Source: Maridesulfovibrio hydrothermalis AM13 = DSM 14728 (GTDB lineage: Bacteria; Desulfobacterota; Desulfovibrionia; Desulfovibrionales; Desulfovibrionaceae). Taken from it: a stretch of DNA of 64,000 bases. Positions 1 to 64,000 of the stretch are shown here, piece after piece. A program made the position numbers and the translations under genes. The DNA lies in NCBI RefSeq assembly GCF_000331025.1, contig NC_020055.1:2885370-2949369 (forward strand). Reading direction: 5' to 3'. Numbering within the stretch: position 1 is the first letter of the stretch; each line of letters starts with the position of its first letter. A model generated the notes under the pieces. The model saw nothing but the letters and a program-made list of their open reading frames with translations. It had not been told where the DNA came from and searched no databases.

Positions 1-938
1 CACATCATAGTCATAAGTTGCGCCTGCATATCAGTAGGAAATCCCGGATACGGCTGGGTGGTAATATCAATACCGACCATATCTCCATCGCGGCGCACGC
101 GGACTCCGCCTTCTTCCTCCTGCATCCAGACACCCATTTTGCGCATTTTGTAGACAACCGCATCAAGCTCTTTAAAAGGACAGTCTTCTATAAGCAGTTC
201 TCCGTCTGTCATAGCTGCGGCAACCATATAAGTTCCGGCCTCAATACGGTCCGGCATAATTTTATAGTCACATCCTTTCAGTGAAGAAACACCTTCAACT
301 TTAATAATACTGGTGCCATGCCCACTGATTTTAGCTCCGCAGGCAATGAGGAAATTGGCTAGATCCACTACTTCAGGTTCGCGGGCCGCATTCTCGATAA
401 TGGAATCCCCATCGGCAATTGTTGCGGCCATAAGCACATTCTGTGTTCCGCCCACAGTGGGAAAATCAAAATGAATGTGTGCACCTTTCAGCTGGTCACA
501 ACGTCCATGAATATAACCTGAATTCAAATCGAAGGTCGCTCCCATCTGCTCAAAGGCGGTAAGATGCAGATCAACAGGACGCGCCCCGATAGCACACCCG
601 CCGGGCAGCGCAACCTTGGCTTCACCTTTCAGTGCCAGCAGAGGTCCGAGGCAAAGCACGGAAGCACGCATTGTTTTGACCAGCTCATATGGAGCCTCAA
701 TTTTAATATCTTTTACAATGCTGGTGACATTATTTCCATCAAATGACGTTTCACACCCCAAAATACCGAGGAGCTTGAGAGTTGTGTGAATGTCTCTTAG
801 ACGGGGAACGTTAGTCAGACTGACCGGTCCTTCAGGTAGAATACAGGCAAGCAGAATCGGCAAAGCTGCGTTTTTGGAACCGCTTACCCTGATCGGACCA
901 TTAAGGGGCACTCCCCCTTCAATTACTAATTTGTCCAT
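1..938 (-). CDS. murA: UDP-N-acetylglucosamine 1-carboxyvinyltransferase (partial, C-terminus outside window)
   Basis: Catalyses enolpyruvyl transfer from PEP to UDP-GlcNAc, the first committed step of peptidoglycan synthesis in the cytoplasm. Reading the minus strand from an ATG at 938 gives 312 uninterrupted codons that run off the left edge, about three quarters of the usual 420 residues. Landmarks are [11 protein letters not shown] near the N-terminus, with the Lys-Asn pair that binds substrate, and [15 protein letters not shown], with the active-site Cys in the GCAIG loop. An AAGGAAAT ribosome-binding site sits just before the ATG. No partner gene is visible on this side. Identification is secure; only the last quarter of the protein is unseen. 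Confidence 0.96.
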
Positions 939-992
939 TTTATTTCCTTATTTTTAGTACAGAGGCGTTACATGCTTTTGACAGTTTATATC

Positions 993-1027
993 GCCTCCGG
1001 CGGCCAAAGGTGATAATCCCTTTTGGA
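993..1027. repeat. GCCTCCGGCGG-type intergenic repeat remnant
   Basis: GCCTCCGGCGGCC is followed at once by an imperfect hairpin with arms CCAAAGG and CCTTTTGG. Similar GC-rich cores occur upstream of selA (8623-8632) and atpA (22087-22098) and, more degenerate, at 53921-53933. This looks like a small dispersed intergenic element of the genome, now partly decayed. Confidence 0.45.
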
Positions 1028-1217
1028 AACCTTAATAATTTTCTTTTAAATAAATATAAAAATGTTCGTTGCACATAATGGCAGAATAGTGAACCTGATG
1101 TTTTGTTTATTTTCTTTTTTTATAAAGCACAGAAATCATTCTTGATCAAATAAGATGAAAGGCCACCATCAGAACGAATCCTTTATGTGCTATTTTCCGT
1201 TTTTTTTCAAAAACTTC

Positions 1218-1246
1218 TTGACCATCTAGCCGTGCTTGTTTAAACA
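1218..1246 (+). promoter_or_regulatory. probable sigma-70 promoter for the tRNA-His pair
   Basis: TTGACC at 1218-1223 and TAAACA at 1241-1246 are separated by 17 bases. The expected transcription start falls a few bases before the first tRNA at 1262. The -35 box is good and the -10 box is weak. Confidence 0.5.
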
Positions 1247-1261
1247 CACTCTTCAACACGC

Positions 1262-1338
1262 GGTGGGTGTAGCTCAGTTGGTAGAGCACTTGGTTGTGGC
1301 CCAAGTGGCCGGGGGTTCAAGTCCCCTCACTCACCCCA
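1262..1338 (+). tRNA. tRNA-His (anticodon GTG), copy 1
   Basis: Full cloverleaf: acceptor GTGGGTG pairs with CACTCAC, the D-arm begins AGCTCAG, the anticodon loop is TTGTGGC with GTG, the T-loop is TTCAAGT, and CCA is encoded. The extra G at 1262 faces discriminator C at 1335, the G-1:C73 identity pair specific to tRNA-His. It differs from copy 2 by one base in the D-loop region. Confidence 0.96.
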
Positions 1339-1349
1339 TTTGACATTTA

Positions 1350-1377
1350 AGAGATCATTTAACGTGATGCTCTTTTT
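1350..1377 (+). terminator. weak hairpin between the two tRNA-His genes
   Basis: AGAGATCA and TGATGCTCT pair with one bulged G around a 7-base loop and are followed by TTTTT. It could be a leaky terminator or a processing hairpin within a tandem tRNA transcript. The second gene has no obvious promoter of its own, so read-through is likely. Confidence 0.35.
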
Positions 1378-1379
1378 AC

Positions 1380-1456
1380 GGTGGGTGTAGCTCAGCTGGT
1401 AGAGCACTTGGTTGTGGCCCAAGTGGCCGGGGGTTCAAGTCCCCTCACTCACCCCA
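1380..1456 (+). tRNA. tRNA-His (anticodon GTG), copy 2
   Basis: Identical to copy 1 except for C instead of T in the D-loop region (AGCTCAGCTGG versus AGCTCAGTTGG). G-1 at 1380, C73 at 1453 and an encoded CCA are all present. The spacer to copy 1 is 41 bases. A recent tandem duplication is the simplest explanation. Confidence 0.96.
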
Positions 1457-1467
1457 TAAAATTTCAA

Positions 1468-1496
1468 GGGATCAGATTAATCTGATCCCTTTTTTT
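1468..1496 (+). terminator. intrinsic terminator after tRNA-His genes
   Basis: Self-complementary arms AGGGATCAGATT and AATCTGATCCCT are followed by a run of T at 1490-1496. This is a strong Rho-independent terminator closing the tRNA transcription unit. Confidence 0.9.
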
Positions 1497-1535
1497 ATTG
1501 GACTTGGTCAATGCCCATTTTTTGAAATAGAGCCA

Positions 1536-1579
1536 TAAAAAACAGCCCCGAATCAAACACCAGATCCGAGGCTTTTTTT
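1536..1579 (-). terminator. bidirectional terminator after katA
   Basis: GCCCCGAATC (1545-1554) and GATCCGAGGC (1563-1572) form a 10-bp stem around an 8-base loop. There is an A-run on the left (1536-1542) and a T-run on the right (1573-1579), so it can stop transcription in both directions. It lies just past the katA stop codon. Confidence 0.85.
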
Positions 1580-1597
1580 AAGATTGTTCAGTTAATC

Positions 1598-3049
1598 TTA
1601 TTTAACTTCATCAAGATCAATTCCAAGAGCATCTGCAACTCCTTTGCCGTAAGCAGGATCGGCCTTGAGGCAATTACCGATATGGCGAATCTTAATTTCC
1701 TTCGGAGCATCACCCATGCCACGCGCAGTATTTTCAAACAGCACCTTTTGCTGCTCTGCATTCATTAAATTAAATAACAAACCGGGCTGGGTGTAATAGT
1801 CATCATCCTCGCGGTGATTCCAGCGATCCACGCCGCCGTCAACATCCAAAAGCAGCTCTGCAAAGTCAGGCTGCTCCTGCCACTCGCCGTAACTGTTAGG
1901 CTCATAACCAAGAGCACTGCCATAGTTACCGTCTACACGCATAGTTCCATCACGACTGTAGCCGTGCACAGGGCATCGTGCTGCGTTTACAGGTATAAGG
2001 TGATGGTTGACTCCAAGACGATACCGCTGAGCGTCTCCATAGGAAAACAAGCGGCCTTGCAGCATCTTATCCGGCGAGAAGCTGATGCCGGGAACAATAT
2101 TTGCCGGATTGAATGCCGACTGCTCAACTTCAGCAAAATAATTTTCAGGATTGCGGTTGAGTTCAAATTCACCAACTTCAATAAGCGGATAATCAGCATG
2201 ATACCAGACTTTTGTCAGATCGAAAGGGTTATGCTTATAAGTTGCAGCTTCCTTTTCCGGCATAATCTGCACGAACATTTTCCAGCGCGGAAAATCTTTA
2301 TTTTCAATTGAATCATAAAGATCACGCTGATGACTTTCCCTGCACATACCGACGATCTTCATAGCTTCCTCGTCAGACAGATTTTCAATGCCCTGCTGGG
2401 TATGAAAGTGAAATTTCACCCAGAACCGTTCATTTTCAGCATTAATAAAACTGAAGGTATGGCTGCCGAAACCGTGCATATGACGATAACTTTTCGGGAT
2501 GCCGCGTTCACTCATAGTAATAGTAACCTGATGCAATGCTTCAGGAAGAGATGTCCAGAAATCCCAGTTATTCTTAGCACTGCGCATATTGGTTCGCGGA
2601 TCACGTTTAACAGCATGATTGAGATCGGGAAACTTGAGCGGATCACGCAGGAAAAAGACAGGAGTATTATTACCGACCAGATCCCAGTTACCCTGATCAG
2701 TATAGAATTTCATAGCAAAGCCACGGATATCACGTTCAGCGTCTGCCGCGCCGCGTTCACCTGCTACGGTGGAAAAACGCACAAACATCTCAGTCTTCTT
2801 TCCAATTTCAGAAAATAGATCTGCTTTAGTATACTCAGTAATATCTTTGGTAACAGTAAATGTGCCGTAAGCACCGGAACCTTTTGCGTGCATACGCCGT
2901 TCAGGGATAACTTCACGGTCAAAATGAGCCAGTTTTTCCAGAAACCACACATCCTGCAAAAGCATAGGCCCTCTGGGACCAACGGTCATTGCATTCTGAT
3001 TATCAGGGACAGGTGCGCCAAAATTAGTGGTCAGCTTCTTCTTTGCCAT
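1598..3049 (-). CDS. katA: monofunctional haem catalase
   Basis: Breaks down hydrogen peroxide to water and oxygen in the cytoplasm. The 483-residue length fits the small-subunit catalases. Visible motifs are [15 protein letters not shown], containing the distal His; [16 protein letters not shown], typical of the core; and [14 protein letters not shown], with the proximal haem-ligand Tyr. The frame stays open upstream to 3151, but the ATG at 3049 (MAKKKLTT) has an AAGGAG site right before it and matches catalase N-termini, so that start is used. A PerR/Fur-like palindrome lies about 100 bases upstream and perR is the next gene upstream, so peroxide induction through PerR is likely. Catalase is an oxygen-defence enzyme often kept by sulfate reducers. 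Confidence 0.96.
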
Positions 3050-3142
3050 GCCAAACTCCTTGTTAAAAAGATGAAAATATGTCGGGCAGCCATTCATCAC
3101 AGCCAGCCGGCTGGTCACAACTAACAAGAAAGACTCTTTATA

Positions 3143-3155
3143 GATAATCATTATC
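3143..3155. promoter_or_regulatory. PerR/Fur-type operator upstream of katA
   Basis: Perfect palindrome GATAATCATTATC. It matches the inner ATAAT-N-ATTAT core shared by PerR and Fur boxes and sits about 94 bases upstream of the katA start. A near-identical copy precedes perR at 3670-3682. Confidence 0.75.
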
Positions 3156-3213
3156 CATAAGAAACAAAAACTGTCAATTAGTTAATTAACTCAATTGAGG
3201 CTACAAAGTCACC

Positions 3214-3645
3214 TTACTTCTGGCAGGAAGGGCACAAACCGTAAATATCGAACCTATGTCCCTGAATTTTAAAGCCGGAATTTAAAGTCATCTGGGCAAT
3301 TATATTTTCAAAGTTTTCAGGCTCAGTATCTATAATCGTCCCGCAACCGGTACAAATGAGATGAGGATGAGAATGCGGCTTACGCCCGTCATACCTGCTG
3401 CCATCATCGCCGAATTCAAGTTCCAGCAATTCTCCGGAATCTTTCAGCAGCTTGATGGTCTTATAGACCGTTGCAAGACTGGTGGTGGGAAAATCGTTCT
3501 TGATCTGCGTATATACGTGATCCGCACTGGGATGAGTTTCATCCTCGACAATCACCTTGATGATGGCCACACGCTGAGGAGTTAGACGCTTGCCCTGCTG
3601 GCGTAATAATTCAATAATATGTTCTAGTCGCTTCTTGGTATCCAT
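3214..3645 (-). CDS. perR: Fur-family peroxide-stress repressor
   Basis: Metal-dependent repressor of 143 residues with an N-terminal winged helix (LTPQRVAIIKVI, then TSLATVYKTIKLL) and a C-terminal metal-binding dimerisation domain. Zinc-site CxxC pairs are at 98/101 and 138/141. The regulatory metal site looks PerR-like: His38, Asp86 (in SRYDG, where Fur proteins usually have another residue), His93/His95 and Asp106. It lies immediately upstream of katA in the same direction and is preceded by its own palindrome at 3670-3682, so it probably represses itself and katA until peroxide oxidises it. Ferric-uptake Fur is the alternative, but the Asp86 context and the katA neighbour favour PerR. 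Confidence 0.85.
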   Translation of the reverse strand: MDTKKRLEHIIELLRQQGKRLTPQRVAIIKVIVEDETHPSADHVYTQIKNDFPTTSLATVYKTIKLLKDSGELLELEFGDDGSRYDGRKPHSHPHLICTGCGTIIDTEPENFENIIAQMTLNSGFKIQGHRFDIYGLCPSCQK

Positions 3646-3669
3646 AAAAACAGTCCATGTTTATTTATA

Positions 3670-3682
3670 AATAATCATTATC
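3670..3682. promoter_or_regulatory. PerR/Fur-type operator upstream of perR
   Basis: AATAATCATTATC differs from the katA operator by one base. It is centred about 30 bases upstream of the perR start, as expected for autoregulation. Confidence 0.7.
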
Positions 3683-3740
3683 CGCAACGTTACACCCATC
3701 AAAAGGTTAAGTCCACTCCCCCATTCTCCTGGTTTATTAT

Positions 3741-3774
3741 AAAAAAAACCCCGGTCCATTAACTGAATCCGGGG
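3741..3774 (-). terminator. terminator after selB
   Basis: CCCCGG (3749-3754) and CCGGGG (3769-3774) form a GC stem. On the minus strand it is followed by eight T residues (A-run 3741-3748). It lies 24 bases past the selB stop. Confidence 0.85.
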
Positions 3775-3797
3775 GATTACTGGTCATTTAAAAAAAA

Positions 3798-5705
3798 CTA
3801 ACTCTGTTTCCTGAGCCTGCGCTTATCACCGACACGCATGGTCACTTTTTCCTTATCCATAAACTCAAGCAAGGGTATGGAGAATTTTCTGGAAAGCCCG
3901 AGCAATTCTTTAAAATCCTGCGGTCCCAGCTCTTCATTTTCTGCAAAATACCCCTCAAGTGTTTTCTGCAAACTATCAACGGCAGATTTTGCAAAATACA
4001 TTTCATCTTTAATACGTACAACAAGCCCTTCACTCTGCAAAAGTTTATACACAGGCGAAGCTTCCTTGAATGTAAGATCAAGGGGAGCAAGTACATCTTT
4101 AAGGTTGGGCGGTGTCAGTCCGCCCTTTTCGTAGACATCAAGCAATGTATTGCGCAACTTCTTCTGATCAGACGCAAGAGAGACCTTATGACCGGGCAGA
4201 TGTAAAATTTCCTGCGCCACCACGATTTCATTTTTCTTAATCAGCCTTTCCACAATGGCATGAAAAAGCTTAGCAGGCAGTTTTTTGCCAAAGGTGGAAC
4301 CAATCTCTCCGCGTGAAACACCGGGTTTCATAGGTTCGTTCTTATGAAATTCTTTAAGATGGTTGATCAGCCCTTCAACCAATGTTTCATAATGACCGCC
4401 GAAAACATAATTACGGCTGTCCTTATCAAACAAAAAGACTTTTTGCTGCCCCCCCATAGTCTGAAGCAATTTTTCAAGCGGCTTTGATGCAACATTAGTT
4501 AAAATAGATAGTTCCTGAAAAGTAAGTCCGGCATTCCCCGCAAGTTCAAGCTGGGTAAGAATCAACACCTCCGGATCTGCACAAATCAGCGATTCAAGCC
4601 GTGTCACATCATCAGAAAAACGCTTAACCTTACGGCCCAGAGGGTTCACAATACTCCCCCCCGCAATGGTCCGCAGCGGGGAAAATGAACGGATTACTAT
4701 CCGGTCTCCGTACACTCCCGTCATAGGCTTATCAAAACGAACCTGACAAACTGCACGTTCACCCCGCCCGAGCTTTTCACGGTCCAGAAAATATACTTTC
4801 GCCATAACTTCTTTTGAACCGTGATGGAAATGGATCTCTTTACGATGCTTAAGCGACTTCGGAGATGATTCCAGACAAGTGAGTTCAACATCCCACACAG
4901 TAGAAGGAAATAAAGTCCCCGGCCGTCCAATAACTTCGCCGCGTTCAATATCCTCCACTTCCAGACCATGCAGATTTACAGCTGTACGCCTGCCCGCCGG
5001 AGCGGTTTCAACGCTGGAGCCGTGTGATTGCAGGCTGCGCACTTTCGTTGAGGTCATTTCAGGATACACAACAATATCATCGCCGACCGAAAGCTGACCT
5101 GAAATGAGCGTTCCGGTAACAATGGTTCCATGACCTTTCATAGTAAAAATTCTATCCACAGGAAGCCGCGCCAGATCGGTCCGTCTCTTAGGCGAAAAAG
5201 ATTTCATAAAGGTCGAAAGCTGCGCCTTAAGTTCATCAAGTCCCTGCCCTGTATGTGAAGAAACAGCATGAACCGGAGCCTCGGCAAGAAAGCTGGACGC
5301 AAGGAATTCTTTAACATCCTCTTTAACAAGCTCCAGCCATTCCTCATCAACAGAATCCACTTTAGTGAGCACAACAAAGCCCTGCCTGATGCCCAGTAGA
5401 GTACAAATCTCAAGATGCTCACGAGTCTGAGGCATCACCCCTTCATCAGCTGCGATAACCAGCAGCACAAAGTCAATGCCGGCTGCGCCCGCAACCATGT
5501 TCTTAACAAATTTCTCATGGCCCGGAACATCAATAATGCTCAAATGCTGGTCACCGCCAAGGTCCAGACTCGCAAAACCAAGCTCAATGGTGATACCGCG
5601 CTTCTTCTCCTCAGCCAGACGGTCACAGTCAGTGCCCGTCAAAGCCTTAATCAAACTGGTCTTACCATGATCAATATGACCAGCTGTCCCCATAACTACC
5701 GGCAT
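3798..5705 (-). CDS. selB: selenocysteine-specific elongation factor SelB
   Basis: GTPase that delivers Sec-tRNA(Sec) to ribosomes paused at UGA codons marked by a SECIS hairpin. Length is 635 residues. The N-terminal GTPase domain shows GHIDHGKT (G1, residues 9-16), DVPGHE (G3) and TKVD (G4); EF-Tu-like barrels follow. The C-terminal third is built of the winged-helix repeats that grip the SECIS RNA. The frame opens one codon earlier at a TTG (5708), but an AGGAGG site 4 bases upstream of the ATG at 5705 decides the start. It follows selA and an aminopeptidase gene on the same strand. Its client in this window is the UGA-containing fdhF at 14916. Confidence 0.96.
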
Positions 5706-5726
5706 CAAGCCTCCTGATATTTATGC

Positions 5727-5775
5727 GATGATGCCGCCGGGGGCATCATCCTCCATAAAAAGCGCGTAGCGCATC
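5727..5775. repeat. intergenic repeat: 9-bp hairpin plus GCGCGTAGCGCATC core
   Basis: GATGATGCC and GGCATCATC (5727-5750) form a perfect 9-bp stem. The core GCGCGTAGCGCATC follows at 5762-5775. The same core appears at 26657, 53961 and, degenerate, at 52536 and 58619, always outside genes. It sits between the aminopeptidase stop and the selB start. Confidence 0.6.
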
Positions 5776-5811
5776 CAGCCTTTAAAGCACACAAAACAAT
5801 CAAAGCACAAT

Positions 5812-7197
5812 TTAGCTTTTCAAAAAAGCCCTGAAAGCAAGTTCGGTGGCATACAAATCAGCCTTGCTGGTCAGTTCAAAAGGACTGTGCATAGACAAAA
5901 CAGGGGGGCCGAAATCAATAACATCCATGCCGTATAATGCGAGAAATTTTGCGACAGTGCCGCCCCCGCCGAGATCAACTTTGCCCAGTTCAGCCATCTG
6001 CCAGGGAACTTCAGCTTCGGCAAGAACGCTGCGTAACCACGCCACAAATTCGGGATGAGCGTCATTAGCTCCGACCTTTCCTCTATGTCCGGTAAATTTG
6101 CAAAAACATGGCCCGTAACCGAGGTAGGCAGAGTTCAACTTTTCGTGCACATCCTGATAATCCGGATCAATTGCGGCATGCACATCTGTGGAAAGGGCTT
6201 TGCCTGCCATCATTACACGGGACATCTTGGCTCCCGGCTCCCATGCTTCAATGAGGTCTTCAAGGCAGTATTCAAAGAAAAGAGATTTTGCACCGGTTGA
6301 ACCTTCAGAGCCGACTTCTTCTTTATCGTAGAACAGGACAACCTGTGCATGCTCCGGTTCAGGAGCATTCAGAAACGCTTCAAGAGCAAGAAATACGCAG
6401 GAACGGTCATCCTGACCGTATCCGCCGACAATAGATTTATCCAGTCCCACATAACGGGCAGGTCCGGCAGGTACGATATGCATTTCAGAGCTGAAAAGAT
6501 CTTCTTCGATAATGCCGTATTTTTCGTTGAGCAGCTCAAGAACTTTGCGTTTTACGGACGGCTTGCCGCTCTCATCATCGTTATCGTCATCTTTATTGAA
6601 AGAAAGAGAATGTCCCATGAGAATATTAAGCTTTTCAGCTTCAAATGCATCTGTGACCTTTTTTTCAACCTGCTTGTAAGCGAGGTGCGGCAGGAGATCG
6701 AGAATAGTTAAAACCGGATCATTTAAATCTTCACCGATCGTAACATCTATTTTCTCTCCATCGGCTTTAACAACTACTCCGTGCAGTGCCAAAGGACGCG
6801 CCAGCCATTGATATTTTCTGATTCCGCCATAGTAATGAGTTTTAGCCATACTCATACCGAGATCTTCATAAAGAGGATGCTGCTTGAGATCTAAACGGGG
6901 TGTATCAGCATGCGCCCCGACAAGCCTGAATCCATGCGAGAGTGTTTTTTTACCTTTGCGGGCAATAAAGATTGTCTTATCCCGAAAGCTGCGAAAACAT
7001 TTGTCAGACCCCAGAAAATCATCAAAACCGGCTTCTTCAAGCTTTTCTTCAACATATTTGATTGTCTCCCGCTCGGTTTTACAGCGGGTAAGAAAGTCAA
7101 TGTAACGGGCAGCGAGATCATCCATGCCCTGCTGATGTTCATCGTTTTTGTAGATTTCCCAGCAACTTTTAGTTTTATGCTCAAGTGACATATTCAT
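5812..7197 (-). CDS. M18-family metallo-aminopeptidase
   Basis: Cytoplasmic zinc aminopeptidase of 461 residues, close to the usual M18 length. Motifs seen in order: LVGAHADTPRLDLK (metal-ligand His and Asp), YYGGIRKYQW, FYDKEEVGSEGSTGA (catalytic Glu pair), STDVHAAIDPDY and the C-terminal LSMHSPFEL with a ligand His. Family members release N-terminal, often acidic, residues from peptides. The gene starts 15 bases after the selA stop and precedes selB, so it is probably co-transcribed with the selenocysteine genes, though no functional link is known. ATGs at 7197 and 7191 are both possible; an AAGGA site fits the first. Confidence 0.88.
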   Translation of the reverse strand: MNMSLEHKTKSCWEIYKNDEHQQGMDDLAARYIDFLTRCKTERETIKYVEEKLEEAGFDDFLGSDKCFRSFRDKTIFIARKGKKTLSHGFRLVGAHADTPRLDLKQHPLYEDLGMSMAKTHYYGGIRKYQWLARPLALHGVVVKADGEKIDVTIGEDLNDPVLTILDLLPHLAYKQVEKKVTDAFEAEKLNILMGHSLSFNKDDDNDDESGKPSVKRKVLELLNEKYGIIEEDLFSSEMHIVPAGPARYVGLDKSIVGGYGQDDRSCVFLALEAFLNAPEPEHAQVVLFYDKEEVGSEGSTGAKSLFFEYCLEDLIEAWEPGAKMSRVMMAGKALSTDVHAAIDPDYQDVHEKLNSAYLGYGPCFCKFTGHRGKVGANDAHPEFVAWLRSVLAEAEVPWQMAELGKVDLGGGGTVAKFLALYGMDVIDFGPPVLSMHSPFELTSKADLYATELAFRAFLKS

Positions 7198-7212
7198 ATC
7201 ATATTCCTTTTA

Positions 7213-8616
7213 TTAATCTAAATTAAGAGCTTGCAAAACAGACTGCGCAGCCATGTGGTATTCTTCCCGCGAAAGAGTGCGCGGGTCAAGGCAGAATGCA
7301 TCAAATTCAATACGTGCCACAAGCGGCGGCTCGGTTGAAAGAAGACGCTCCTTAAGCTCCTCCACCGAAATATTGACTTGCGGAAGGACCGTAACTAGAA
7401 ATGTTTTTAAATCCTGCTCCGGAAATGCGCCTCCGCCAACCCGTGATACGCCCTCGCGCACACCGACCTTGACGGAATCACCGAGCACCCGCCTAAACAC
7501 ACGCGCCAAAGACCGGGCCTGAGTTTTAAGATTCTCCGGTTTTTCCATGATCATACGCACTGTAGGTACTTCCCGCATGGCCGTATCAGGGTCAAGGTAA
7601 AGGCGCAGAGTTGCCTCAAGAGCCGCAAGAGTCATTTTATCAATTCGCACAGCCCGGTTAAGCGGGTTGCTTTTGATCATATCTATATATTTTTTAGTAC
7701 CCACAATAATCCCGGCCTGCGGTCCACCCAGAACCTTATCACCGGAAAATGAAACTATATCCACTCCCTCGGCCACAACCTCCTGCACCGTGGGTTCACG
7801 CATAAGCCCAAGCCCCGAAAAATTAGTCAAATTTCCGCTACCGAGATCTTCATAAACAGGGAGGTCATACTTACGTCCCAGCTCTGCCAGCTCCCCGCCA
7901 GAGACTTCTTTAGTAAATCCGATTACCCTGAAATTTGAAGTATGGACTTTCATTAAAAGCGCAGTTTCATCATTGATCGCATTTTCATAATCACGCAGAT
8001 GGGTGCGGTTGGTGGCCCCGACTTCATGCAAAATGGCCCCGCTTTTGGTCATCACATCAGGAATCCTGAAAGATCCTCCGATCTCGACAAGCTGCCCGCG
8101 CGAAACAACAGATTCCCGCCCTTTTGATAAAGTTTCCAGAGTAATCAGCACCGCCGAAGCATTATTGTTTACTACCAGCGCAGCTTCAGCGCCGGTAATT
8201 TCACAGATAAGCTTTTCCACATGACTGTAGCGGCTGCCGCGTTCTCCGGTTTTCAAATCAAATTCAAGGTTTGAATAATTAGCGCAGGCTTCAGCAACAG
8301 CCTTAACCGCACTTTCAGCCAGCAAAGAACGACCCAGATTGGTATGTACAACCACTCCGGTACCGTTCAGCACGCGCCGGAAATGCGGCTTGGCCCCGGC
8401 CCGGACATGGCAGGTCAGGCGCGGAAAAAGCACTTCCGCTGAAAGCTGTTTTTCCTCAGTAACTATCCCGCCCTTGATTTCCTCACGGCAGACATCAAGA
8501 AAGCCATTTACAAGGTCGCGGGAAAGAGTACGCGGCAGGCCGTCAATTACGCCCTCCTCCTCCAATCTGGTAAGAACAGAGTCAACTGACGGCAGGTATT
8601 TGAAAAGGTTGGACAT
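7213..8616 (-). CDS. selA: L-seryl-tRNA(Sec) selenium transferase
   Basis: PLP enzyme that converts seryl-tRNA(Sec) to selenocysteinyl-tRNA(Sec) using selenophosphate. It has 467 residues, a normal length. The N-terminal segment LPSVDSVLTRLEEEG is typical of SelA. The fold-type I core shows NGTGVVVHTNLGRSLL, NNNASAVLITL and SFSGDKVLGGPQAG, with the PLP Lys at 294. The start at 8616 has a GGAGG site 6 bases upstream, supplied by a GC-rich intergenic repeat. It is the first gene of a selA / aminopeptidase / selB block. The other two pathway genes, selD and the tRNA gene selC, were not found in this window. Confidence 0.96.
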   Translation of the reverse strand: MSNLFKYLPSVDSVLTRLEEEGVIDGLPRTLSRDLVNGFLDVCREEIKGGIVTEEKQLSAEVLFPRLTCHVRAGAKPHFRRVLNGTGVVVHTNLGRSLLAESAVKAVAEACANYSNLEFDLKTGERGSRYSHVEKLICEITGAEAALVVNNNASAVLITLETLSKGRESVVSRGQLVEIGGSFRIPDVMTKSGAILHEVGATNRTHLRDYENAINDETALLMKVHTSNFRVIGFTKEVSGGELAELGRKYDLPVYEDLGSGNLTNFSGLGLMREPTVQEVVAEGVDIVSFSGDKVLGGPQAGIIVGTKKYIDMIKSNPLNRAVRIDKMTLAALEATLRLYLDPDTAMREVPTVRMIMEKPENLKTQARSLARVFRRVLGDSVKVGVREGVSRVGGGAFPEQDLKTFLVTVLPQVNISVEELKERLLSTEPPLVARIEFDAFCLDPRTLSREEYHMAAQSVLQALNLD

Positions 8617-8768
8617 CGTAAACCTCCGGAGGCCCTTCCGGGGGACTTAAACCTTTTTGTTCCGCCCCGTGCCGAGGCTCCCCTGTTCAGGGTGTTGCCG
8701 GTTCGGCAACCATCAAATCCGCTGTCCTGCGCATTTGTGAAAAAAGGCTTAAGAATCCCAAAACTTTT
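8617..8768. repeat. hairpin-rich leader of selA with repeat remnants
   Basis: Several short inverted repeats are packed between folC and selA: CCTCCGGAGG (8623-8632), CCCTG / CAGGG around 8691-8702, and GTTGCC / GGCAAC around 8704-8720. The first supplies the selA ribosome-binding site on the minus strand. They resemble the intergenic repeat family seen elsewhere, so decay of a repeat is likelier than a dedicated riboregulator, but a leader function cannot be excluded. Confidence 0.4.
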
Positions 8769-8787
8769 AACGGGCTTTCGCCCTGTT
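8769..8787 (-). terminator. possible terminator after folC
   Basis: On the minus strand GGGC-GAAA-GCCC forms a GNRA-capped stem, extended by AAC/GTT with one bulge. It is followed by a poor T-run (AAAAGTTTT). It lies about 57 bases past the folC stop. Confidence 0.4.
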
Positions 8788-8843
8788 AACAAAATATGGA
8801 TTAAGAATAATTACCACTTAAAAACTGGAATCGGAAAAAAAAC

Positions 8844-10058
8844 TCAACTTCTTAAAAATTCTGGATATCTTGTATAAAATGCTGCGAGTAAATACAAGGA
8901 GCCGCAAATTAGAACTGTTTTATCACCGGAACTCAGCAAAGACAGAGCTTCATTAATATTTGAAGCTGCTTTTGACCGGACACCTAGAACATCACTCAGT
9001 TCACTATATGGATATGCCCTTTCATTATCCGGTATGCCGCAGGCTATAATCACACCATCCGTCAACCTGAGAAGAATTTCTTTTACAGGAGCTAGATCTT
9101 TATCTTTCATACAAGAAAAAATAATCACATCAGGGCGGATTGCGGTCCGTTGCAACTCACTTTCGAGCGCGACAAAGGCATGGGTATTATGCGCACCATC
9201 TAATATATATGTACGATCAGATTGAACCACCTGCAAACGACCTGCTATGAATGCTTTTGAAACACCTGTAAGGATAGCATCATTCTCAAGTTTCAACTTT
9301 GATTTCTCACAGAAAATTTTCCATGCACAAGCAGCAAGATGCGCATTTTGCTTTTGATGCTCCCCAGCAAGAGATGGAGCCAGACCGGCAATTCCAATTA
9401 TATTTTCTACTTGAAGCAGTTCACAATCCAATTCCTGTGCCCGCTTTAAAAGCACATTCATAGCTTCGACTTCCTGCACAGCCGTTATGGCAATACCATT
9501 TTGCTGCATGGCATCGGCCTTATCTGCTGCGATGAGATCAATTGTTGAGCCAAGTACTTTTTCATGATCGAGACCAATAGGCGTAAATACAGTAAGATCA
9601 GGATCAATAGTGGTAGTGGCATCAAAACGTCCACCAAGCCCAGCCTCCATCACAGCAAGATCAACACCGTTATTTTTGAATGCAACAAGAGCCATGCAAG
9701 TGAGCAGTTCAAAATATGTAAGCCCTGAATCAGGTAATATCTCCATAACCTGATTAGCAAGTTTGCACCACTCCTGCTCAGAGAGCATTGATGAATTAAT
9801 TGTGATGCGCTCACGGGGAGTGATAAAGTGCGGCGAAGTAAACATTCCTACATTTAAACCAGACTCCTGAGCAATGCTGGCAAGATACGAAGAAGTGGAC
9901 CCTTTTCCATTAGTGCCTACAACATGAATAACAGGAAAGCTTCCTTTGCCTCCCCATTTGCCGACAAATTCCTCCATCCTGCCAAGACTCAAGTCCATAT
10001 GAAACAGGCCTAGATTATCCAAATATTCGTTAAATTTTAAATAATTTCTAAATTTCAA
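8844..10058 (-). CDS. folC: folylpolyglutamate synthase / dihydrofolate synthase
   Basis: ATP-dependent Mur-ligase-type enzyme that adds glutamate to dihydropteroate and folates in the cytoplasm. It has 404 residues. The P-loop is VVGTNGKGSTSSYL at about 46-59, then TSPHFITPRERI. LTCMALVAF, VMEAGLGGRFDATT and ILDGAHN follow, all FolC/Mur-ligase signatures. The only start preserving the conserved N-terminus is a TTG at 10058, supported by AAGGAAAAG a few bases upstream; the first ATG would remove 20 conserved residues. It is divergent from tRNA-Arg. Confidence 0.92.
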   Translation of the reverse strand: MKFRNYLKFNEYLDNLGLFHMDLSLGRMEEFVGKWGGKGSFPVIHVVGTNGKGSTSSYLASIAQESGLNVGMFTSPHFITPRERITINSSMLSEQEWCKLANQVMEILPDSGLTYFELLTCMALVAFKNNGVDLAVMEAGLGGRFDATTTIDPDLTVFTPIGLDHEKVLGSTIDLIAADKADAMQQNGIAITAVQEVEAMNVLLKRAQELDCELLQVENIIGIAGLAPSLAGEHQKQNAHLAACAWKIFCEKSKLKLENDAILTGVSKAFIAGRLQVVQSDRTYILDGAHNTHAFVALESELQRTAIRPDVIIFSCMKDKDLAPVKEILLRLTDGVIIACGIPDNERAYPYSELSDVLGVRSKAASNINEALSLLSSGDKTVLICGSLYLLAAFYTRYPEFLRS

Positions 10059-10078
10059 AACTTTTCCTTACTTTTTAC

Positions 10079-10107
10079 TTGACCGCCACAGCCAGTTTAT
10101 ATAAAAG
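10079..10107 (+). promoter_or_regulatory. probable promoter of tRNA-Arg
   Basis: TTGACC at 10079-10084 is followed by TATAAA / TAAAAG at 10100-10107, depending on a 15- or 17-base spacer. It ends about 14 bases before the tRNA. Confidence 0.5.
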
Positions 10108-10120
10108 AAGCATCTCTTGA

Positions 10121-10197
10121 GCGGCAGTAGCTCAGTTGGATAGAGCAACGGCCTTCTAAGCCGTTGGCCGAGAGTTCGAATCTTTCCTGCCGCACCA
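10121..10197 (+). tRNA. tRNA-Arg (anticodon TCT)
   Basis: Acceptor GCGGCAG pairs with CTGCCGC. The D-arm is AGCTCAG, the anticodon stem-loop is CGGCC-TTCTAAG-CCG with TCT, the T-loop is TTCGAAT, and ACCA is encoded at the 3' end. Reads AGA (and AGG by wobble). Confidence 0.95.
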
Positions 10198-10206
10198 AGC
10201 TTATTC

Positions 10207-10244
10207 AAAGGGTTTACGACTTAAACGTTGTAAGCCCTTTTTTT
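10207..10244 (+). terminator. terminator after tRNA-Arg
   Basis: AAAGGGTTTACGAC and GTTGTAAGCCCTTT pair across a short loop, with minor mismatches, and run into TTTTTTT. Standard intrinsic terminator. Confidence 0.88.
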
Positions 10245-10340
10245 GTGCGGTTAAGTTATGTCCAAGAAACTTAACAAGAGAGCGAATCAATTAATTTATT
10301 CCCGCACTCAAAAGAACTACAATTAAAACAAGGCCTCACA

Positions 10341-10384
10341 TAGCATGCTACAGCCATACCCTCCGAATCAGAGGGCGCATGCTA
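10341..10384. other. two-stem inverted repeat upstream of the large MscS-like gene
   Basis: Outer arms TAGCATGC (10341-10348) and GCATGCTA (10377-10384) are perfectly complementary and enclose CCCTC (10359-10363) with GAGGG (10371-10375). The whole could form a two-tier RNA or DNA structure. It lies about 125 bases upstream of the gene at 10508 and lacks a T-run. Its role is unknown. Confidence 0.5.
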
Positions 10385-10507
10385 CATATCTACTAGACTG
10401 AACTCAAGAGTAAATTTATACTTGATTCATTGGTAAAAAATCAGCATGTAGCCTAGACTGCAAATAACTTCACACACTTTTTGTTTTAAATAAATCGGGA
10501 CACTTAA

Positions 10508-12223
10508 ATGAGTAAAAAAACAATTCTCCAATTTTCATTTGTAAATATTCTGCTGATCTGTCTTTTAGTGCTGCCTGCGAGCCTTACCTATGCGCAGAAT
10601 AACAGCACCGAAGAACTGAAAGATTTAGCAAAAGCAGCCGAAGAGCTGGACCAAATAGCCAAAACTCCGGAGCAGGCTGCTACACTGACCAATCTGCTTC
10701 ATTACAAATCTGAACTGCTAAAACAAACTATATCAGCTAAAAAAGCTATGAGGAGTACTTCCCATCCTCTGGATAAAGAAGCTCTTTCATTAAAATTAAA
10801 AGACCTGAAAAAACAGCTTAAAAAAGTTAATCAAAACTTTATCAAAGTTGCTACGGGACTCGATACTTCAATATTTAATGAAGAAATACAACAACACTTT
10901 CAATGGCAGGAAGAACTCGAAACTCTGGTCAAACCTATTTTGAATGAACTAAAGGAAATGACCAAACGGCCCAGACAAATTGAACGCTTGAAAAGCAAAG
11001 TTGCCTACTTCGAAAGCAAACTTCCCAATGCTGATGAAGCTGTAACGAATATTGAAAAACTCATTGATTCCACGGACTCTCTTCTACTGAAAGCTGAGCT
11101 TGATAAACTTAAGCTTGAATTTATGAAAAAACGTACCAATATCAGCAATCAACTGGATGTTGCTCGTTTTGAACTTAATGAATTGCAAAAGGAGAAAAAA
11201 TCTTTTTTTGAATCAACAAAAAAAGTTATGGCTGTTTTCTTTAAAACCCGTGGTAAAAACATCCTCATAGCTATGTTCACATTTGCCGGAGTATTTTTAT
11301 TTTTCCGCATCATAGATCGCGGCTTCAGAAAAATTCATCCCGCATTTAAAGCCAAACAAAGACCTTTTTATATCCGCCTTATCGAAATTCTTCTGCTGGT
11401 TATGAGTGTACTGGCAGCATCTATGGCTTCGCTTTTTACGCTTTACGTATCGGGCGACTGGTTTCTGCTCAGCATTGCGCTCATATTTATTTTCGGAGCA
11501 CTCTGGACCGCCCGTGCAGGATTCACCAGATACTACGAACAGGTCAAACTCATCCTTAACCTCGGATCTGTCCGCGAAAATGAACGCATTGTCCACAAGG
11601 GAGTTCCGTGGGCAGTAGAAAGACTCCAGATTTATGCAAAACTCAAAAACCCGGCCTTAAGCCCCAGCACGATCAGAATGCCTATCAGAGAACTGGAAAA
11701 CAAGATTTCCCGTCCCTTCGGCGAAAATGAACCCTGGTTCCCGTGCCGCATAGGCGACTGGGTGATACTCTCTGACGGTGTACGAGGCAAAGTTATCAGC
11801 CAGTCACCGGATATGGTTGAACTGCTCCAGCGCGGTGGAGCTTACGTTACATACCAGACCCCGGATTTTCTGGGACTCAATCCTAAAAACCTTTCTCGTA
11901 ATTTCCGGATCAAATCTGTTTTCGGCATTGACTACGCGCATCAGGCCGAATCAACTACATCCATCCTTAAACAGGCAAAAGAATTTATCTTGGCTAAACT
12001 TGAAGAAGACGGCTACAGCAAGCACGTTCTCAACTTAAACGTTGAATTCGAATCAGCAGGCGCATCATCACTTAATCTAGTGATTATAGCTGATTTTCAT
12101 AGCGACATCGCTGAGCTTTACGGCCGCCTTGTCCGGGCGCTGCAACGTTACAGTGTAGATGCCTGCAATAACTTTGAGTGGAATATTCCTTTTGACCAGC
12201 TTGTTCTCCACAAAGCAAAATAG
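10508..12223 (+). CDS. MscS-like channel with long exported coiled-coil domain
   Basis: Inner-membrane protein of 571 residues. A signal peptide (about 1-29, ending SLTYAQ) leads into a largely helical, charged, coiled-coil region (35-240) that should lie in the periplasm. Three hydrophobic segments follow at about 250-268, 288-314 and 318-336. The rest reads like the beta and C-terminal domains of MscS-family proteins, with FPCRIGDWVILSDGVRGKVI at about 408. The layout resembles the larger MscS relatives such as MscK or YbdG-type proteins, but no exact subfamily is assigned. It would act as an osmotic safety valve or ion channel. A smaller MscS gene converges on it from the right. Confidence 0.7.
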   Translation: MSKKTILQFSFVNILLICLLVLPASLTYAQNNSTEELKDLAKAAEELDQIAKTPEQAATLTNLLHYKSELLKQTISAKKAMRSTSHPLDKEALSLKLKDLKKQLKKVNQNFIKVATGLDTSIFNEEIQQHFQWQEELETLVKPILNELKEMTKRPRQIERLKSKVAYFESKLPNADEAVTNIEKLIDSTDSLLLKAELDKLKLEFMKKRTNISNQLDVARFELNELQKEKKSFFESTKKVMAVFFKTRGKNILIAMFTFAGVFLFFRIIDRGFRKIHPAFKAKQRPFYIRLIEILLLVMSVLAASMASLFTLYVSGDWFLLSIALIFIFGALWTARAGFTRYYEQVKLILNLGSVRENERIVHKGVPWAVERLQIYAKLKNPALSPSTIRMPIRELENKISRPFGENEPWFPCRIGDWVILSDGVRGKVISQSPDMVELLQRGGAYVTYQTPDFLGLNPKNLSRNFRIKSVFGIDYAHQAESTTSILKQAKEFILAKLEEDGYSKHVLNLNVEFESAGASSLNLVIIADFHSDIAELYGRLVRALQRYSVDACNNFEWNIPFDQLVLHKAK

Positions 12224-12232
12224 ACCAAAAAA

Positions 12233-12264
12233 ACAGGGCTGTGAGGTCAACCTCACAGCCCTGT
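12233..12264 (-). terminator. 15-bp-stem terminator between convergent MscS genes
   Basis: Arms ACAGGGCTGTGAGGT and ACCTCACAGCCCTGT are perfect complements with a 2-base centre. The A-run at its left (12227-12233) gives a T-run on the minus strand, so it mainly ends the mscS transcript. A second hairpin, ACCGTC / GACGGT at 12277-12300, lies between it and the mscS stop. Confidence 0.85.
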
Positions 12265-12305
12265 ATTACAACCAAAACCGTCAGTCTGTTTCAGGACGGT
12301 ATATT

Positions 12306-13193
12306 TTAATCTTCACCTTCCTTGTACAGATGAACATCGCTCTGCGGATATGGAATAGAAATTCCGGCCCCGTCAAATGCAATCTTTATCTTTTCCAGCA
12401 AATCACATTTGGTTGCAAAATATTCAGAAGTACTTACCCACGGACGCACCAGAATATCAACGCTTGATGCCCCAAGCTCCCCGACCATAACAGCAGGGGC
12501 CGGATTTTTAAGCAACCGGCTGTCATCTGAAAGAATCTCGTGAATGAGTGCTTTGGCCTTTTGAATATCATCATCATAACCAATGCCTATCACCAGATCG
12601 ATACGTCGACTTTTATGTGCAGTGGTATTAATAATCACGGACTGTAAAATTGATGAATTAGGAATCACAACTCTCTGGTTATCAAGAGTTGAAAGTTCAG
12701 TATAAAAAGCTGAAAGCTCCTGCACAATACCCGAAGTACCTGCCACGGTTACTAAATCACCCTTTTTGAATAGTCGCAGCAGAATAAGCATAACTCCGGC
12801 TGCGAAATTGGAAAGTGTATCTTTGAGTGCCAAGCCTACCGCCAGACCGGCAGCACCGAGTACTGCGAGAAAAGAAGTGACATTAATGCCCGCCTGCCCA
12901 AGCGCAGCCACGACAACGGCTGCAAGCACAGTGTAGTAAATAATGGCTTTAATAAATGAAGTTAAGATTTCATCCACTTTGCTTTTGGCCATTAACCGCC
13001 CAACAACATTCGAAAGCTGCCGCGAAACAAATCGTCCCGCATAAAGCACCAAAATGGCAACAATTATACGCAGTCCGTGCAGGCTGATGAATGCTATGGC
13101 ATCATTAGCGAGATTGCTCATAAAATCGGGATTCATAAGATCAAGCTGAATACCGGACACAACAGTTTCAACAGTTTTTTCAGTTCCATTCAT
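12306..13193 (-). CDS. mscS: small-conductance mechanosensitive channel
   Basis: Inner-membrane channel of 295 residues, close to E. coli MscS (286), that opens under membrane tension to release solutes. Two N-terminal hydrophobic helices are followed by the pore helix TM3, rich in Ala and Gly (FLAVLGAAGLAVGLALKDTLSNFAAG). The beta domain GDLVTVAGTSGIVQEL and the motif LDNQRVVIPNSSI then follow, all diagnostic. The frame extends to a GTG at 13202, but that codon overlaps the likely AGGTG ribosome-binding site, so the ATG at 13193 is preferred. The exported decarboxylase-like gene lies just upstream on the same strand, 49 bases away. Confidence 0.93.
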   Translation of the reverse strand: MNGTEKTVETVVSGIQLDLMNPDFMSNLANDAIAFISLHGLRIIVAILVLYAGRFVSRQLSNVVGRLMAKSKVDEILTSFIKAIIYYTVLAAVVVAALGQAGINVTSFLAVLGAAGLAVGLALKDTLSNFAAGVMLILLRLFKKGDLVTVAGTSGIVQELSAFYTELSTLDNQRVVIPNSSILQSVIINTTAHKSRRIDLVIGIGYDDDIQKAKALIHEILSDDSRLLKNPAPAVMVGELGASSVDILVRPWVSTSEYFATKCDLLEKIKIAFDGAGISIPYPQSDVHLYKEGED

Positions 13194-13241
13194 TAGTAAC
13201 ACCTATACCTGCTATAATTTTAATATTTTCAAAGGCTCCTT

Positions 13242-14588
13242 CTATTTGCTGACCGTAGCGATCCTTGATCTGACAGGAATATTGCTGGAATGCAGTCCCG
13301 GTTTCTGACCGTGCAGATCAAACTTGAGTTTCACACCGGGTCTGAAAATAAGAGTATGTGTAGATCCGCCAAAATGAAACATACCAAGCTGATCACCCTT
13401 TTTCACATGCTGCCCCTCGTAAACAGTAATTTCATTAGATGAAACTTCAGCCATGCCGACAAACATAACTGCCATCAGGCCGATGTCAGGATTATCAGCT
13501 TCTATCAACACCAAAGCCCGCGTAGCAACCTGCGTGATATAACCTTGAGAGTTATTCGGCCCGACAGGATCAAACCCCATACTCTGGGCTTCTGCGTAAT
13601 ACGAACCATCTATAATTCTGGTCCTTACAATTTTGCCGCTAACCGGACTGTGCCAGCGGTGATAGCTGAGCGCGCTGAGAAAAGCCTGATAAACGGTTCC
13701 CCCTGCAAACTCTCTGGCAAGCATTTCATCCCCGAGCATATGAACTAGAGAATACGGCTGTGCTTTAATCCAGAACTTATCACGCAGCTTAACATTTTCA
13801 GCCAGCTTATACGGTGCTGATTCACAGGAATTGCTGATAACAGAATCATCTTCAGGGGATGCAACAGGACGGCGTCCTTCACGGAAAACACGGGTAAAAA
13901 AATCATCCCATGAAGCAAAGCCGTAATATGGTTTTTCAGGGTTGCAGACAAAATCCTCAACAAAAGTAGGCATCGCCTTTTCAGCATCACGTCCGAACCA
14001 TCCGTTTTCAGGATCATTACTCAGAACGTAACGAGAATCAGGGGAATCAAGATAAACAGCCCACTGAGTCAAAATTTTCTTAAGCTGGCGGTTAACCTTT
14101 CCATTCAAGAAAGCAGAAGTTCCGGCAGGTGTCCCCATCGGCCAGTCAAGAATGGCGTTAAGAGGAAAACCGACCATTCCTGTTTCATTAAATTCAGGAG
14201 CGCGGGTCACGATCGTGTTCATAAGTTGCAGCATGTGCTTATAATTTCTAATCTGCGGCCTGCCAGTAGGATCTTTATTATATGGAGGTTTGCGGGGAAC
14301 CTGCTCAAACATCTCTGTAAAAAGCATAAATAATTCCGGATCGCTTTCAATCAGATCCTTGAATTCCTGAATAACGGGAAGCAAAGGAGTTTTACCTGCC
14401 GCGTCAGTTTCGCGAATAAGGTCAGCACACCAGTCGTTAAGCACCTGCTGATCAGAAGGCAGCCACTTCCCGACTTTATAAGGAGCATCTTTTGTCGCAG
14501 CATCAGCAAAAGAAGGCAGTGCTGATAAAATAAACAAGGTAGCAATAAAAACTGCAAAAATACTGGCTTTAAGCAAATGCTTTTTCAT
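13242..14588 (-). CDS. exported phosphatidylserine-decarboxylase-like protein (PsiD-like layout)
   Basis: 448 residues with a clear signal peptide (1-30, ending SFADA), so probably periplasmic. The N-terminal half (KWLPSDQQVLNDWCADLI, through NAILDWPMGTPAG) resembles the PSDC domain found before phosphatidylserine decarboxylase domains in fungal PsiD-type L-tryptophan decarboxylases. The C-terminal half carries PSD-family features: YHRWHSPVSGKI and, near the end, FHFGGSTHTLIF. There GGST stands where PSD proenzymes have the LGST self-cleavage site that makes the pyruvoyl group. The substrate could be a phospholipid or an amino acid. An exported form is unusual, since standard bacterial Psd is an inner-membrane enzyme facing the cytoplasm. 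Confidence 0.75.
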   Translation of the reverse strand: MKKHLLKASIFAVFIATLFILSALPSFADAATKDAPYKVGKWLPSDQQVLNDWCADLIRETDAAGKTPLLPVIQEFKDLIESDPELFMLFTEMFEQVPRKPPYNKDPTGRPQIRNYKHMLQLMNTIVTRAPEFNETGMVGFPLNAILDWPMGTPAGTSAFLNGKVNRQLKKILTQWAVYLDSPDSRYVLSNDPENGWFGRDAEKAMPTFVEDFVCNPEKPYYGFASWDDFFTRVFREGRRPVASPEDDSVISNSCESAPYKLAENVKLRDKFWIKAQPYSLVHMLGDEMLAREFAGGTVYQAFLSALSYHRWHSPVSGKIVRTRIIDGSYYAEAQSMGFDPVGPNNSQGYITQVATRALVLIEADNPDIGLMAVMFVGMAEVSSNEITVYEGQHVKKGDQLGMFHFGGSTHTLIFRPGVKLKFDLHGQKPGLHSSNIPVRSRIATVSK

Positions 14589-14915
14589 AACAGCTCCTTC
14601 TGGTTGATCTCTTTTAAGTACTCCGGCCTTGCGGAAGAACTATCCTGCTCAAATTTACCCGAAAAATTGGACATTATTATGAATGTTGTTTCTGTTCTAA
14701 CTTATTTTGCAGGATGGGGGAATGGGGAGGGTTCTAAATTTGAAGAATATTCATAAAATTTCAACTTAACCATTCACATTGCAAGCCCTCACTATCCAAT
14801 AGATAATAATTCTTGCCCATCAAGCCATACAACTCTATGCTTTTTGCCACACATAACCACTTTTCAACCTGTTACGCAGGTATAACCCAACGCCTTGCAC
14901 GGCGAACATATACTC
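14589..14915. other. divergent intergenic region before fdhF
   Basis: These 327 bases hold no gene. Two small inverted repeats lie close to the fdhF start: ACCTG / CAGGT (14867-14881) and CGCC / GGCG (14891-14904). No good sigma-54 or sigma-70 match was recognised, so the promoter of the formate dehydrogenase operon is unresolved. Confidence 0.5.
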
Positions 14916-16988
14916 ATGAAAGAAGTTCTCACCATCTGTCCCTATTGCGGCACAGGCTGTTCTTTCCGGCTTAAAATTGAAAATGACCAGATTACCGGAA
15001 TTGTCCCGGAACAGAAGCTGGCTGTAAATAACGGTAAACTATGCTCCAAGGGGCATTACGGTTTTGATTTTGTCCGTCACCCTGACCGTCTGACCTCTCC
15101 TTTGATCCGCAAAGGAGGTGTTCTTGTAAAATCCTCATGGGACGAAGCCCTTTCGCTGGTTACCGATAAATTTAATGCTATCAAAGATCGACACGGCCCG
15201 GATGCCATAGCGGGATTCAGCTCCGCCCGTTGCACCAACGAAGAAAATTACCTCATGCAAAAATACATGCGCGCAGCTATCGGTACAAATAATATCGACC
15301 ACTGCGCGCGGCTCTGACATGCCCCCACAGTAGCCGGTCTGGCTGCTGCATTCGGAAGCGGATCAATGACTAATTCCATTGCCGAGATTGATGATATGGA
15401 CAGCGGTGACACGATCTTCGCCATAGGCACTAATACAACTGAATGCCATCCTCTGATCGGCATGAAAATGATTCAAGCCGCCCAGCGCGGAACCCGGATT
15501 ATTGTAGCTGATCCCCGCGCCATTACACTTACCCAGCATGCTGCCGTCTGGCTTCGCCTCAAGCCCGGAACGGATGTAGCCCTGCTCAACAGTCTGGCCC
15601 ATGTGCTGATAACCGAAGGACTTACCGACGAAAATTTCATTGCCGAACGCACCGAAGGATATGCGCAGCTTAAAGAAACCGTCCTCAAGTATACTCCGGC
15701 ATATGCTGAGACTATTACCACTGTTCCAGCGGAGCTGATTGTCAAAGCGGCCCGCATTATCGGCAACTCCCGCAACACTGCAACATACTACACAATGGGC
15801 ATAACCCAGCATACCTCCGGTGTGGACAATGTCCGCTCTGTTGCGAATATTGTTCTTTTAACCGGAAATATGGGCCGGCCCAAGACCGGACTGAATCCCC
15901 TGCGTGGTCAGAATAACGTTCAAGGATCATGTGACATGGGCGCATTGCCTAACGTCTATACGGGCTATCAGAAAGTGAATTCCCCTGAAATACAGGAAAA
16001 ATTCAGCGCAGCATGGGGAACCGCATTATCAGATAAAGAAGGTCTTAAAATCCCTGATGTGCTGCATGGCATTGAACAGGGCACTATGAAAGGTCTATTC
16101 GTTTTCGGCGAAAACCCCATGCGGAGTGACCCGGATATCAATCATGTTAAGCATTGCCTTGAGGAAGTAGAATTTTTAGTGGTTCAGGATATTTTCCTGA
16201 CCGAAACAGCAGAGCTGGCCGATGTAGTTCTGCCCGGTGCAACATTTGCTGAAAAAGACGGAACTTTTTCAAGCACCGAGCGACGGGTTCAACTCATACG
16301 CAAAGGGCTTGAACCTCTCGGTGACAGCCGTCCGGACTGGCAGATTCTAGCCGAACTTATCCAGCGCATGGGAGCAGGCGTGAATTACAACTCTCCGGAA
16401 GAAATTTTCGATGAAATGCGCAGCCTGACTCCATCACATGCCGGACTTACATATTCCCGGCTGGAAAATGAAAACCTGCAATGGCCCTGTCCCAGCGAGG
16501 AACACAAAGGAACTCCAGTGCTCCACATCGGTAATTTTATGCGTGGCAAGGGAGCTTTTCTTGGAATGGATTACCGTGAACCGGCTGAAATTCCTGATGA
16601 TGACTATCCGCTTATACTGACCACCGGCCGTATTGTTATTCACTACCATACCGGAACCATGACCCGCCGGTGCTGGGGCCTCGACGGCTTGCGCCCCGAG
16701 GAATCTCTGGAGATCAATCCCGCTGATGCCGCCAGATACGGAATCAATGACGGCGACAGCATAATAATCTCCTCACGCCGGGGCGAAATGCGCGCACGAG
16801 CAATGGTGACCGGACGAGTACCGAAAGGAGTGACTTTCACTACTTTCCATTACAGCGAAAGCCCGGGAAATATTTTGACCAACAGTGCCTCCGATCCTGA
16901 GACAGGAACTCCAGAATTTAAAGTCTGCGCCGTTAAAGTCAGAGCAGGTAAAGAGCAGGATCATCCCGTAAAGGCTTACAGTGTTTAG
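14916..16988 (+). CDS. fdhF: selenocysteine-containing formate dehydrogenase, HDCR/FDH-H type (UGA read through)
   Basis: Molybdenum or tungsten bis-pterin enzyme that interconverts formate and CO2. The frame contains one internal TGA (15315-15317) and continues in the same frame to 16988, giving 690 residues with Sec at position 134. The context is CARL-Sec-HAPTVAGL, matching the Sec and catalytic His of E. coli FdhF. A single [4Fe-4S] site is formed by Cys8, Cys11, Cys15 and Cys43. MopB signatures follow, such as GENPMRSDPD and the C-terminal molydopterin-binding domain. The start is ATG 14916 (MKEVLTICPYCGTGC); a TTG seven codons upstream is also open but lacks support. It heads a four-gene operon with two ferredoxin subunits and an [FeFe] hydrogenase. 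It is not a pseudogene: the SECIS hairpin directly follows the UGA. Confidence 0.95.
15315..15348 (+). promoter_or_regulatory. selenocysteine codon and bacterial SECIS hairpin
   Basis: UGA at 15315-15317 is followed, 10 bases on, by a perfect 8-bp stem, with one G-U pair: CAGTAGCC (15328-15335) with GGCTGCTG (15341-15348), capped by the 5-base loop GGTCT. The AGGTCT/GGTCT apical motif is the SelB-binding feature of the E. coli fdhF SECIS. It is recognised by the SelB encoded at 3798-5705. Confidence 0.9.
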
Positions 16989-16999
16989 AATTATTAATG

Positions 17000-17045
17000 C
17001 AGGATTATCCTTCGGAGATCTGAAAAATTCTCTAAAGGACCGCCC
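17000..17045. repeat. intergenic repeat remnant between fdhF and the ferredoxin gene
   Basis: Contains AAAGGACCGCCCGAGAC, which closely matches GAAGGACCGCCCGAAGC at about 26622-26638 upstream of recQ. Both lie outside genes and probably derive from the same dispersed element. Confidence 0.4.
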
Positions 17046-17069
17046 GAGACAAAATAACATAGGTAAAAT

Positions 17070-17657
17070 ATGGCTTCTTTAAACTCTTTCATCACCGCTG
17101 ATCCTGAAAAATGTATCGGCTGTAAACTTTGCGAAGTTGCCTGTTCGCAGGCTCATTCCAAGGATTCATCTTTCACTGTCGGCTCCATGAACGGCCCGAT
17201 TCTGCCTCGCTTGTACCTTGTCCGCACTCCTGAGGTTACAGTGCCGGTACAATGCCGCCATTGTGAAGACGCGCCATGCGCTAACTGCTGCCCTTCTTCT
17301 GCTATCAAGCGCAAAAATGGAGCGATTATCGTTGACAGTAAACTTTGCTCAGGCTGCAAGACCTGCATGCTGGCCTGCCCTTTCGGGGCCATTGAGCTTT
17401 TACCTGTTTATGAAAACGGAACCCCCGTGATGCAGGCGGTGCTTTGCGAAGAGAGTGAGACTTCTACAGAAGAAGTTCCCATGCTTTTTGCCGGAAAATG
17501 CGACCTTTGCACTGAAAGTAAAAGCGGACCGGCATGTATTGAGGTCTGCCCGGAAAATGCGCTGCAACTTTTTGATCCTGCCGGCACAAAGAAACAGCGT
17601 AATATTAAAGCGGCCCTCAGCTTCCTGCAAACTTCACAAAATTTTCCTTCGAAATAA
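17070..17657 (+). CDS. HycB/HydN-like electron-transfer subunit (four [4Fe-4S])
   Basis: Ferredoxin-like protein of 195 residues that should wire FdhF to the hydrogenase. Four cysteine clusters are seen in order: CIGCKLCEVAC (15-25), CRHCEDAPCANCC, CSGCKTCMLAC and CDLCTESKSGPACIEVC, the HycB/HydN/DmsB-type arrangement. There is no signal peptide or membrane helix, which fits a soluble cytoplasmic complex. A second paralogue closes the operon at 19050. The gene starts 81 bases after fdhF and its stop lies 12 bases before the hydrogenase gene. Confidence 0.88.
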   Translation: MASLNSFITADPEKCIGCKLCEVACSQAHSKDSSFTVGSMNGPILPRLYLVRTPEVTVPVQCRHCEDAPCANCCPSSAIKRKNGAIIVDSKLCSGCKTCMLACPFGAIELLPVYENGTPVMQAVLCEESETSTEEVPMLFAGKCDLCTESKSGPACIEVCPENALQLFDPAGTKKQRNIKAALSFLQTSQNFPSK

Positions 17658-17669
17658 AAGAGTCATTTC

Positions 17670-19049
17670 ATGTTAAATTCAAATCAACTTATTCATATTG
17701 ATAAAGAGCTTTGCACCGGTTGCGGCCGCTGTAAGGAAGTCTGCCCTGTCGAAGCTATTTCCGGAGTTCAAGGGGAGCCGCATTCCATAGACCACGCACG
17801 CTGTGTTATCTGTGGACAATGCATTCAGACTTGCAGTGCCTACGGCTCCATCCTTGAAGAGCCGGATACTCCTCTTGCTGAAAAACTTCACGAGCGCGGT
17901 ATGTTTAGATCAGTTGAGGAGCCTCTTTTTGCTGCTTATTGCACTGGAAATGCCCCTGAAGTCATGAAGGAGTTGCGGTCAGACAAACTGTCTCTGGTGC
18001 AATGCGCTCCGGCTGTCCGCACTGCCATCGGCGAAGATTTCGGCATGCCTGCGGGGTCGCTTACTCCCGGTAAAATGGCTGCGGCCCTGAGGCGACTGGG
18101 TTTTGACCGTGTTTATGACACAAATTTCGCCGCCGATCTGACCATAATGGAAGAAGGTAACGAACTTCTTTCACGCATCAGCAACGGTGAAACTCTGCCT
18201 ATGTTCACATCCTGCTGTCCGGCATGGGTTCGTTTCATGGAGCTTAATTATCCGGACCTGCTGGGCCATCTTTCAAGCTGTAAATCACCGCAGCAGATGT
18301 CCGGAGCACTTTTCAAGACCTACGGGGCGGACATTGATAATCGCAAACCCGAAGAGATTTTCAGCGTATCGGTTATGCCCTGCACCTGTAAAAAATACGA
18401 AAGTTCACGCCCTGAAATGAAAAATAACGGGCTGCGCGATGTCGATGCGGTCATCACCACCCGTGAGCTTGGATATATGATTAAAGAAGCTGGCATTGAT
18501 TTCACGACACTGCCTGCTGAAGACTTTGACCGTCCGCTGGGAACTTACACCGGAGCCGGGAATATATTCGGAGTAACCGGAGGAGTGATGGAAGCCGCAC
18601 TTCGCACCGCCTGCGAACTCGTCACGGGAAAGCCTGTACCCGAAACGGACCTGATCTTTGTTCGCGGCGAGGCTGGAATGCGCACCGCCTCAATGGATAT
18701 GAACGGTACTACTTTCCGTGTTGCAGTCGTAGCCGGTCTAACCAATGCGATTGCTTTGCTGGAAAAAGTGCGGACCGGAAAAGCGGAGGTGGATTTTGTG
18801 GAAGTCATGTGCTGCCCTTCCGGATGCATCAGCGGCGGAGGACAACCAAAAGTGCTGCTCCCCGCTGATCGGGAAAATGTTTACCGCTGCCGCAAGCAGT
18901 CTATGTACTCACATGATCAAAACATTAAGATACGCAAGTCTCATGAAAACCCTGATGTACAAAAAGTATATGCCGATTTTCTGGGTGAGCCTTTAGGGCA
19001 TACCTCCCATAAACTGCTGCACACTTCATATGACAGGAAGGACTGTTAA
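17670..19049 (+). CDS. [FeFe] hydrogenase catalytic subunit, HydA2-like
   Basis: Interconverts H2 with protons and electrons. It has 459 residues. An N-terminal two-cluster ferredoxin domain (CTGCGRCKEVC at 15-25, CVICGQCIQTC at 45-55) is followed by the H-cluster domain. All three H-cluster motifs are present: TSCCPAW (180-186), with Cys182 as proton relay and Cys183 as ligand; MPCTCKKYE (236-244) with Cys238; and EVMCCPSGC followed by GGGQP (378-393) with Cys382 and Cys386. There is no twin-arginine signal, so it is cytoplasmic, unlike the periplasmic HydAB of Desulfovibrio. Its place between two HycB-like genes behind fdhF matches HDCR. The maturases HydE, HydF and HydG are not in this window. 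Confidence 0.93.
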   Translation: MLNSNQLIHIDKELCTGCGRCKEVCPVEAISGVQGEPHSIDHARCVICGQCIQTCSAYGSILEEPDTPLAEKLHERGMFRSVEEPLFAAYCTGNAPEVMKELRSDKLSLVQCAPAVRTAIGEDFGMPAGSLTPGKMAAALRRLGFDRVYDTNFAADLTIMEEGNELLSRISNGETLPMFTSCCPAWVRFMELNYPDLLGHLSSCKSPQQMSGALFKTYGADIDNRKPEEIFSVSVMPCTCKKYESSRPEMKNNGLRDVDAVITTRELGYMIKEAGIDFTTLPAEDFDRPLGTYTGAGNIFGVTGGVMEAALRTACELVTGKPVPETDLIFVRGEAGMRTASMDMNGTTFRVAVVAGLTNAIALLEKVRTGKAEVDFVEVMCCPSGCISGGGQPKVLLPADRENVYRCRKQSMYSHDQNIKIRKSHENPDVQKVYADFLGEPLGHTSHKLLHTSYDRKDC

Positions 19050-19574
19050 ATGAAATCCTTTGTAATTGCTGATCCTGAAAAATGCATCGGTTGCGGAGCA
19101 TGCGAAATTGCGTGCGCCGTAACGAACTCTCATATGATAATTCCTGAAGCGGCGCGCATCCGGGCGGCTTTCAACCCACGGTTGAATCTTATTTTCATGC
19201 CCGAAATAACCATGCCCATCCAATGCAGACAATGCGAGGATGCCCCCTGCGCTCAGGTCTGTCCTGTGGGCGGTATTGTTTTCAAGGGTGGAGTTGTGCA
19301 CGTAAAGCAGGAAAATTGTATCGGCTGCAAAATGTGCATGGCAGCCTGTCCGGTAGGAGCTGTAAACATCCTGCCGCGCGGCAGTGTAAAAGGGGAGGAT
19401 AAAGAAATACTTCCCGAATTTTACGCTGATAAATGTGAGTTATGCAATGATCGAAAAGAAGGCCCTGCTTGTCTGGAAGTATGTCCGGCTGAAGCATTTA
19501 CCCTTGTCAGCGAAGATAAAATAAAAGAGACGATAAAAGCCAGACGGGAAAAGGCTATTCATTCAATGGGGTAA
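19050..19574 (+). CDS. HycB/HydN-like electron-transfer subunit, second copy
   Basis: 174-residue ferredoxin with four [4Fe-4S] motifs: CIGCGACEIAC, CRQCEDAPCAQVC, CIGCKMCMAAC and CELCNDRKEGPACLEVC. Its ATG begins directly after the hydrogenase stop codon, so translation is probably coupled. It is similar to the operon's second gene but shorter by about 20 residues. In HDCR two such subunits form the electron wire between formate dehydrogenase and hydrogenase, and the two copies here fit that role. Confidence 0.88.
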   Translation: MKSFVIADPEKCIGCGACEIACAVTNSHMIIPEAARIRAAFNPRLNLIFMPEITMPIQCRQCEDAPCAQVCPVGGIVFKGGVVHVKQENCIGCKMCMAACPVGAVNILPRGSVKGEDKEILPEFYADKCELCNDRKEGPACLEVCPAEAFTLVSEDKIKETIKARREKAIHSMG

Positions 19575-19704
19575 CATTTTATAAAACAGATAAAAGACCG
19601 GTGCGTAGGTCGCTGCCCTGTTATCATCTCAATTTTTACACATAAGACTTTTCAACTATAGCTTTCATAATCTGTCTTATGGGTTCTTGAAAACAGGCAA
19701 CAGC

Positions 19705-20565
19705 CTACCCTCCGACAACGGCCTCAACACCGGCAACAATATCAAGCAGCTCACCAGTGATAGAACTCTGTCTGGTATTTCTGAAATCAGATTCCAGCAA
19801 TTCCACATGCTCTATAATATTTTTCTCCGCAACCTGCATTGCTGCCAGCCGTGCACTGTTTTCGGCAGCTAAAGATTGAACAATTGCGCCGTATACCGAG
19901 ATATATAGATATTCCCTAAATAATGTTGAGAATAAATCTTGTACCGGAACATTGGTCATAGGCAGCGATCTCCCCCACCACATCTCCTGCCTGCTCCTTT
20001 TGCGCAAGGGCAGAATCCGGTCGGTTGAAACCTTCTTCCCGTCACTTGCATACAGGTTGTTGACGATGCTGAACATGTGCATATTGCGACAGCTTTTCCA
20101 ATCTTCCAAATTTCTTTCAATCTCATCAACAACGGCATCAACGCCGCGCAGACTTCCCGGAACACGAAACTCTAAATCCACCGTTACACCGGAATCCTCC
20201 AGTGCTCCGCGAACCCTTTCCCCGCAGGTCCAGCATGAGACATTGTGCCCCTCAGCCAAAAGTTCATCTATAACTTTAACAGTATGTATTTTGGAAATTT
20301 CATTGAACTGCCCGCACATCCCCTGATCAGAACCAACTGCCAAGACTACAGCAACACCGTCCTTTCCGGTACGTGGAAGGATTCCGGAATTTTTAAAAAA
20401 AACAGTCCATCCTTCGTCGACAACCTCTGCGTACTCTCCGACTCCTTTAGCTGCGTTTTCAAAATGACGGATATTCACAGCCGCAAGGGCCTTCATGGTT
20501 TTGACGACAGATAGCAGGTCGCCCGTAGTGGCAATTTTTTTGCGGACGGCCTCAAGCTGCTGCAT
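19705..20565 (-). CDS. atpG: N-ATPase gamma subunit
   Basis: Central-stalk subunit of 286 residues of the F-type N-ATPase. The N-terminal helix [32 protein letters not shown] and the C-terminal helix ([16 protein letters not shown], then [17 protein letters not shown]) match the gamma coiled coil that turns inside the alpha-beta hexamer. It is the last gene of the nine-gene operon and overlaps atpA by 14 bases. It converges with the hydrogenase operon, 130 bases away. Confidence 0.93.
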
Positions 20566-22078
20566 TGCTTTTCCTCCACCTGTTCACAGAATTAATTATA
20601 TACCTCTCAAGTTCATCCCAGATGGCATCTTTAGGCTCAGCCATAGGCAGCCTTTCAATATCCGCAAAACCGTCACCTGCTTTTGCGAGCAGGTAATCTT
20701 GAATTTCGGCAATACGGTCAAGCGGGATATCATCGAGCAAACCTAATGAAACGGTCCAAAGGATGATTAACTGCTCAGATGCGGTAAGCGGTGAAAAACG
20801 ATCCTGCTTGAGCAGTTCACGGACTCGCACTCCGTGTTCAATGCGTTTACGGGTATCCTTATCCAGCCGGGTCCCGAACCTTGCAAAGGCTTCAAGCTCT
20901 TGAAACTGTGAGTAGGTCAACCGCAAGTCACCGGAAACCTTACGGTACGCAGTAGGCTGTGCACGCCCTCCCACCCTTGAGACGGATTTGCCGACATCGA
21001 TTGCAGGCAGCATGCCTTTTTGAAAAAGTACAGGTGATAAATAAATCTGTCCGTCAGTTATGGAAATCAAATTTGTGGGGATGTAGGCTGATATATTTTG
21101 CGCCTCTGTCTCCACAACAGGTAGAGCCGTTAAAGTACCCCCGCCATGTTCCGGCTTCAACCTCGTAGAACGCTCCAGCAGCCTTGAATGAATATAAAAA
21201 ATATCGCCGGGAAAAGCTTCACGCCCCGGAGGTCTGCGCATAAGCAGACTCAATTGCCGATAAGCCTGTGCGTGGCGGGTAAGGTCATCATAAATAATCA
21301 GCACATCACGGCCCTGTTCCATAAAATATTCAGCCATACTGGTCGCCGCATATGGAGCTATATACTGCATGCCGGACGGAGCGTTGCCTTCAACAACCAC
21401 AACAAAAGTATAAGCCATAGCCCCGTGCAGCCGCAGGGTTTCAATCACCCGCGCAACAGATGTGCTGCGCTGGCCTATGGCGCAGTAGACACAAACCACA
21501 TCACCTTTATTCTGATTTAAAATGATATCAAGCGCGATGGCCGTTTTTCCGGTCTGACGGTCGCCCAGTATTAATTCCCTCTGCCCGCGACCGATGGGAA
21601 TGAGTGTATCGATAACCTTTATACCGCTGGCCATAGGAGTATCAACAGGGGCACGCATAAGAATTGACGGGGCTTCTGTTTCCACAGGACGAGTCTTGAA
21701 AGTTTCCGGTGCGGGGCCTTCATCCAGCGGATTGCCCAGCGGGTCGATAACTCTTCCGATCAATGCATCGCCGACCGGTACACTCAACACAGCACCGGAA
21801 GCAGCAGCTTCATCGCCAGCACGAAGTTCCTTGTTAGAACCAAGCAGTGCCACGCCCACAGAGTCAGGCAGAAGATCCAGAGCCATACCTGGAACCTGAT
21901 TACCAAGCATAACCAGTTCTTCAGACCGGACAGACTTAAGCCCTTCCACCTGCGCAACGCCGCGCGCTACAGAAAGAACACGACCCACTTCTTTTGATTC
22001 AGGACTATAGATCATTTTATCAAGTCCCCTTTCACAGGCCCCTAATGCCTGATTTATATTGTCTGCTATGAATCCCAT
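20552..22078 (-). CDS. atpA: N-ATPase alpha subunit
   Basis: Non-catalytic nucleotide-binding subunit of 508 residues. The Walker A motif is [13 protein letters not shown]; the later signature [17 protein letters not shown] is standard for F1 alpha. The ribosome-binding site GGAGG, 9 bases upstream of ATG 22078, lies inside a GCCTCCGGTGGC intergenic repeat. A 105-base gap separates it from atpF, larger than other gaps in the operon. Confidence 0.95.
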
Positions 22079-22086
22079 CGCAAGAT

Positions 22087-22098
22087 GCCTCCGGTGGC
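22087..22098. repeat. GCCTCCGGTGGC repeat supplying the atpA ribosome-binding site
   Basis: GATGCCTCCGGTGGC lies inside the N-ATPase operon, just upstream of atpA. On the minus strand it reads GCCACCGGAGGC and provides GGAGG. The related CCTCCGGAGG does the same for selA. Confidence 0.5.
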
Positions 22099-22183
22099 AC
22101 GAAAAGGTTCAAGACTCAAAAAAACGTTTAACCGGTTAAGACTGCTAATCTGCCAAATCGCCCATCGCAGAAATCATCTAAGG

Positions 22184-22918
22184 CTAATCACCTCGTATTT
22201 CGGACAAAATATTCTGTTCCAGTTCGTCAATATAGGACGCTAAATTCCATTCCCATTTGCGGTCTCCGGCTATCAATTCAATTCCCAGCCCGAGCTTGGG
22301 ATCTTCTGAAAAAAGACGCTCATTACATGCAGGAAATAATTCATCGAGCATCGCGGACAGCTTTTCCTGATGCGGCCCTTTGTGAGCAAAACCAGTTCGC
22401 ACCAGTATTTCTCTGCTGCCGCAATTTATGCCTTGAGCTTCGAGTTTAATTTTACGGATAAAACCTGACACTATCTGCTGCTCAAGATCACTTCCAGCCA
22501 GATCCTGCACAATGCGCGAGGCTGTTGCCGCCACCTCATGCATGAGCCTTTTTCTCAAATTGAGTGCTGCATTTTCTTTTTCACGGCTGAGGGCAGCAAG
22601 CCATTCTTCACGAAGAGCATCAATCTCTGTGCGCGCGGATGCCATAGCCTGCTGTCGCCACTTTTCTGCTTCAGCATGAATCTCAGCCATAACTTCAGCT
22701 GCCCGATTCTCAAGCTCTTCCCGCTTGGCCTTAAGTTCTGCACTTAGCTCATCAGCCTTTGCCCCGGCTTGACGGACTGCGCGCATTTCAGCTGCAACAT
22801 GCTCCTTGCGCTGTTTCATGGCCTCGACAATGGGACCGTAAAGAAATAATTTCAGCAGCACGATCAGCACAAAAAAGTTCAAAATCTGCGCAAAGACAGT
22901 GAACCAGTCCAGCAGCAT
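22184..22918 (-). CDS. atpF: N-ATPase b subunit with delta-like C-terminus
   Basis: Peripheral-stalk subunit of 244 residues, well above the usual 155-170 for b. One N-terminal membrane helix (about 4-27) is followed by a long charged helix (AAEMRAVRQAGAKADELSAEL and onward). The last 90 residues, ending in SEDPKLGLGIELIAGDRKWEWNLASYIDELE, resemble the C-terminal part of the delta subunit. N-ATPase operons lack a separate delta gene, and none is present here, so this tail probably takes its place. It starts 1 base after the atpE stop. Confidence 0.9.
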   Translation of the reverse strand: MLLDWFTVFAQILNFFVLIVLLKLFLYGPIVEAMKQRKEHVAAEMRAVRQAGAKADELSAELKAKREELENRAAEVMAEIHAEAEKWRQQAMASARTEIDALREEWLAALSREKENAALNLRKRLMHEVAATASRIVQDLAGSDLEQQIVSGFIRKIKLEAQGINCGSREILVRTGFAHKGPHQEKLSAMLDELFPACNERLFSEDPKLGLGIELIAGDRKWEWNLASYIDELEQNILSEIRGD

Positions 22919-22919
22919 A

Positions 22920-23198
22920 TCAGCCCCCGGCCTTCTCTAAAAAGTAGGCCCAAAATGGATTGGCAAAAAGTAAAATCATGGCCAGAACAAAACAATAAAT
23001 AGCGGTAGATTCAACCATCGCCATCCCTACGAACAAAAACTTTACAATAGTATTGGTTTCATCAGGCTGCTGGGCAATGGAACTAAGCGCCCGCGACAAA
23101 GCCATTCCTTCACCTATAGCCGGCCCGATAGCCCCGATGCCCATACAAAGACCAGCTGCAATAATGGATGCAAATGCAATCCAGCCAAGAGTTTCCAT
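22920..23198 (-). CDS. atpE: N-ATPase c subunit, sodium-type
   Basis: Ring-forming proteolipid of 92 residues with two membrane helices. Helix 1 has GPAIGEG with Glu30 and helix 2 has MVESTAIY with Glu63, Ser64, Thr65 and Tyr68. The ES-T-x-x-Y set is the Na+-coordination signature known from Ilyobacter tartaricus c subunits, and an acidic residue in both helices is typical of N-ATPases. Na+ is therefore the likely coupling ion. A clear AGGAGG precedes the ATG. Confidence 0.94.
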   Translation of the reverse strand: METLGWIAFASIIAAGLCMGIGAIGPAIGEGMALSRALSSIAQQPDETNTIVKFLFVGMAMVESTAIYCFVLAMILLFANPFWAYFLEKAGG

Positions 23199-23317
23199 AC
23201 AACTTCCTCCTAATGTTTAAAGCATAACTTGAACAATCAGAACCTTCTTAATCAATTCCACATCATCAGGATTTCAAATGTGATTTCCCCCCTGTTCCGC
23301 AGGGCCTCCAGTAAAAC

Positions 23318-23989
23318 CTACTCAGAATGAACCTCCAATCCGGCAGCGATAAAGACCGCAGCCAGAACCGTAAAAATATAAGCCTGCACGACTCCGATCA
23401 GCAGCCCCAGCAATTGCATGATCACCGGAACAAATAGAGGCATGATAACCAGCAAAATGGCCCCCATCATAGTTCCGCTCAAAATATTTCCAAAAAGACG
23501 CACAGCCAGCGCAAACGTCCGGCTGACTTCGCCTATAATATTAAATGGCAGCATAAACGGTGAGGGCTGCACGTAACTTTTTAAATAATTGATCACCCCG
23601 TTTTCCTTTATACCGTAATAAGGCACGGCAAAAAAAACGATCAAACTGAAAGCTGTAGTTGTAGAAAGTGAACCGGTCGGAGGAGAAAAACCGGGAATAA
23701 CTGATAAAATATTGGAAACCAGTATGAAAATGAACAGCGTTCCAAGCAGCGGTAAATATTTTTCAGGATGCTGATTTGTTGCATCCCTTATCTGTGAAAG
23801 CAGCCCACCCACCAGCACTTCCAATAGATTCTGCTGATCGGAGATGACCGACGAAGACGTAACTCTGCGGGTAACAAACCATGAAAAACCCGTAAGTAAA
23901 ATCATGACCAACCATGTAAAAAGAATGGTCGCATTCAGTTTGATAAATCCAGAGCTGAAATAAATAATATGGTCCGGGCTTATTTCCAT
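23318..23989 (-). CDS. atpB: N-ATPase a subunit
   Basis: Stator membrane subunit of 223 residues that forms the ion half-channels. About five hydrophobic helices are seen. The essential Arg is in ALAVRLFGNILSG, next to the c ring. The N-terminus (MEISPDHIIYFSSGFIKLNATILFTW) is typical of the group. It begins 2 bases after the atpR stop. A 119-base gap separates it from atpE. Confidence 0.93.
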   Translation of the reverse strand: MEISPDHIIYFSSGFIKLNATILFTWLVMILLTGFSWFVTRRVTSSSVISDQQNLLEVLVGGLLSQIRDATNQHPEKYLPLLGTLFIFILVSNILSVIPGFSPPTGSLSTTTAFSLIVFFAVPYYGIKENGVINYLKSYVQPSPFMLPFNIIGEVSRTFALAVRLFGNILSGTMMGAILLVIMPLFVPVIMQLLGLLIGVVQAYIFTVLAAVFIAAGLEVHSE

Positions 23990-23991
23990 AT

Positions 23992-24297
23992 CTACCTCTT
24001 AAAACCGATCACTTCAGACAGGCCGACGCCGCAATATCTGCTAAGAGTAAAAGTGCGCAGCAAATAGAATCCCAGAAAAGCCGAGGCTAACGCCAAACCG
24101 CCAAACTTCATGATCTGAGCAAAACTCCCAAGGGTAATCCCGTACCTCCCTAAATAGCTGGCCCAGAAAAACATGCGCGGCCTTTCACAGCGTGGAAGCA
24201 TCCAGACAGTCAGCCATAATCCTCCAAAATGGATAACAGAAAGCATCACACCTATACCGAAAGAAGCAATGGCCAGCATCAAGTCACTATTTATCAT
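23992..24297 (-). CDS. atpR: N-ATPase accessory membrane protein AtpR
   Basis: 101-residue protein with three hydrophobic segments (about 5-30, 43-56 and 62-82) and membrane-embedded basic residues (RYG, LLRTF). AtpR is a hallmark of N-ATPase operons and is thought to help assemble the c ring, perhaps by pairing its Arg residues with the extra c-subunit Glu. It overlaps atpQ by 11 bases. Confidence 0.85.
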   Translation of the reverse strand: MINSDLMLAIASFGIGVMLSVIHFGGLWLTVWMLPRCERPRMFFWASYLGRYGITLGSFAQIMKFGGLALASAFLGFYLLRTFTLSRYCGVGLSEVIGFKR

Positions 24298-24648
24298 CTT
24301 CCTGCTCCTTTTCCTCCGCCTCCCACTCTTCCCGCTCTTTTATAATCTTGTTCTTCTCTCTGTTCATCCAAATTCCGGCAAAGACACATCCGGTAAAAAG
24401 ACCTGCACCAAGCATGGTCAGGGTCCAGCTTATTTTTGAAGGCCAATTATAATCCAGCCATGCACCAAACAAACTGCCCAAAAAAGTTGGTAAAGCCACA
24501 AACCAGCCAACAACCCCCATAGAGCCAAAGGCTGTCCATGCGCCTACCGTGCCCTTTTTTCCAGCACGAATCCTGCGCTTTTCTTTCGATGCTACTGTCC
24601 TGCGGAATTTTTCATGCTGCTTATTCTGAGCTTCCTTGAGATCAGCGT

Positions 24649-24652
<4 letters not shown>
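24287..24652 (-). CDS. atpQ: N-ATPase AtpQ / AtpI-like assembly protein
   Basis: 121 residues: a basic N-terminus, two hydrophobic helices (about 45-66 and 75-95, with FLGSLFGAWLDY between them) and a very acidic C-terminal tail (EEWEAEEKEQEDD). This fits the AtpI/AtpQ protein always found third in N-ATPase operons, thought to aid c-ring assembly or Mg2+ uptake. It overlaps the stop of atpC by 4 bases. Confidence 0.83.
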
Positions 24653-26453
<1,801 letters not shown>

Positions 26454-26599
26454 CTATTTATAGAATACGTAATCGGGGAGTTAAGTCTAGCTTTTTTGAA
26501 CAGGAACGATCTTAACAATAAAACAAGGGGCTGGCGGCTAAAATTACCTTTGCTTTTCCAGTAAAAATCGAGAAGTATACCCGCGAAGACTTTACGCGA

Positions 26600-26670
26600 G
26601 ACTGGCTGGCTCCAGAAGAACTGAAGGACCGCCCGAAGCATCTCTTTAAATCAAAAGCGCGAAGCGCATC
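26600..26670. repeat. intergenic repeat remnant upstream of recQ
   Basis: GCGCGAAGCGCATC at 26657-26670 is a one-base variant of the core at 5762 and 53961. The preceding AAGGACCGCCCGAAGC matches a segment at about 17036. The frame through this element is open into recQ for about 50 codons but contains no ATG, GTG or TTG, so it is not taken as coding. Confidence 0.5.
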
Positions 26671-26695
26671 AAAAATCCCCCGTATCAAACTAATT

Positions 26696-28924
26696 ATGAA
26701 TAACACTTCCCGGCGCATGCCTCTTGACGTACTTCAACAAACTTACGGCTACGAATCTTTCAAAGGAATTCAGGAAAACGTAATCAACCGCATCATGAAC
26801 GGCGGCAATGCCGTTGTTTTCATGCCTACAGGCGGCGGTAAATCAGCCTGTTACCAGATTCCGGCAATATTACGTGAAGGTGTGGGCATAGTAATTTCAC
26901 CACTCATTGCACTCATGCGCGATCAGGTGGCCGCGCTCACTCAAATGGGCGTCCGGGCGGCGTGTCTGAATTCATCCATTTCCGGGCAGGAAGCCAATCA
27001 TATCATCCACGAACTTCATAGCGGCAATATGGATCTGCTCTATGTTGCCCCGGAAAGACTTGGTCAGCCCGGATTCATTGAAATGCTCGAGGGCATAAAA
27101 ATAGCACTCATCGCAATTGATGAGGCACATTGCGTTGCTCAATGGGGTCACGATTTCAGACCTGACTACTTACGGCTTGGAATATTTGCAGAAAAATTCC
27201 CCCGCGTCCCCAGACTTGCCCTGACTGCAACGGCTGACGGCCCCACCCGCAAAGAAATTCTCTACCGCCTCTCATTCAGTGATGATGATATTTTTTCCAC
27301 AGGATTTGACCGGCCCAACATACGCTACACGGTTATCCCTAAAGAACAGGAGAAAAGACAGCTACTTGATTTCATTAAAAACGATCATTTTGCCGAATGC
27401 GGCATAGTCTATCGCATGAGCCGCAAAAAGGTCGAATCGACAGCGGCATGGCTATGCAAACATGGTATAAATGCTCTCCCCTATCACGCAGGACTGGACG
27501 TACAGACCCGTGACGCAAATCAGGCCCGCTTCATGTCCGAAGACGGAATTGTCATGGTGGCAACCATCGCTTTCGGCATGGGTATAGATAAACCGGATGT
27601 ACGCTACGTGGCTCATCTGGATCTGCCTAAAACCATCGAGTCGTACTATCAAGAGACAGGGCGCGCCGGACGTGACGGACTACCGGCCGAAGCATGGATG
27701 TCAGTCGGGATTCAGGACATGGGTTTTCTAAAACGCATGATAATGTCCGGCAATGCTCCTGATGAACGCAAGGCTTTAGAACTTCGCAAGCTAAATGCAC
27801 TTCTGGCTTATTGCGAATCACCATGCTGCCTGCGCCAGTCACTTCTTGCCTACTTCGGTGAAGAACTGAAAGAACCATGCGGGAACTGCTTCACCTGCAT
27901 CAATCCGCCCTCTACATTTGATGGAACTATTGCGGCCCAGAAAGCCCTCTCAAATATTTACCGCACTGAACAAATGTACGGGGCCAACTATCTGATCGAC
28001 ATACTTATCGGCAAGGATAACAAAAGAATCTCCGCGCAAGGCCATGACAAAATCAGCACATACGGAATCGGAAAAGATTTCACTCACGATGAATGGCTGT
28101 CCATACACCGTCAGCTTGTATCACAGGGCCTTGTAGATGTTGATATGGAGGGATACGGATCACTGAAACTGAATAGCAAAAGCTGGGAGATTCTTAAAAA
28201 ACAAAGAGAAGTGCCGCTACGCAAAGATCCGGTTCTGGCCAAATCTAAAACACGCAAATCACGCAACAAGCTGGTCATAGGCGACGCAAACAGCCCCTCG
28301 CTGAGTACGCCGGAAGCTAAAAAACTGCTTGACTCTCTTCGCGCACTCAGAACTCAGCTGGCACAGGAACAGCAAGTCCCTTCATATGTTATTTTTGCTG
28401 ATAAAACTCTTCTGGAACTTGCATGCTACCGACCGGAATCAACAAGTGAACTATACGCCGTCAGCGGTCTGGGGGACCAAAAGGTATTCAGATATGGCAC
28501 GGCAATAGTTGAAACTCTCCTGAAACATCAGCAGGAGCATGGCAGACCTGACGATCTTACCCCCATTGCTGCATCTAAAGTCAAAGAAGTTCCATCTCAA
28601 ATAACCAAAAAAGATAAAGCAGAAGTCTCTTCATCCGCTCTGGAAACACTGGAACTATTCGAAGATATTCAAGATATTGAAAAAGTAGCAGAAGAGCGGT
28701 CTATAAAACCTGCGACTGTATACGCCCACCTGACATCATGTGTAAAAGCAGAGAAAATTAATATCACCGATGTGGTGGATTTTGATAAACCTGAACTGGA
28801 CTGCCTATATGACACAATTAAACTGTACGAATCAGAAGGATTTATGCAGCTAAGCCCAATCTACAATGCGCTATGTGGCAACTATTCCTTTGAATTGCTC
28901 AGAATGGTCAAAGCATCAATGTAA
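26696..28924 (+). CDS. recQ: ATP-dependent DNA helicase RecQ
   Basis: 3'-5' helicase of 742 residues acting in recombination and replication repair. Helicase motifs: FMPTGGGKSACYQIP (I), IDEAHCVAQWGHDFRPDYLRLG (II with the RecQ aromatic loop), LTATADGPTRKEI (III), FGMGIDKPDVR (V) and QETGRAGRDG (VI). The RQC zinc site is CESPCCLRQ followed by CGNCFTC. An HRDC domain follows near 540-610 (LDSLRALRTQLAQEQQVPSYVIF), then a helical C-terminal extension. It is divergent from the N-ATPase operon. Confidence 0.96.
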   Translation: MNNTSRRMPLDVLQQTYGYESFKGIQENVINRIMNGGNAVVFMPTGGGKSACYQIPAILREGVGIVISPLIALMRDQVAALTQMGVRAACLNSSISGQEANHIIHELHSGNMDLLYVAPERLGQPGFIEMLEGIKIALIAIDEAHCVAQWGHDFRPDYLRLGIFAEKFPRVPRLALTATADGPTRKEILYRLSFSDDDIFSTGFDRPNIRYTVIPKEQEKRQLLDFIKNDHFAECGIVYRMSRKKVESTAAWLCKHGINALPYHAGLDVQTRDANQARFMSEDGIVMVATIAFGMGIDKPDVRYVAHLDLPKTIESYYQETGRAGRDGLPAEAWMSVGIQDMGFLKRMIMSGNAPDERKALELRKLNALLAYCESPCCLRQSLLAYFGEELKEPCGNCFTCINPPSTFDGTIAAQKALSNIYRTEQMYGANYLIDILIGKDNKRISAQGHDKISTYGIGKDFTHDEWLSIHRQLVSQGLVDVDMEGYGSLKLNSKSWEILKKQREVPLRKDPVLAKSKTRKSRNKLVIGDANSPSLSTPEAKKLLDSLRALRTQLAQEQQVPSYVIFADKTLLELACYRPESTSELYAVSGLGDQKVFRYGTAIVETLLKHQQEHGRPDDLTPIAASKVKEVPSQITKKDKAEVSSSALETLELFEDIQDIEKVAEERSIKPATVYAHLTSCVKAEKINITDVVDFDKPELDCLYDTIKLYESEGFMQLSPIYNALCGNYSFELLRMVKASM

Positions 28925-29113
28925 ATCACCAGAGCATCAGGTTAAAAGAAAAGTGAATTCAGGACACTTAAATATTCGCTGTTTTATTCTGAAAGAAAAA
29001 GGACTGCCTTAAAATAAGCTTTTGCCGCAAGCAGGTATTAATGCATCGTTTAAATTATTTTTAACAATCCCCCCCCCTCGCACCTATGTAAAGGAAACGT
29101 TATATTATAAAAT

Positions 29114-29407
29114 TCAAACAGCATCCCATTTACGAGGCAATCTTCGACTGGTATGAAAAACACGTAACACTTCTACAATATTATTTTTTACACGGTATGG
29201 GATGATGTATGGATATCTGTCCAGTACCAATTCGCGAGTACCGGCAACTCTACCGGGCCGCCCGGATTTCGGGAAATCACCTATTAAATCAACCCGGTCT
29301 CTTATATAAGAATAAGTCTTTCTAGCTAGATCGATATCCTCCTGCGCCAGATAGGATACTTCCATATCGAGATCTCGCATTGCGCCCTTAAGCCACTTAA
29401 CGCGCAT
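29114..29407 (-). CDS. ParE/RelE-family toxin
   Basis: Small basic protein of 97 residues from ATG 29407 (MRVKWLKGAMRDL). The pattern RELVLDRYPYIIPYRVKNNIVEVLRVFH near the C-terminus is that of the ParE/RelE plasmid-stabilisation fold. The frame extends to 29425, but the internal ATG overlaps the antitoxin stop by 11 bases, the usual arrangement. ParE-type members inhibit gyrase, RelE-type cut mRNA; sequence alone does not decide which. The typical genetic partner lies directly upstream. Confidence 0.85.
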   Translation of the reverse strand: MRVKWLKGAMRDLDMEVSYLAQEDIDLARKTYSYIRDRVDLIGDFPKSGRPGRVAGTRELVLDRYPYIIPYRVKNNIVEVLRVFHTSRRLPRKWDAV

Positions 29408-29642
29408 TTCTCTTCCACTTTTCATCTAAAATATCAAGCTCTGATTCAGTGGCAAAATCTTCTGCATCTGCTTCTTTCAATGCTTTTTGAATTTCAGTAA
29501 TCTGCCATGTCTCTCGCTCAACAAATTCTTCCATTGCCTGATTTACCAAATAAGATCTACTTCTCTTTGTTGCTCCGGCCAATTCATCTAACTTTACAAT
29601 TAATTCCGGTCTGGTACGAATTGAAATCTGCTTTGTCGGCAT
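29397..29642 (-). CDS. ribbon-helix-helix antitoxin
   Basis: 81-residue protein with an N-terminal RHH fold (KQISIRTRPELIVKLDELAGATKRSRSYLVNQAMEEFV in total) of the CopG/ParD type. An acidic C-terminal tail (KALKEADAEDFATESELDILDE) would bind the toxin. AGGAGG sits 5 bases upstream of its ATG. A perfect palindrome at 29655-29677, just before the ribosome-binding site, is the likely operator for autorepression by the antitoxin-toxin complex. Confidence 0.87.
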   Translation of the reverse strand: MPTKQISIRTRPELIVKLDELAGATKRSRSYLVNQAMEEFVERETWQITEIQKALKEADAEDFATESELDILDEKWKRNAR

Positions 29643-29654
29643 ATCAACCTCCTA

Positions 29655-29677
29655 GTTGGGATACAGTGTATCCCAAC
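29655..29677. promoter_or_regulatory. operator palindrome of the toxin-antitoxin operon
   Basis: GTTGGGATACA and TGTATCCCAAC are perfect complements around one central base. It lies 13 bases upstream of the antitoxin start. On the coding strand a possible -10 element, TACACT, falls inside it, so bound antitoxin would block the promoter. Confidence 0.85.
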
Positions 29678-29800
29678 GCAAACCGATTTTCTACAAAAAT
29701 AACCAGCATAACCTTTTTTTTGAAAGACTGAACAGGCATCTCCCTGAACTTAGAGTTGACTGGAGACAAGTATCAACCCGATTGACAATTACTTTAAAGA

Positions 29801-29844
29801 AAGAAAAGGGGTAGCCACCGACAATAAAAGTCAGCAGCTACCCC
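29801..29844 (-). terminator. terminator after serine dehydratase
   Basis: GGGGTAGC (29808-29815) and GCTACCCC (29837-29844) pair. On the minus strand the stem is followed by TTTTCTTTCTTT. It ends 32 bases before the gene's stop codon in genome order. Confidence 0.75.
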
Positions 29845-29875
29845 TATATATTTAAAACTTGCAGCTAAAGATTTT

Positions 29876-31090
29876 TTATTTGCCCTTGCTTCGTGCGTTA
29901 TAGGCTTTGGCCAGTCCGCCGCTTGATGTTTCGCGGTATAGGCTTGGTAAATCGTGGCCGGTTTCTTTCATGACTGATACAACTTCATCAAATGGAATAC
30001 GGTGTGTTCCATCAGAAAGAATAGACATCTGCGCTCTGGCAAGAGCACGTGTTGCGGCACAGGCATTGCGCTCAATACAGGGAATCTGTACCAGTCCGTC
30101 CACGGGATCACAGGTCAGACCCAGATGATGCTCAAGGCCCATTTCCGCCGCATATTCAATCTGCCGCAGAGTTCCGCCCATGAGCTGAGTCGCTGCTGCT
30201 GAAGCCATAGCACAGGCTGAACCGACTTCCCCCTGACAACCGACCTCCGCTCCTGAAATAGAAGCATTGGTTTTGATCACATTACCGAAAACACCGGCTG
30301 TCGCCAAAGCACGGATCAAGTCATTCTCATTGAGATCATACAGCTCTTTTAAATATTTAAGAGTTGCCGGAACAATGCCGCATGATCCACATGTAGGAGC
30401 GGTCACTATAACCCCGCCGGCGGCATTTTCCTCAGAAACGGCCAGAGCGTAAGCTGTGGTCATCCCCGTAAGCTGCATATCAGGCCCTGCGTGCCGCGTT
30501 CTGCGGTAGTATGATTTTGCCTGACGCCTCAATCCTATGGAACCGGGCAGCACGCCTTCAGCATCAAGTCCACGCTCAAGCGATTCTTCCATGACTTTCC
30601 ATATTTCACGCAGGAAATCCCATAGCTCCGGACCTTCACACTGTTCAGCATACTCCCAGTAGGTGATCCCCTTGTCTTGGCAGTGATCCATGATAGAGCC
30701 TATGAGACTCAAATCATAAACAGGGTTTGCATTTACTCTTCCGGCCCCTTCTTCACGAATTGCGCCGCCGCCGACACTGTAGACTTTCCATGATCCCGTC
30801 ACTGATCCGTTTTCATCAAGAGCCTCAAAGAGCATTCCATTGGGATGTTCCGGCATACGTTCTTCTGCCTTCCAAAGAATCTCAGTCCGTGATTCATTTA
30901 AAACGCTAAGAACAGCCCAGTCGGTCAAATGCCCTTTTCCAGTTGCTGCAAGACTTTCATAAAGAGTAACCCGATACTGACAGGAGTCAGGATGAGTTTC
31001 TAAAAATTTTTCCGCCGCCATCCTCGGTCCCATAGTATGACTCGAAGATGGTCCGACCCCGACCCGGTACAACTCTCTTAGCGATTCCAT
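29876..31090 (-). CDS. sdaA: L-serine dehydratase, iron-sulfur single-chain type
   Basis: Deaminates L-serine to pyruvate and ammonia using a [4Fe-4S] cluster. It has 404 residues. The N-terminal beta domain starts with ELYRVGVGPSSSHTMGPRMAA, a family signature. The alpha domain shows TAPTCGSCGIVPATLKYL, GCQGEVGSACAMASAAATQL and LGLTCDPVDGLVQIPCIERNA, which carry the cluster-ligand Cys residues. It is somewhat shorter than the enterobacterial enzymes (about 455). It is monocistronic between two terminators. Confidence 0.93.
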   Translation of the reverse strand: MESLRELYRVGVGPSSSHTMGPRMAAEKFLETHPDSCQYRVTLYESLAATGKGHLTDWAVLSVLNESRTEILWKAEERMPEHPNGMLFEALDENGSVTGSWKVYSVGGGAIREEGAGRVNANPVYDLSLIGSIMDHCQDKGITYWEYAEQCEGPELWDFLREIWKVMEESLERGLDAEGVLPGSIGLRRQAKSYYRRTRHAGPDMQLTGMTTAYALAVSEENAAGGVIVTAPTCGSCGIVPATLKYLKELYDLNENDLIRALATAGVFGNVIKTNASISGAEVGCQGEVGSACAMASAAATQLMGGTLRQIEYAAEMGLEHHLGLTCDPVDGLVQIPCIERNACAATRALARAQMSILSDGTHRIPFDEVVSVMKETGHDLPSLYRETSSGGLAKAYNARSKGK

Positions 31091-31304
31091 AAATATACAC
31101 CCTCAAATTACCAGTTACGTAAACCACCACCCAAAAAATCACCAATAAAGAATAACGACACAACCATATTTCGTTTTAATTAAAAAATACAGCAAAATTT
31201 TAATACATTCAAATTTAAACACTTTTTTTTAAAAGACATCACTTGAATCAAGATAAAACAAAAATCAGCAACTTGATCCTGCTGACATGTCAGGATAAAT
31301 TGGA

Positions 31305-31350
31305 AAAATAAAAAAGGCCGGTTTCTGCATAATCAGCAGAAACCGACCTT
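31305..31350 (-). terminator. terminator after arsenate reductase
   Basis: AAGGCCGGTTTCTGC and GCAGAAACCGACCTT form a long stem with one mismatch (31314-31350). On the minus strand it is followed by TTTTTTATTTTT. It lies 23 bases past the arsC stop. Confidence 0.85.
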
Positions 31351-31372
31351 AAATTTAATATATAATTATCTG

Positions 31373-31816
31373 TCAATCAACCAACGCTTCAGGAATCGTC
31401 TCCACAAAGCCCCTGATCTCGTCGCGGACCCTGCGGTAACATTCTAACTGCTCATCTTCAGATCCCCCCTTCTCTGCTACTGCTTTTGCCATTCGCGGAG
31501 GATCATCAAACCCGATATGAACAACTTTGCATCCACCGGGAAAAAAAGGACATGTTTCGTGTGCATGACTGCACACAGTCACTACTACATCAATAGGAAT
31601 ATCTTTAAATTCGTTGATATGCTTTGATTGCTGACCGGAAATATCAACTCCGGCTTCGCTCATAACTTTCACTGCATCAGGGTTAAGTCCGTGAGTTTCA
31701 ATTCCGGCAGAATAGACGTTTATCTGCTCATTTTTAAGATGTCTGGTCCAGCCTTCAGCCATCTGACTGCGACATGAATTTCCAGTACATAAAAACAAAA
31801 TATTTATCTTATCCAA
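31373..31816 (-). CDS. arsC: arsenate reductase, low-molecular-weight phosphatase type
   Basis: Reduces arsenate to arsenite via three catalytic cysteines. It has 147 residues. The P-loop CTGNSCRS gives Cys10 and Cys15, and VCSHAHETC gives Cys82 and Cys89, numbering identical to plasmid pI258 ArsC, whose triad is Cys10, Cys82 and Cys89. An ATG at 31837 is open but has no ribosome-binding site; TGGAGA 6 bases before the TTG at 31816 selects that start and gives the family N-terminus. A low-molecular-weight protein tyrosine phosphatase is the alternative, but the Cys triad argues for arsenate reduction. No other ars genes are next to it. Confidence 0.88.
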   Translation of the reverse strand: MDKINILFLCTGNSCRSQMAEGWTRHLKNEQINVYSAGIETHGLNPDAVKVMSEAGVDISGQQSKHINEFKDIPIDVVVTVCSHAHETCPFFPGGCKVVHIGFDDPPRMAKAVAEKGGSEDEQLECYRRVRDEIRGFVETIPEALVD

Positions 31817-31918
31817 AACAAATCTCCACTTTCGCATTTAGCCAAACAGACTATAAGGTATGAAGGCAGGACAACTCAGTCAAGTGTGATTGACAGAAGT
31901 CACTTCTTTGTAACTTAA

Positions 31919-31962
31919 AGCAAAACCTGCTGCCCTTTTTCTAAGGCGCAGCAGGTTTTGCT
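31919..31962. terminator. long perfect inverted repeat after the binding-protein gene
   Basis: AGCAAAACCTGCTGC and GCAGCAGGTTTTGCT are perfect 15-bp complements with a 14-base loop. T-runs outside are weak, so it may act as an RNA-stabilising 3' hairpin or as a poor terminator for the gene ending at 31992. Confidence 0.65.
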
Positions 31963-31991
31963 GTCAGATATTACAAAAAAAGCAGATAACA

Positions 31992-32978
31992 TCACTCAAC
32001 AAACTGACTCTTCTCTTTAATCTTATACGGCAATCTTATTTTCCATCTGGCTAATTCGGACCGGCTGAATACAAATTTACCCTGTTCCGGTATTACCGGT
32101 CTTATTTTTTCAACAGGCTTTCCACCTAAAATCTCCAGCACAATTCTGCCTGCTGCTATCCCCTGTTCTTCACCGTTGAGCACCATTCCGCCGATAGCTT
32201 TACCTTTCCCCACACTCATATCCCAAAAAGCGAACAACGGTACAGGAGAATTAGATGAAGTCCAGTGGAGCACTTCTTCACTTGCTACATGCTCATGTTC
32301 ATCAAACACGCGATGATACAACCCTATGACAATAGCCTTGTATCCGTCATCACGAGCATCCTGCACAACTCTTTTCCAGTTAGAAAATGAAGATATTAAT
32401 TTTATATCAGTCTGAACTCCGCTTATCAGCATACTATCTGAATTGTAAAAAACAGATTCCATAAATGCTTTTGCAGTTGTTCCTTCATCAAGAAGTATGA
32501 GTACCTTCCCTTCACCGATATACAATAAATATTTTAAATACTTGATGGTCCTTTTATACAGAGGTCTTTCAAGAACTCCCGTAATATTCCTGCTGATCGG
32601 TATATACTTCCGAGGATTATTATTAATCCCCATATAGACAACAGGAGTACTGGTACTTAAAAATCGTTTGCCAAGATACTTCAATGCATTATCGTCAGCA
32701 AGAACAACAATATCAGGATTGCATTTTAAATAAAAATCCCATGCCATATCTGCACGCTCAAGATATTTATCCTTCTTCAGACGCTTGGTATCCATCTGGA
32801 AAGTAACAATTTCTACTTTATCCTGCAGGATTGATTCAAGTCCTTCTATAAGATCAATATCCCACTGATTATCTGAATGATAACTTTCAATAAGCAAGAC
32901 CTTAGGCTTTGCATAAACAGTTCTGGAACTGATCAAGAGCGATATAATGAAAAACATGAACACCGTACGCTTAACCAT
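31992..32978 (-). CDS. periplasmic ABC-type substrate-binding-like protein
   Basis: 328 residues with a signal peptide (about 1-23, ending VYA). KPKVLLIESYHSDNQWDIDLIEGL, DIVVLADDNALKYLG and STPVVYMGINNNP match the ABC_sub_bind family, periplasmic binding proteins often fused to histidine kinases or guanylate cyclases in this group. No ABC permease or ATPase is nearby, so a sensing role seems likelier than transport. It follows a Usp gene and a kinase-like gene on the same strand, 33 bases after the Usp stop, and is probably co-transcribed. The ligand cannot be told. Confidence 0.75.
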   Translation of the reverse strand: MVKRTVFMFFIISLLISSRTVYAKPKVLLIESYHSDNQWDIDLIEGLESILQDKVEIVTFQMDTKRLKKDKYLERADMAWDFYLKCNPDIVVLADDNALKYLGKRFLSTSTPVVYMGINNNPRKYIPISRNITGVLERPLYKRTIKYLKYLLYIGEGKVLILLDEGTTAKAFMESVFYNSDSMLISGVQTDIKLISSFSNWKRVVQDARDDGYKAIVIGLYHRVFDEHEHVASEEVLHWTSSNSPVPLFAFWDMSVGKGKAIGGMVLNGEEQGIAAGRIVLEILGGKPVEKIRPVIPEQGKFVFSRSELARWKIRLPYKIKEKSQFVE

Positions 32979-33011
32979 ATTTCACCTGCAATCATTGAAA
33001 CTGCTTTATAT

Positions 33012-33506
33012 CTAACTTACAACCCAAACTGTGCAATCCACCGCTGACTGAACTACTTTTGTAGAAACAGAGCCAAACAAAAATTCTTCAGCTTTACTGA
33101 CTCCGCGCCTGCCGATTACAATGGTTCCATAACCTCCTTCCTCTCTAAGTCTTAAAATATCCATCCCAATGCTGCGACCGGTTGAACAGACATCCGTTTC
33201 GTGAAATGGAGACTTGCAACTTGCGAAATACTCAACTTCAACCTCTTCCTCCGAAACCCCCATACTCACCAGTTTTTTTCTGGCTTCAGTAAGCTTTATG
33301 GTAATATCATGTTCATTTTTCTCACACTGATCCTTCCATGACTTATCATCTGAAAACAAATCCTTATCCGGCAGCCTTTCCACATATAAAAGAACTATTT
33401 CACAGCCTGCACAATTTCTGGCAACTCCGCCGACATAATTTATGGCTTTAAATGAATTTTCTGAGCCGTCAAAAGCAACCAGCATTTTCATATTAATAGT
33501 ATCCAT
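33012..33506 (-). CDS. universal stress protein (UspA family)
   Basis: 164-residue cytoplasmic Usp domain: MLVAFDGSENSFKAINYVGG at the N-terminus and the nucleotide-binding VIGRRGVSKAEEFLFGS (G-2x-G-9x-G-S) at the C-terminus, so it is probably an ATP-binding type. It sits between a protein-kinase-like gene and a periplasmic binding protein in one operon, with gaps of 40 and 33 bases. A role in stress or ligand signalling is inferred from that context only. Confidence 0.9.
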   Translation of the reverse strand: MDTINMKMLVAFDGSENSFKAINYVGGVARNCAGCEIVLLYVERLPDKDLFSDDKSWKDQCEKNEHDITIKLTEARKKLVSMGVSEEEVEVEYFASCKSPFHETDVCSTGRSIGMDILRLREEGGYGTIVIGRRGVSKAEEFLFGSVSTKVVQSAVDCTVWVVS

Positions 33507-33546
33507 AGCCTGAGCCTCCTGCTTAACTTTCGCTGCATAAGATTGA

Positions 33547-34512
33547 TTAAAGACCCCTGATTTCCTTTAAACATTGATTCATATCCACCATAAGCTCATC
33601 CACCGACTCATAAAAAACAGAGCTGGAGGAGGAAAAATGCATCAAAATATTATTAAGAGATTCCGGTATGTAATCGTAAATCTTACGTATATTGACGATC
33701 CTGTTTCCAATTACGACTGAATAATCACCGGAATCAATACGTGATAGAACTTCTTTATCAATCTTATGATCAAACATGGACTGAGCTGTAATATTTGCCT
33801 TGCCGACAAGATAAATAAGAATACTGCCAAGCCCGAAAACATCAAGCCCGAAAGGATTTTCATAAAGCTCAAAAGCATAATCAAAATCAATCCATCTGTA
33901 ATCAAGGGTCCCGCTCTCAACCCAAAGATGATCGCGCCGGATATCACCATGCTTCTCATCGTTATCATGCAGAAACTTTATAGCTTCACAGGCCCCTATA
34001 TATTTTTCAAGTATTTCAGGAAAATATTCATGAAAATAAGTTTTATGATCAACAGGAATATTATGCACCACAACATCAAGACGCTTTCCCCTGATAATAT
34101 CAAGCACCCTGACATTATTACCGGCAGTGTCATCTAAGGAGTACCCCTGCATAAACCGCATATCTCCCTTTACCAGATCAAGTATCCGGGCTTCCTTACG
34201 GGGACTCCTGAAGCATTGAATCTTGAAGGGGCCGATGTTCATAGGAAACTTTTCATAAAAAACAAGTTTCAAAATTTTCGGCTGACCATTCTCAAGCTGT
34301 TTACATCTCTTAACCCAGTATTTGGGGTCAGACAGACCGAACCTGCGCTCCTGTTCATTTTTCAGCACCAGAAAATGCTCGTCACCAAGCTTCACAATAT
34401 CGCTATAATCCACATTCATGAATTCAGTGGTATCGGTGTAGACCTTCCCGAAACGGGAAATTTTATACTCAGGCAGATGCTTCTTTATCAGTTCCCGTAC
34501 TTCGCTGCTCAT
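33547..34512 (-). CDS. protein-kinase-like protein
   Basis: 321 residues. The C-terminal 200 residues have kinase-fold marks: IKFLHDNDEKHGDIRRDHLWVE contains an HGD-x-x-x-D catalytic loop like that of RIO, Bud32 and APH kinases. RWIDFDYAF stands in for the DFG metal-binding site, and ILKLVFYEKF could supply the ATP-binding Lys. No glycine-rich loop is obvious. It has no membrane segment. First gene of an operon with a Usp and a periplasmic binding protein; phosphorylation of the Usp is a possible but untested role. Confidence 0.65.
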   Translation of the reverse strand: MSSEVRELIKKHLPEYKISRFGKVYTDTTEFMNVDYSDIVKLGDEHFLVLKNEQERRFGLSDPKYWVKRCKQLENGQPKILKLVFYEKFPMNIGPFKIQCFRSPRKEARILDLVKGDMRFMQGYSLDDTAGNNVRVLDIIRGKRLDVVVHNIPVDHKTYFHEYFPEILEKYIGACEAIKFLHDNDEKHGDIRRDHLWVESGTLDYRWIDFDYAFELYENPFGLDVFGLGSILIYLVGKANITAQSMFDHKIDKEVLSRIDSGDYSVVIGNRIVNIRKIYDYIPESLNNILMHFSSSSSVFYESVDELMVDMNQCLKEIRGL

Positions 34513-34750
34513 GACAACTCCCAGTGACCAAATAAATTAAGCAAACCGATCACAACGCTTACTTAAAAACATATCACGCCCACTGGAATATTAAAAGCAA
34601 AACAAATTTTCAGCCGGATGAAACACATGGAAAACGCAGAAGAAAAGAATTTGCCGAATAATAAAACTGATTCTTGCCTGTTTAGCATTTGTTAAGTAGA
34701 TTTAAATTTTAGAGCAACTTTTAACATCCTGCTGTCAAGCAGAGGCATAA

Positions 34751-35791
34751 TTGAATCATAAACAATACTCATTAATTGAACTGGGCTGGAAATCAGCTTT
34801 CAAAGACCAGTTATCTGCCGAAGACATTGTAAAGACCCTTCCCGCACGAGTGACCATGACTCATCGGGGACACCTTGTTGTTTCAAATGGTGAATCTGAA
34901 CACCTGCTGCAAATTGCGGAGAAAGGCATCGGCAGTCTAAGTGTACAACCCACCGTCGGAGACTGGCTGCTGCTGGACAAGGAAACCCTCATCCCGGAAA
35001 GACTTCTGGACCGCACCAGCCTGCTGCAGCGCATGGGGCCGGGGCAAGATGTTAAACTTCAGCCCATTGCTGCCAATATTGATACACTTTTCATCGTATC
35101 TTCCTGCAATTCTGAGTTTAATCTGAACCGTCTTGAAAGATATATATGCCTTGCTCTGGAGGCCGGAATAAACTTTGTTCTGGTCCTGACCAAGGCAGAT
35201 CTTACCAGTGAAGCAAACGAATACCGGAAAAAAGCATTGAAACTTTTTAGCAAAATGCCTGTTGTCACAGTCAACAGCCGGGACTCCAAAAGCGTCACAG
35301 CTCTCCACAAATGGTTTAAACAAGGCGAAACAGTAGTTCTGCTTGGTTCATCAGGAGTAGGTAAAACCACTCTGCTAAATACTATTAACGGTACATCCAC
35401 AGAAAAAACCGGAGCCATTCGCGAAACGGATGACAGAGGCAGGCATACGACAACGACCCGTTCGCTCCATGTTATGCCTTCCGGCGCTCTTCTGATTGAT
35501 GTCCCGGGAATTCGTGAACTGCAACTTCACGATTGCCATGCCGGAATCGATAAAGCTTTTCCCGAAGTGGTTTCAGCCACACAGATGTGCAGATTCTCAG
35601 ATTGCAGCCACAGTAAAGAACCGGGCTGCGCGGTGCGCGAAGCTCTTGAAGACGGCACAATTGATATTCGAAGACTCAATAATTTTTCTAAGCTCAAAGA
35701 GGAAGCTGACAAGAATATGGAAATTATTGCAGAAAAAAAGAAACGGGCCGCAAGCAAGAAGAAAAGATATCCAAGAAAATGGCGAAAATAA
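34751..35791 (+). CDS. rsgA: ribosome small-subunit-dependent GTPase A
   Basis: Circularly permuted GTPase of 346 residues that helps mature the 30S ribosomal subunit. Order as in the family: OB-fold, then TKAD (G4, about 145), then GSSGVGKTTLLN (G1), RHTTTTR (G2 region) and DVPGIREL (G3). The zinc site is CRFSDCSHSKEPGC, followed by a basic C-terminal tail. The start is a TTG at 34751 with AGAGG 5 bases upstream; no ATG would keep the N-terminus. Confidence 0.94.
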   Translation: MNHKQYSLIELGWKSAFKDQLSAEDIVKTLPARVTMTHRGHLVVSNGESEHLLQIAEKGIGSLSVQPTVGDWLLLDKETLIPERLLDRTSLLQRMGPGQDVKLQPIAANIDTLFIVSSCNSEFNLNRLERYICLALEAGINFVLVLTKADLTSEANEYRKKALKLFSKMPVVTVNSRDSKSVTALHKWFKQGETVVLLGSSGVGKTTLLNTINGTSTEKTGAIRETDDRGRHTTTTRSLHVMPSGALLIDVPGIRELQLHDCHAGIDKAFPEVVSATQMCRFSDCSHSKEPGCAVREALEDGTIDIRRLNNFSKLKEEADKNMEIIAEKKKRAASKKKRYPRKWRK

Positions 35792-35800
35792 TATTTACAA

Positions 35801-35841
35801 ATCCGGATAAAGGTCGCCAAGTTAACGGCCTTTATCCGGAT
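35801..35841. terminator. bidirectional terminator between rsgA and the phytase-like gene
   Basis: ATCCGGATAAAGG and CCTTTATCCGGAT are perfect 13-bp complements around a 15-base loop. TTTGATTTTT follows on the plus strand. It lies between convergent genes. Confidence 0.82.
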
Positions 35842-35852
35842 TTGATTTTTAA

Positions 35853-37232
35853 TTAATACTGGCTGATTTTTTTAGGCAGTCTGATCATCCAGAAACCGGC
35901 TTTCTCCCCGGTAGGTTCCAACTTGAAAGAAGTTGCAACTTCCTGCCCGTCATAAGTCAGCGTGCCATCATCTAACACGTAGCTTTTCGATTTCTTGACG
36001 GGTTTACCGTTATTATCAATTGCGGGATCAATTGTTACTGATCCAAAACCGAAATCATTATCAGAGCAGACAGCCAAAGTACGCATGTCAGGTAAAAGGG
36101 CCAGCCCTTCCGCTTTGCTGGGCTTCCAGCCATGTTCACGCAGGCTGATAATTTTTTTCTTGGTGACCATCTTAATTCCAAGGGAATCAAGTTCTGCTAT
36201 ACCGGAAACGGCTTCAAGCTCTTTACCATCAACAGTTGTTTTACCGGTCAGATCGGTAGCATCGTTGATATCAATCAAGTAAATAAGATTGCGCAATCCA
36301 CCTTTACCTTTACCCTGCTCAACAATCAAAAACTCAGTATCGCTGACAGCATGAAGATCACCGATTTTAACGTCTTTGCACCTGTTGTATGCTTCCACAT
36401 CCACTGGGTAGGCAAACATTTTCGTTTCACCGGTTTCAGGATTCAACAAGACCAGACGGGTAAAAGGAGCCTTGCTTTTAGCGACATTTCCATCAATGTC
36501 ACAAATAGACTGAACAGCTCCAAGCACCATATTTGAAGGCGTAACCGCAATCCCCTCCATACCTCTGTTAGGCTGGCGTTTACCTATGATCGCAGGCAGG
36601 CCATCTCCGGGAGCATATTTTTTGATAAGTTGACCGGTATTGACATTCATCTTGGCAATGAACGGACCGTACTCATCACAAATCCATAAATTGCCGTCCT
36701 TGCGGTCAATGGCAATACCTTCTGTATCTAGCCCTTCGCGATCATAATCAAGAGTTTTGTAGGAATCTGAAAGAGGAATTTCTCCGGTGGACCCGACTGT
36801 TCCGGGGGGAATAGGACGACCGGAAATATTTCTGCCCTTGATATCTTTAATTTCAATGGTGCTGAGCAGAGTGACTTTACCATCCTTCAGACCAAGTGCG
36901 CCATAAGAGGGGGTAAAATCCGGAGCTGGAAAAACCTTGGAAGGAACTTTTTTGCCGTCTACCAGAACTTTAGGGCTATCAGCATTGGGACCACGATCAC
37001 CAATAGCATAGAAAAAACGGGTTCCATCTTTACCCACACCGATATAAGTCATACCGGAGCCGATTCCTATGGGAAAACCATCGGAAAATTCAGCAGCATT
37101 CACTCCATTATAAGGAACATTAAACTTCAAAGGAGTATCAATTTCGTATTTTTCAATTTTCAGATCAGACGCAAAAACAATTCCGGCACTCAGAACGAGA
37201 GTAGCACCGGCAACAATTATCTTCTTAAGCAT
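35853..37232 (-). CDS. exported phytase-like / esterase-like protein
   Basis: 459 residues with a signal peptide (about 1-22, ending VFAS), so periplasmic. Repeated blade-like segments (GMTYIGVGKDGTRFFYAIGDRGPN, LDYDREGLDTEGIAIDRKDGNLWICDEYGPF, MEGIAVTPSNMVLGAVQS and KAEGLALLPDMRTLAV) match the esterase-like activity of phytase family, a beta-propeller group with conserved acidic residues for metal. The substrate is unknown; phosphate-ester hydrolysis is a family guess. Monocistronic. Confidence 0.75.
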   Translation of the reverse strand: MLKKIIVAGATLVLSAGIVFASDLKIEKYEIDTPLKFNVPYNGVNAAEFSDGFPIGIGSGMTYIGVGKDGTRFFYAIGDRGPNADSPKVLVDGKKVPSKVFPAPDFTPSYGALGLKDGKVTLLSTIEIKDIKGRNISGRPIPPGTVGSTGEIPLSDSYKTLDYDREGLDTEGIAIDRKDGNLWICDEYGPFIAKMNVNTGQLIKKYAPGDGLPAIIGKRQPNRGMEGIAVTPSNMVLGAVQSICDIDGNVAKSKAPFTRLVLLNPETGETKMFAYPVDVEAYNRCKDVKIGDLHAVSDTEFLIVEQGKGKGGLRNLIYLIDINDATDLTGKTTVDGKELEAVSGIAELDSLGIKMVTKKKIISLREHGWKPSKAEGLALLPDMRTLAVCSDNDFGFGSVTIDPAIDNNGKPVKKSKSYVLDDGTLTYDGQEVATSFKLEPTGEKAGFWMIRLPKKISQY

Positions 37233-37450
37233 TTAATATATCCTCCATAAATTTATCTATGTCGTCTACATCAAACACTTAATATTTTAATTACATACCG
37301 GTTACGAATAAGGCAAAACAGAAAACATTAAGAAACAATTGCGCAGGATCAACATGATCATTACTGACTCAAATCCATTGCCGCACCTTCAACCTAAAAA
37401 TACTAAAAATCAGTTCTGAAAAAGCCAGCCGGCATCCCATAAAAAAACAA

Positions 37451-39538
37451 TTAAAATCCGCAATGACCGGCAATCGGCAATTTAATTACAAATCGGGTCC
37501 ACTGACCAGCCATAGAGTCCACCTCAAGCGAACCGTTGTGATGATCAGTTATAATAAAATAAGATACTGAAAGCCCCAGTCCGGTACCCTGTCCGACCTC
37601 TTTGGTAGTATAAAATGGTTCAAAAACTCTGTTACGGACCTCCTCACTCATCCCCGGGCCGTTATCTTCGATTTCAATCCGGACCATCTCGCCAGATCGC
37701 CTGACCCTTAAAATAAACCGAGGGCCTCCTGCGGCGTATGATTTCTCGTTCATGGCCTCAGCCCCATTACGGAAAAGATTCAAAAAGACCTGCTGAATCT
37801 CATTCCCCTCACAACAAACCGGAGGAAGATCAGGCTCATATTCGCGGATAACTTCAATCTGTTTGAAATCATACTCTTTTTTCAAATCATAATCACTGGA
37901 GGCCAATTCAAGAGTACGATCCAGCACTTCAATAATATTGTGCTCCCCAAGCACCTTGTCGCTTTTACGACTGAAGCTGAGCATATTCACAACAATTTTA
38001 GCAGCCCTGTTGCCGGACACAATAATACCGTCCAGCATCCTTTTCACGCCGCGTTCATCCATATACATTTGAATTGATTCGATGGAAGTTCCGCACCTTG
38101 CGGCAGTTACTTCATTTTTACTTAACTCAGGTGAAATTCTTCTCTGAATATTCTGAGCATGCCCGACAATCACCGCCAGAGGATTATTAATTTCGTGAGC
38201 CATCCCGGCAGCAAGACCACCGATGGACATCATTTTTTCACTCTGCATAATCATTTGCTCAAGATTCATGCGGTCAGTGATATCATCAATTCTTATTACC
38301 GCCCCTTCGACCCCGCCACCGACAAGCGGATATATAGTCACATCTTCATAGCGAACGCGATTATCATCATACCTTCTAAGCTTAGGGTCCACCTGCCTTT
38401 GCCCTGTTCTCAATGCCTCACGCACATGCTCCATTTCGCAGGCAAGATGAGGCGCGACAATATCAAGCGATAAACCAAGCACATCACTCTGCTTGACTCC
38501 CATCACCCGTTCTGCTTCATGATTCCACTGGGTAACATTGCAATCGGCATCCACACCGATAAGAATTGAGGGCATGGAGTTAATAACATTTGCAAGATAA
38601 TTTTGAACTATTGTAAGTTCCTGTTCAGTTCGATGCCTTTCTAAAAGCTCAGCTGTAAGCTCATGAGTCTTTTTTCTGACTTTATGACGAAGCAACCATA
38701 TCCAAAAGACAAAGAATACAAAGAAAAAGACTAGCGGTACAAGGATCAAGGCTGCATTGCGGATAAATTCCTGATATAAACTTTTACGCTCATATACTCC
38801 AAACCATTGATGATATATTTCATCATACTTACCGCTCTTCTTAATCAAACTTAACCCTTCGTTAAGCTGACTGAGAAGTTCACTATTGCCTTTTAAGACA
38901 GCAAAACAATACTTACCAAAAACAAAGTCCGGCCCCACAGTAATAATATTGTCAAATCCCTGCTTTTCAACCCTGAATAAATTTTGCAACTTTCCGAGAA
39001 GAGCTGCATCATGAAGACCAGAAGAAAGCAATTTCAATGCATCCCCCTGAGATGTAACCGTAATTATTTTAGCATCAGGAAAAGTTGTAAGGGCATACTC
39101 ATGCATAATATCACCACGCTGAACAATAATTTCCTTATCGCTCAAATCTTCCATCGAAGTTATGGAGGAATCATCACGCACAAAAACAGTGTGAGATATG
39201 ACATTGTAAGGCATAGAAAAATCAATATATTCAGATCGCTCAAGAGAACTGAACATCCCCGAAAGCATATCGCATTTACCTCTTTCAAGATCCTCCACCA
39301 CATCCGACCAGGCCCGAAGAGTTATGCTGATCTGCATGCCTTGAGCCTCAGCAACAGCGCGTATAATATCGATATTGAACCCTGAAGGGATGCCATTATC
39401 TAAATATTCATATGGAGGATAGTCGAAATCTCCTTCAACAATTATATGATCCGCTGCAACAGCGAATGCAGGAAACAAAAAAAGTATGCAAAGAATAAGA
39501 TTCGTCTGCAATAAACCGAATCTGGTATATAATTTCAT
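37451..39538 (-). CDS. hybrid-layout sensor histidine kinase with periplasmic SBP_bac_3 domain
   Basis: 695-residue membrane sensor kinase. A signal peptide (1-29) is followed by an amino-acid-binding-type SBP_bac_3 domain (about 32-248; VEGDFDYPPYEYLDNGIPSG, SGMFSSLERSEYIDFS). Then come a membrane helix (261-283), a PAS domain (about 310-425) and a HisKA helix with the phospho-acceptor His448 in AAGMAHEINNPLAV. A HATPase domain follows (N box LFRNGAEAMN, then DNGPGM and GQGTGLGLS). It probably senses a small amino-acid-like ligand. No response regulator is encoded next to it, so its partner is elsewhere. Confidence 0.92.
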   Translation of the reverse strand: MKLYTRFGLLQTNLILCILFLFPAFAVAADHIIVEGDFDYPPYEYLDNGIPSGFNIDIIRAVAEAQGMQISITLRAWSDVVEDLERGKCDMLSGMFSSLERSEYIDFSMPYNVISHTVFVRDDSSITSMEDLSDKEIIVQRGDIMHEYALTTFPDAKIITVTSQGDALKLLSSGLHDAALLGKLQNLFRVEKQGFDNIITVGPDFVFGKYCFAVLKGNSELLSQLNEGLSLIKKSGKYDEIYHQWFGVYERKSLYQEFIRNAALILVPLVFFFVFFVFWIWLLRHKVRKKTHELTAELLERHRTEQELTIVQNYLANVINSMPSILIGVDADCNVTQWNHEAERVMGVKQSDVLGLSLDIVAPHLACEMEHVREALRTGQRQVDPKLRRYDDNRVRYEDVTIYPLVGGGVEGAVIRIDDITDRMNLEQMIMQSEKMMSIGGLAAGMAHEINNPLAVIVGHAQNIQRRISPELSKNEVTAARCGTSIESIQMYMDERGVKRMLDGIIVSGNRAAKIVVNMLSFSRKSDKVLGEHNIIEVLDRTLELASSDYDLKKEYDFKQIEVIREYEPDLPPVCCEGNEIQQVFLNLFRNGAEAMNEKSYAAGGPRFILRVRRSGEMVRIEIEDNGPGMSEEVRNRVFEPFYTTKEVGQGTGLGLSVSYFIITDHHNGSLEVDSMAGQWTRFVIKLPIAGHCGF

Positions 39539-39855
39539 TAGACTCTCCGCACTTCTACGTGAATTATCATCATTTAATTATATAAAGACCCGCTACAAGC
39601 CAAAAATAAATTACAAAGAAAAACCATTCATTAAAAATAAGTTAACAAAGAAAACATACCACTAAGATAATAAAACACTTTTCCCCTCTTCTGTCCAATA
39701 GATAGCATCCATTTAAAACAAGCAGGCAGCACATTTGCCATTCCTGCAAACATTAATATTGCATATCATTTAAAAAATTAGATGAATAAAAATAAAAAAC
39801 CCCTGAAATACTTTTCAGTATTTCAGGGGTTTTTTATAATCAAAATTTTTAAAAT
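39539..39855. other. AT-rich intergenic region between the sensor kinase and tetR
   Basis: No gene seen. It holds the sensor kinase's upstream region and the strong terminator at 39795-39836. Confidence 0.6.
39795..39836. terminator. strong bidirectional terminator
   Basis: CCCCTGAAATAC (39800-39811) and GTATTTCAGGGG (39818-39829) form a perfect 12-bp stem flanked by AAAAA and TTTTTT. It ends the tetR transcript, whose stop is 20 bases away. Confidence 0.92.
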
Positions 39856-40431
39856 TTATTTTGTCTTAAGAGCACGCATAATAAAATTCAAAGCTTCTTC
39901 ATAAAGCCTAGGCGGACTGTATGGAGTGAGCAGTTTGGTCCTTACCGCCCCGACAAGATTGCAAAGAACAACCGATGCAGTCTCTGAGACAGGCACATCC
40001 GGAATAGACCCGTCACGCACCCCGCGGGCAACGCAATTTTCAAGCAGTACCGGAATCTGAGCAAATTTATGAACCATAGCATCACGGTCCGCCCCGGTCT
40101 TAAGATCGCTGAACGGAGAACACCTGACCAGCACCAGAAAATCTTCATCAGAATCAATGGAAAACTGAAGATACCTGCGGGCAAACCTGCAAACTGCATC
40201 ATAACCGTCTTCGGCCTGCACAATTTCATCCTGAAGAGCAAGACTTAAGCGTTCGGCAACATCAAAACCTGCAGCGCGAAAAAGTTTTTCTTTATTACCG
40301 TAATGATGGGAAAGAAGTCCCACAGCGACTCCGGCCCGGTCAGCTATTTTTTTAAATGTAGTTCCGCTATAGCCAAGTTCTCCGAACAATTGCTTAGCTG
40401 ATTTTAAAACAGTATCCTTCTTAGTCATCAT
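39856..40431 (-). CDS. TetR-family transcriptional regulator
   Basis: 191 residues. The N-terminal HTH is KKDTVLKSAKQLFGELGYSG followed by KIADRAGVAVGLLSHHYGNKEKLF, the classic TetR/AcrR pattern. The C-terminal ligand domain has no recognisable specificity. A palindrome-like site (GTAAAAT and ATTTTTAC, 40470-40487) lies about 40 bases upstream and may be its operator. No efflux or enzyme operon is adjacent, so the target is unknown; the divergent region leads only to an orphan terminator and, 800 bases on, a Usp gene. Confidence 0.9.
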   Translation of the reverse strand: MMTKKDTVLKSAKQLFGELGYSGTTFKKIADRAGVAVGLLSHHYGNKEKLFRAAGFDVAERLSLALQDEIVQAEDGYDAVCRFARRYLQFSIDSDEDFLVLVRCSPFSDLKTGADRDAMVHKFAQIPVLLENCVARGVRDGSIPDVPVSETASVVLCNLVGAVRTKLLTPYSPPRLYEEALNFIMRALKTK

Positions 40432-40469
40432 ATATTCTCTTTATTTGAGCTTTTTTAATATAGATCAGT

Positions 40470-40487
40470 GTAAAATAGCATTTTTAC
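40470..40487. promoter_or_regulatory. candidate TetR operator
   Basis: GTAAAAT and ATTTTTAC are near-perfect inverted arms around AGC, placed about 40 bases upstream of the tetR start, where an autorepressor would bind. Confidence 0.45.
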
Positions 40488-40605
40488 GTAAATCCCATCT
40501 AAAGGTCAACACGCAAAGTGGTTACACCTCAACAATGAAAATCTTTTAATTTCAAAATATTAGTTTAGACAACCGTTCATTCAATCACTCCTTGCTCAAA
40601 AGTAC

Positions 40606-40633
40606 AAAGGCCCCTCCGAATGGAGGGGCCTTT
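40606..40633 (+). terminator. orphan terminator hairpin
   Basis: AAAGGCCCCTCC and GGAGGGGCCTTT form a perfect 12-bp stem with the loop GAAT. The run after it is TTTGCTTT. No gene precedes it on the plus strand within 170 bases, so it may end a small RNA or be a relic. Confidence 0.7.
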
Positions 40634-41275
40634 GCTTTAAGGAATGGAAACGGAAGGTGGTTTTACTAAACAATTCCGATCTGTGAAAACCTGACGTCTG
40701 AAACAACGAGTTCATACACCAGAGATTTTCATAAGGATCCTTAATTAATGTCCTGCAAAATTATGATGAGATGCGGGCTTCATCACAACCTGCGCCAAAG
40801 TGATTCTCACAAGAACAATTGAGGTGAACGTGTGTTCAACTATTTCTATCGAGGCAATTCATACTTCCCCAAAAGACCCCTACAGCCTCAAAGACAAGGA
40901 ATTATACGACAACAGAAGGCTGCAACCGCCTTTGTGGATATCTACTCGGAACTCTTTTTCAGAGCGACATCAACTGGAAACAATATCTACGTTCAGTCTT
41001 AAATTCTGTCAACTGTTTTTAGCCACTTTTTTGATTAAACAATCAACAAATGCATAACATATCAATTTTACAGACTTATTAATAACAAAAACAGAGTTTC
41101 TAAATAAAGATTTTGAAAGAACACAAGCGTAAACAACCATCTAAAAGGGCCACATCTACGACTGATCAAGCATTCAGTCACAGAAATACAACTTATACTC
41201 ACTTCATCTGCCAAGACCGGTTGCAGCGCATGCGAGGTTCACGTACTATGGGTTAAATAAACAAGGAGAGCGCAT

Positions 41276-41698
41276 ATGATTTTTTCAAAAATATTAATCC
41301 CCGTCGACGCTTCCAGACACTCTGAAAGCGCGGTAAATTACGGCTCCGCTCTGGCTGAAATATCAGAAGCAAAAGTAATTCTGCTGCATTGCCACAGACC
41401 TATTCCCACAGGACTGGGGGAGCCGAACTTCCAAAAAGCCATAGACGATGCCACCCGTGACTCCTACGCAATACTCGAAAAGCATACTTCAATGCTTAAG
41501 GCGAAAAATATCGAATTCGACGAAAAAATTATCGGTGGATCAACGGCCAAATCCATCAAAGCTGTAGCAGAAACAGAAGGATGCGACCTGATCGTTATGG
41601 GGTCGAAAGGCAAATCCGATCTTGAAGGACTGGTGGTAGGCAGCGTGACCCATAAAGTTCTGCACATTGCCCCTTGCCCCGTACTGGTCATCAAATAG
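41276..41698 (+). CDS. universal stress protein (UspA family)
   Basis: 140-residue single Usp domain. ILIPVDASRHSESAVNYG is at the N-terminus, and the ATP-binding loop VMGSKGKSDLEGLVVGSVTHKVL is followed by CPVLVIK. It has an AAGGAGAG ribosome-binding site. It is unlike the longer Usp at 33012, which has extra acidic insertions. Monocistronic as far as seen. Confidence 0.93.
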   Translation: MIFSKILIPVDASRHSESAVNYGSALAEISEAKVILLHCHRPIPTGLGEPNFQKAIDDATRDSYAILEKHTSMLKAKNIEFDEKIIGGSTAKSIKAVAETEGCDLIVMGSKGKSDLEGLVVGSVTHKVLHIAPCPVLVIK

Positions 41699-41825
41699 TC
41701 AGCATCGTCAGCTCGCAGCTTTACGAATGCTTAAAATGAGATTGTAATTATATTTATTTTCATTTAATTAAGCATTACTGGTATTTTAAAAGTTTAACTT
41801 TTTTCCCAACTTTATGGAGAGGTTC

Positions 41826-42740
41826 ATGCGGCTTTTGACACGATCTGATTTTGATGGCCTAGCTTGCGCAGTTCTGCTCACTGACGTGGGAATTATGGAC
41901 AACTGGATGTTTGTACATCCTAAAGATGTTCAGGACGGCAAATATCCGGGCAACCCCAATGATATTGTTGCCAATGTTCCTTATATTGAAGGATGCGGCT
42001 ACTGGTTTGACCATCATTCCAGCGAGGAAGAACGCCTCGGCATGGACCTTGACTATAAAGGGATGTCCAAAAGTGCTAAAAGTGCGGCTCGGGTCATCTG
42101 GGAATATTACGGCGGCCACGAAAAGTTCGATGATAAATTCGATGAAATGCTTTACTACGTGGACAAAGTTGACAGCGGCGATCTGACGGTTGCTGAAATC
42201 GAAAAACCTGAAGGCTGGATTCTGCTGGGCTTTATCATGGACCCGAGAACAGGTCTGGGACGTTACCGCCATTTCAATGTCAGCAACTATCAATTAATGG
42301 AACACCTCATTGATTACTGCCGATCCATGCACATCAGTGAAATTCTTGAACTGCCTGATGTAAAAGAACGTGTAGACCTCTACTTTCAACGGGATGAACA
42401 GTTCCGTGACATGCTTCGGGAACGGGTAGAAATGTTCGGCAATGTGGCTATACTGGATCTTCGGGAACAGGAAGAAATCTTCCCCGGTAACAGATTTACA
42501 ATCTACTCCATGTATCCTAACTGCAATATCAGCATCCAGATCATCTGGGGCAAGATGAAGCAAAATACTGTCTTCTCCGTAGGACACAGTATCACCAACC
42601 GTACCAGCAAAATTGACGTGGGAAGCGTCATGCTCAACTTCGGCGGTGGCGGGCACAAGCAGGTCGGAACCTGTCAAGTCCCCCATGACGAAGCTGATGC
42701 AGCACTCGGACAGATGGTTGCCATGTTCATGGATAAGTAA
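41826..42740 (+). CDS. DHH/DHHA1-family phosphoesterase
   Basis: 304 residues. RSDFDGLACAVLL and WFDHHSSEE are the metal-binding DHH motifs; the C-terminal GGGGHKQVGTCQV is the DHHA1 substrate motif. Family members are oligoribonuclease/pAp phosphatases (NrnA), c-di-AMP hydrolases or exopolyphosphatases; the exact substrate cannot be fixed here. An ATG at 41814 is open, but GGAGAGG just before the ATG at 41826 and the conserved start MRLLTRSDFDG favour the latter. Confidence 0.85.
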   Translation: MRLLTRSDFDGLACAVLLTDVGIMDNWMFVHPKDVQDGKYPGNPNDIVANVPYIEGCGYWFDHHSSEEERLGMDLDYKGMSKSAKSAARVIWEYYGGHEKFDDKFDEMLYYVDKVDSGDLTVAEIEKPEGWILLGFIMDPRTGLGRYRHFNVSNYQLMEHLIDYCRSMHISEILELPDVKERVDLYFQRDEQFRDMLRERVEMFGNVAILDLREQEEIFPGNRFTIYSMYPNCNISIQIIWGKMKQNTVFSVGHSITNRTSKIDVGSVMLNFGGGGHKQVGTCQVPHDEADAALGQMVAMFMDK

Positions 42741-42814
42741 TATTAATATAGATATTCTGCTGAGAGCCTGCCATAGCGGCTGGCTCTTTTTTCACCCTCT
42801 CTGTTTAGTTTTGC

Positions 42815-42865
42815 TTGACAAAAGCAAAATAAGTTTACATTTAACATACAACTGTTTCACGAAAC
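42815..42865 (+). promoter_or_regulatory. umuDC promoter region with a small palindrome
   Basis: TTGACA at 42815-42820 is a good -35; TACATT about 15 bases on is a weak -10. Downstream, GTTTC-AC-GAAAC (42854-42865) is a short inverted repeat that could be a LexA-type site, but I do not know the LexA box of this organism. Confidence 0.35.
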
Positions 42866-42884
42866 CTTAGAAAAAGAAGCATTC

Positions 42885-43322
42885 ATGAATCCCAATTGCG
42901 TTGAAATACTTAAACCTGAAATTCTAAACAAAACAGAACTTCCCTTTTTCTTGTCAGAAGTTGCCGCCGGATTTCCGTCCCCGGCAGATGATTATATCGA
43001 CAAAAAAATGGATCTTAACGAGCACCTCATAAAGCACCCCGCCGCTACTTTTTTCGTCCGGGCCTACGGCGATTCCATGCAGGACGCAAACATCTCACAG
43101 GGTGACATCCTCATCGTGGACCGTGCAGTTGATGCCTGCCACAATACCATTGTTATCGCAGTCTATAATGGAGAACTGACCGTCAAACGTTTGAAGCAGG
43201 AAGGGCAGAAACTCTACCTTGCCCCTGAAAATAAAAACTATCCCCGCCTTGAAGTGACCGAGGAAACATCCTTTGAAATATGGGGCGTGGTTACCTACAT
43301 AATTCACAAGGCAGGATTATGA
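42885..43322 (+). CDS. umuD: UmuD-like self-cleaving protein (S24 family)
   Basis: 145 residues. LexA-type peptidase fold: the cleavage site AAGFPSP (Ala28-Gly29), catalytic Ser64 in YGDSMQDANI and Lys101 in LTVKRL. RecA-stimulated self-cleavage gives UmuD', which joins UmuC to form translesion polymerase V. Its TGA overlaps the umuC ATG. Confidence 0.93.
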   Translation: MNPNCVEILKPEILNKTELPFFLSEVAAGFPSPADDYIDKKMDLNEHLIKHPAATFFVRAYGDSMQDANISQGDILIVDRAVDACHNTIVIAVYNGELTVKRLKQEGQKLYLAPENKNYPRLEVTEETSFEIWGVVTYIIHKAGL

Positions 43323-44590
43323 GGATTTTTGCGCTGATTGACTGCAACAACTTCTACGCATCTTGTGAGCGGCTTTTCAGACCAGCCCTAAAAAACAGCC
43401 CCGTTGTAGTTCTTTCCAACAACGACGGCTGCGTCATCGCCCGTTCGCAGGAGGCTAAGGATGTTGGAGTTCCGATGGCTGCTCCGGCCTTCAAATACAA
43501 AGATTTCTTTTTAAAAAACAACGTGCATGTTTTTTCATCCAACTACGCCCTTTACGGAGACCTGTCGCAACGGGTTGCCAGCACCCTGTATACTTTCACC
43601 CCGGAAATGGAGGTCTATTCCATTGATGAATCATTTCTTGAATTTCCGGAGCACAAGGCTGACGAACTTCTGAAAATCGGAATGGAGATCAGAAACAAAG
43701 TTTTCAAATGGACAGGTATCCCCGTTTCCGTGGGCTTCGGCCCGACCAAAACCTTAGCCAAGGCTGCAAATAGATTTGCTAAAAAAGAAAACCGGACCAA
43801 CGGAGTCTTCAGCCTGTGCAAAGGGGTTGATATTGATGAACTGCTTGATAAAGTACCGGTAACTGATGTCTGGGGCATCGGCAGAAGGCATGGAAAAAAG
43901 TTAATTGACCGGCAGGTTACGACAGCCCGTCTTTTTAAAGATTTGCCGGACCTGTGGATCAAAAAAAATATGGCCGTTACCGGATTGCACACCGCACTGG
44001 AGCTTCGAGGGACGCCTTGCTTTTCTCTGGAAGATGCTCCGCCACCTAAAAAAACAATCTCCACTTCACGCTCATTCGGCCGGCCCGTTTCCGCTCTGCC
44101 GGAACTGGAAGAATCCGTAGCCGCTTATGTCTCACGTGCCGCGGAAAAGCTGCGCGGACAAAATTCACTTGCGGGAGGGGTCATGGTCTACCTGACCACC
44201 AACCGGCACAACACCCAGCCCCAATACTCAAATACGGCAACACGTATGTTCCCGGTCGCAACTGACTATACACCGGAAATCATTTCTGCGGCGATAAAAG
44301 GCATCCGCTCAATATATAAAGAAGGATACAAATTTAAAAAAACAAAAGTCGTCCTTCTGGAGCTGAGCCATAAATACAATAGGCAGGCCAACCTTCTGGA
44401 ACTTGATGACAAAGCAGGAAAAGAAAAAAAGAAGTCCCTTATGAAACTGCTGGACACTGCCAATAAACGATTCGGCAGACAAACTCTGAACTACGCTTCA
44501 GAAGGAATTTCGCAACTCTGGAAAATGAACAGAAATTTTAAATCTCCGGACTATACAACCAATTGGCACGAACTTCCTGAAATTAAATAA
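43319..44590 (+). CDS. umuC: Y-family translesion DNA polymerase UmuC
   Basis: Catalytic subunit of DNA polymerase V, 423 residues as in E. coli (422). FALIDCNNFYASCERLFRP with the first catalytic Asp, VVLSNNDGCVIARS, and YSIDESFLEF with the paired acidic residues; the little-finger part ends with the UmuC-specific tail (NRNFKSPDYTTNWHELPEIK). The open frame begins at 43280, but ATG 43319 overlapping the umuD stop (ATGA) is the correct start and suggests translational coupling. Confidence 0.95.
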   Translation: MRIFALIDCNNFYASCERLFRPALKNSPVVVLSNNDGCVIARSQEAKDVGVPMAAPAFKYKDFFLKNNVHVFSSNYALYGDLSQRVASTLYTFTPEMEVYSIDESFLEFPEHKADELLKIGMEIRNKVFKWTGIPVSVGFGPTKTLAKAANRFAKKENRTNGVFSLCKGVDIDELLDKVPVTDVWGIGRRHGKKLIDRQVTTARLFKDLPDLWIKKNMAVTGLHTALELRGTPCFSLEDAPPPKKTISTSRSFGRPVSALPELEESVAAYVSRAAEKLRGQNSLAGGVMVYLTTNRHNTQPQYSNTATRMFPVATDYTPEIISAAIKGIRSIYKEGYKFKKTKVVLLELSHKYNRQANLLELDDKAGKEKKKSLMKLLDTANKRFGRQTLNYASEGISQLWKMNRNFKSPDYTTNWHELPEIK

Positions 44591-44775
44591 TTTTACAGAG
44601 TTAAATCAATAAAATCTCTTTCAAGGCTTGCAGCAACCCGCGCTGAGCAAGAGTTTTTAATCAAAATTGTAACATTGCTTTAGCTTGCCCATTCTTCAAC
44701 TTTAGGGCATGAGTCGGAATAGAAAGTGAAACTTAAACCCCCGATCCGGGGAGAACAGGAACACTCTTTAATATT

Positions 44776-45381
44776 ATGAAGAACCGTTCATTTACCAGAA
44801 TTAAAAAAAACGCCGCCCTGCTGGGATCAAGCTTACTACTGGCAGCGGTACTGACAGGCTGCGGAACCAAAAATGAAGCAGCAGGTCTTCACCAGACTGG
44901 AACAGTTGCGTTCATGCTTAACTGTGACCAAGCAGCCTCTGTGTATTTTGAAAAAGCCATTGATGCCAATCCGGAATACGGCCCAAGCTACATAATGCTC
45001 GGCGACTGCTACCTGCGGGAAGGCAAAGCCGCAAAAGCAGTTGAAGTTATTAAGAAAGGACTGAATCTGGAGCTTGAGCAGGGTCATCAAAGGCTGGCTC
45101 ACAGAAAACTGGCTAGAGCCTACAAGCAACTGGGTGAGCCGGAAAAAGCATTGGAGCACATCACAATTTACACCCGCATGTCGGTGTATCAGGAAAAGCT
45201 CACGGCGCAAAAGAAGTCAGAAACCGAAACGTTTCTGGCAGAACTTGAGCTGCCTCAAGGTCATAAAACTGTCTCTGTTGAAAAAATTGTAGAAGACACC
45301 GAAAAAGCCCGCGAAAGCAGCAATGCCGCTAAACAGGAAGACACTGATATCATAGAGATAATCAGCTTTGGTCTTATCTAG
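44776..45381 (+). CDS. TPR-repeat lipoprotein
   Basis: 201 residues. A type II signal peptide ends in the lipobox LTGC with Cys29, so it is membrane-anchored. Two to three TPR units follow (ASVYFEKAIDANPEYGPSYIMLGDCYLREGK, AVEVIKKGLNLE, ARAYKQLGEPEKALEHI), then a charged C-terminal region. TPR lipoproteins often serve as assembly factors or scaffolds at the outer membrane; no specific partner is visible. Confidence 0.83.
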   Translation: MKNRSFTRIKKNAALLGSSLLLAAVLTGCGTKNEAAGLHQTGTVAFMLNCDQAASVYFEKAIDANPEYGPSYIMLGDCYLREGKAAKAVEVIKKGLNLELEQGHQRLAHRKLARAYKQLGEPEKALEHITIYTRMSVYQEKLTAQKKSETETFLAELELPQGHKTVSVEKIVEDTEKARESSNAAKQEDTDIIEIISFGLI

Positions 45382-45769
45382 TTACTAACCCGAATATCAT
45401 TAATCCCGCAATCCGCTCTGGAATGCGGGATTTTTTTTTAACACCATAGTAAACGAACAAGCTCAGGTTGAAATTTGACGAGATGTCCCTGTTTGTTTTA
45501 TCAGGGCAAACTGAAAAAGACTTCATGGACCACCTTTTTTTTAACCGAACAACTTGATATTTAACCGGATTTATCAACGCAAACAGCTACATGGCTTAAA
45601 AAGAACCGTTCAATTTAAAGATTGATATGATTATACCTTCATAAGTGTTGGTTTTATTTAACTTGACAGGTTCCTTATTTGGCTTAAAACGGTTGCGTAT
45701 TTTTAAAATTTAAGTTTTGCAAATTATATAATATACTGAACCCAACTTGAAAGACTCAGGAGAGTCATT
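45382..45769. other. gene-free region upstream of the biotin carboxylase gene
   Basis: 388 bases holding the terminator at 45402-45440 and AT-rich sequence. A TTGACA at 45663 and a perfect TATAAT at 45727-45732 are present, but neither has a well-placed partner box. Confidence 0.5.
45402..45440 (+). terminator. terminator after the TPR lipoprotein
   Basis: AATCCCGCA (45402-45410) and TGCGGGATT (45424-45432) pair, with inner ATCC / GGA support, and are followed by nine T residues. Confidence 0.9.
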
Positions 45770-47188
45770 TTGAATCCCAAAACAGATAAAGTACTGATTG
45801 CCAACAGAGGCGAAATTGCCGTGCGTATTATGCAGGCATGTAAAGACCTCGGGCTTAGTTTTGTAAGTGTATACACGGCTGAGGACAAAGATTCCGGACA
45901 CGTTACCATTGCAAGACAGCTTGGCGGCGAGGAATCAATTTATAAAATCAGATCCTACAACGATGCAGGGGACATTTTATCTGTTGCAGATGAAACCCTG
46001 TGTACAGCAGTTCATCCGGGCTACGGCTTTTTCTCTGAAAACTTCCGTTTCGCCCGCCGTGTAACTGAAAGGGACAGGCCCATGACCTTTATCGGGCCTT
46101 CATGGTGGGTCATTCAGAACCTTGGTGATAAAATCAACACCAAGCGACTGGCCAGAAAACTTGATGTGCCGACAATCCCCGGTTCCGACAAAGCTATTTA
46201 TGATGAACTTGAAGCTGAAGAGATTGCATCCAACTTATTTGCATTTCAGAAAGAACAAGGTGTTAAAAGCCCTGTTGTTCTCGTAAAAGCATCAGCCGGC
46301 GGCGGCGGAATGGGCATTGACGAAGTCTACAGTATTGAAGAATTCCGTCAGGTTTACCGCAGAATCAGAAACTACTCTCTGCGCACCTTCAACGATGAAG
46401 GCGTTCTCATTGAACAGCGCATTTTCAACTTCAATCACCTTGAAGTGCAGATCGTTTCCGAAAGATCAGGTAAAAAACACGTCCACTTCGGTACCAGAAA
46501 CTGCTCCGTGCAAAGTCCCGGCAGACAGAAAAGAATCGAAGTCGCACCCGGCTTCTTCCCCGAAGGCATTGCCTACTCATTTGATGCCCGGAAAGTCCTC
46601 GATGATATTGTTGAGCATTCCCTCAGCATGGCCCGCGAAATCAACTACGACAACGTGGGAACATGGGAATGGATTGTAACTCCCAAAGGTGATCCCTTCC
46701 TTATGGAAGTGAACACACGTATTCAGGTTGAAAATGGTGTCTCTGCTGCAATTTCACGCATCAAAGGCGCAGCCGATGTCAATCTGATCAAAGAACAGAT
46801 CAGACTCGCCCTCGGTGATGATATGGGCTACACGCAAGACGATATCACCTTTGAAGGTGTGGGAATTGAATACAGAATTATCGCAGAAGACACTGACGAC
46901 AAATTCGCACCTTGGGCAGGAGAAATTGATAAACTTCATTGGAATGAGCATGAGTGGCTCAAAATGCACACTCATATCCCCAAAGAACTGCCCTACCAGA
47001 TTCCCACTGAATTTGACCCCAATCTGGCTCTTGCCATCATCTGGGGCAAAAACCTTGAAGAATGCAAGAAGCGCGGAATGGAATTCCTTGATGAATTCGT
47101 TCTGGCAGGCAAAGACAGAAAGGATATTTCCTTAAAGTCCAACCTGAAGTTTCTGGGTAAAAAAACAACCAATTTACTGGAATTCTAA
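45770..47188 (+). CDS. biotin carboxylase subunit of an acyl-CoA carboxylase
   Basis: 472-residue ATP-grasp enzyme that carboxylates biotin. VLIANRGEIAVRIMQACKDL, HPGYGFFSEN, KASAGGGGMGI (ATP loop), FNHLEVQIV and EVNTRIQVENGVS follow the AccC order. Two deviations: the usual NTRIQVEHPV reads NTRIQVENGV, with Asn for the conserved His, and GGGGMGI replaces GGGGRGM. It lacks a biotinyl carrier domain, and no BCCP gene is in the window. It is followed after 9 bases by a fused carboxyltransferase, so the two form one operon. Probably acetyl-CoA carboxylase, though another acyl-CoA is possible. Confidence 0.88.
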   Translation: MNPKTDKVLIANRGEIAVRIMQACKDLGLSFVSVYTAEDKDSGHVTIARQLGGEESIYKIRSYNDAGDILSVADETLCTAVHPGYGFFSENFRFARRVTERDRPMTFIGPSWWVIQNLGDKINTKRLARKLDVPTIPGSDKAIYDELEAEEIASNLFAFQKEQGVKSPVVLVKASAGGGGMGIDEVYSIEEFRQVYRRIRNYSLRTFNDEGVLIEQRIFNFNHLEVQIVSERSGKKHVHFGTRNCSVQSPGRQKRIEVAPGFFPEGIAYSFDARKVLDDIVEHSLSMAREINYDNVGTWEWIVTPKGDPFLMEVNTRIQVENGVSAAISRIKGAADVNLIKEQIRLALGDDMGYTQDDITFEGVGIEYRIIAEDTDDKFAPWAGEIDKLHWNEHEWLKMHTHIPKELPYQIPTEFDPNLALAIIWGKNLEECKKRGMEFLDEFVLAGKDRKDISLKSNLKFLGKKTTNLLEF

Positions 47189-47197
47189 TAATACATT

Positions 47198-49456
47198 ATG
47201 GATATAGAAAAAAAACTGGATGGATTGATCAAGCGGGTCCAGTATGCGCGTGATATTCTCGGCGATACCGAGGATAGACGCCTTACTGCTTTTGCAACCA
47301 AGCTTGACGCCTTCCTTGACCGAAATATAAATCTGACTCAGGAAGAGCTGTGGGACAAGTTAAATACCTACAGTGAGAGCCTTGCTGTCCTTGAAAAAGA
47401 CATTGATACCGCGCTCTCCCCTATGGATAAAGTCCGTATTGTCCGCCATTCTGAGCGGATCTGTCTGGAAGACATCCTTGAAAACGTTTACGACAACTAC
47501 ACAGTTGTAGGCGGAAAGGATGACATGAGCATCGACCCCGGTATGGTTATCGCCCGTGCCTACATCTCCCGCAGAGTAGGCAAAAAGGTGCACAACCAGC
47601 CAGTCATGGTCGTAGGTCAGGAAAAAGGGCATGGGCAGGAATTCCGTAACGGCGGCTGCATCAAACCTTGGGGCAATGCAAATGCATTGCGCTACATGAA
47701 AGTTGCCGCACGCGAAAATATTCCCATCCACACATACGTTTTCACTCCCGGCTCCTATCCGGTTGAAGATTATCCCGGTGCGGCCCAGCAGATTGCTGAA
47801 AACATCTACGAGATGTGCGGTCTTGAAGTACCTATCATTTCTGTAATTTCCGAGGGCGGATCAGGCGGAGCTGAAGCCATTGCCATGGCTGACAAACGCC
47901 TAATGCTCTCACACGGCTACTATTCCGTTATCTCCCCAGAGGGAGCGGCGGCCATTGAAGGCCGTCTCCGCGGTGGAGAACGCGCCCCTGTCGAACTGAT
48001 TGAAACCTGTGCAAAATCCCAGCAGATTACCGCTGACGATAACCTTAGCTCAGGTTACATCGATGGAATCATCCGCGAGCCTGCTCTCGGTGCACGTCCA
48101 GAACATTTTGATTTCTACAAACTCGTCCGTTCCGAAGTTATCCGGGCAACCGATGAAGTAGTGCTGAGTGTTAAGGGATTACGCCTTTTCCGTGGTGCGG
48201 CGATCAAAAACCGCAACAAAAAAGAGCTTACCAACGAATCCGTCTTTGTACGCTGGTCCATCAGTTCCAACGCCAAGGACAGACTGCTCTGGAAACGTTA
48301 CAAAAAATACCGCCGCATGGCTCAGCACGCCTTTGAGGATAAAAGAACTTTTCTGGAAAAAATCAACTCTGCAAAAATGGATGCTATGGCAGCAGCCTAC
48401 TCCACAATACGCTATGATTTGATCAAAAAATACCAGACCAAAATCAAGAGCATCGCAGAAGAAGCCAAAGATGAGATCCACGTTGTCACCAACAAAGTGG
48501 ATAAACTCAAGCAGCTTATCGCAGGCAAGATCGGTATCAGCACTAAAAGCACTTCTGAAGTAGAGCTGGCCCTGACCAAGCTTTCAGAAGACTCAGAACC
48601 GGATTTACCACCGTCTGACTACAGGCATTACGTCAGCCCCCGCGCCAGTGAAGACAGGGAGATAACCTGTCCCAACTCGGAAAAAGACGGCTGTCTTGAA
48701 ATCTGGTCACGCGATTTATTTGAAGAATTTGCCGGAGTATGCCCCACCTGCGGACATCACTTCCCAATGGAATACCGCTGGTATCTTGCCAACCTGTTCG
48801 ACTGGGGCACAGTACGTGAATTCAACAAATCCATCTGCTCTGCCAACCCCACAAGCTTTCCCAACTTCCAGGAAAGACTGGATGCCTCCAAAGCAAAGAC
48901 AGGACTCCAGAGTGCCTGCATAACCTTCGAAGGCTCTATTAAGCACACCAAGGTTATCTGCTCCACATTGGTAGCACCTTTCCGCGGCGGCTCAGTAGGC
49001 GCAGCTGAAGGTGAAAAATTCATCCGCGCTCTCGAACTGGCCGGCAAAAAACGTTACCCCTTCCTCGCCTATGTGCACGGTACTGCCGGTATCCGCATTC
49101 AGGAAGGTGTCAACGGGCTGATCCAGATGCCCCGCGTAACACTTGCTGTACGCCGCTACATCGAGTCTGGCGGACTCTACATCGTTTTATACGATACTAA
49201 CTCATACGCTGGCCCTGTAGCGAGTTTTCTCGGCTGCTCCCCTTACCAGTATGCAGTGCGTTCATCACGCATCGGCTTTGCAGGCCCGGGAGTTATCAAG
49301 GAAACCACAGGCATGGATATCGCACCGGATTACCATTCTGCATACAATGCGCTCTCCAGAGGCCACATTCAGGACATCTGGGACCGCCGGGATATCCGCA
49401 GAAACCTGCATCAGGCTTTCCTGACTGTCGGTGGACGCAATCTCTACTACAGATAA
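47198..49456 (+). CDS. fused carboxyltransferase, AccA domain then AccD domain
   Basis: 752 residues joining both halves of the acetyl-CoA carboxylase carboxyltransferase. Residues about 60-320 are AccA-like (VGQEKGHGQEF, FTPGSYPVEDYPGAAQQIA, ISEGGSGGAEAIAMADKR and YYSVISPEGAAAIE). A helical, basic linker of about 130 residues follows. Then there is an AccD-type zinc ribbon (CPNSEKDGC followed by CPTC at about 490-525) and the AccD domain (SVGAAEGEKFIRALELA, YVHGTAGIRIQEG). The order alpha-beta is the reverse of PCCB-type fusions, which have the beta-like half first. It transfers carboxyl from biotin to acetyl-CoA, giving malonyl-CoA. Confidence 0.88.
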   Translation: MDIEKKLDGLIKRVQYARDILGDTEDRRLTAFATKLDAFLDRNINLTQEELWDKLNTYSESLAVLEKDIDTALSPMDKVRIVRHSERICLEDILENVYDNYTVVGGKDDMSIDPGMVIARAYISRRVGKKVHNQPVMVVGQEKGHGQEFRNGGCIKPWGNANALRYMKVAARENIPIHTYVFTPGSYPVEDYPGAAQQIAENIYEMCGLEVPIISVISEGGSGGAEAIAMADKRLMLSHGYYSVISPEGAAAIEGRLRGGERAPVELIETCAKSQQITADDNLSSGYIDGIIREPALGARPEHFDFYKLVRSEVIRATDEVVLSVKGLRLFRGAAIKNRNKKELTNESVFVRWSISSNAKDRLLWKRYKKYRRMAQHAFEDKRTFLEKINSAKMDAMAAAYSTIRYDLIKKYQTKIKSIAEEAKDEIHVVTNKVDKLKQLIAGKIGISTKSTSEVELALTKLSEDSEPDLPPSDYRHYVSPRASEDREITCPNSEKDGCLEIWSRDLFEEFAGVCPTCGHHFPMEYRWYLANLFDWGTVREFNKSICSANPTSFPNFQERLDASKAKTGLQSACITFEGSIKHTKVICSTLVAPFRGGSVGAAEGEKFIRALELAGKKRYPFLAYVHGTAGIRIQEGVNGLIQMPRVTLAVRRYIESGGLYIVLYDTNSYAGPVASFLGCSPYQYAVRSSRIGFAGPGVIKETTGMDIAPDYHSAYNALSRGHIQDIWDRRDIRRNLHQAFLTVGGRNLYYR

Positions 49457-49547
49457 TAAAACACCATGCCGACCCGCTCCCTGTTTAATCTGGAAATTTG
49501 ATACAGACAGAATGCAGGCATGGTTAAGATGAAATAATGCACATAAA

Positions 49548-49592
49548 AAAGTCCGGTATGATGGCAGTTCTCCTGCAAGCATACCGGACTTT
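49548..49592 (-). terminator. terminator between the carboxyltransferase and modE-like genes
   Basis: AAAGTCCGGTATG (49548-49560) and CATACCGGACTTT (49580-49592) are perfect 13-bp complements; inner GCAG / CTGC adds a second tier. The minus strand ends with six T, so it mainly serves the modE-like gene. Confidence 0.85.
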
Positions 49593-49628
49593 AAAAATAC
49601 CTGATCAATAAAAGCCAGGCTGAATTCA

Positions 49629-50030
49629 CTATTCGTCCTTCTTGTTCTTTATCCGTTCCATATCTTCATCATAGGAAGTTATTTTCCACGGAAATGACTT
49701 TCGCGCGGTCATCACAGCAAAATTTTCTACTTCCTGAACCCATTGGCGGTAATCTTCAAGCACCCTCTCACCAAGCGGGGTAAGGCTGCATCCTTTTCTC
49801 CCTCTGGTTTTAAGCACCAGAGAATCACCGAGGACTTCTTCAGTATTCTTAAGCCGTCCCCAGGCTGCCCGGTATGACATGCCGAGTTCTTTTGCCGCTT
49901 TATTAAGCGACCCCTGTTTTTCAATCTGCTCCAAAAGCTGCGCGCGGCCTAGTCCGAAAAGCATACCTTCTTCTGTTTCAAGCCAAAGGTTAAGCCTTAC
50001 TCTAGGGCAGAATTCTTCATCGCTCGACAT
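49629..50030 (-). CDS. ModE-like DNA-binding protein, HTH domain only
   Basis: 133 residues. RAQLLEQIEKQGSLNKAAKELGMSYRAAWGRLKNTEEVLG is the winged HTH of ModE, with the wing KTRGRKGCSLTPLGERVLEDY. The C-terminal molybdate-binding (TOBE/molbindin) domains of E. coli ModE are missing, so molybdate sensing, if any, needs another protein. Such short forms are common beside molybdenum or formate genes. Here it stands alone between the acyl-CoA carboxylase and a MATE gene, about 33 kb from fdhF. Confidence 0.85.
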   Translation of the reverse strand: MSSDEEFCPRVRLNLWLETEEGMLFGLGRAQLLEQIEKQGSLNKAAKELGMSYRAAWGRLKNTEEVLGDSLVLKTRGRKGCSLTPLGERVLEDYRQWVQEVENFAVMTARKSFPWKITSYDEDMERIKNKKDE

Positions 50031-50242
50031 TTCAACTCCTCCTCAAAAAAATTAACACCCGCATGCTGCGTGTATGTTTTTACTAACATAAATAAATCCA
50101 ACTGAAAACAGCCCTTGCATTTACTGAAACTGTAACTAACTTAAAGCCCTGACCAAAGAATGCTACTTTCCTCTGATTCAATAATACTATATTTTAGTTA
50201 GAGTCAGCCTAGATTTGATATACATACGGAGCCTTTCTTTTG

Positions 50243-51631
50243 ATGAATATGACCACAGCCAGCATGACCAACTCTCCATATAAAACCATATGGAATCTAT
50301 CATGGCCGCAAATTTTAATGATGATGTTTCATCTGATGATCGGCTTGGTCGATGTATGGGTGGCATCCAAACTGGGACGTGAAATTCAGGCATCCATGGG
50401 GATGATCAGTCAGTCGCTGTTTTTTTTCCTTGTCATAGCTGTGGCAACAGCAAATGGCGCAGTTGCGGCGATCAGCCAGTCTATCGGCGCAGGACGCACT
50501 CTACGGACAAAACGTTATGTAGGGCTGTGCTTCATCTTAGGAGCAACACTGGGGTCACTCATACTGGTACTGGGATTCCCGTTCCGCAACGGTATCCTCA
50601 CCCTTTTGCAGGTTCCTGATGAAATGCGCTATGTGATGGAGTACTTCCTCGAAATATTCCTGTACATGTTGCCGCTCTACTACATGCTGATCATCACCAA
50701 TGCTATTTTCAGAGCACAGAAAAAAGTTATGCTGCCGCTATACAGCATGATTATTGTCACTGTGCTCAATACCATCGGTGACCTTGGACTCGGACTCGGT
50801 ATGTGGGGATTTCCAGACATGGGTTATAAAGGTCTTGCCTGGGCGACATTATTCTCTGTAAGTGCAGGAGCCTTGTTCAACATCGGCGTGCTTTACAAAT
50901 CAGGATACTTGCGCAGAAAATGTATGCCTCCCATTAAATGGGTGAAAAAAGCATTTCCGTACCTGTTCAAAGTTGCCGGCCCCAGCGGCCTTATGCAACT
51001 GGTCTGGCATTCCGGCTATCTTGTGTTATACTCAATAACCGCAAGCCTTCCGGAAGGTAATGTGATTGCACTGGCAGGAATGACCGCAGGAATCAGGATT
51101 GAATCAATTCTGTTTCTTCCGGCCTTTGCATTCAATATGACAGCTTCAATTATCATCGGCCATTACCTCGGTGACGGCAGGCCGGAAGAAGCCAAAAAAT
51201 TCGGGTATAGAATACTCTTTCTTGCTATCGCATTTTTAGGTATTACCGCACTCGGCCTTTGGCAGATAATCGAACCGGTCACGGCTATTATTGCGCCGGA
51301 ACAGGTCGTTCTTGACGAAGCTGTAAACTACCTGTTCTTCAACATGCTGGCGATCCCGTTTACTCTGACATCCATGATCATGGCCGGAGCATTGAACGGG
51401 GCAGGGGCAACTGTATACAACCTGATCATTTTCTCCATCACTATATGGGGATTCAGACTTCCCCTTGCATACCTGCTGGGGCATCAGGTACTGGAATCTG
51501 CCACCGGAATATGGGTTGCCATGCTGCTCTCACAAGGATTACAGGCAGCTATGATCTTTTACACTTTCTCCTGCCTTAACTGGCAGAAATTCAGTATGAT
51601 CAAAAATAAGAAAAGGAAAATAAATGAGTAG
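50243..51631 (+). CDS. MATE-family efflux transporter
   Basis: 462-residue inner-membrane protein with about 12 hydrophobic helices. The repeat-start segment NLSWPQILMMMFHLMIGLVDVWVASKLG and the mid-protein RIESILFLPAFAFNMTASIIIGHYLGDG are typical of MATE/NorM proteins, which export drugs or metabolites using Na+ or H+. Start could be ATG 50243 or a TTG one codon earlier. It overlaps the next gene by 8 bases, and a third gene follows, so a three-gene operon is likely. Confidence 0.9.
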   Translation: MNMTTASMTNSPYKTIWNLSWPQILMMMFHLMIGLVDVWVASKLGREIQASMGMISQSLFFFLVIAVATANGAVAAISQSIGAGRTLRTKRYVGLCFILGATLGSLILVLGFPFRNGILTLLQVPDEMRYVMEYFLEIFLYMLPLYYMLIITNAIFRAQKKVMLPLYSMIIVTVLNTIGDLGLGLGMWGFPDMGYKGLAWATLFSVSAGALFNIGVLYKSGYLRRKCMPPIKWVKKAFPYLFKVAGPSGLMQLVWHSGYLVLYSITASLPEGNVIALAGMTAGIRIESILFLPAFAFNMTASIIIGHYLGDGRPEEAKKFGYRILFLAIAFLGITALGLWQIIEPVTAIIAPEQVVLDEAVNYLFFNMLAIPFTLTSMIMAGALNGAGATVYNLIIFSITIWGFRLPLAYLLGHQVLESATGIWVAMLLSQGLQAAMIFYTFSCLNWQKFSMIKNKKRKINE

Positions 51632-52508
51632 CCAATTTAAACCGATTACTCTCGAATATCAGGATAAATTTGAACAGGCTTTATCAGCCTGCCCGCAGTG
51701 CACTTCTGACTACACCTTTGCCAACATCTGGGGTTGGACTGAACACTACGGTTTAGAACTGCGCCACGGCAAGGACAACCTGATCCATGTCCGCCAGACC
51801 AAGCCGGAAATAATAAACTGGGCTCCTATAGGAGACTGGCTCAATACCGACTGGTCAAAGTGTTCACTCATGAATACCTCCGGCACTAAATTTACCCGTA
51901 TCCCGGAGAAACTGGCTCTGCACTGGCAGGATGTTTTCGGTGATAAACTTCTCATAGAAGAAAACCGTGATCATTTCGACTACATATATTCCGTCCCTGA
52001 ACTCATCGAGCTTCGCGGCAACAGATTTCACAAAAAGAAAAATCTGTACCGCCAGTTCATGAAAAAATACGATTATGAATATCGCGAAATAACCGAAGAC
52101 TGCGTTGAAGAAGTGCTCGAAATGCAATTGGAATGGTATCGCTGGCAGGAAGAAAATAATAATTCCGCAGCCCTTGTTGCTGAGAACGAAGCCATCGCCA
52201 AAGTTCTTAAAGAAATGGACACTATCAAAAATCTCACCGGTGGAACCCTGCGTATCGACAACCGCATCATAGCCTACACCATTGCGGAAGCTCTCGGCGA
52301 TGACACGGTGGTTATCCATTTTGAAAAAGGGAACACCTATTTCAAAGGCGTTTATCAAGCCATCAACCAAATGTTTCTGGAAAATAATGCCAGCGACCGC
52401 AAATTTGTCAACCGCGAACAGGATCTAGGTGAACCCGGATTGCGTAAAGCAAAAATGTCCTACAACCCGGTAGATTTCATGAAAAAATATGAGGTGGCCG
52501 TGCTTTAA
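51624..52508 (+). CDS. DUF2156 / MprF-C-terminal-like acyltransferase fold protein
   Basis: 294 residues. RFHKKKNLYRQFMKKYDYEYREIT, IIAYTIAEALGDDTVVIHFEKGNTYFKGVYQAINQMF and VNREQDLGEPGLRKAKMSYNPV are hallmarks of the DUF2156 family, related to the tRNA-dependent lysyltransferase domain of MprF (GNAT fold). It has no membrane helices of its own. A role in lipid or small-molecule aminoacylation is possible, but the substrate is unknown. Translation is probably coupled to the MATE gene. Confidence 0.85.
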   Translation: MSSQFKPITLEYQDKFEQALSACPQCTSDYTFANIWGWTEHYGLELRHGKDNLIHVRQTKPEIINWAPIGDWLNTDWSKCSLMNTSGTKFTRIPEKLALHWQDVFGDKLLIEENRDHFDYIYSVPELIELRGNRFHKKKNLYRQFMKKYDYEYREITEDCVEEVLEMQLEWYRWQEENNNSAALVAENEAIAKVLKEMDTIKNLTGGTLRIDNRIIAYTIAEALGDDTVVIHFEKGNTYFKGVYQAINQMFLENNASDRKFVNREQDLGEPGLRKAKMSYNPVDFMKKYEVAVL

Positions 52509-52535
52509 TCCTCCAAACAACCTTGAGGATTAAAA

Positions 52536-52549
52536 ACGCATAGCGCACC
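52536..52549. repeat. degenerate ACGCATAGCGCACC repeat core
   Basis: A variant of the GCGCGTAGCGCATC core, between two genes. It is preceded by an AATCCTC / GAGGATT hairpin (52507-52531). Confidence 0.4.
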
Positions 52550-52560
52550 CAATAAAGAAG

Positions 52561-53886
52561 ATGCTCCTAACACCTGCAGAACGAAAAAGATTTGTTGTCA
52601 TGGGACTGGACGGCCTTCCGGCCTCACTTGCTTCGAAACTTGCTGATAAGCTGCCTAACCTGAACCGCATTACTGGTAAAAACAATTCCCTGACCGCTGA
52701 ACTTCCTGAACTTTCACCGGTAAACTGGACTTCTTTTTTTACAGCGCAGAAACCGCAGAATCATGGAATTTACGGTTTTACCAGTATGGACAAAACCGGC
52801 TATACTTTGTCCATTAATAATTTTGATCAGGTACTTTGTCCTACTATCTTTGACCGTCTGGGTGACCGGGGGCTGGTCAGCAAAGTTATCAACCTTCCTA
52901 ATACTTACCCCGCAAAACCGTTGCGGGGTATGCTTATTTCCGGCTTTGTAGCGGACAGTCTTGAAAAAGCGGTCTACCCGCCATTTCTGCATGGCCCTCT
53001 GAAAGAATCCGGCTTTATTCTCGAAGCAGATACCAGCAGAGGACTTATGGAACCGGAGTACCTAATTGATCAGGTCGGCAGAACTCTTGAATGCAGATTA
53101 AATGCACTCGAAATGCTCTGGAACGATCTGGCGTGGGATTTTTTCGTGATTGTTTTTACTGAAACAGATCGCCTTTTCCATTTTCTTTATCCCTGTTTCG
53201 AAGATGAAAAACACCCGCTTCACAAACTGTGCATGAAATTCATGCTCAAATGGGACAAAGCCATAGGACAGGTTTTAGATAAATTCGAAGCCCTCCCCGG
53301 CCCCAAAAAGCTGATATCCTTTGCCGATCACGGATTTACCACCCTAAAAACCGAAGTGGATCTGAATACCTTTCTCGTGCAGAACGGTTTTCTGAGCTAT
53401 GACCGCCCTCCTGCAGATCAATGGGATTCATCTATCATCAGCGAGTGCAGCAAAGCATTTGCTCTGGACCCCGGCAGAATATATATCCACACATCAACTG
53501 ATTATGAGCGCGGCAAAGTCAGTCCTGTAATAGCAGAATCAATTGCGGCGGACATTGCCAAGGCTCTTATGAAACTTGAATTTAACGGGCAAAAAGTCAT
53601 GGAATCAGTGCAGACCGGCGCAGAAGCCTACGGCGCAAAAGCTATCGGCAATCCCCCGGACTTGATCTGTACTGCCATGCCGGGTTTTGATCTTAAAGCT
53701 AAATTCGACCGAAATGAGATATTCGGATTCCACGGAAGAACCGGAACTCATACCCTGCGTGATGCTTTTTTCTACAGCTCCGACGGCAGTCAAGCGGAAT
53801 TCATGCACCAGACAGGGCAAATGGTTCTTGACTGGTTCGGATGCCCGTTGCAAGAATGCTCTAGAACAAAACTCAATCATTATTAA
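52561..53886 (+). CDS. alkaline-phosphatase-superfamily phosphodiesterase
   Basis: 441 residues. VVMGLDGLP with a metal-binding Asp, LSPVNWTSFFTAQKPQNHGIYGF with the nucleophile Thr/Ser region, VIVFTETDRLFHF and SFADHGFTTLK with Asp-His metal ligands match the type I phosphodiesterase / nucleotide pyrophosphatase family. It lacks a signal peptide, so it is probably cytoplasmic. Substrate unknown; the neighbours (MATE and DUF2156) suggest small-molecule or lipid handling, which is only inference. Confidence 0.82.
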   Translation: MLLTPAERKRFVVMGLDGLPASLASKLADKLPNLNRITGKNNSLTAELPELSPVNWTSFFTAQKPQNHGIYGFTSMDKTGYTLSINNFDQVLCPTIFDRLGDRGLVSKVINLPNTYPAKPLRGMLISGFVADSLEKAVYPPFLHGPLKESGFILEADTSRGLMEPEYLIDQVGRTLECRLNALEMLWNDLAWDFFVIVFTETDRLFHFLYPCFEDEKHPLHKLCMKFMLKWDKAIGQVLDKFEALPGPKKLISFADHGFTTLKTEVDLNTFLVQNGFLSYDRPPADQWDSSIISECSKAFALDPGRIYIHTSTDYERGKVSPVIAESIAADIAKALMKLEFNGQKVMESVQTGAEAYGAKAIGNPPDLICTAMPGFDLKAKFDRNEIFGFHGRTGTHTLRDAFFYSSDGSQAEFMHQTGQMVLDWFGCPLQECSRTKLNHY

Positions 53887-53920
53887 ACCAAACTTTCGTT
53901 AAGGTTTGCAAAGGGAATCA

Positions 53921-53974
53921 GCCTCCTCTGGCCGTCTGAGACAAAATCCTTTAATAATCAGCGCGTAGCGCATC
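53921..53974. repeat. GCCTCCTCTGGCC and GCGCGTAGCGCATC intergenic repeat
   Basis: GCCTCCTCTGGCC at 53921-53933 and GCGCGTAGCGCATC at 53961-53974, joined by a spacer with CCTTTAATAATC. This is the most complete copy in the window and carries both cores. It lies upstream of the helicase gene. Confidence 0.55.
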
Positions 53975-53993
53975 ATAATATATTGGAATCGAC

Positions 53994-56111
53994 ATGATAG
54001 AATTTGAAAAAGAATTGAACTCTGCACAATTTGAAGCTGCAACACACCCGCAAGGGCCTGTTCTGGTTATTGCCGGAGCCGGCAGCGGAAAAACACGTAC
54101 CATTGTTTACAGACTGGCATGGCTTGTAGAGCAGGGTATCCCGCCTGAATCTATCTTGCTTATGACCTTCACCCGCAAGGCTGCGCAGGAAATGCTTATG
54201 CGCACAGAGCAAATACTGGGTAGACCTCTGCACGGTACCAGCGGCGGAACATTTCATGCTTTTGCTTTTTCTATTCTACGCCGCAACTCCGCGGAAATAG
54301 GCTTTCCCAACGGCTTCACACTTATGGACCGCAGTGACTGTGAAGGAGTTATCAAAGAGGTTAAAGACAGCCTTGGATACGGCAAAAAAGATCGCTCGTA
54401 TCCCAAGAAAGCCACCCTGCTGGACATGGTAACCAAATCACGGAACAAAGAAGTTCCGATTGATACACTGGTCAATTCTGAAGCATTTCACCTTGCAACT
54501 TATTCTCAGGAAATGGAAGAGATTGGCAAAGGTTACTCTATTTACAAAAAGCAGCACGGTCTGATGGATTATGACGACCTGCTTTTCTATCTTGAAGATC
54601 TGCTTGCAAACGATAAATTTCTGCGCAATTCCCTGCGCAGCCGATATCAATATATTATGGTGGATGAATATCAGGACACCAACCTTGTACAGGCACGCAT
54701 TGTTAAACTTCTTGCAGGCGAAAACGGAAATGTGATGGCTGTGGGTGATGATGCCCAGTCCATTTATTCATTTCGCGGTGCTGATGTGAGCAACATCCTG
54801 AAATTTCCTGAGATTTTCAATGATGTTAAGCTGGTGCGCCTTGAGCAGAACTATCGATCTACACAGCCCATTCTGGACCTGACTAATGCAATTCTGGACG
54901 GAGCTGAAATAAAATTCGACAAAAAACTTTTCACTGAAAAAACATGGGGAAAAAAACCGCAACTGATGGTTCCTCTAAGTGATTTCAGCCAATCTAACCG
55001 CATATTGGACCGGATTGTAAAATTACAGAAGAAATACGGTCCTGAAGAAGTAGCAGTGCTGTTCAGAGCCGGCTACCAGAGTTACGGACTGGAAGTTGCA
55101 CTAAAAAGACTGGGTGTAGGATACAAAAAATATGGCGGACTGAAATTTAATGAAGCTGCACATATTAAAGATATCCTTGCTTTCCTGCGTCTTGTAACCA
55201 ATCCGGCGGATATCATTTCATGGCAGCGCACACTCGGACACATCAAGGGAGTCGGTCCGAAAACGGCTCTTAAAATTGCCAATGCAGTTATTGAGGCAGA
55301 ATCTAAAGCTCTCGGTAAATTCACTAAAAAATATCCACTGCTACAAGAAATTCTCACTGATCTGGATGGTCTGCGCAAAAAAAAGTCATCACCGGGTACT
55401 GCCCTTGAAGTGATTATCCCGCTTTATAAGCCGATTCTGGTTGCAGCCTATCCTGATGATTACCCTCGCCGTGAAGCCGGCATCGAACAACTCGCCCAAA
55501 TTGCATCCAATTATGATGATCTGGAAATTTTCCTTGCTGACATGTGCCTTGACCCCGACCAGCACAGCGAAGAAGAAAAAAAAGAGGATGTAGTAACCCT
55601 CTCCACCATCCATTCCGCCAAGGGACTGGAATGGAACGCGGTTATCATCATCGATCTGGTGGAAGACCGTTTTCCGTCCAAAAAATCCATGCAAAAACCT
55701 CTGGAGTATGAAGAAGAACGCAGATTACTTTATGTTGCCTGCACTCGCGCACGTGAAGAGTTGATTATGTCTGCCCCGGCCTCAATTAATCGCAGGAACA
55801 CAGATTTTTCAGAGGCAGCAATACCCAGCCCTTTTATACGGGAACTTGATCCGACTCTCTTTGACGAATTGCAGGAATCATATTCCGGCGGCATGAATAT
55901 GAAAAAAAACAATCCCATAACACCTCCGGTATCTGCAACTTCTGCTTCAAACGAATCAAAGAAAACGAACCTTAAAAAATTCGGACTGTGCAAACATAAG
56001 ATTTTCGGCAAAGGCAAAATCATAGAAAAAATCGAACCTAACAAAGTCAGAGTAAACTTTCCCGGGTTTGGTCCTAAGGTTATTGTAGAAGACTACCTAG
56101 AACTCCTGTAG
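53994..56111 (+). CDS. UvrD/PcrA-family DNA helicase
   Basis: 705-residue superfamily 1A helicase. VIAGAGSGKTRTIVYRLAWL (I), TFTRKAAQEM (Ia), MVDEYQDTN (II), VGDDAQSIYSFRGA (III), RLEQNYRST (IV), TIHSAKGLEWNAVI (V) and LLYVACTRAREEL (VI). The C-terminal HKIFGKGKIIEKIEPNKVRVNF is the PcrA/UvrD Tudor-like tail that contacts RNA polymerase. It unwinds DNA 3'-5' in mismatch and excision repair. thiL follows after 9 bases. Confidence 0.94.
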   Translation: MIEFEKELNSAQFEAATHPQGPVLVIAGAGSGKTRTIVYRLAWLVEQGIPPESILLMTFTRKAAQEMLMRTEQILGRPLHGTSGGTFHAFAFSILRRNSAEIGFPNGFTLMDRSDCEGVIKEVKDSLGYGKKDRSYPKKATLLDMVTKSRNKEVPIDTLVNSEAFHLATYSQEMEEIGKGYSIYKKQHGLMDYDDLLFYLEDLLANDKFLRNSLRSRYQYIMVDEYQDTNLVQARIVKLLAGENGNVMAVGDDAQSIYSFRGADVSNILKFPEIFNDVKLVRLEQNYRSTQPILDLTNAILDGAEIKFDKKLFTEKTWGKKPQLMVPLSDFSQSNRILDRIVKLQKKYGPEEVAVLFRAGYQSYGLEVALKRLGVGYKKYGGLKFNEAAHIKDILAFLRLVTNPADIISWQRTLGHIKGVGPKTALKIANAVIEAESKALGKFTKKYPLLQEILTDLDGLRKKKSSPGTALEVIIPLYKPILVAAYPDDYPRREAGIEQLAQIASNYDDLEIFLADMCLDPDQHSEEEKKEDVVTLSTIHSAKGLEWNAVIIIDLVEDRFPSKKSMQKPLEYEEERRLLYVACTRAREELIMSAPASINRRNTDFSEAAIPSPFIRELDPTLFDELQESYSGGMNMKKNNPITPPVSATSASNESKKTNLKKFGLCKHKIFGKGKIIEKIEPNKVRVNFPGFGPKVIVEDYLELL

Positions 56112-56120
56112 GAGCTTAAA

Positions 56121-57095
56121 ATGACACAACTCAGCTCGGAACAGGACTTCCTGACCTTAATCGACAAATATTTTCCATCGGAAAACGGTCATATAACTTT
56201 GGGGCGCGGTGACGACTGCTCAATACTGCGTACGGACAAAGAGCTTTGTATCAGCAAAGACCTTTTCCTCGAAGATATCCATTTCCGCCGTTCTTATTTT
56301 TCCGCGGCCGATATCGGATACAAATCCCTTGCCGTGAACATAAGTGATATTGCAGCAATGGGAGGCCGGCCGAAAGGATTTGAACTGGGACTGATCATAC
56401 CCCCGAGTCTTGGTATCGATTTCTGGGAGCCGTTCTTTCAGGCAATGTCAGATCTGGCCAAGACTAATAATATTATTTTAGCAGGCGGAGACCTTTCTAA
56501 AGGGCAATACTTAGGAATTTCAATTACTGTATGGGGTGAACCTGCTGAGAATGGAATATTTCTTTCACGTGGCAATGCGAAAATTGGCGACATCCTATTT
56601 TTGCACGGTCAAGCCGGAATGGCCCGCACCGGACTTCTGGCTTTAGAAGAACTTGGGCCGCAAGCCGCTAAACTATACCCTGAAAGTGTAAAGGCCCATC
56701 TTCGCCCGACCATGAGAGTCAAAGAAGGATTAAAGTTAGCCGCCTCCAGCCACGTAAGAGGGCTGATGGACCTCTCTGACGGTCTGGCAAGAGATCTGCC
56801 CCGCTTTCTAAACTGCTGTACAGGCAGTCTCGGAGCAGAAATTTCATTACCAGAATCAAGTTTGCACCCCGAAATAATCCACTACGCAAAATCAAAATCA
56901 GCTTCAGCCTGCGACCACGCATATCTAGGAGGTGAAGACTACGCCCTCTTCGGCGCAGTATCAGCTAAAGGCTTTAAGGAGCTGACAAGCTCTATCCCCG
57001 ACTTGAAAGCCATTGGTAAAATAACAGCCGGCAGCAAAATTTATCTCAACGGAGCCATTTACGCTGCCGATGGGTTTGACCATTTTTCAAAGTAA
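56121..57095 (+). CDS. thiL: thiamine-monophosphate kinase
   Basis: Phosphorylates thiamine phosphate to the diphosphate cofactor. It has 324 residues. GRGDDCSIL, NISDIAAMGGRPKGFELGL, LAGGDLSKG and GLMDLSDGLARDLPRFL are ThiL signatures (ATP- and Mg2+-binding Asp clusters), and GGEDYALFGAV follows in the C-terminal part. It is probably expressed with the upstream helicase and perhaps trmO downstream. Confidence 0.93.
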   Translation: MTQLSSEQDFLTLIDKYFPSENGHITLGRGDDCSILRTDKELCISKDLFLEDIHFRRSYFSAADIGYKSLAVNISDIAAMGGRPKGFELGLIIPPSLGIDFWEPFFQAMSDLAKTNNIILAGGDLSKGQYLGISITVWGEPAENGIFLSRGNAKIGDILFLHGQAGMARTGLLALEELGPQAAKLYPESVKAHLRPTMRVKEGLKLAASSHVRGLMDLSDGLARDLPRFLNCCTGSLGAEISLPESSLHPEIIHYAKSKSASACDHAYLGGEDYALFGAVSAKGFKELTSSIPDLKAIGKITAGSKIYLNGAIYAADGFDHFSK

Positions 57096-57271
57096 TTCAA
57101 CGACAGCGCTATGCTCAAAAATACCAAGGCATAATCAGGGGGCGTTTTTTTAATCTAGCTCCTGCCGGAACTTTGCTAAAGAAACAAGACTCGGCCCCTT
57201 TACCCGCCGTCTGTTAAACTGGACTAAACGCATCAAAAAGAGTCCCAAAGGACTGCTGGAGATGAACATAG

Positions 57272-57676
57272 ATGGACACAACACTGAAAATTATCGGCTA
57301 TGTCCGCTCTGACTTTAAAAAAAGAACCGAAACCCCCAAACAGGGTGACGAGGGCGGAATTGAGGCAACAGTAGAAATAAACGAAGAATACGCCGAAGCG
57401 ATGCAGGGACTGACAGTGGGGCTGGAAATAGTACTTCTGACATGGCTGCACGGAGCAGATAGAAGCTATAAAAAAGTTCATCCACGGGGCGATGAATCAA
57501 AACCGAAACGGGGAGTATTCTCAACCCGTTCACCTGACCGTCCAAATCCTGTGGGGATTCATCCGGTGACCATTACTGACATTGACGGGCTGAAAATAAA
57601 GGTCCATCCACTTGAAGCAATAGACGGAACTCCACTGGTAGACATAAAAAATGACTACCACCCTAAAAATAGATAG
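57272..57676 (+). CDS. trmO: TsaA/TrmO-like tRNA methyltransferase
   Basis: 134 residues. KIIGYVRSDFKKRTETPKQG, LTWLHGADR, GVFSTRSPDRPNPVGIHPV and LEAIDGTPLVDIKNDY match the TsaA/TrmO family, which N6-methylates t6A37 of certain tRNAs with SAM. The E. coli protein has an extra C-terminal domain absent here, as in archaeal and many bacterial members. A gap of 176 bases separates it from thiL, with an imperfect hairpin and T-run (about 57105-57152). Confidence 0.82.
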   Translation: MDTTLKIIGYVRSDFKKRTETPKQGDEGGIEATVEINEEYAEAMQGLTVGLEIVLLTWLHGADRSYKKVHPRGDESKPKRGVFSTRSPDRPNPVGIHPVTITDIDGLKIKVHPLEAIDGTPLVDIKNDYHPKNR

Positions 57677-57688
57677 AAAACACCATCC

Positions 57689-57721
57689 TGCGAGGTCGGT
57701 TTAATATGGACCGACCGCGCA
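57689..57721. other. inverted repeat between convergent trmO and infA
   Basis: GGTCGGT (57694-57700) and ACCGACC (57710-57716) pair, extended after a mismatch by TGCG / CGCA. No T-run follows. A second repeat, CGATAC / GTATCG, lies about 15 bases on. These may be 3' ends of the two convergent transcripts. Confidence 0.4.
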
Positions 57722-57767
57722 TGGGGTATTCCACCGATACAGGTATCGTGAAATCTCCGGGAGAATA

Positions 57768-57986
57768 TTACCGTGGACGGTAAGTAATTCTGCCGCGAGT
57801 CAGATCATATGGGGAAAGCTCTACTGTAACTTTATCTCCGGGCATAACTCTAATACGAAATTTACGCATTTTGCCGGAAATATGAGCCAGAACAACATGA
57901 CCATTTTCAAGCTCTACACGAAACATAGCGTTAGGGAGAGCTTCTTCTACGGTACCGTTAACTGCAATTCCTTCTTCTTTAGCCAA
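57768..57986 (-). CDS. infA: translation initiation factor IF-1
   Basis: 72-residue S1-like OB-fold protein ([43 protein letters not shown] in order; [21 protein letters not shown]) that binds the ribosomal A site during initiation. Length is exactly that of the family. The last codons form a small palindrome with the stop codon (TTACCGT / ACGGTAA). A terminator for the upstream RRM gene lies just before it. Confidence 0.96.
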
Positions 57987-58018
57987 AACGTATCCTCTTA
58001 TCTCATTAATTTACATGT

Positions 58019-58050
58019 AAAAAACCCGCACTCGCAATTGCGACAGCGGG
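58019..58050 (-). terminator. terminator after the RRM gene
   Basis: CCCGC (58025-58029) and GCGGG (58046-58050), reinforced by the inner palindrome TCGCAATTGCGA. On the minus strand six T follow. Confidence 0.82.
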
Positions 58051-58173
58051 CTTAATTTTGATTTTCTCCGGAATGCGGAAACTATCAAGACTGTCTTTAG
58101 GTACAAAATTGGTTTCGGCGAGAAAAAATGTTTCTCACCTGCCCAAAGGGGCTTTATACCAATTCGCTACAAA

Positions 58174-58440
58174 TTACCAGCGTCTAGGACGCTCTTCCCT
58201 GGGGCGGGCTTCATTTACTTTCAAATTACGTCCACCGAAATCGTTTCCGTCAAGGCTTTCAATAGCTTTAATGGCACCGTCGTCTTCCATTTCAACAAAA
58301 CCGAATCCGCGGGGGCGGCCTGTTTCACGATCAGTAATCAATTTAACAGAAATTACTTCGCCAAACTCTTCAAACAGTACCTTTACATCTTCCTCAGAAG
58401 CACTCCAGGGAAGGTTGCCCACGTAAATGTTTTTCGACAT
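58174..58440 (-). CDS. RRM-type RNA-binding protein
   Basis: 88-residue single RNA recognition motif with RNP2 (IYVGNLPW) and RNP1 (RGFGFVEM), followed by a short Arg-rich tail (EARPREERPRRW). Such small RRM proteins are common in this group and in cyanobacteria and may act as RNA chaperones in the cold. It has its own terminator. It follows a 283-base gap after ilvC. Confidence 0.92.
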   Translation of the reverse strand: MSKNIYVGNLPWSASEEDVKVLFEEFGEVISVKLITDRETGRPRGFGFVEMEDDGAIKAIESLDGNDFGGRNLKVNEARPREERPRRW

Positions 58441-58618
58441 TTCTTAAAACTCCATAAAGCGTTAAAACTTAAACCAAACCAGACAGCCGCCCTCGAATTT
58501 TAACTATTCGTCACGCACATTGGCACAAACCAAGAGCATCACCCTGATACATGCCAATTCAACTAAATACCTATACAGACAATCTATGATATTCGCTGAC
58601 ATCCGGTATCCTATTTAA

Positions 58619-58632
58619 GCGCATAACGCACT
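58619..58632. repeat. degenerate GCGCATAACGCACT repeat core
   Basis: Variant of the dispersed GCGCGTAGCGCATC core, in the intergenic region past ilvC. Confidence 0.35.
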
Positions 58633-58650
58633 ACAGACAAAAGAGCAATA

Positions 58651-58698
58651 GGCCTGCGTAAAAAAGGTTATCAAGGTAACATCTTTTTCACACAGGCC
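58651..58698 (-). terminator. hairpin after ilvC
   Basis: GGCCTGCGT and ACACAGGCC are the base of a long, partly mismatched stem with A/T-rich arms. It lies 26 bases past the ilvC stop; the T-run is weak. Confidence 0.5.
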
Positions 58699-58723
58699 CA
58701 TTAAATTCAAAAATGGCTGAGGC

Positions 58724-59713
58724 TTACTTCTTGAGCCAGCTCATCATTTTACGGAGTTCAGTACCGACTTCTTCGATCTGATGCTCTCTGTTAATGCGGC
58801 GCATGGCGCTGAAATGAGCCTTTCCGGACTGGTTTTCCACCATGAACTCTTTAGCAAACTCACCCTGCTGGATTTCCTTAAGGATCTTTTTCATTTCCTT
58901 GCGGCTTTCTTCGTTGATAACACGAGGCCCACGAGTCAGATCACCATATTCAGCAGTATCGGAGATGGAGTCACGCATCTTGGCAAGACCACCTTCGTAA
59001 ATAAGGTCGATGATGAGTTTACACTCATGCAGACACTCAAAGTATGCGATTTCAGGTCTGTAACCTGCTTCAACCAGAGTTTCAAAACCGGCCTTGATCA
59101 ACTCGCTCAGACCGCCGCAGAGAACTGCCTGCTCACCGAAAAGATCAGTTTCAGTTTCTTCACGGAAAGTAGTTTCGAGAACACCGGAGCGGGTTGCACC
59201 GATGCCTTTTGCGTAAGCAAGAGCAATGTCAAAAGCTTTACCGGAAGCATCCTGGTCAACAGCAATAATTGCAGGAACGGCTCCGCCCTCAGTGTAGGTA
59301 CGGCGTACCAGATGACCGGGGCCTTTCGGAGCAGCCAGAATTACATCGATATCGGCATCAGGAACGATCTGCTCAAAATGCACGTTAAAGCCGTGACCGA
59401 AAGCAAGCACGTTGCCGGGCTTGAGGTGAGGCTTGATATCATTTTTGTAGACTTCAGCCTGAACCTGATCAGGCAGAAGAACCATAATCAGGTCTGCCGC
59501 AGCAGCGGCTTCTGCCGCACTGACAGGCTCAAAACCGTGTTCTTTAGCCAGTTCGTAGTTAGCACCGCCGGGACGCTGCCCGACCACAACTTTGATACCG
59601 GAATCACGCAGGTTCTGTGCGTGGGCATGGCCCTGACTTCCGTAACCGATAATTGCAACTGTCTTATCTTTCAACAGATTTAAGTCAGCATCATCTTCAT
59701 AATAAACTTTCAT
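58724..59713 (-). CDS. ilvC: ketol-acid reductoisomerase
   Basis: NADPH enzyme of branched-chain amino-acid synthesis that isomerises and reduces acetolactate. It has 329 residues, the short class I form. [19 protein letters not shown] (nucleotide fold), [22 protein letters not shown], and the acidic ligands in [14 protein letters not shown] and [10 protein letters not shown]. The frame is open to 59740, but AGGAGA before the ATG at 59713 ([10 protein letters not shown]) decides the start. Last gene of the ilvB-ilvN-ilvC run. Confidence 0.95.
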
Positions 59714-59840
59714 TGCTTTCTCCTGATTTTTCTCTTTCATTCGGACACGAAACTTGAAAATAGTTTCCCGACAGGCCCTATACTAAAAAAAAGGCCGGCC
59801 AGAGTGCACTTCTATGCCGAAATGATGGTTGAAATTCTAA

Positions 59841-60323
59841 TTAAGCTTGCAGGGCGCGCTTCATAGCGACTGTACCTGTACGGGCAATTTCCTTGATGCC
59901 GAACCTTACCAGCAAATTGATCAATGCTTCAATTTTGCCAAGGTCGCCAGTAACTTCGATGGATAATTCATCGACACTGACATCAACAACTTTGCAACGA
60001 AAGATATCCACAATACGCAATATTTCCGCTCGCTTAGCATCTTCTGCATGAACCTTGATGATGACCATTTCGCGCTCAACAGCTTTGTGTTCTGTGAGGT
60101 CAACCACCTTGATTACAGTGACAAGCTTTCTGAGCTGCTTAACAATCTGCTCAATAATCTGCTCATCGCCGATGGTGGTGATGGTCATATGGGATACTCC
60201 ATCTTCCAGAGTGGTAGCAACGTTGAGGGATTCGATATTGAATCCACGCCCGCTGAAAAGTCCTACAACTCTGGAAAGAACTCCCGGCTCGTTTTCCACT
60301 GTAACGGATAAAGTATGTCTCAT
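59841..60323 (-). CDS. ilvN: acetolactate synthase regulatory subunit
   Basis: 160-residue small subunit with an N-terminal ACT domain (LSVTVENEPGVLSRVVGLFSGRGFNIESLNV) and a C-terminal half for contact with the catalytic subunit. It gives valine feedback inhibition and boosts activity of IlvB. The gene starts 14 bases after the ilvB stop. The symbol ilvH is used for the same role in some genomes. Confidence 0.94.
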   Translation of the reverse strand: MRHTLSVTVENEPGVLSRVVGLFSGRGFNIESLNVATTLEDGVSHMTITTIGDEQIIEQIVKQLRKLVTVIKVVDLTEHKAVEREMVIIKVHAEDAKRAEILRIVDIFRCKVVDVSVDELSIEVTGDLGKIEALINLLVRFGIKEIARTGTVAMKRALQA

Positions 60324-60337
60324 TACTTACATCCCTC

Positions 60338-62029
60338 CTAAACGAGCAGCATATCGGTTAACGAAGCACCGGCAGGAACCATAGGATAAACATTTTCCTC
60401 CGGGTCCACACGGACATCGACAATCACAGGCTTATTGAGGGCAAACGCCTCCTTGAGCACCGGTTCAACATCCTTTTCTTCGGTAACACGAAAACCCGCA
60501 GCTCCGTAAGCTTCAGCCAGCTTAACAAAGTCAGGCTGAGCATCCATACAGGTTTCGCTGTAATTACGATCGTAAAAAAGCTCCTGCCACTGACGCACCA
60601 TTCCGAGATATCCATTATTTAGAATAACAATTTTTACAGGAAGGTTGTTGCAGACAGCAGTCATCATTTCCTGAATATTCATTTGAATAGAACCGTCTCC
60701 GGCGATATTCACAACAAGCTTGTCAGGGAAGGCCATCTGCGCACCGATGGCAGCGGGAAATCCGTATCCCATAGTTCCAAGCCCGCCTGATGACAGGAAG
60801 GTCTTTGAGCGTTTATATTTATAAAACTGGGCAGCCCACATCTGGTTCTGGCCCACTTCGGTAGCAATAATTGCATCTCCCTCACTGATTTCGTAGATTT
60901 TTTCTACAACATACTGAGGTTTAATCAACTTGCTGCCTTTCTTGTAGCGCAGAGGGTGAAGATCAGCCCATTCCTGAACTTGACGGACCCATACGGCATG
61001 GGACATTTCCCAGTCGACCGAGTCCAGATTCGGCTCCATCTCACTCTTTAATGCGGACAGTGCACTTTTGCAGTCAGCGACCAAAGGCACATGCACGGCT
61101 ACGTTCTTTTGAATTGAAGTGGGGTCAATATCGATATGAACAAGAGTGGCTTTAGGGGCAAAAGTATCTACTTTGCCCGTGACACGGTCATCGAACCTCG
61201 CTCCGATTGCCAGAACGAGGTCCGCGTTATTAATGGCCATGTTTGCGGCATAGGTTCCATGCATCCCGAGCATCCCCAGAAAAAGGGAATCATCACCGGG
61301 AAAAGCCCCCAGCCCCATGAGAGTAGCAGTCACCGGAATGTTCAGACTCCTGGCGAGCCATGTCAATTCATCCTCAGCTCCGGAACTGATAACCCCGCCG
61401 CCGGCATAAATCAAGGGTCTTTCCGCCTTCTCGATTAATTGGGCAACTTTTTTAATCTGGCGCGTGTGCGGTTTCAGATTAGGGTTGTAGCTCCGCAGCG
61501 TCACATCTTCAGGCCAGACAAACTCGACCTTTTGCTGCATAACATCTTTGGGAAGGTCCACAAGAACCGGACCGGGCCTGCCGGAACGGGCCAGATAAAA
61601 GGCCTGTCTGACAGTATAGGCAAGGTCTTTTATGTCCTTAACCAGATAGTTATGCTTGGTGCAGGGTCTGGTGATTCCTACAATATCCACTTCCTGAAAC
61701 GCATCGTTTCCAATTAGCGGGGTAGGAACCTGTCCGGTAAAAATCACCACCGGAATTGAATCCATGTATGCAGTTGCAATGCCGGTCACGGTATTGGTTG
61801 CGCCGGGACCGGATGTCACAAGGCAGACTCCGGCTTCGCCGGTAGCCCGTGCGTAGCCGTCAGCTGCATGGATTGCGCCCTGTTCGTGCCTTACTAATAT
61901 GTGCTTAAACGGATAATTGGGCAGTTCATTGTATATATCGAGCACAGCTCCACCCGGGAACCCGAATACAACGTCAACACCCTCCTTTTTCAGACATTCA
62001 AGAAATATCTGAGCTCCGGTGAGCTCCAT
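60338..62029 (-). CDS. ilvB: acetolactate synthase catalytic subunit
   Basis: ThDP/FAD enzyme of 563 residues condensing two pyruvates to acetolactate. [35 protein letters not shown] (with the catalytic Glu), and the ThDP site [29 protein letters not shown]. Usual length. It follows ydcH with 13 bases between, so it may be read from the upstream yggT-divIVA-yggU-ydcH transcript. Confidence 0.96.
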
Positions 62030-62042
62030 GGCTTACTCCCTT

Positions 62043-62261
62043 CTATTTATGCTTTTCAAGCAATGCGTGTAATTTTGTCTTGCCGGCCAGCTTTTTCTTC
62101 TTCAGTTCTTTTACTTCCTGAGTTTCAGTTTCATTGAGGTAGGACTTGCGTTCCATCTTATCAATAATTTTCTGATAATTTTTGTGCTGAGCCCATAGGG
62201 AGTCGATTTCGCTGTCCTGTCCAACTAGTTGCTCGATCAGATCAATGTCTTTCTGTTCCAT
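62043..62261 (-). CDS. YdcH/DUF465 small coiled-coil protein
   Basis: 72 residues, all helical and charged (IDSLWAQHKNYQKIIDKMERKSYLNET, then VKELKKKKLAGKTKLHALLEKH). The KKKL-KTKLHALL pattern is typical of DUF465. The true start is ATG 62261, with AAGGAG 6 bases upstream; a longer frame to 62381 lacks support. Function unknown. Confidence 0.85.
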   Translation of the reverse strand: MEQKDIDLIEQLVGQDSEIDSLWAQHKNYQKIIDKMERKSYLNETETQEVKELKKKKLAGKTKLHALLEKHK

Positions 62262-62289
62262 TTGAAACTCCTTTTGCAGAGGTTTGCAT

Positions 62290-62610
62290 TCAGACACCGG
62301 TCGGAATAATTCCATCCCAGTGCGGTTCAACATCGGACTCAACCAGTAAAACCTTTTTACGGTTGGTCTGTCCTGATGCAATGGAAATATTACGATTTTT
62401 AAGCCCGAGTCGGGCAGCTACAAATCTGGCAAGAGCCTTGTTCGCTTTATTATCAACAGCAGGCGCATTAATTCTCACGCGCACACTGCCCTGATACTCC
62501 CCGGTAACACCTTCAGTTCTGGCGCCGGGCTGTACCCATACGGAAAGCTTCCATGAGCGGCTTCCGCAGGGTCGAATATAAGATGGGAGTTCAGTAATAA
62601 CTATGCTCAC
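62290..62610 (-). CDS. DUF167 / YggU-family protein
   Basis: 106 residues. KLSVWVQPGARTEGVTGEYQGSVRVRINAPAVDNKANKALARFVA and ISIASGQTNRKKVLLVE match the YggU/DUF167 family, of unknown role but often near yggT, as here. It overlaps divIVA by 4 bases. Confidence 0.92.
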   Translation of the reverse strand: MSIVITELPSYIRPCGSRSWKLSVWVQPGARTEGVTGEYQGSVRVRINAPAVDNKANKALARFVAARLGLKNRNISIASGQTNRKKVLLVESDVEPHWDGIIPTGV

Positions 62611-63110
62611 TTAGCTTTTTTGAAGAATTTGAGTTTAGATTCAATTGCTTCAACCTTCTCAAGCTCCGGGCTGCTGATCTCAAGCGTCCTTAAGTGAGAT
62701 TCAAGAAGTGCTTTGAGTTCAACTTCAAATCTGGTTCTCTGCCTCTTAAGCTCGTTGATATCTTCATGAATCTGAGCCAGACGATTATGAGCCTGCTGCA
62801 AAATCACTTCAGCTCTTGAATGAGCTTCATTGATAATAACTTCAGCTTCCTTTCTGGCAGCAGCTTTCAAATCATCAACCATTTTCTGGGTAGTCATCAA
62901 AGTGTCGCGCAGGGTTTCTTCCCGCTGGCGAAACTCAGTGATTGTACTTTCGCGTCGTCCGACCTTTTTCATGAGCTGCTTTTTTTCGTCGGCAGTTGTA
63001 CCGAGAACATCTGCAAGCTCAATCATCAGTTGATCAACTTCACTTTTCGAGTACCCGAATAATGATTTGGAGAACTTTTTATTGAGTAAGTCGATCTTTG
63101 AAAGACTCAT
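62607..63110 (-). CDS. DivIVA-domain coiled-coil protein
   Basis: 167 residues. The N-terminal segment SKIDLLNKKFSKSLFGYSKSEVDQLM is the membrane-binding DivIVA motif. The rest is a long coiled coil (LRDTLMTTQKMVDDLKAAARKEAEVIINEAHSRAEVILQQAHN in total). It could mark curved membranes or poles. A GTG at 63116 is open, but GGAGG 5 bases before ATG 63110 decides the start. Unusual in Gram-negative bacteria but known in this group. Confidence 0.9.
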   Translation of the reverse strand: MSLSKIDLLNKKFSKSLFGYSKSEVDQLMIELADVLGTTADEKKQLMKKVGRRESTITEFRQREETLRDTLMTTQKMVDDLKAAARKEAEVIINEAHSRAEVILQQAHNRLAQIHEDINELKRQRTRFEVELKALLESHLRTLEISSPELEKVEAIESKLKFFKKAK

Positions 63111-63125
63111 ACCCACCTCCGTGAT

Positions 63126-63416
63126 TTACATACCATAAACAAGTCGTGCAAAACCACGTACCAGAACATTATTAAGTATCTGAATAATGACGAGTACGAC
63201 AATAGGTGAAAGGTCAATTCCACTAATGTTTACAAAAGGAAGATACTGCCTGACTTTGGCAAAAACTGGTTCAGTAGCACCGCGTAAAAAACGTACAATG
63301 GGATTATAGGGATCAGGGTTAACCCAGGTAATCAGAGCGGAAATGATAACCACCCACATATAAAGAGAAAGAAGAGTACTTATAACATCTACCAAAGATC
63401 CAAGTATTATATCCAT
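63126..63416 (-). CDS. YggT-family membrane protein
   Basis: 96 residues with two membrane helices (about 5-29 and 69-90) and the YggT signature WVNPDPYNPIVRFLRGATEPVFAKVRQYLP between them. Function poorly known (membrane stress, osmotic balance, cell division). First gene of a run to ilvC. Confidence 0.92.
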   Translation of the reverse strand: MDIILGSLVDVISTLLSLYMWVVIISALITWVNPDPYNPIVRFLRGATEPVFAKVRQYLPFVNISGIDLSPIVVLVIIQILNNVLVRGFARLVYGM

Positions 63417-63639
63417 TCAATTAACTCCTAACTGACTGTCCGAAAAAACTATGCTTTCGGTCTTGTCTATAAATTGTCACAGCAGGCTTTAAGAATCAAC
63501 TCTTTTTAGCCTTTTTGCATAAACTCAGTACAATATTTTTTTAAACCCCGGTTACGCGGAATTTATCTTCACCTACAATGCTGAATCAGAGAAGATATAG
63601 CAAGGCATACCCCCTTGATCCTACAATATATTTCAACTC

Positions 63640-64000
63640 CTAACTGCAACTGCAATCAGACCAGACATCATTTTTGGCCTTTTCCAGAAGATTGGTCAGA
63701 ACCCAGTAGTCATCAATATGCAAACGGGCATTAAGCAAAGGACTGCGATATGCCCAGAATTCAACTCCGGCACGCTCTGCGCAGCTCTCATCAACCCATG
63801 TGTCCCCGATGTATACGACATCTTCTGCCTTCATGGACCATTTGTTCAAAATGTAATGAACCCCTTCCGGATGCGGCTTGGAATTGGGCAGAAGTGTTGC
63901 AGTTACAGTGGGCGCAAAAAAGTCTTCAATTCCAAACTTCTGCAAGACCGCGGGTAAAGTATCAGTACGGTTGGTATTGATTCCCATACGAAGGTTGTTG
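63640..64000 (-). CDS. HAD-superfamily hydrolase (partial, N-terminus outside window)
   Basis: Reading from the right edge, the frame is open with NNLRMGINTNRTDTL and ends at 63640. TNRTDTL (motif II), NSKPHPEGVHYIL (motif III Lys) and VYIGDTWVDESCAERAGVEFWAYRS (motif IV Asp pair) match the phosphoglycolate-phosphatase-like group. The first Asp motif lies outside the window. The C-terminus CSCS is unusual. The substrate is not known. Confidence 0.82.
   Translation of the reverse strand, partial: NNLRMGINTNRTDTLPAVLQKFGIEDFFAPTVTATLLPNSKPHPEGVHYILNKWSMKAEDVVYIGDTWVDESCAERAGVEFWAYRSPLLNARLHIDDYWVLTNLLEKAKNDVWSDCSCS

Follow-up and report, generated by a model that had tools for sequence, protein, structure and literature searches.

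The closest described system is the HDCR (hydrogen-dependent CO2 reductase) of Thermoanaerobacter kivui, for which a structure is available (PDB 7qv7). It is described as membrane-anchored filaments (PMC10413684, PMC12905484), which require the helices at the C termini of HycB3 and HycB4 (PMC10413684). The Acetobacterium woodii enzyme catalyses both directions (PMC6288185), as does a Clostridium beijerinckii enzyme of the same make-up (PMC12905484). A 2018 review lists 18 organisms with HDCR clusters, five of which are sulfate reducers, among these three Desulfovibrio, namely D. alaskensis, D. magneticus and D. salexigens (PMC6288185). A 2014 study tested fhl mutants, affected in the cytoplasmic formate:hydrogen lyase of D. 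alaskensis G20; it cites a 2011 prediction of the enzyme and infers H2/formate interconversion for the strain (PMC4215793).

Here we describe an HDCR-type gene cluster of Maridesulfovibrio hydrothermalis. It lies in a stretch of 64,000 nucleotides (the window), to which all coordinates refer. Four consecutive genes on the forward strand (fdhF, hycB4-like, hydA and a second hycB) occupy 14916-19574. These genes, the elements within them and the selenocysteine genes of the same window are as follows.

14916..16988, + strand: fdhF, selenocysteine formate dehydrogenase of the molybdopterin family, carrying one 4Fe-4S set; open only with the TGA read
15315..15317, + strand: in-frame TGA (selenocysteine codon) in the context HCARL-U-HAPT, the only in-frame one of fdhF
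15330..15346, + strand: SECIS-type hairpin with a 6-bp stem and GGTCT loop, beginning 12 bases 3' of the TGA; supported by covariation
17070..17657, + strand: hycB4-like four-cluster ferredoxin subunit, nearest to T. kivui HycB4 (7qv7_B)
17577..17636, + strand: predicted helix at the C terminus of the HycB4-like subunit (residues 170-189), corresponding to the filament helix
17670..19049, + strand: hydA, HDCR-type [FeFe] hydrogenase with two N-terminal 4Fe-4S sets and no export signal
19050..19574, + strand: second hycB, in the HycB3 place, with matches to 7qv7_B and 7qv7_A
7213..8616, - strand: selA, selenium transferase (TIGR00474, 602 bits, cut-off 267.9)
3798..5708, - strand: selB, selenocysteine elongation factor (TIGR00475, 390 bits, cut-off 242.25)

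Unlike the TGA-containing fdhF, the other three genes of the operon are ordinary reading frames. The first two genes are 81 bases apart and the second and third 12 bases, while hydA and the last hycB abut (19049/19050). This spacing makes a single transcript for all four likely. Scans for sigma-54 and sigma-70 sites and for terminators found nothing above chance. The 5' side is occupied by phosphatidylserine decarboxylase and MscS genes on the opposite strand, and the 3' side by a convergent alternate F1Fo ATPase operon.

All four proteins have the T. kivui HDCR (7qv7) as their best entry in a PDB search. FdhF matches chain 7qv7_S (E 1.2e-233) and passes the NCBIfam Fdh-alpha model (874.5 bits, cut-off 666.25). 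HydA matches chain 7qv7_D (E 7.6e-194), is 61% identical to the T. kivui protein and passes FeFe_hydrog_A (440.7, cut-off 405.95); its score against the group A6 model, 557.4, is below that model's cut-off of 765. It carries eight cysteines for the N-terminal clusters, together with those of the H-cluster, as we read the motifs. HydG is encoded in the genome. A further HydG-like match, which contains stops, is thiH (L140).

The first HycB is clearly HycB4, with 7qv7_B as its best chain (E 2.4e-67) and 56% identity to T. kivui HycB4 vs 43% to HycB3. The second matches 7qv7_B (HycB4, E 8.5e-36) and 7qv7_A (HycB3, E 3.7e-35) and ties between the two T. kivui proteins at 132 bits each. Similarity does not decide its identity, and it is named HycB3 because the first is HycB4. 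Each HycB has 16 invariant cysteines in alignments of 34 and 27 relatives, which suffices for four 4Fe-4S clusters.

The TGA of fdhF is a conserved selenocysteine codon. It stands in the same HCARL-U-HAPT context in 15 of 15 complete fdhF genes from relatives among L114-L129 (L121 is cut by a contig end). All 17 sequences from the window's family plus Halodesulfovibrio (window, L114-L120, L122-L129, L053) have selenocysteine, as do 29 of the 34 FdhF rows overall; the other five have cysteine (L034, L038, L040, L041, L043). Selenocysteine was considered as a divider of FdhF groups and dropped on these counts. The hairpin was counted in 19 of the 29 selenocysteine rows (18 distinct sequences); among the other 10, several show the stem in another register. 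All 108 of 108 cells are paired in the counted sequences, four of the six pairs have changed on both sides, and the covariation score was reached by 0 of 500 shuffles. In slid controls 19-49% of cells pair. The fold energy alone is ordinary (z -0.83), and an Rfam search at gathering scores returned tRNAs only. The loop resembles that of the E. coli fdhF SECIS. Both selA and selB are inside the same 64 kb.

No export signal was found in the four proteins. RRxF is absent from the first 40 residues of each, and hydropathy averaged over 19 residues peaks at 1.61. The RRxF test was positive for the other [FeFe] hydrogenase of the genome (L002), whose small subunit has a Tat-type start. None of the identified neighbours (PS decarboxylase, MscS, F1Fo ATPase) is a membrane subunit for the cluster. 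Because export signals are absent, a cytoplasmic location of the complex is supported. The first-pass annotation had found no membrane arm, signal peptide or Tat motif, which agrees with these results, and had expected the complex to be soluble and cytoplasmic. The second half of that expectation is supported; solubility is not certain, since descriptions of the T. kivui enzyme speak of membrane-anchored filaments.

The phylogeny of HydA was estimated from 49 rows, which include 23 of the best 80 of 593 relatives and the 8 used as outgroup. The window's HydA falls with T. kivui HydA2 in a 41-row HDCR clade (100/97). Among 32 [FeFe] hydrogenase loci, 18 (L001, L003-L019; two are the window's own) match all four proteins, and the order fdhF-hycB-hydA-hycB is kept in 17 of 17 (L003-L019). 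The other 14 (L002, L020-L032) contain other [FeFe] hydrogenases with no fdhF or hycB matches. The co-occurrence of the four-gene set across loci is far beyond chance. In named genomes the loci represent the best 80 of the 593 relatives (L033-L112). Those with at least 54% identity (L033-L055) have HycB matches in 22 of 23 cases and FdhF matches in 18 of 23, some loci ending at contig ends; only two of the remaining 57 (L056-L112) have any HycB or FdhF match.

FdhF and the ferredoxins come from broad families, and the five HDCR-type loci of named genomes in which FdhF is not matched (some of them cut by contig ends) could suggest that the hydrogenase and ferredoxins hand electrons to free ferredoxin or some other partner while FdhF acts on its own. 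However, the gene order is identical in 17 of 17 loci and all best matches are in one solved complex, and we consider a separate FdhF very improbable. The four genes in a row, the selenocysteine formate dehydrogenase, the two four-cluster ferredoxins of HycB type, the two-cluster [FeFe] hydrogenase and the HDCR subunit set as a whole had all been proposed in the first-pass annotation, and each is borne out by the frames, profiles, PDB matches, cysteines, hairpin and HydA clade given above. Placement of the hydrogenase and ferredoxins in unrelated families, which that annotation had named as one refuting outcome, did not occur. From these relationships we infer that the proteins would assemble into an active HDCR.

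In such a complex, the interconversion of CO2 and formate would take place in FdhF, at the selenocysteine and Mo/W site. Electrons would pass through the two HycB proteins via eight 4Fe-4S clusters, and HydA would interconvert protons and H2. The overall reaction would be reversible, cytoplasmic and not coupled to ion pumping. H2, for example from an Ech-like hydrogenase, would be equilibrated with formate.

The rest of the genome gives this mechanism a setting. The genome has dsrA over cut-off and QrcB. It also has a periplasmic Tat-type [FeFe] hydrogenase and two [NiFe]/[NiFeSe] hydrogenases whose small subunits start with RRDF. An Ech-like hydrogenase gene set includes a large subunit ending in DPCxxC; the nearest NCBIfam model of this subunit is NuoD, under cut-off, and only the DPCxxC end favours a hydrogenase. 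Five Molydop_binding matches were found (L134 under cut-off), and the operon's FdhF is the only one recognised as Fdh-H type. Two FdhA fragments are of formate-dehydrogenase-N type, one over and one under cut-off. A FocA-type formate channel was not found in the genome. Two PFL-family genes are present, one being choline TMA-lyase CutC. The second passes the broad PFL2/dehydratase cut-off and no equivalog cut-off; its protein has a GCVE-type single cysteine and no CC pair, which we read as not pyruvate formate-lyase. Judged by sequence, neither protein looks like pyruvate formate-lyase.

For sulfate reducers, the 2018 review suggested that the enzyme provides the Wood-Ljungdahl pathway with formate for carbon fixation (PMC6288185). 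This role does not fit here, because neither FTHFS (formyl-THF synthetase) nor a CdhC/ACS domain was found in a genome rated 100% complete. The same searches were positive for FTHFS in 4 of 14 control genomes and for CdhC/ACS in 2 of 14, both archaea. We regard carbon fixation by this route as extremely improbable in M. hydrothermalis. With hydrogenases present, and FTHFS, CdhC/ACS and pyruvate formate-lyase not found, the genome inventory makes exchange of H2 and formate in the cytoplasm likely; that no FocA-type channel was found counts against it.

In the living cell the same subunits could serve chiefly as a formate hydrogen lyase of the cytoplasm, turning formate into H2 and CO2, which is compatible with exchange. 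The A. woodii and C. beijerinckii enzymes run both ways (PMC6288185, PMC12905484), and the D. alaskensis enzyme was named a formate:hydrogen lyase (PMC4215793). The lack of a recognised pyruvate formate-lyase as cytoplasmic formate source, and of a detected FocA-type uptake channel, argues against this direction as the main one; it is a substantial possibility, if not quite a probable one. We are highly confident in the reading as a whole, that is, an HDCR complex whose likely use is to exchange H2 and formate in the cytoplasm and not to feed the Wood-Ljungdahl pathway.

The distribution of the operon was surveyed in 118 genomes, the window's own included. HydA is matched at E 1e-60 or better in 48, and loci, hence gene neighbours, were inspected for part of these matches. 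The HDCR-type HydA and operon are found in 17: its own, 13 of 16 genus mates and three other family members (G051, G046, G040). One search at E 1e-60, with 14 candidates scored per genome, did not find HDCR in the genus mates G002, G003 and G008. The genus holds two deeply split HDCR lineages. Lineage A comprises the window's genome and six genus mates with 76-80% HydA identity to the window, seven genomes in all; lineage B comprises seven genus mates with 54-56%. No genome among the genus's 17 showed both in the search at E 1e-60. In the HydA trees lineage A is one clade (100/99). Halodesulfovibrio, G046 and G040 join the seven B genomes in a second (100/100), where G013 and Halodesulfovibrio are paired. 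The FdhF tree, which holds 34 of 40 rows and was built with a short search, shows the same split and groups the window's relatives with Clostridium ragsdalei and C. magnum (97).

A recent transfer from Bacillota was raised by the HydA identities: among the matches listed, the window's HydA is 65% identical to that of Clostridium thailandense vs 54-56% to the seven genus mates. The trees neither support nor exclude it. With the outgroup, the backbone of the HDCR clade lacks resolution. Without the outgroup, a branch (96/98) sets apart 18 rows, those from the window's family plus Halodesulfovibrio, and a tree that unites lineage A and the lineage B group is not rejected (p-AU 0.465). In the rpoB tree six of the seven lineage A genomes form one clade (100/100) and the window's genome is placed next to the B genomes (92/90, not starred); uniting all seven in one clade is not rejected (p-AU 0.289). 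Literature listings of wider aim showed no report of one genus with two HDCR lineages.

The tails of the HycB proteins bear on filament formation. The C-terminal tail of the window's HycB4, KKxRNxxAALSFL, aligns with that of T. kivui HycB4; over the displayed alignment the ends are KKQRNIKAALSFLQTSQNFPSK in the window and KKARNKEAALSFLRV in T. kivui. Lineage B tails diverge after KK-RRN-EAALAL. The HycB4 model has a 20-residue terminal helix (block pLDDT 76-83) within a middling whole (mean pLDDT 68.6), and its best Foldseek match is 7qv7_B at a low TM of 0.46 (rmsd 11.4). The HycB3 model is poor (56.7), and its C-terminal helix is seen only in that low-confidence model. Judged by these tails, the window's enzyme may form filaments as in T. 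kivui. A combined picture, in which the genus holds two deeply split and mutually exclusive lineages and the window's enzyme forms filaments that equilibrate H2 and formate without a Wood-Ljungdahl pathway, is speculative and rather doubtful in its entirety. With two lineages in one genus, filament tails can be compared in a natural setting. Finding a selenocysteine HDCR where neither FTHFS nor an ACS domain was detected suggests that the enzyme's role is separable from carbon fixation, makes H2/formate equilibration testable in such a genome and adds one further candidate to a known class of CO2 hydrogenation catalysts.

Several known systems can be set beside this cluster. The E. coli formate hydrogenlyase also couples formate oxidation and H2, and its HycB is distantly related (7z0s_B, E 4.9e-31). 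It relies on a [NiFe] hydrogenase together with a membrane arm, neither of which was found beside the operon genes. None of HytB, HytC and HytD, of the bifurcating Fdh/Hyt type of C. autoethanogenum, is among the genes next to the cluster. The periplasmic [FeFe] hydrogenase of Desulfovibrio has a Tat signal on a subunit, whereas the window's four proteins have none. Novelty for Desulfovibrio, which the first-pass annotation had implied, fails because the 2018 review already lists three species and the 2014 study already tested mutants (PMC6288185, PMC4215793). By that literature listing the clusters of D. alaskensis, D. magneticus and D. salexigens are of the same kind as the window's. Halodesulfovibrio sp. 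N3 (L053) shares the four-gene order and a selenocysteine FdhF, but its HydA is only 55% identical and groups with lineage B. The T. kivui HDCR has the same set of FdhF, HydA2, HycB3 and HycB4 (HydA 61%, HycB4 56% identity). It differs in an FdhF without selenocysteine, in having both hyc genes between fdhF and hydA2, whereas in the window one hycB stands on each side of hydA, and in a cluster that ends with fdhD and fdhC (PMC6119302), while the genes flanking the operon here are others. HDCR clusters in sulfate reducers are already known, and the M. hydrothermalis cluster is a sound, ordinary member of this class, to which it adds a genome that the Wood-Ljungdahl role does not fit and a genus with two HDCR lineages.

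The HDCR operon is bordered downstream by a second, convergently transcribed operon, and a long frame elsewhere in the window matched no Pfam or NCBIfam family.

Window 10508-12223, plus strand: 571-residue frame, with no match in Pfam or NCBIfam at E 0.001
Window 19705-26435, minus strand: operon for an F1Fo ATPase of the alternate (N-type) form, transcribed towards the HDCR operon

In one genus mate (G007, locus L118), too, the HDCR operon has the gamma and alpha genes of the alternate F1Fo ATPase nearby, at a distance of approximately 2.5 kb. The fetched flanks of the remaining 15 HDCR-type loci among relatives (L114-L129) contained no match to this ATPase.

Three further frames of the same genome lie outside the window.

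G000:C2:1702322-1704268: choline trimethylamine-lyase CutC (L136)
G000:C2:1452293-1454218: glycyl radical enzyme, PFL2/dehydratase subfamily (L135)
G000:C2:1084625-1084852: molybdopterin oxidoreductase-like frame (L134)

The last scored below the Pfam cut-off and had no NCBIfam match at 1e-60. L135 reached no equivalog cut-off, and L136 scored far above that for CutC.

The small contig C1 (5328 bases) of this genome carries a short segment (L113, 208-253, coordinates taken from five of the matching rows) with matches in 668 plasmid records, 605 of them from Escherichia.
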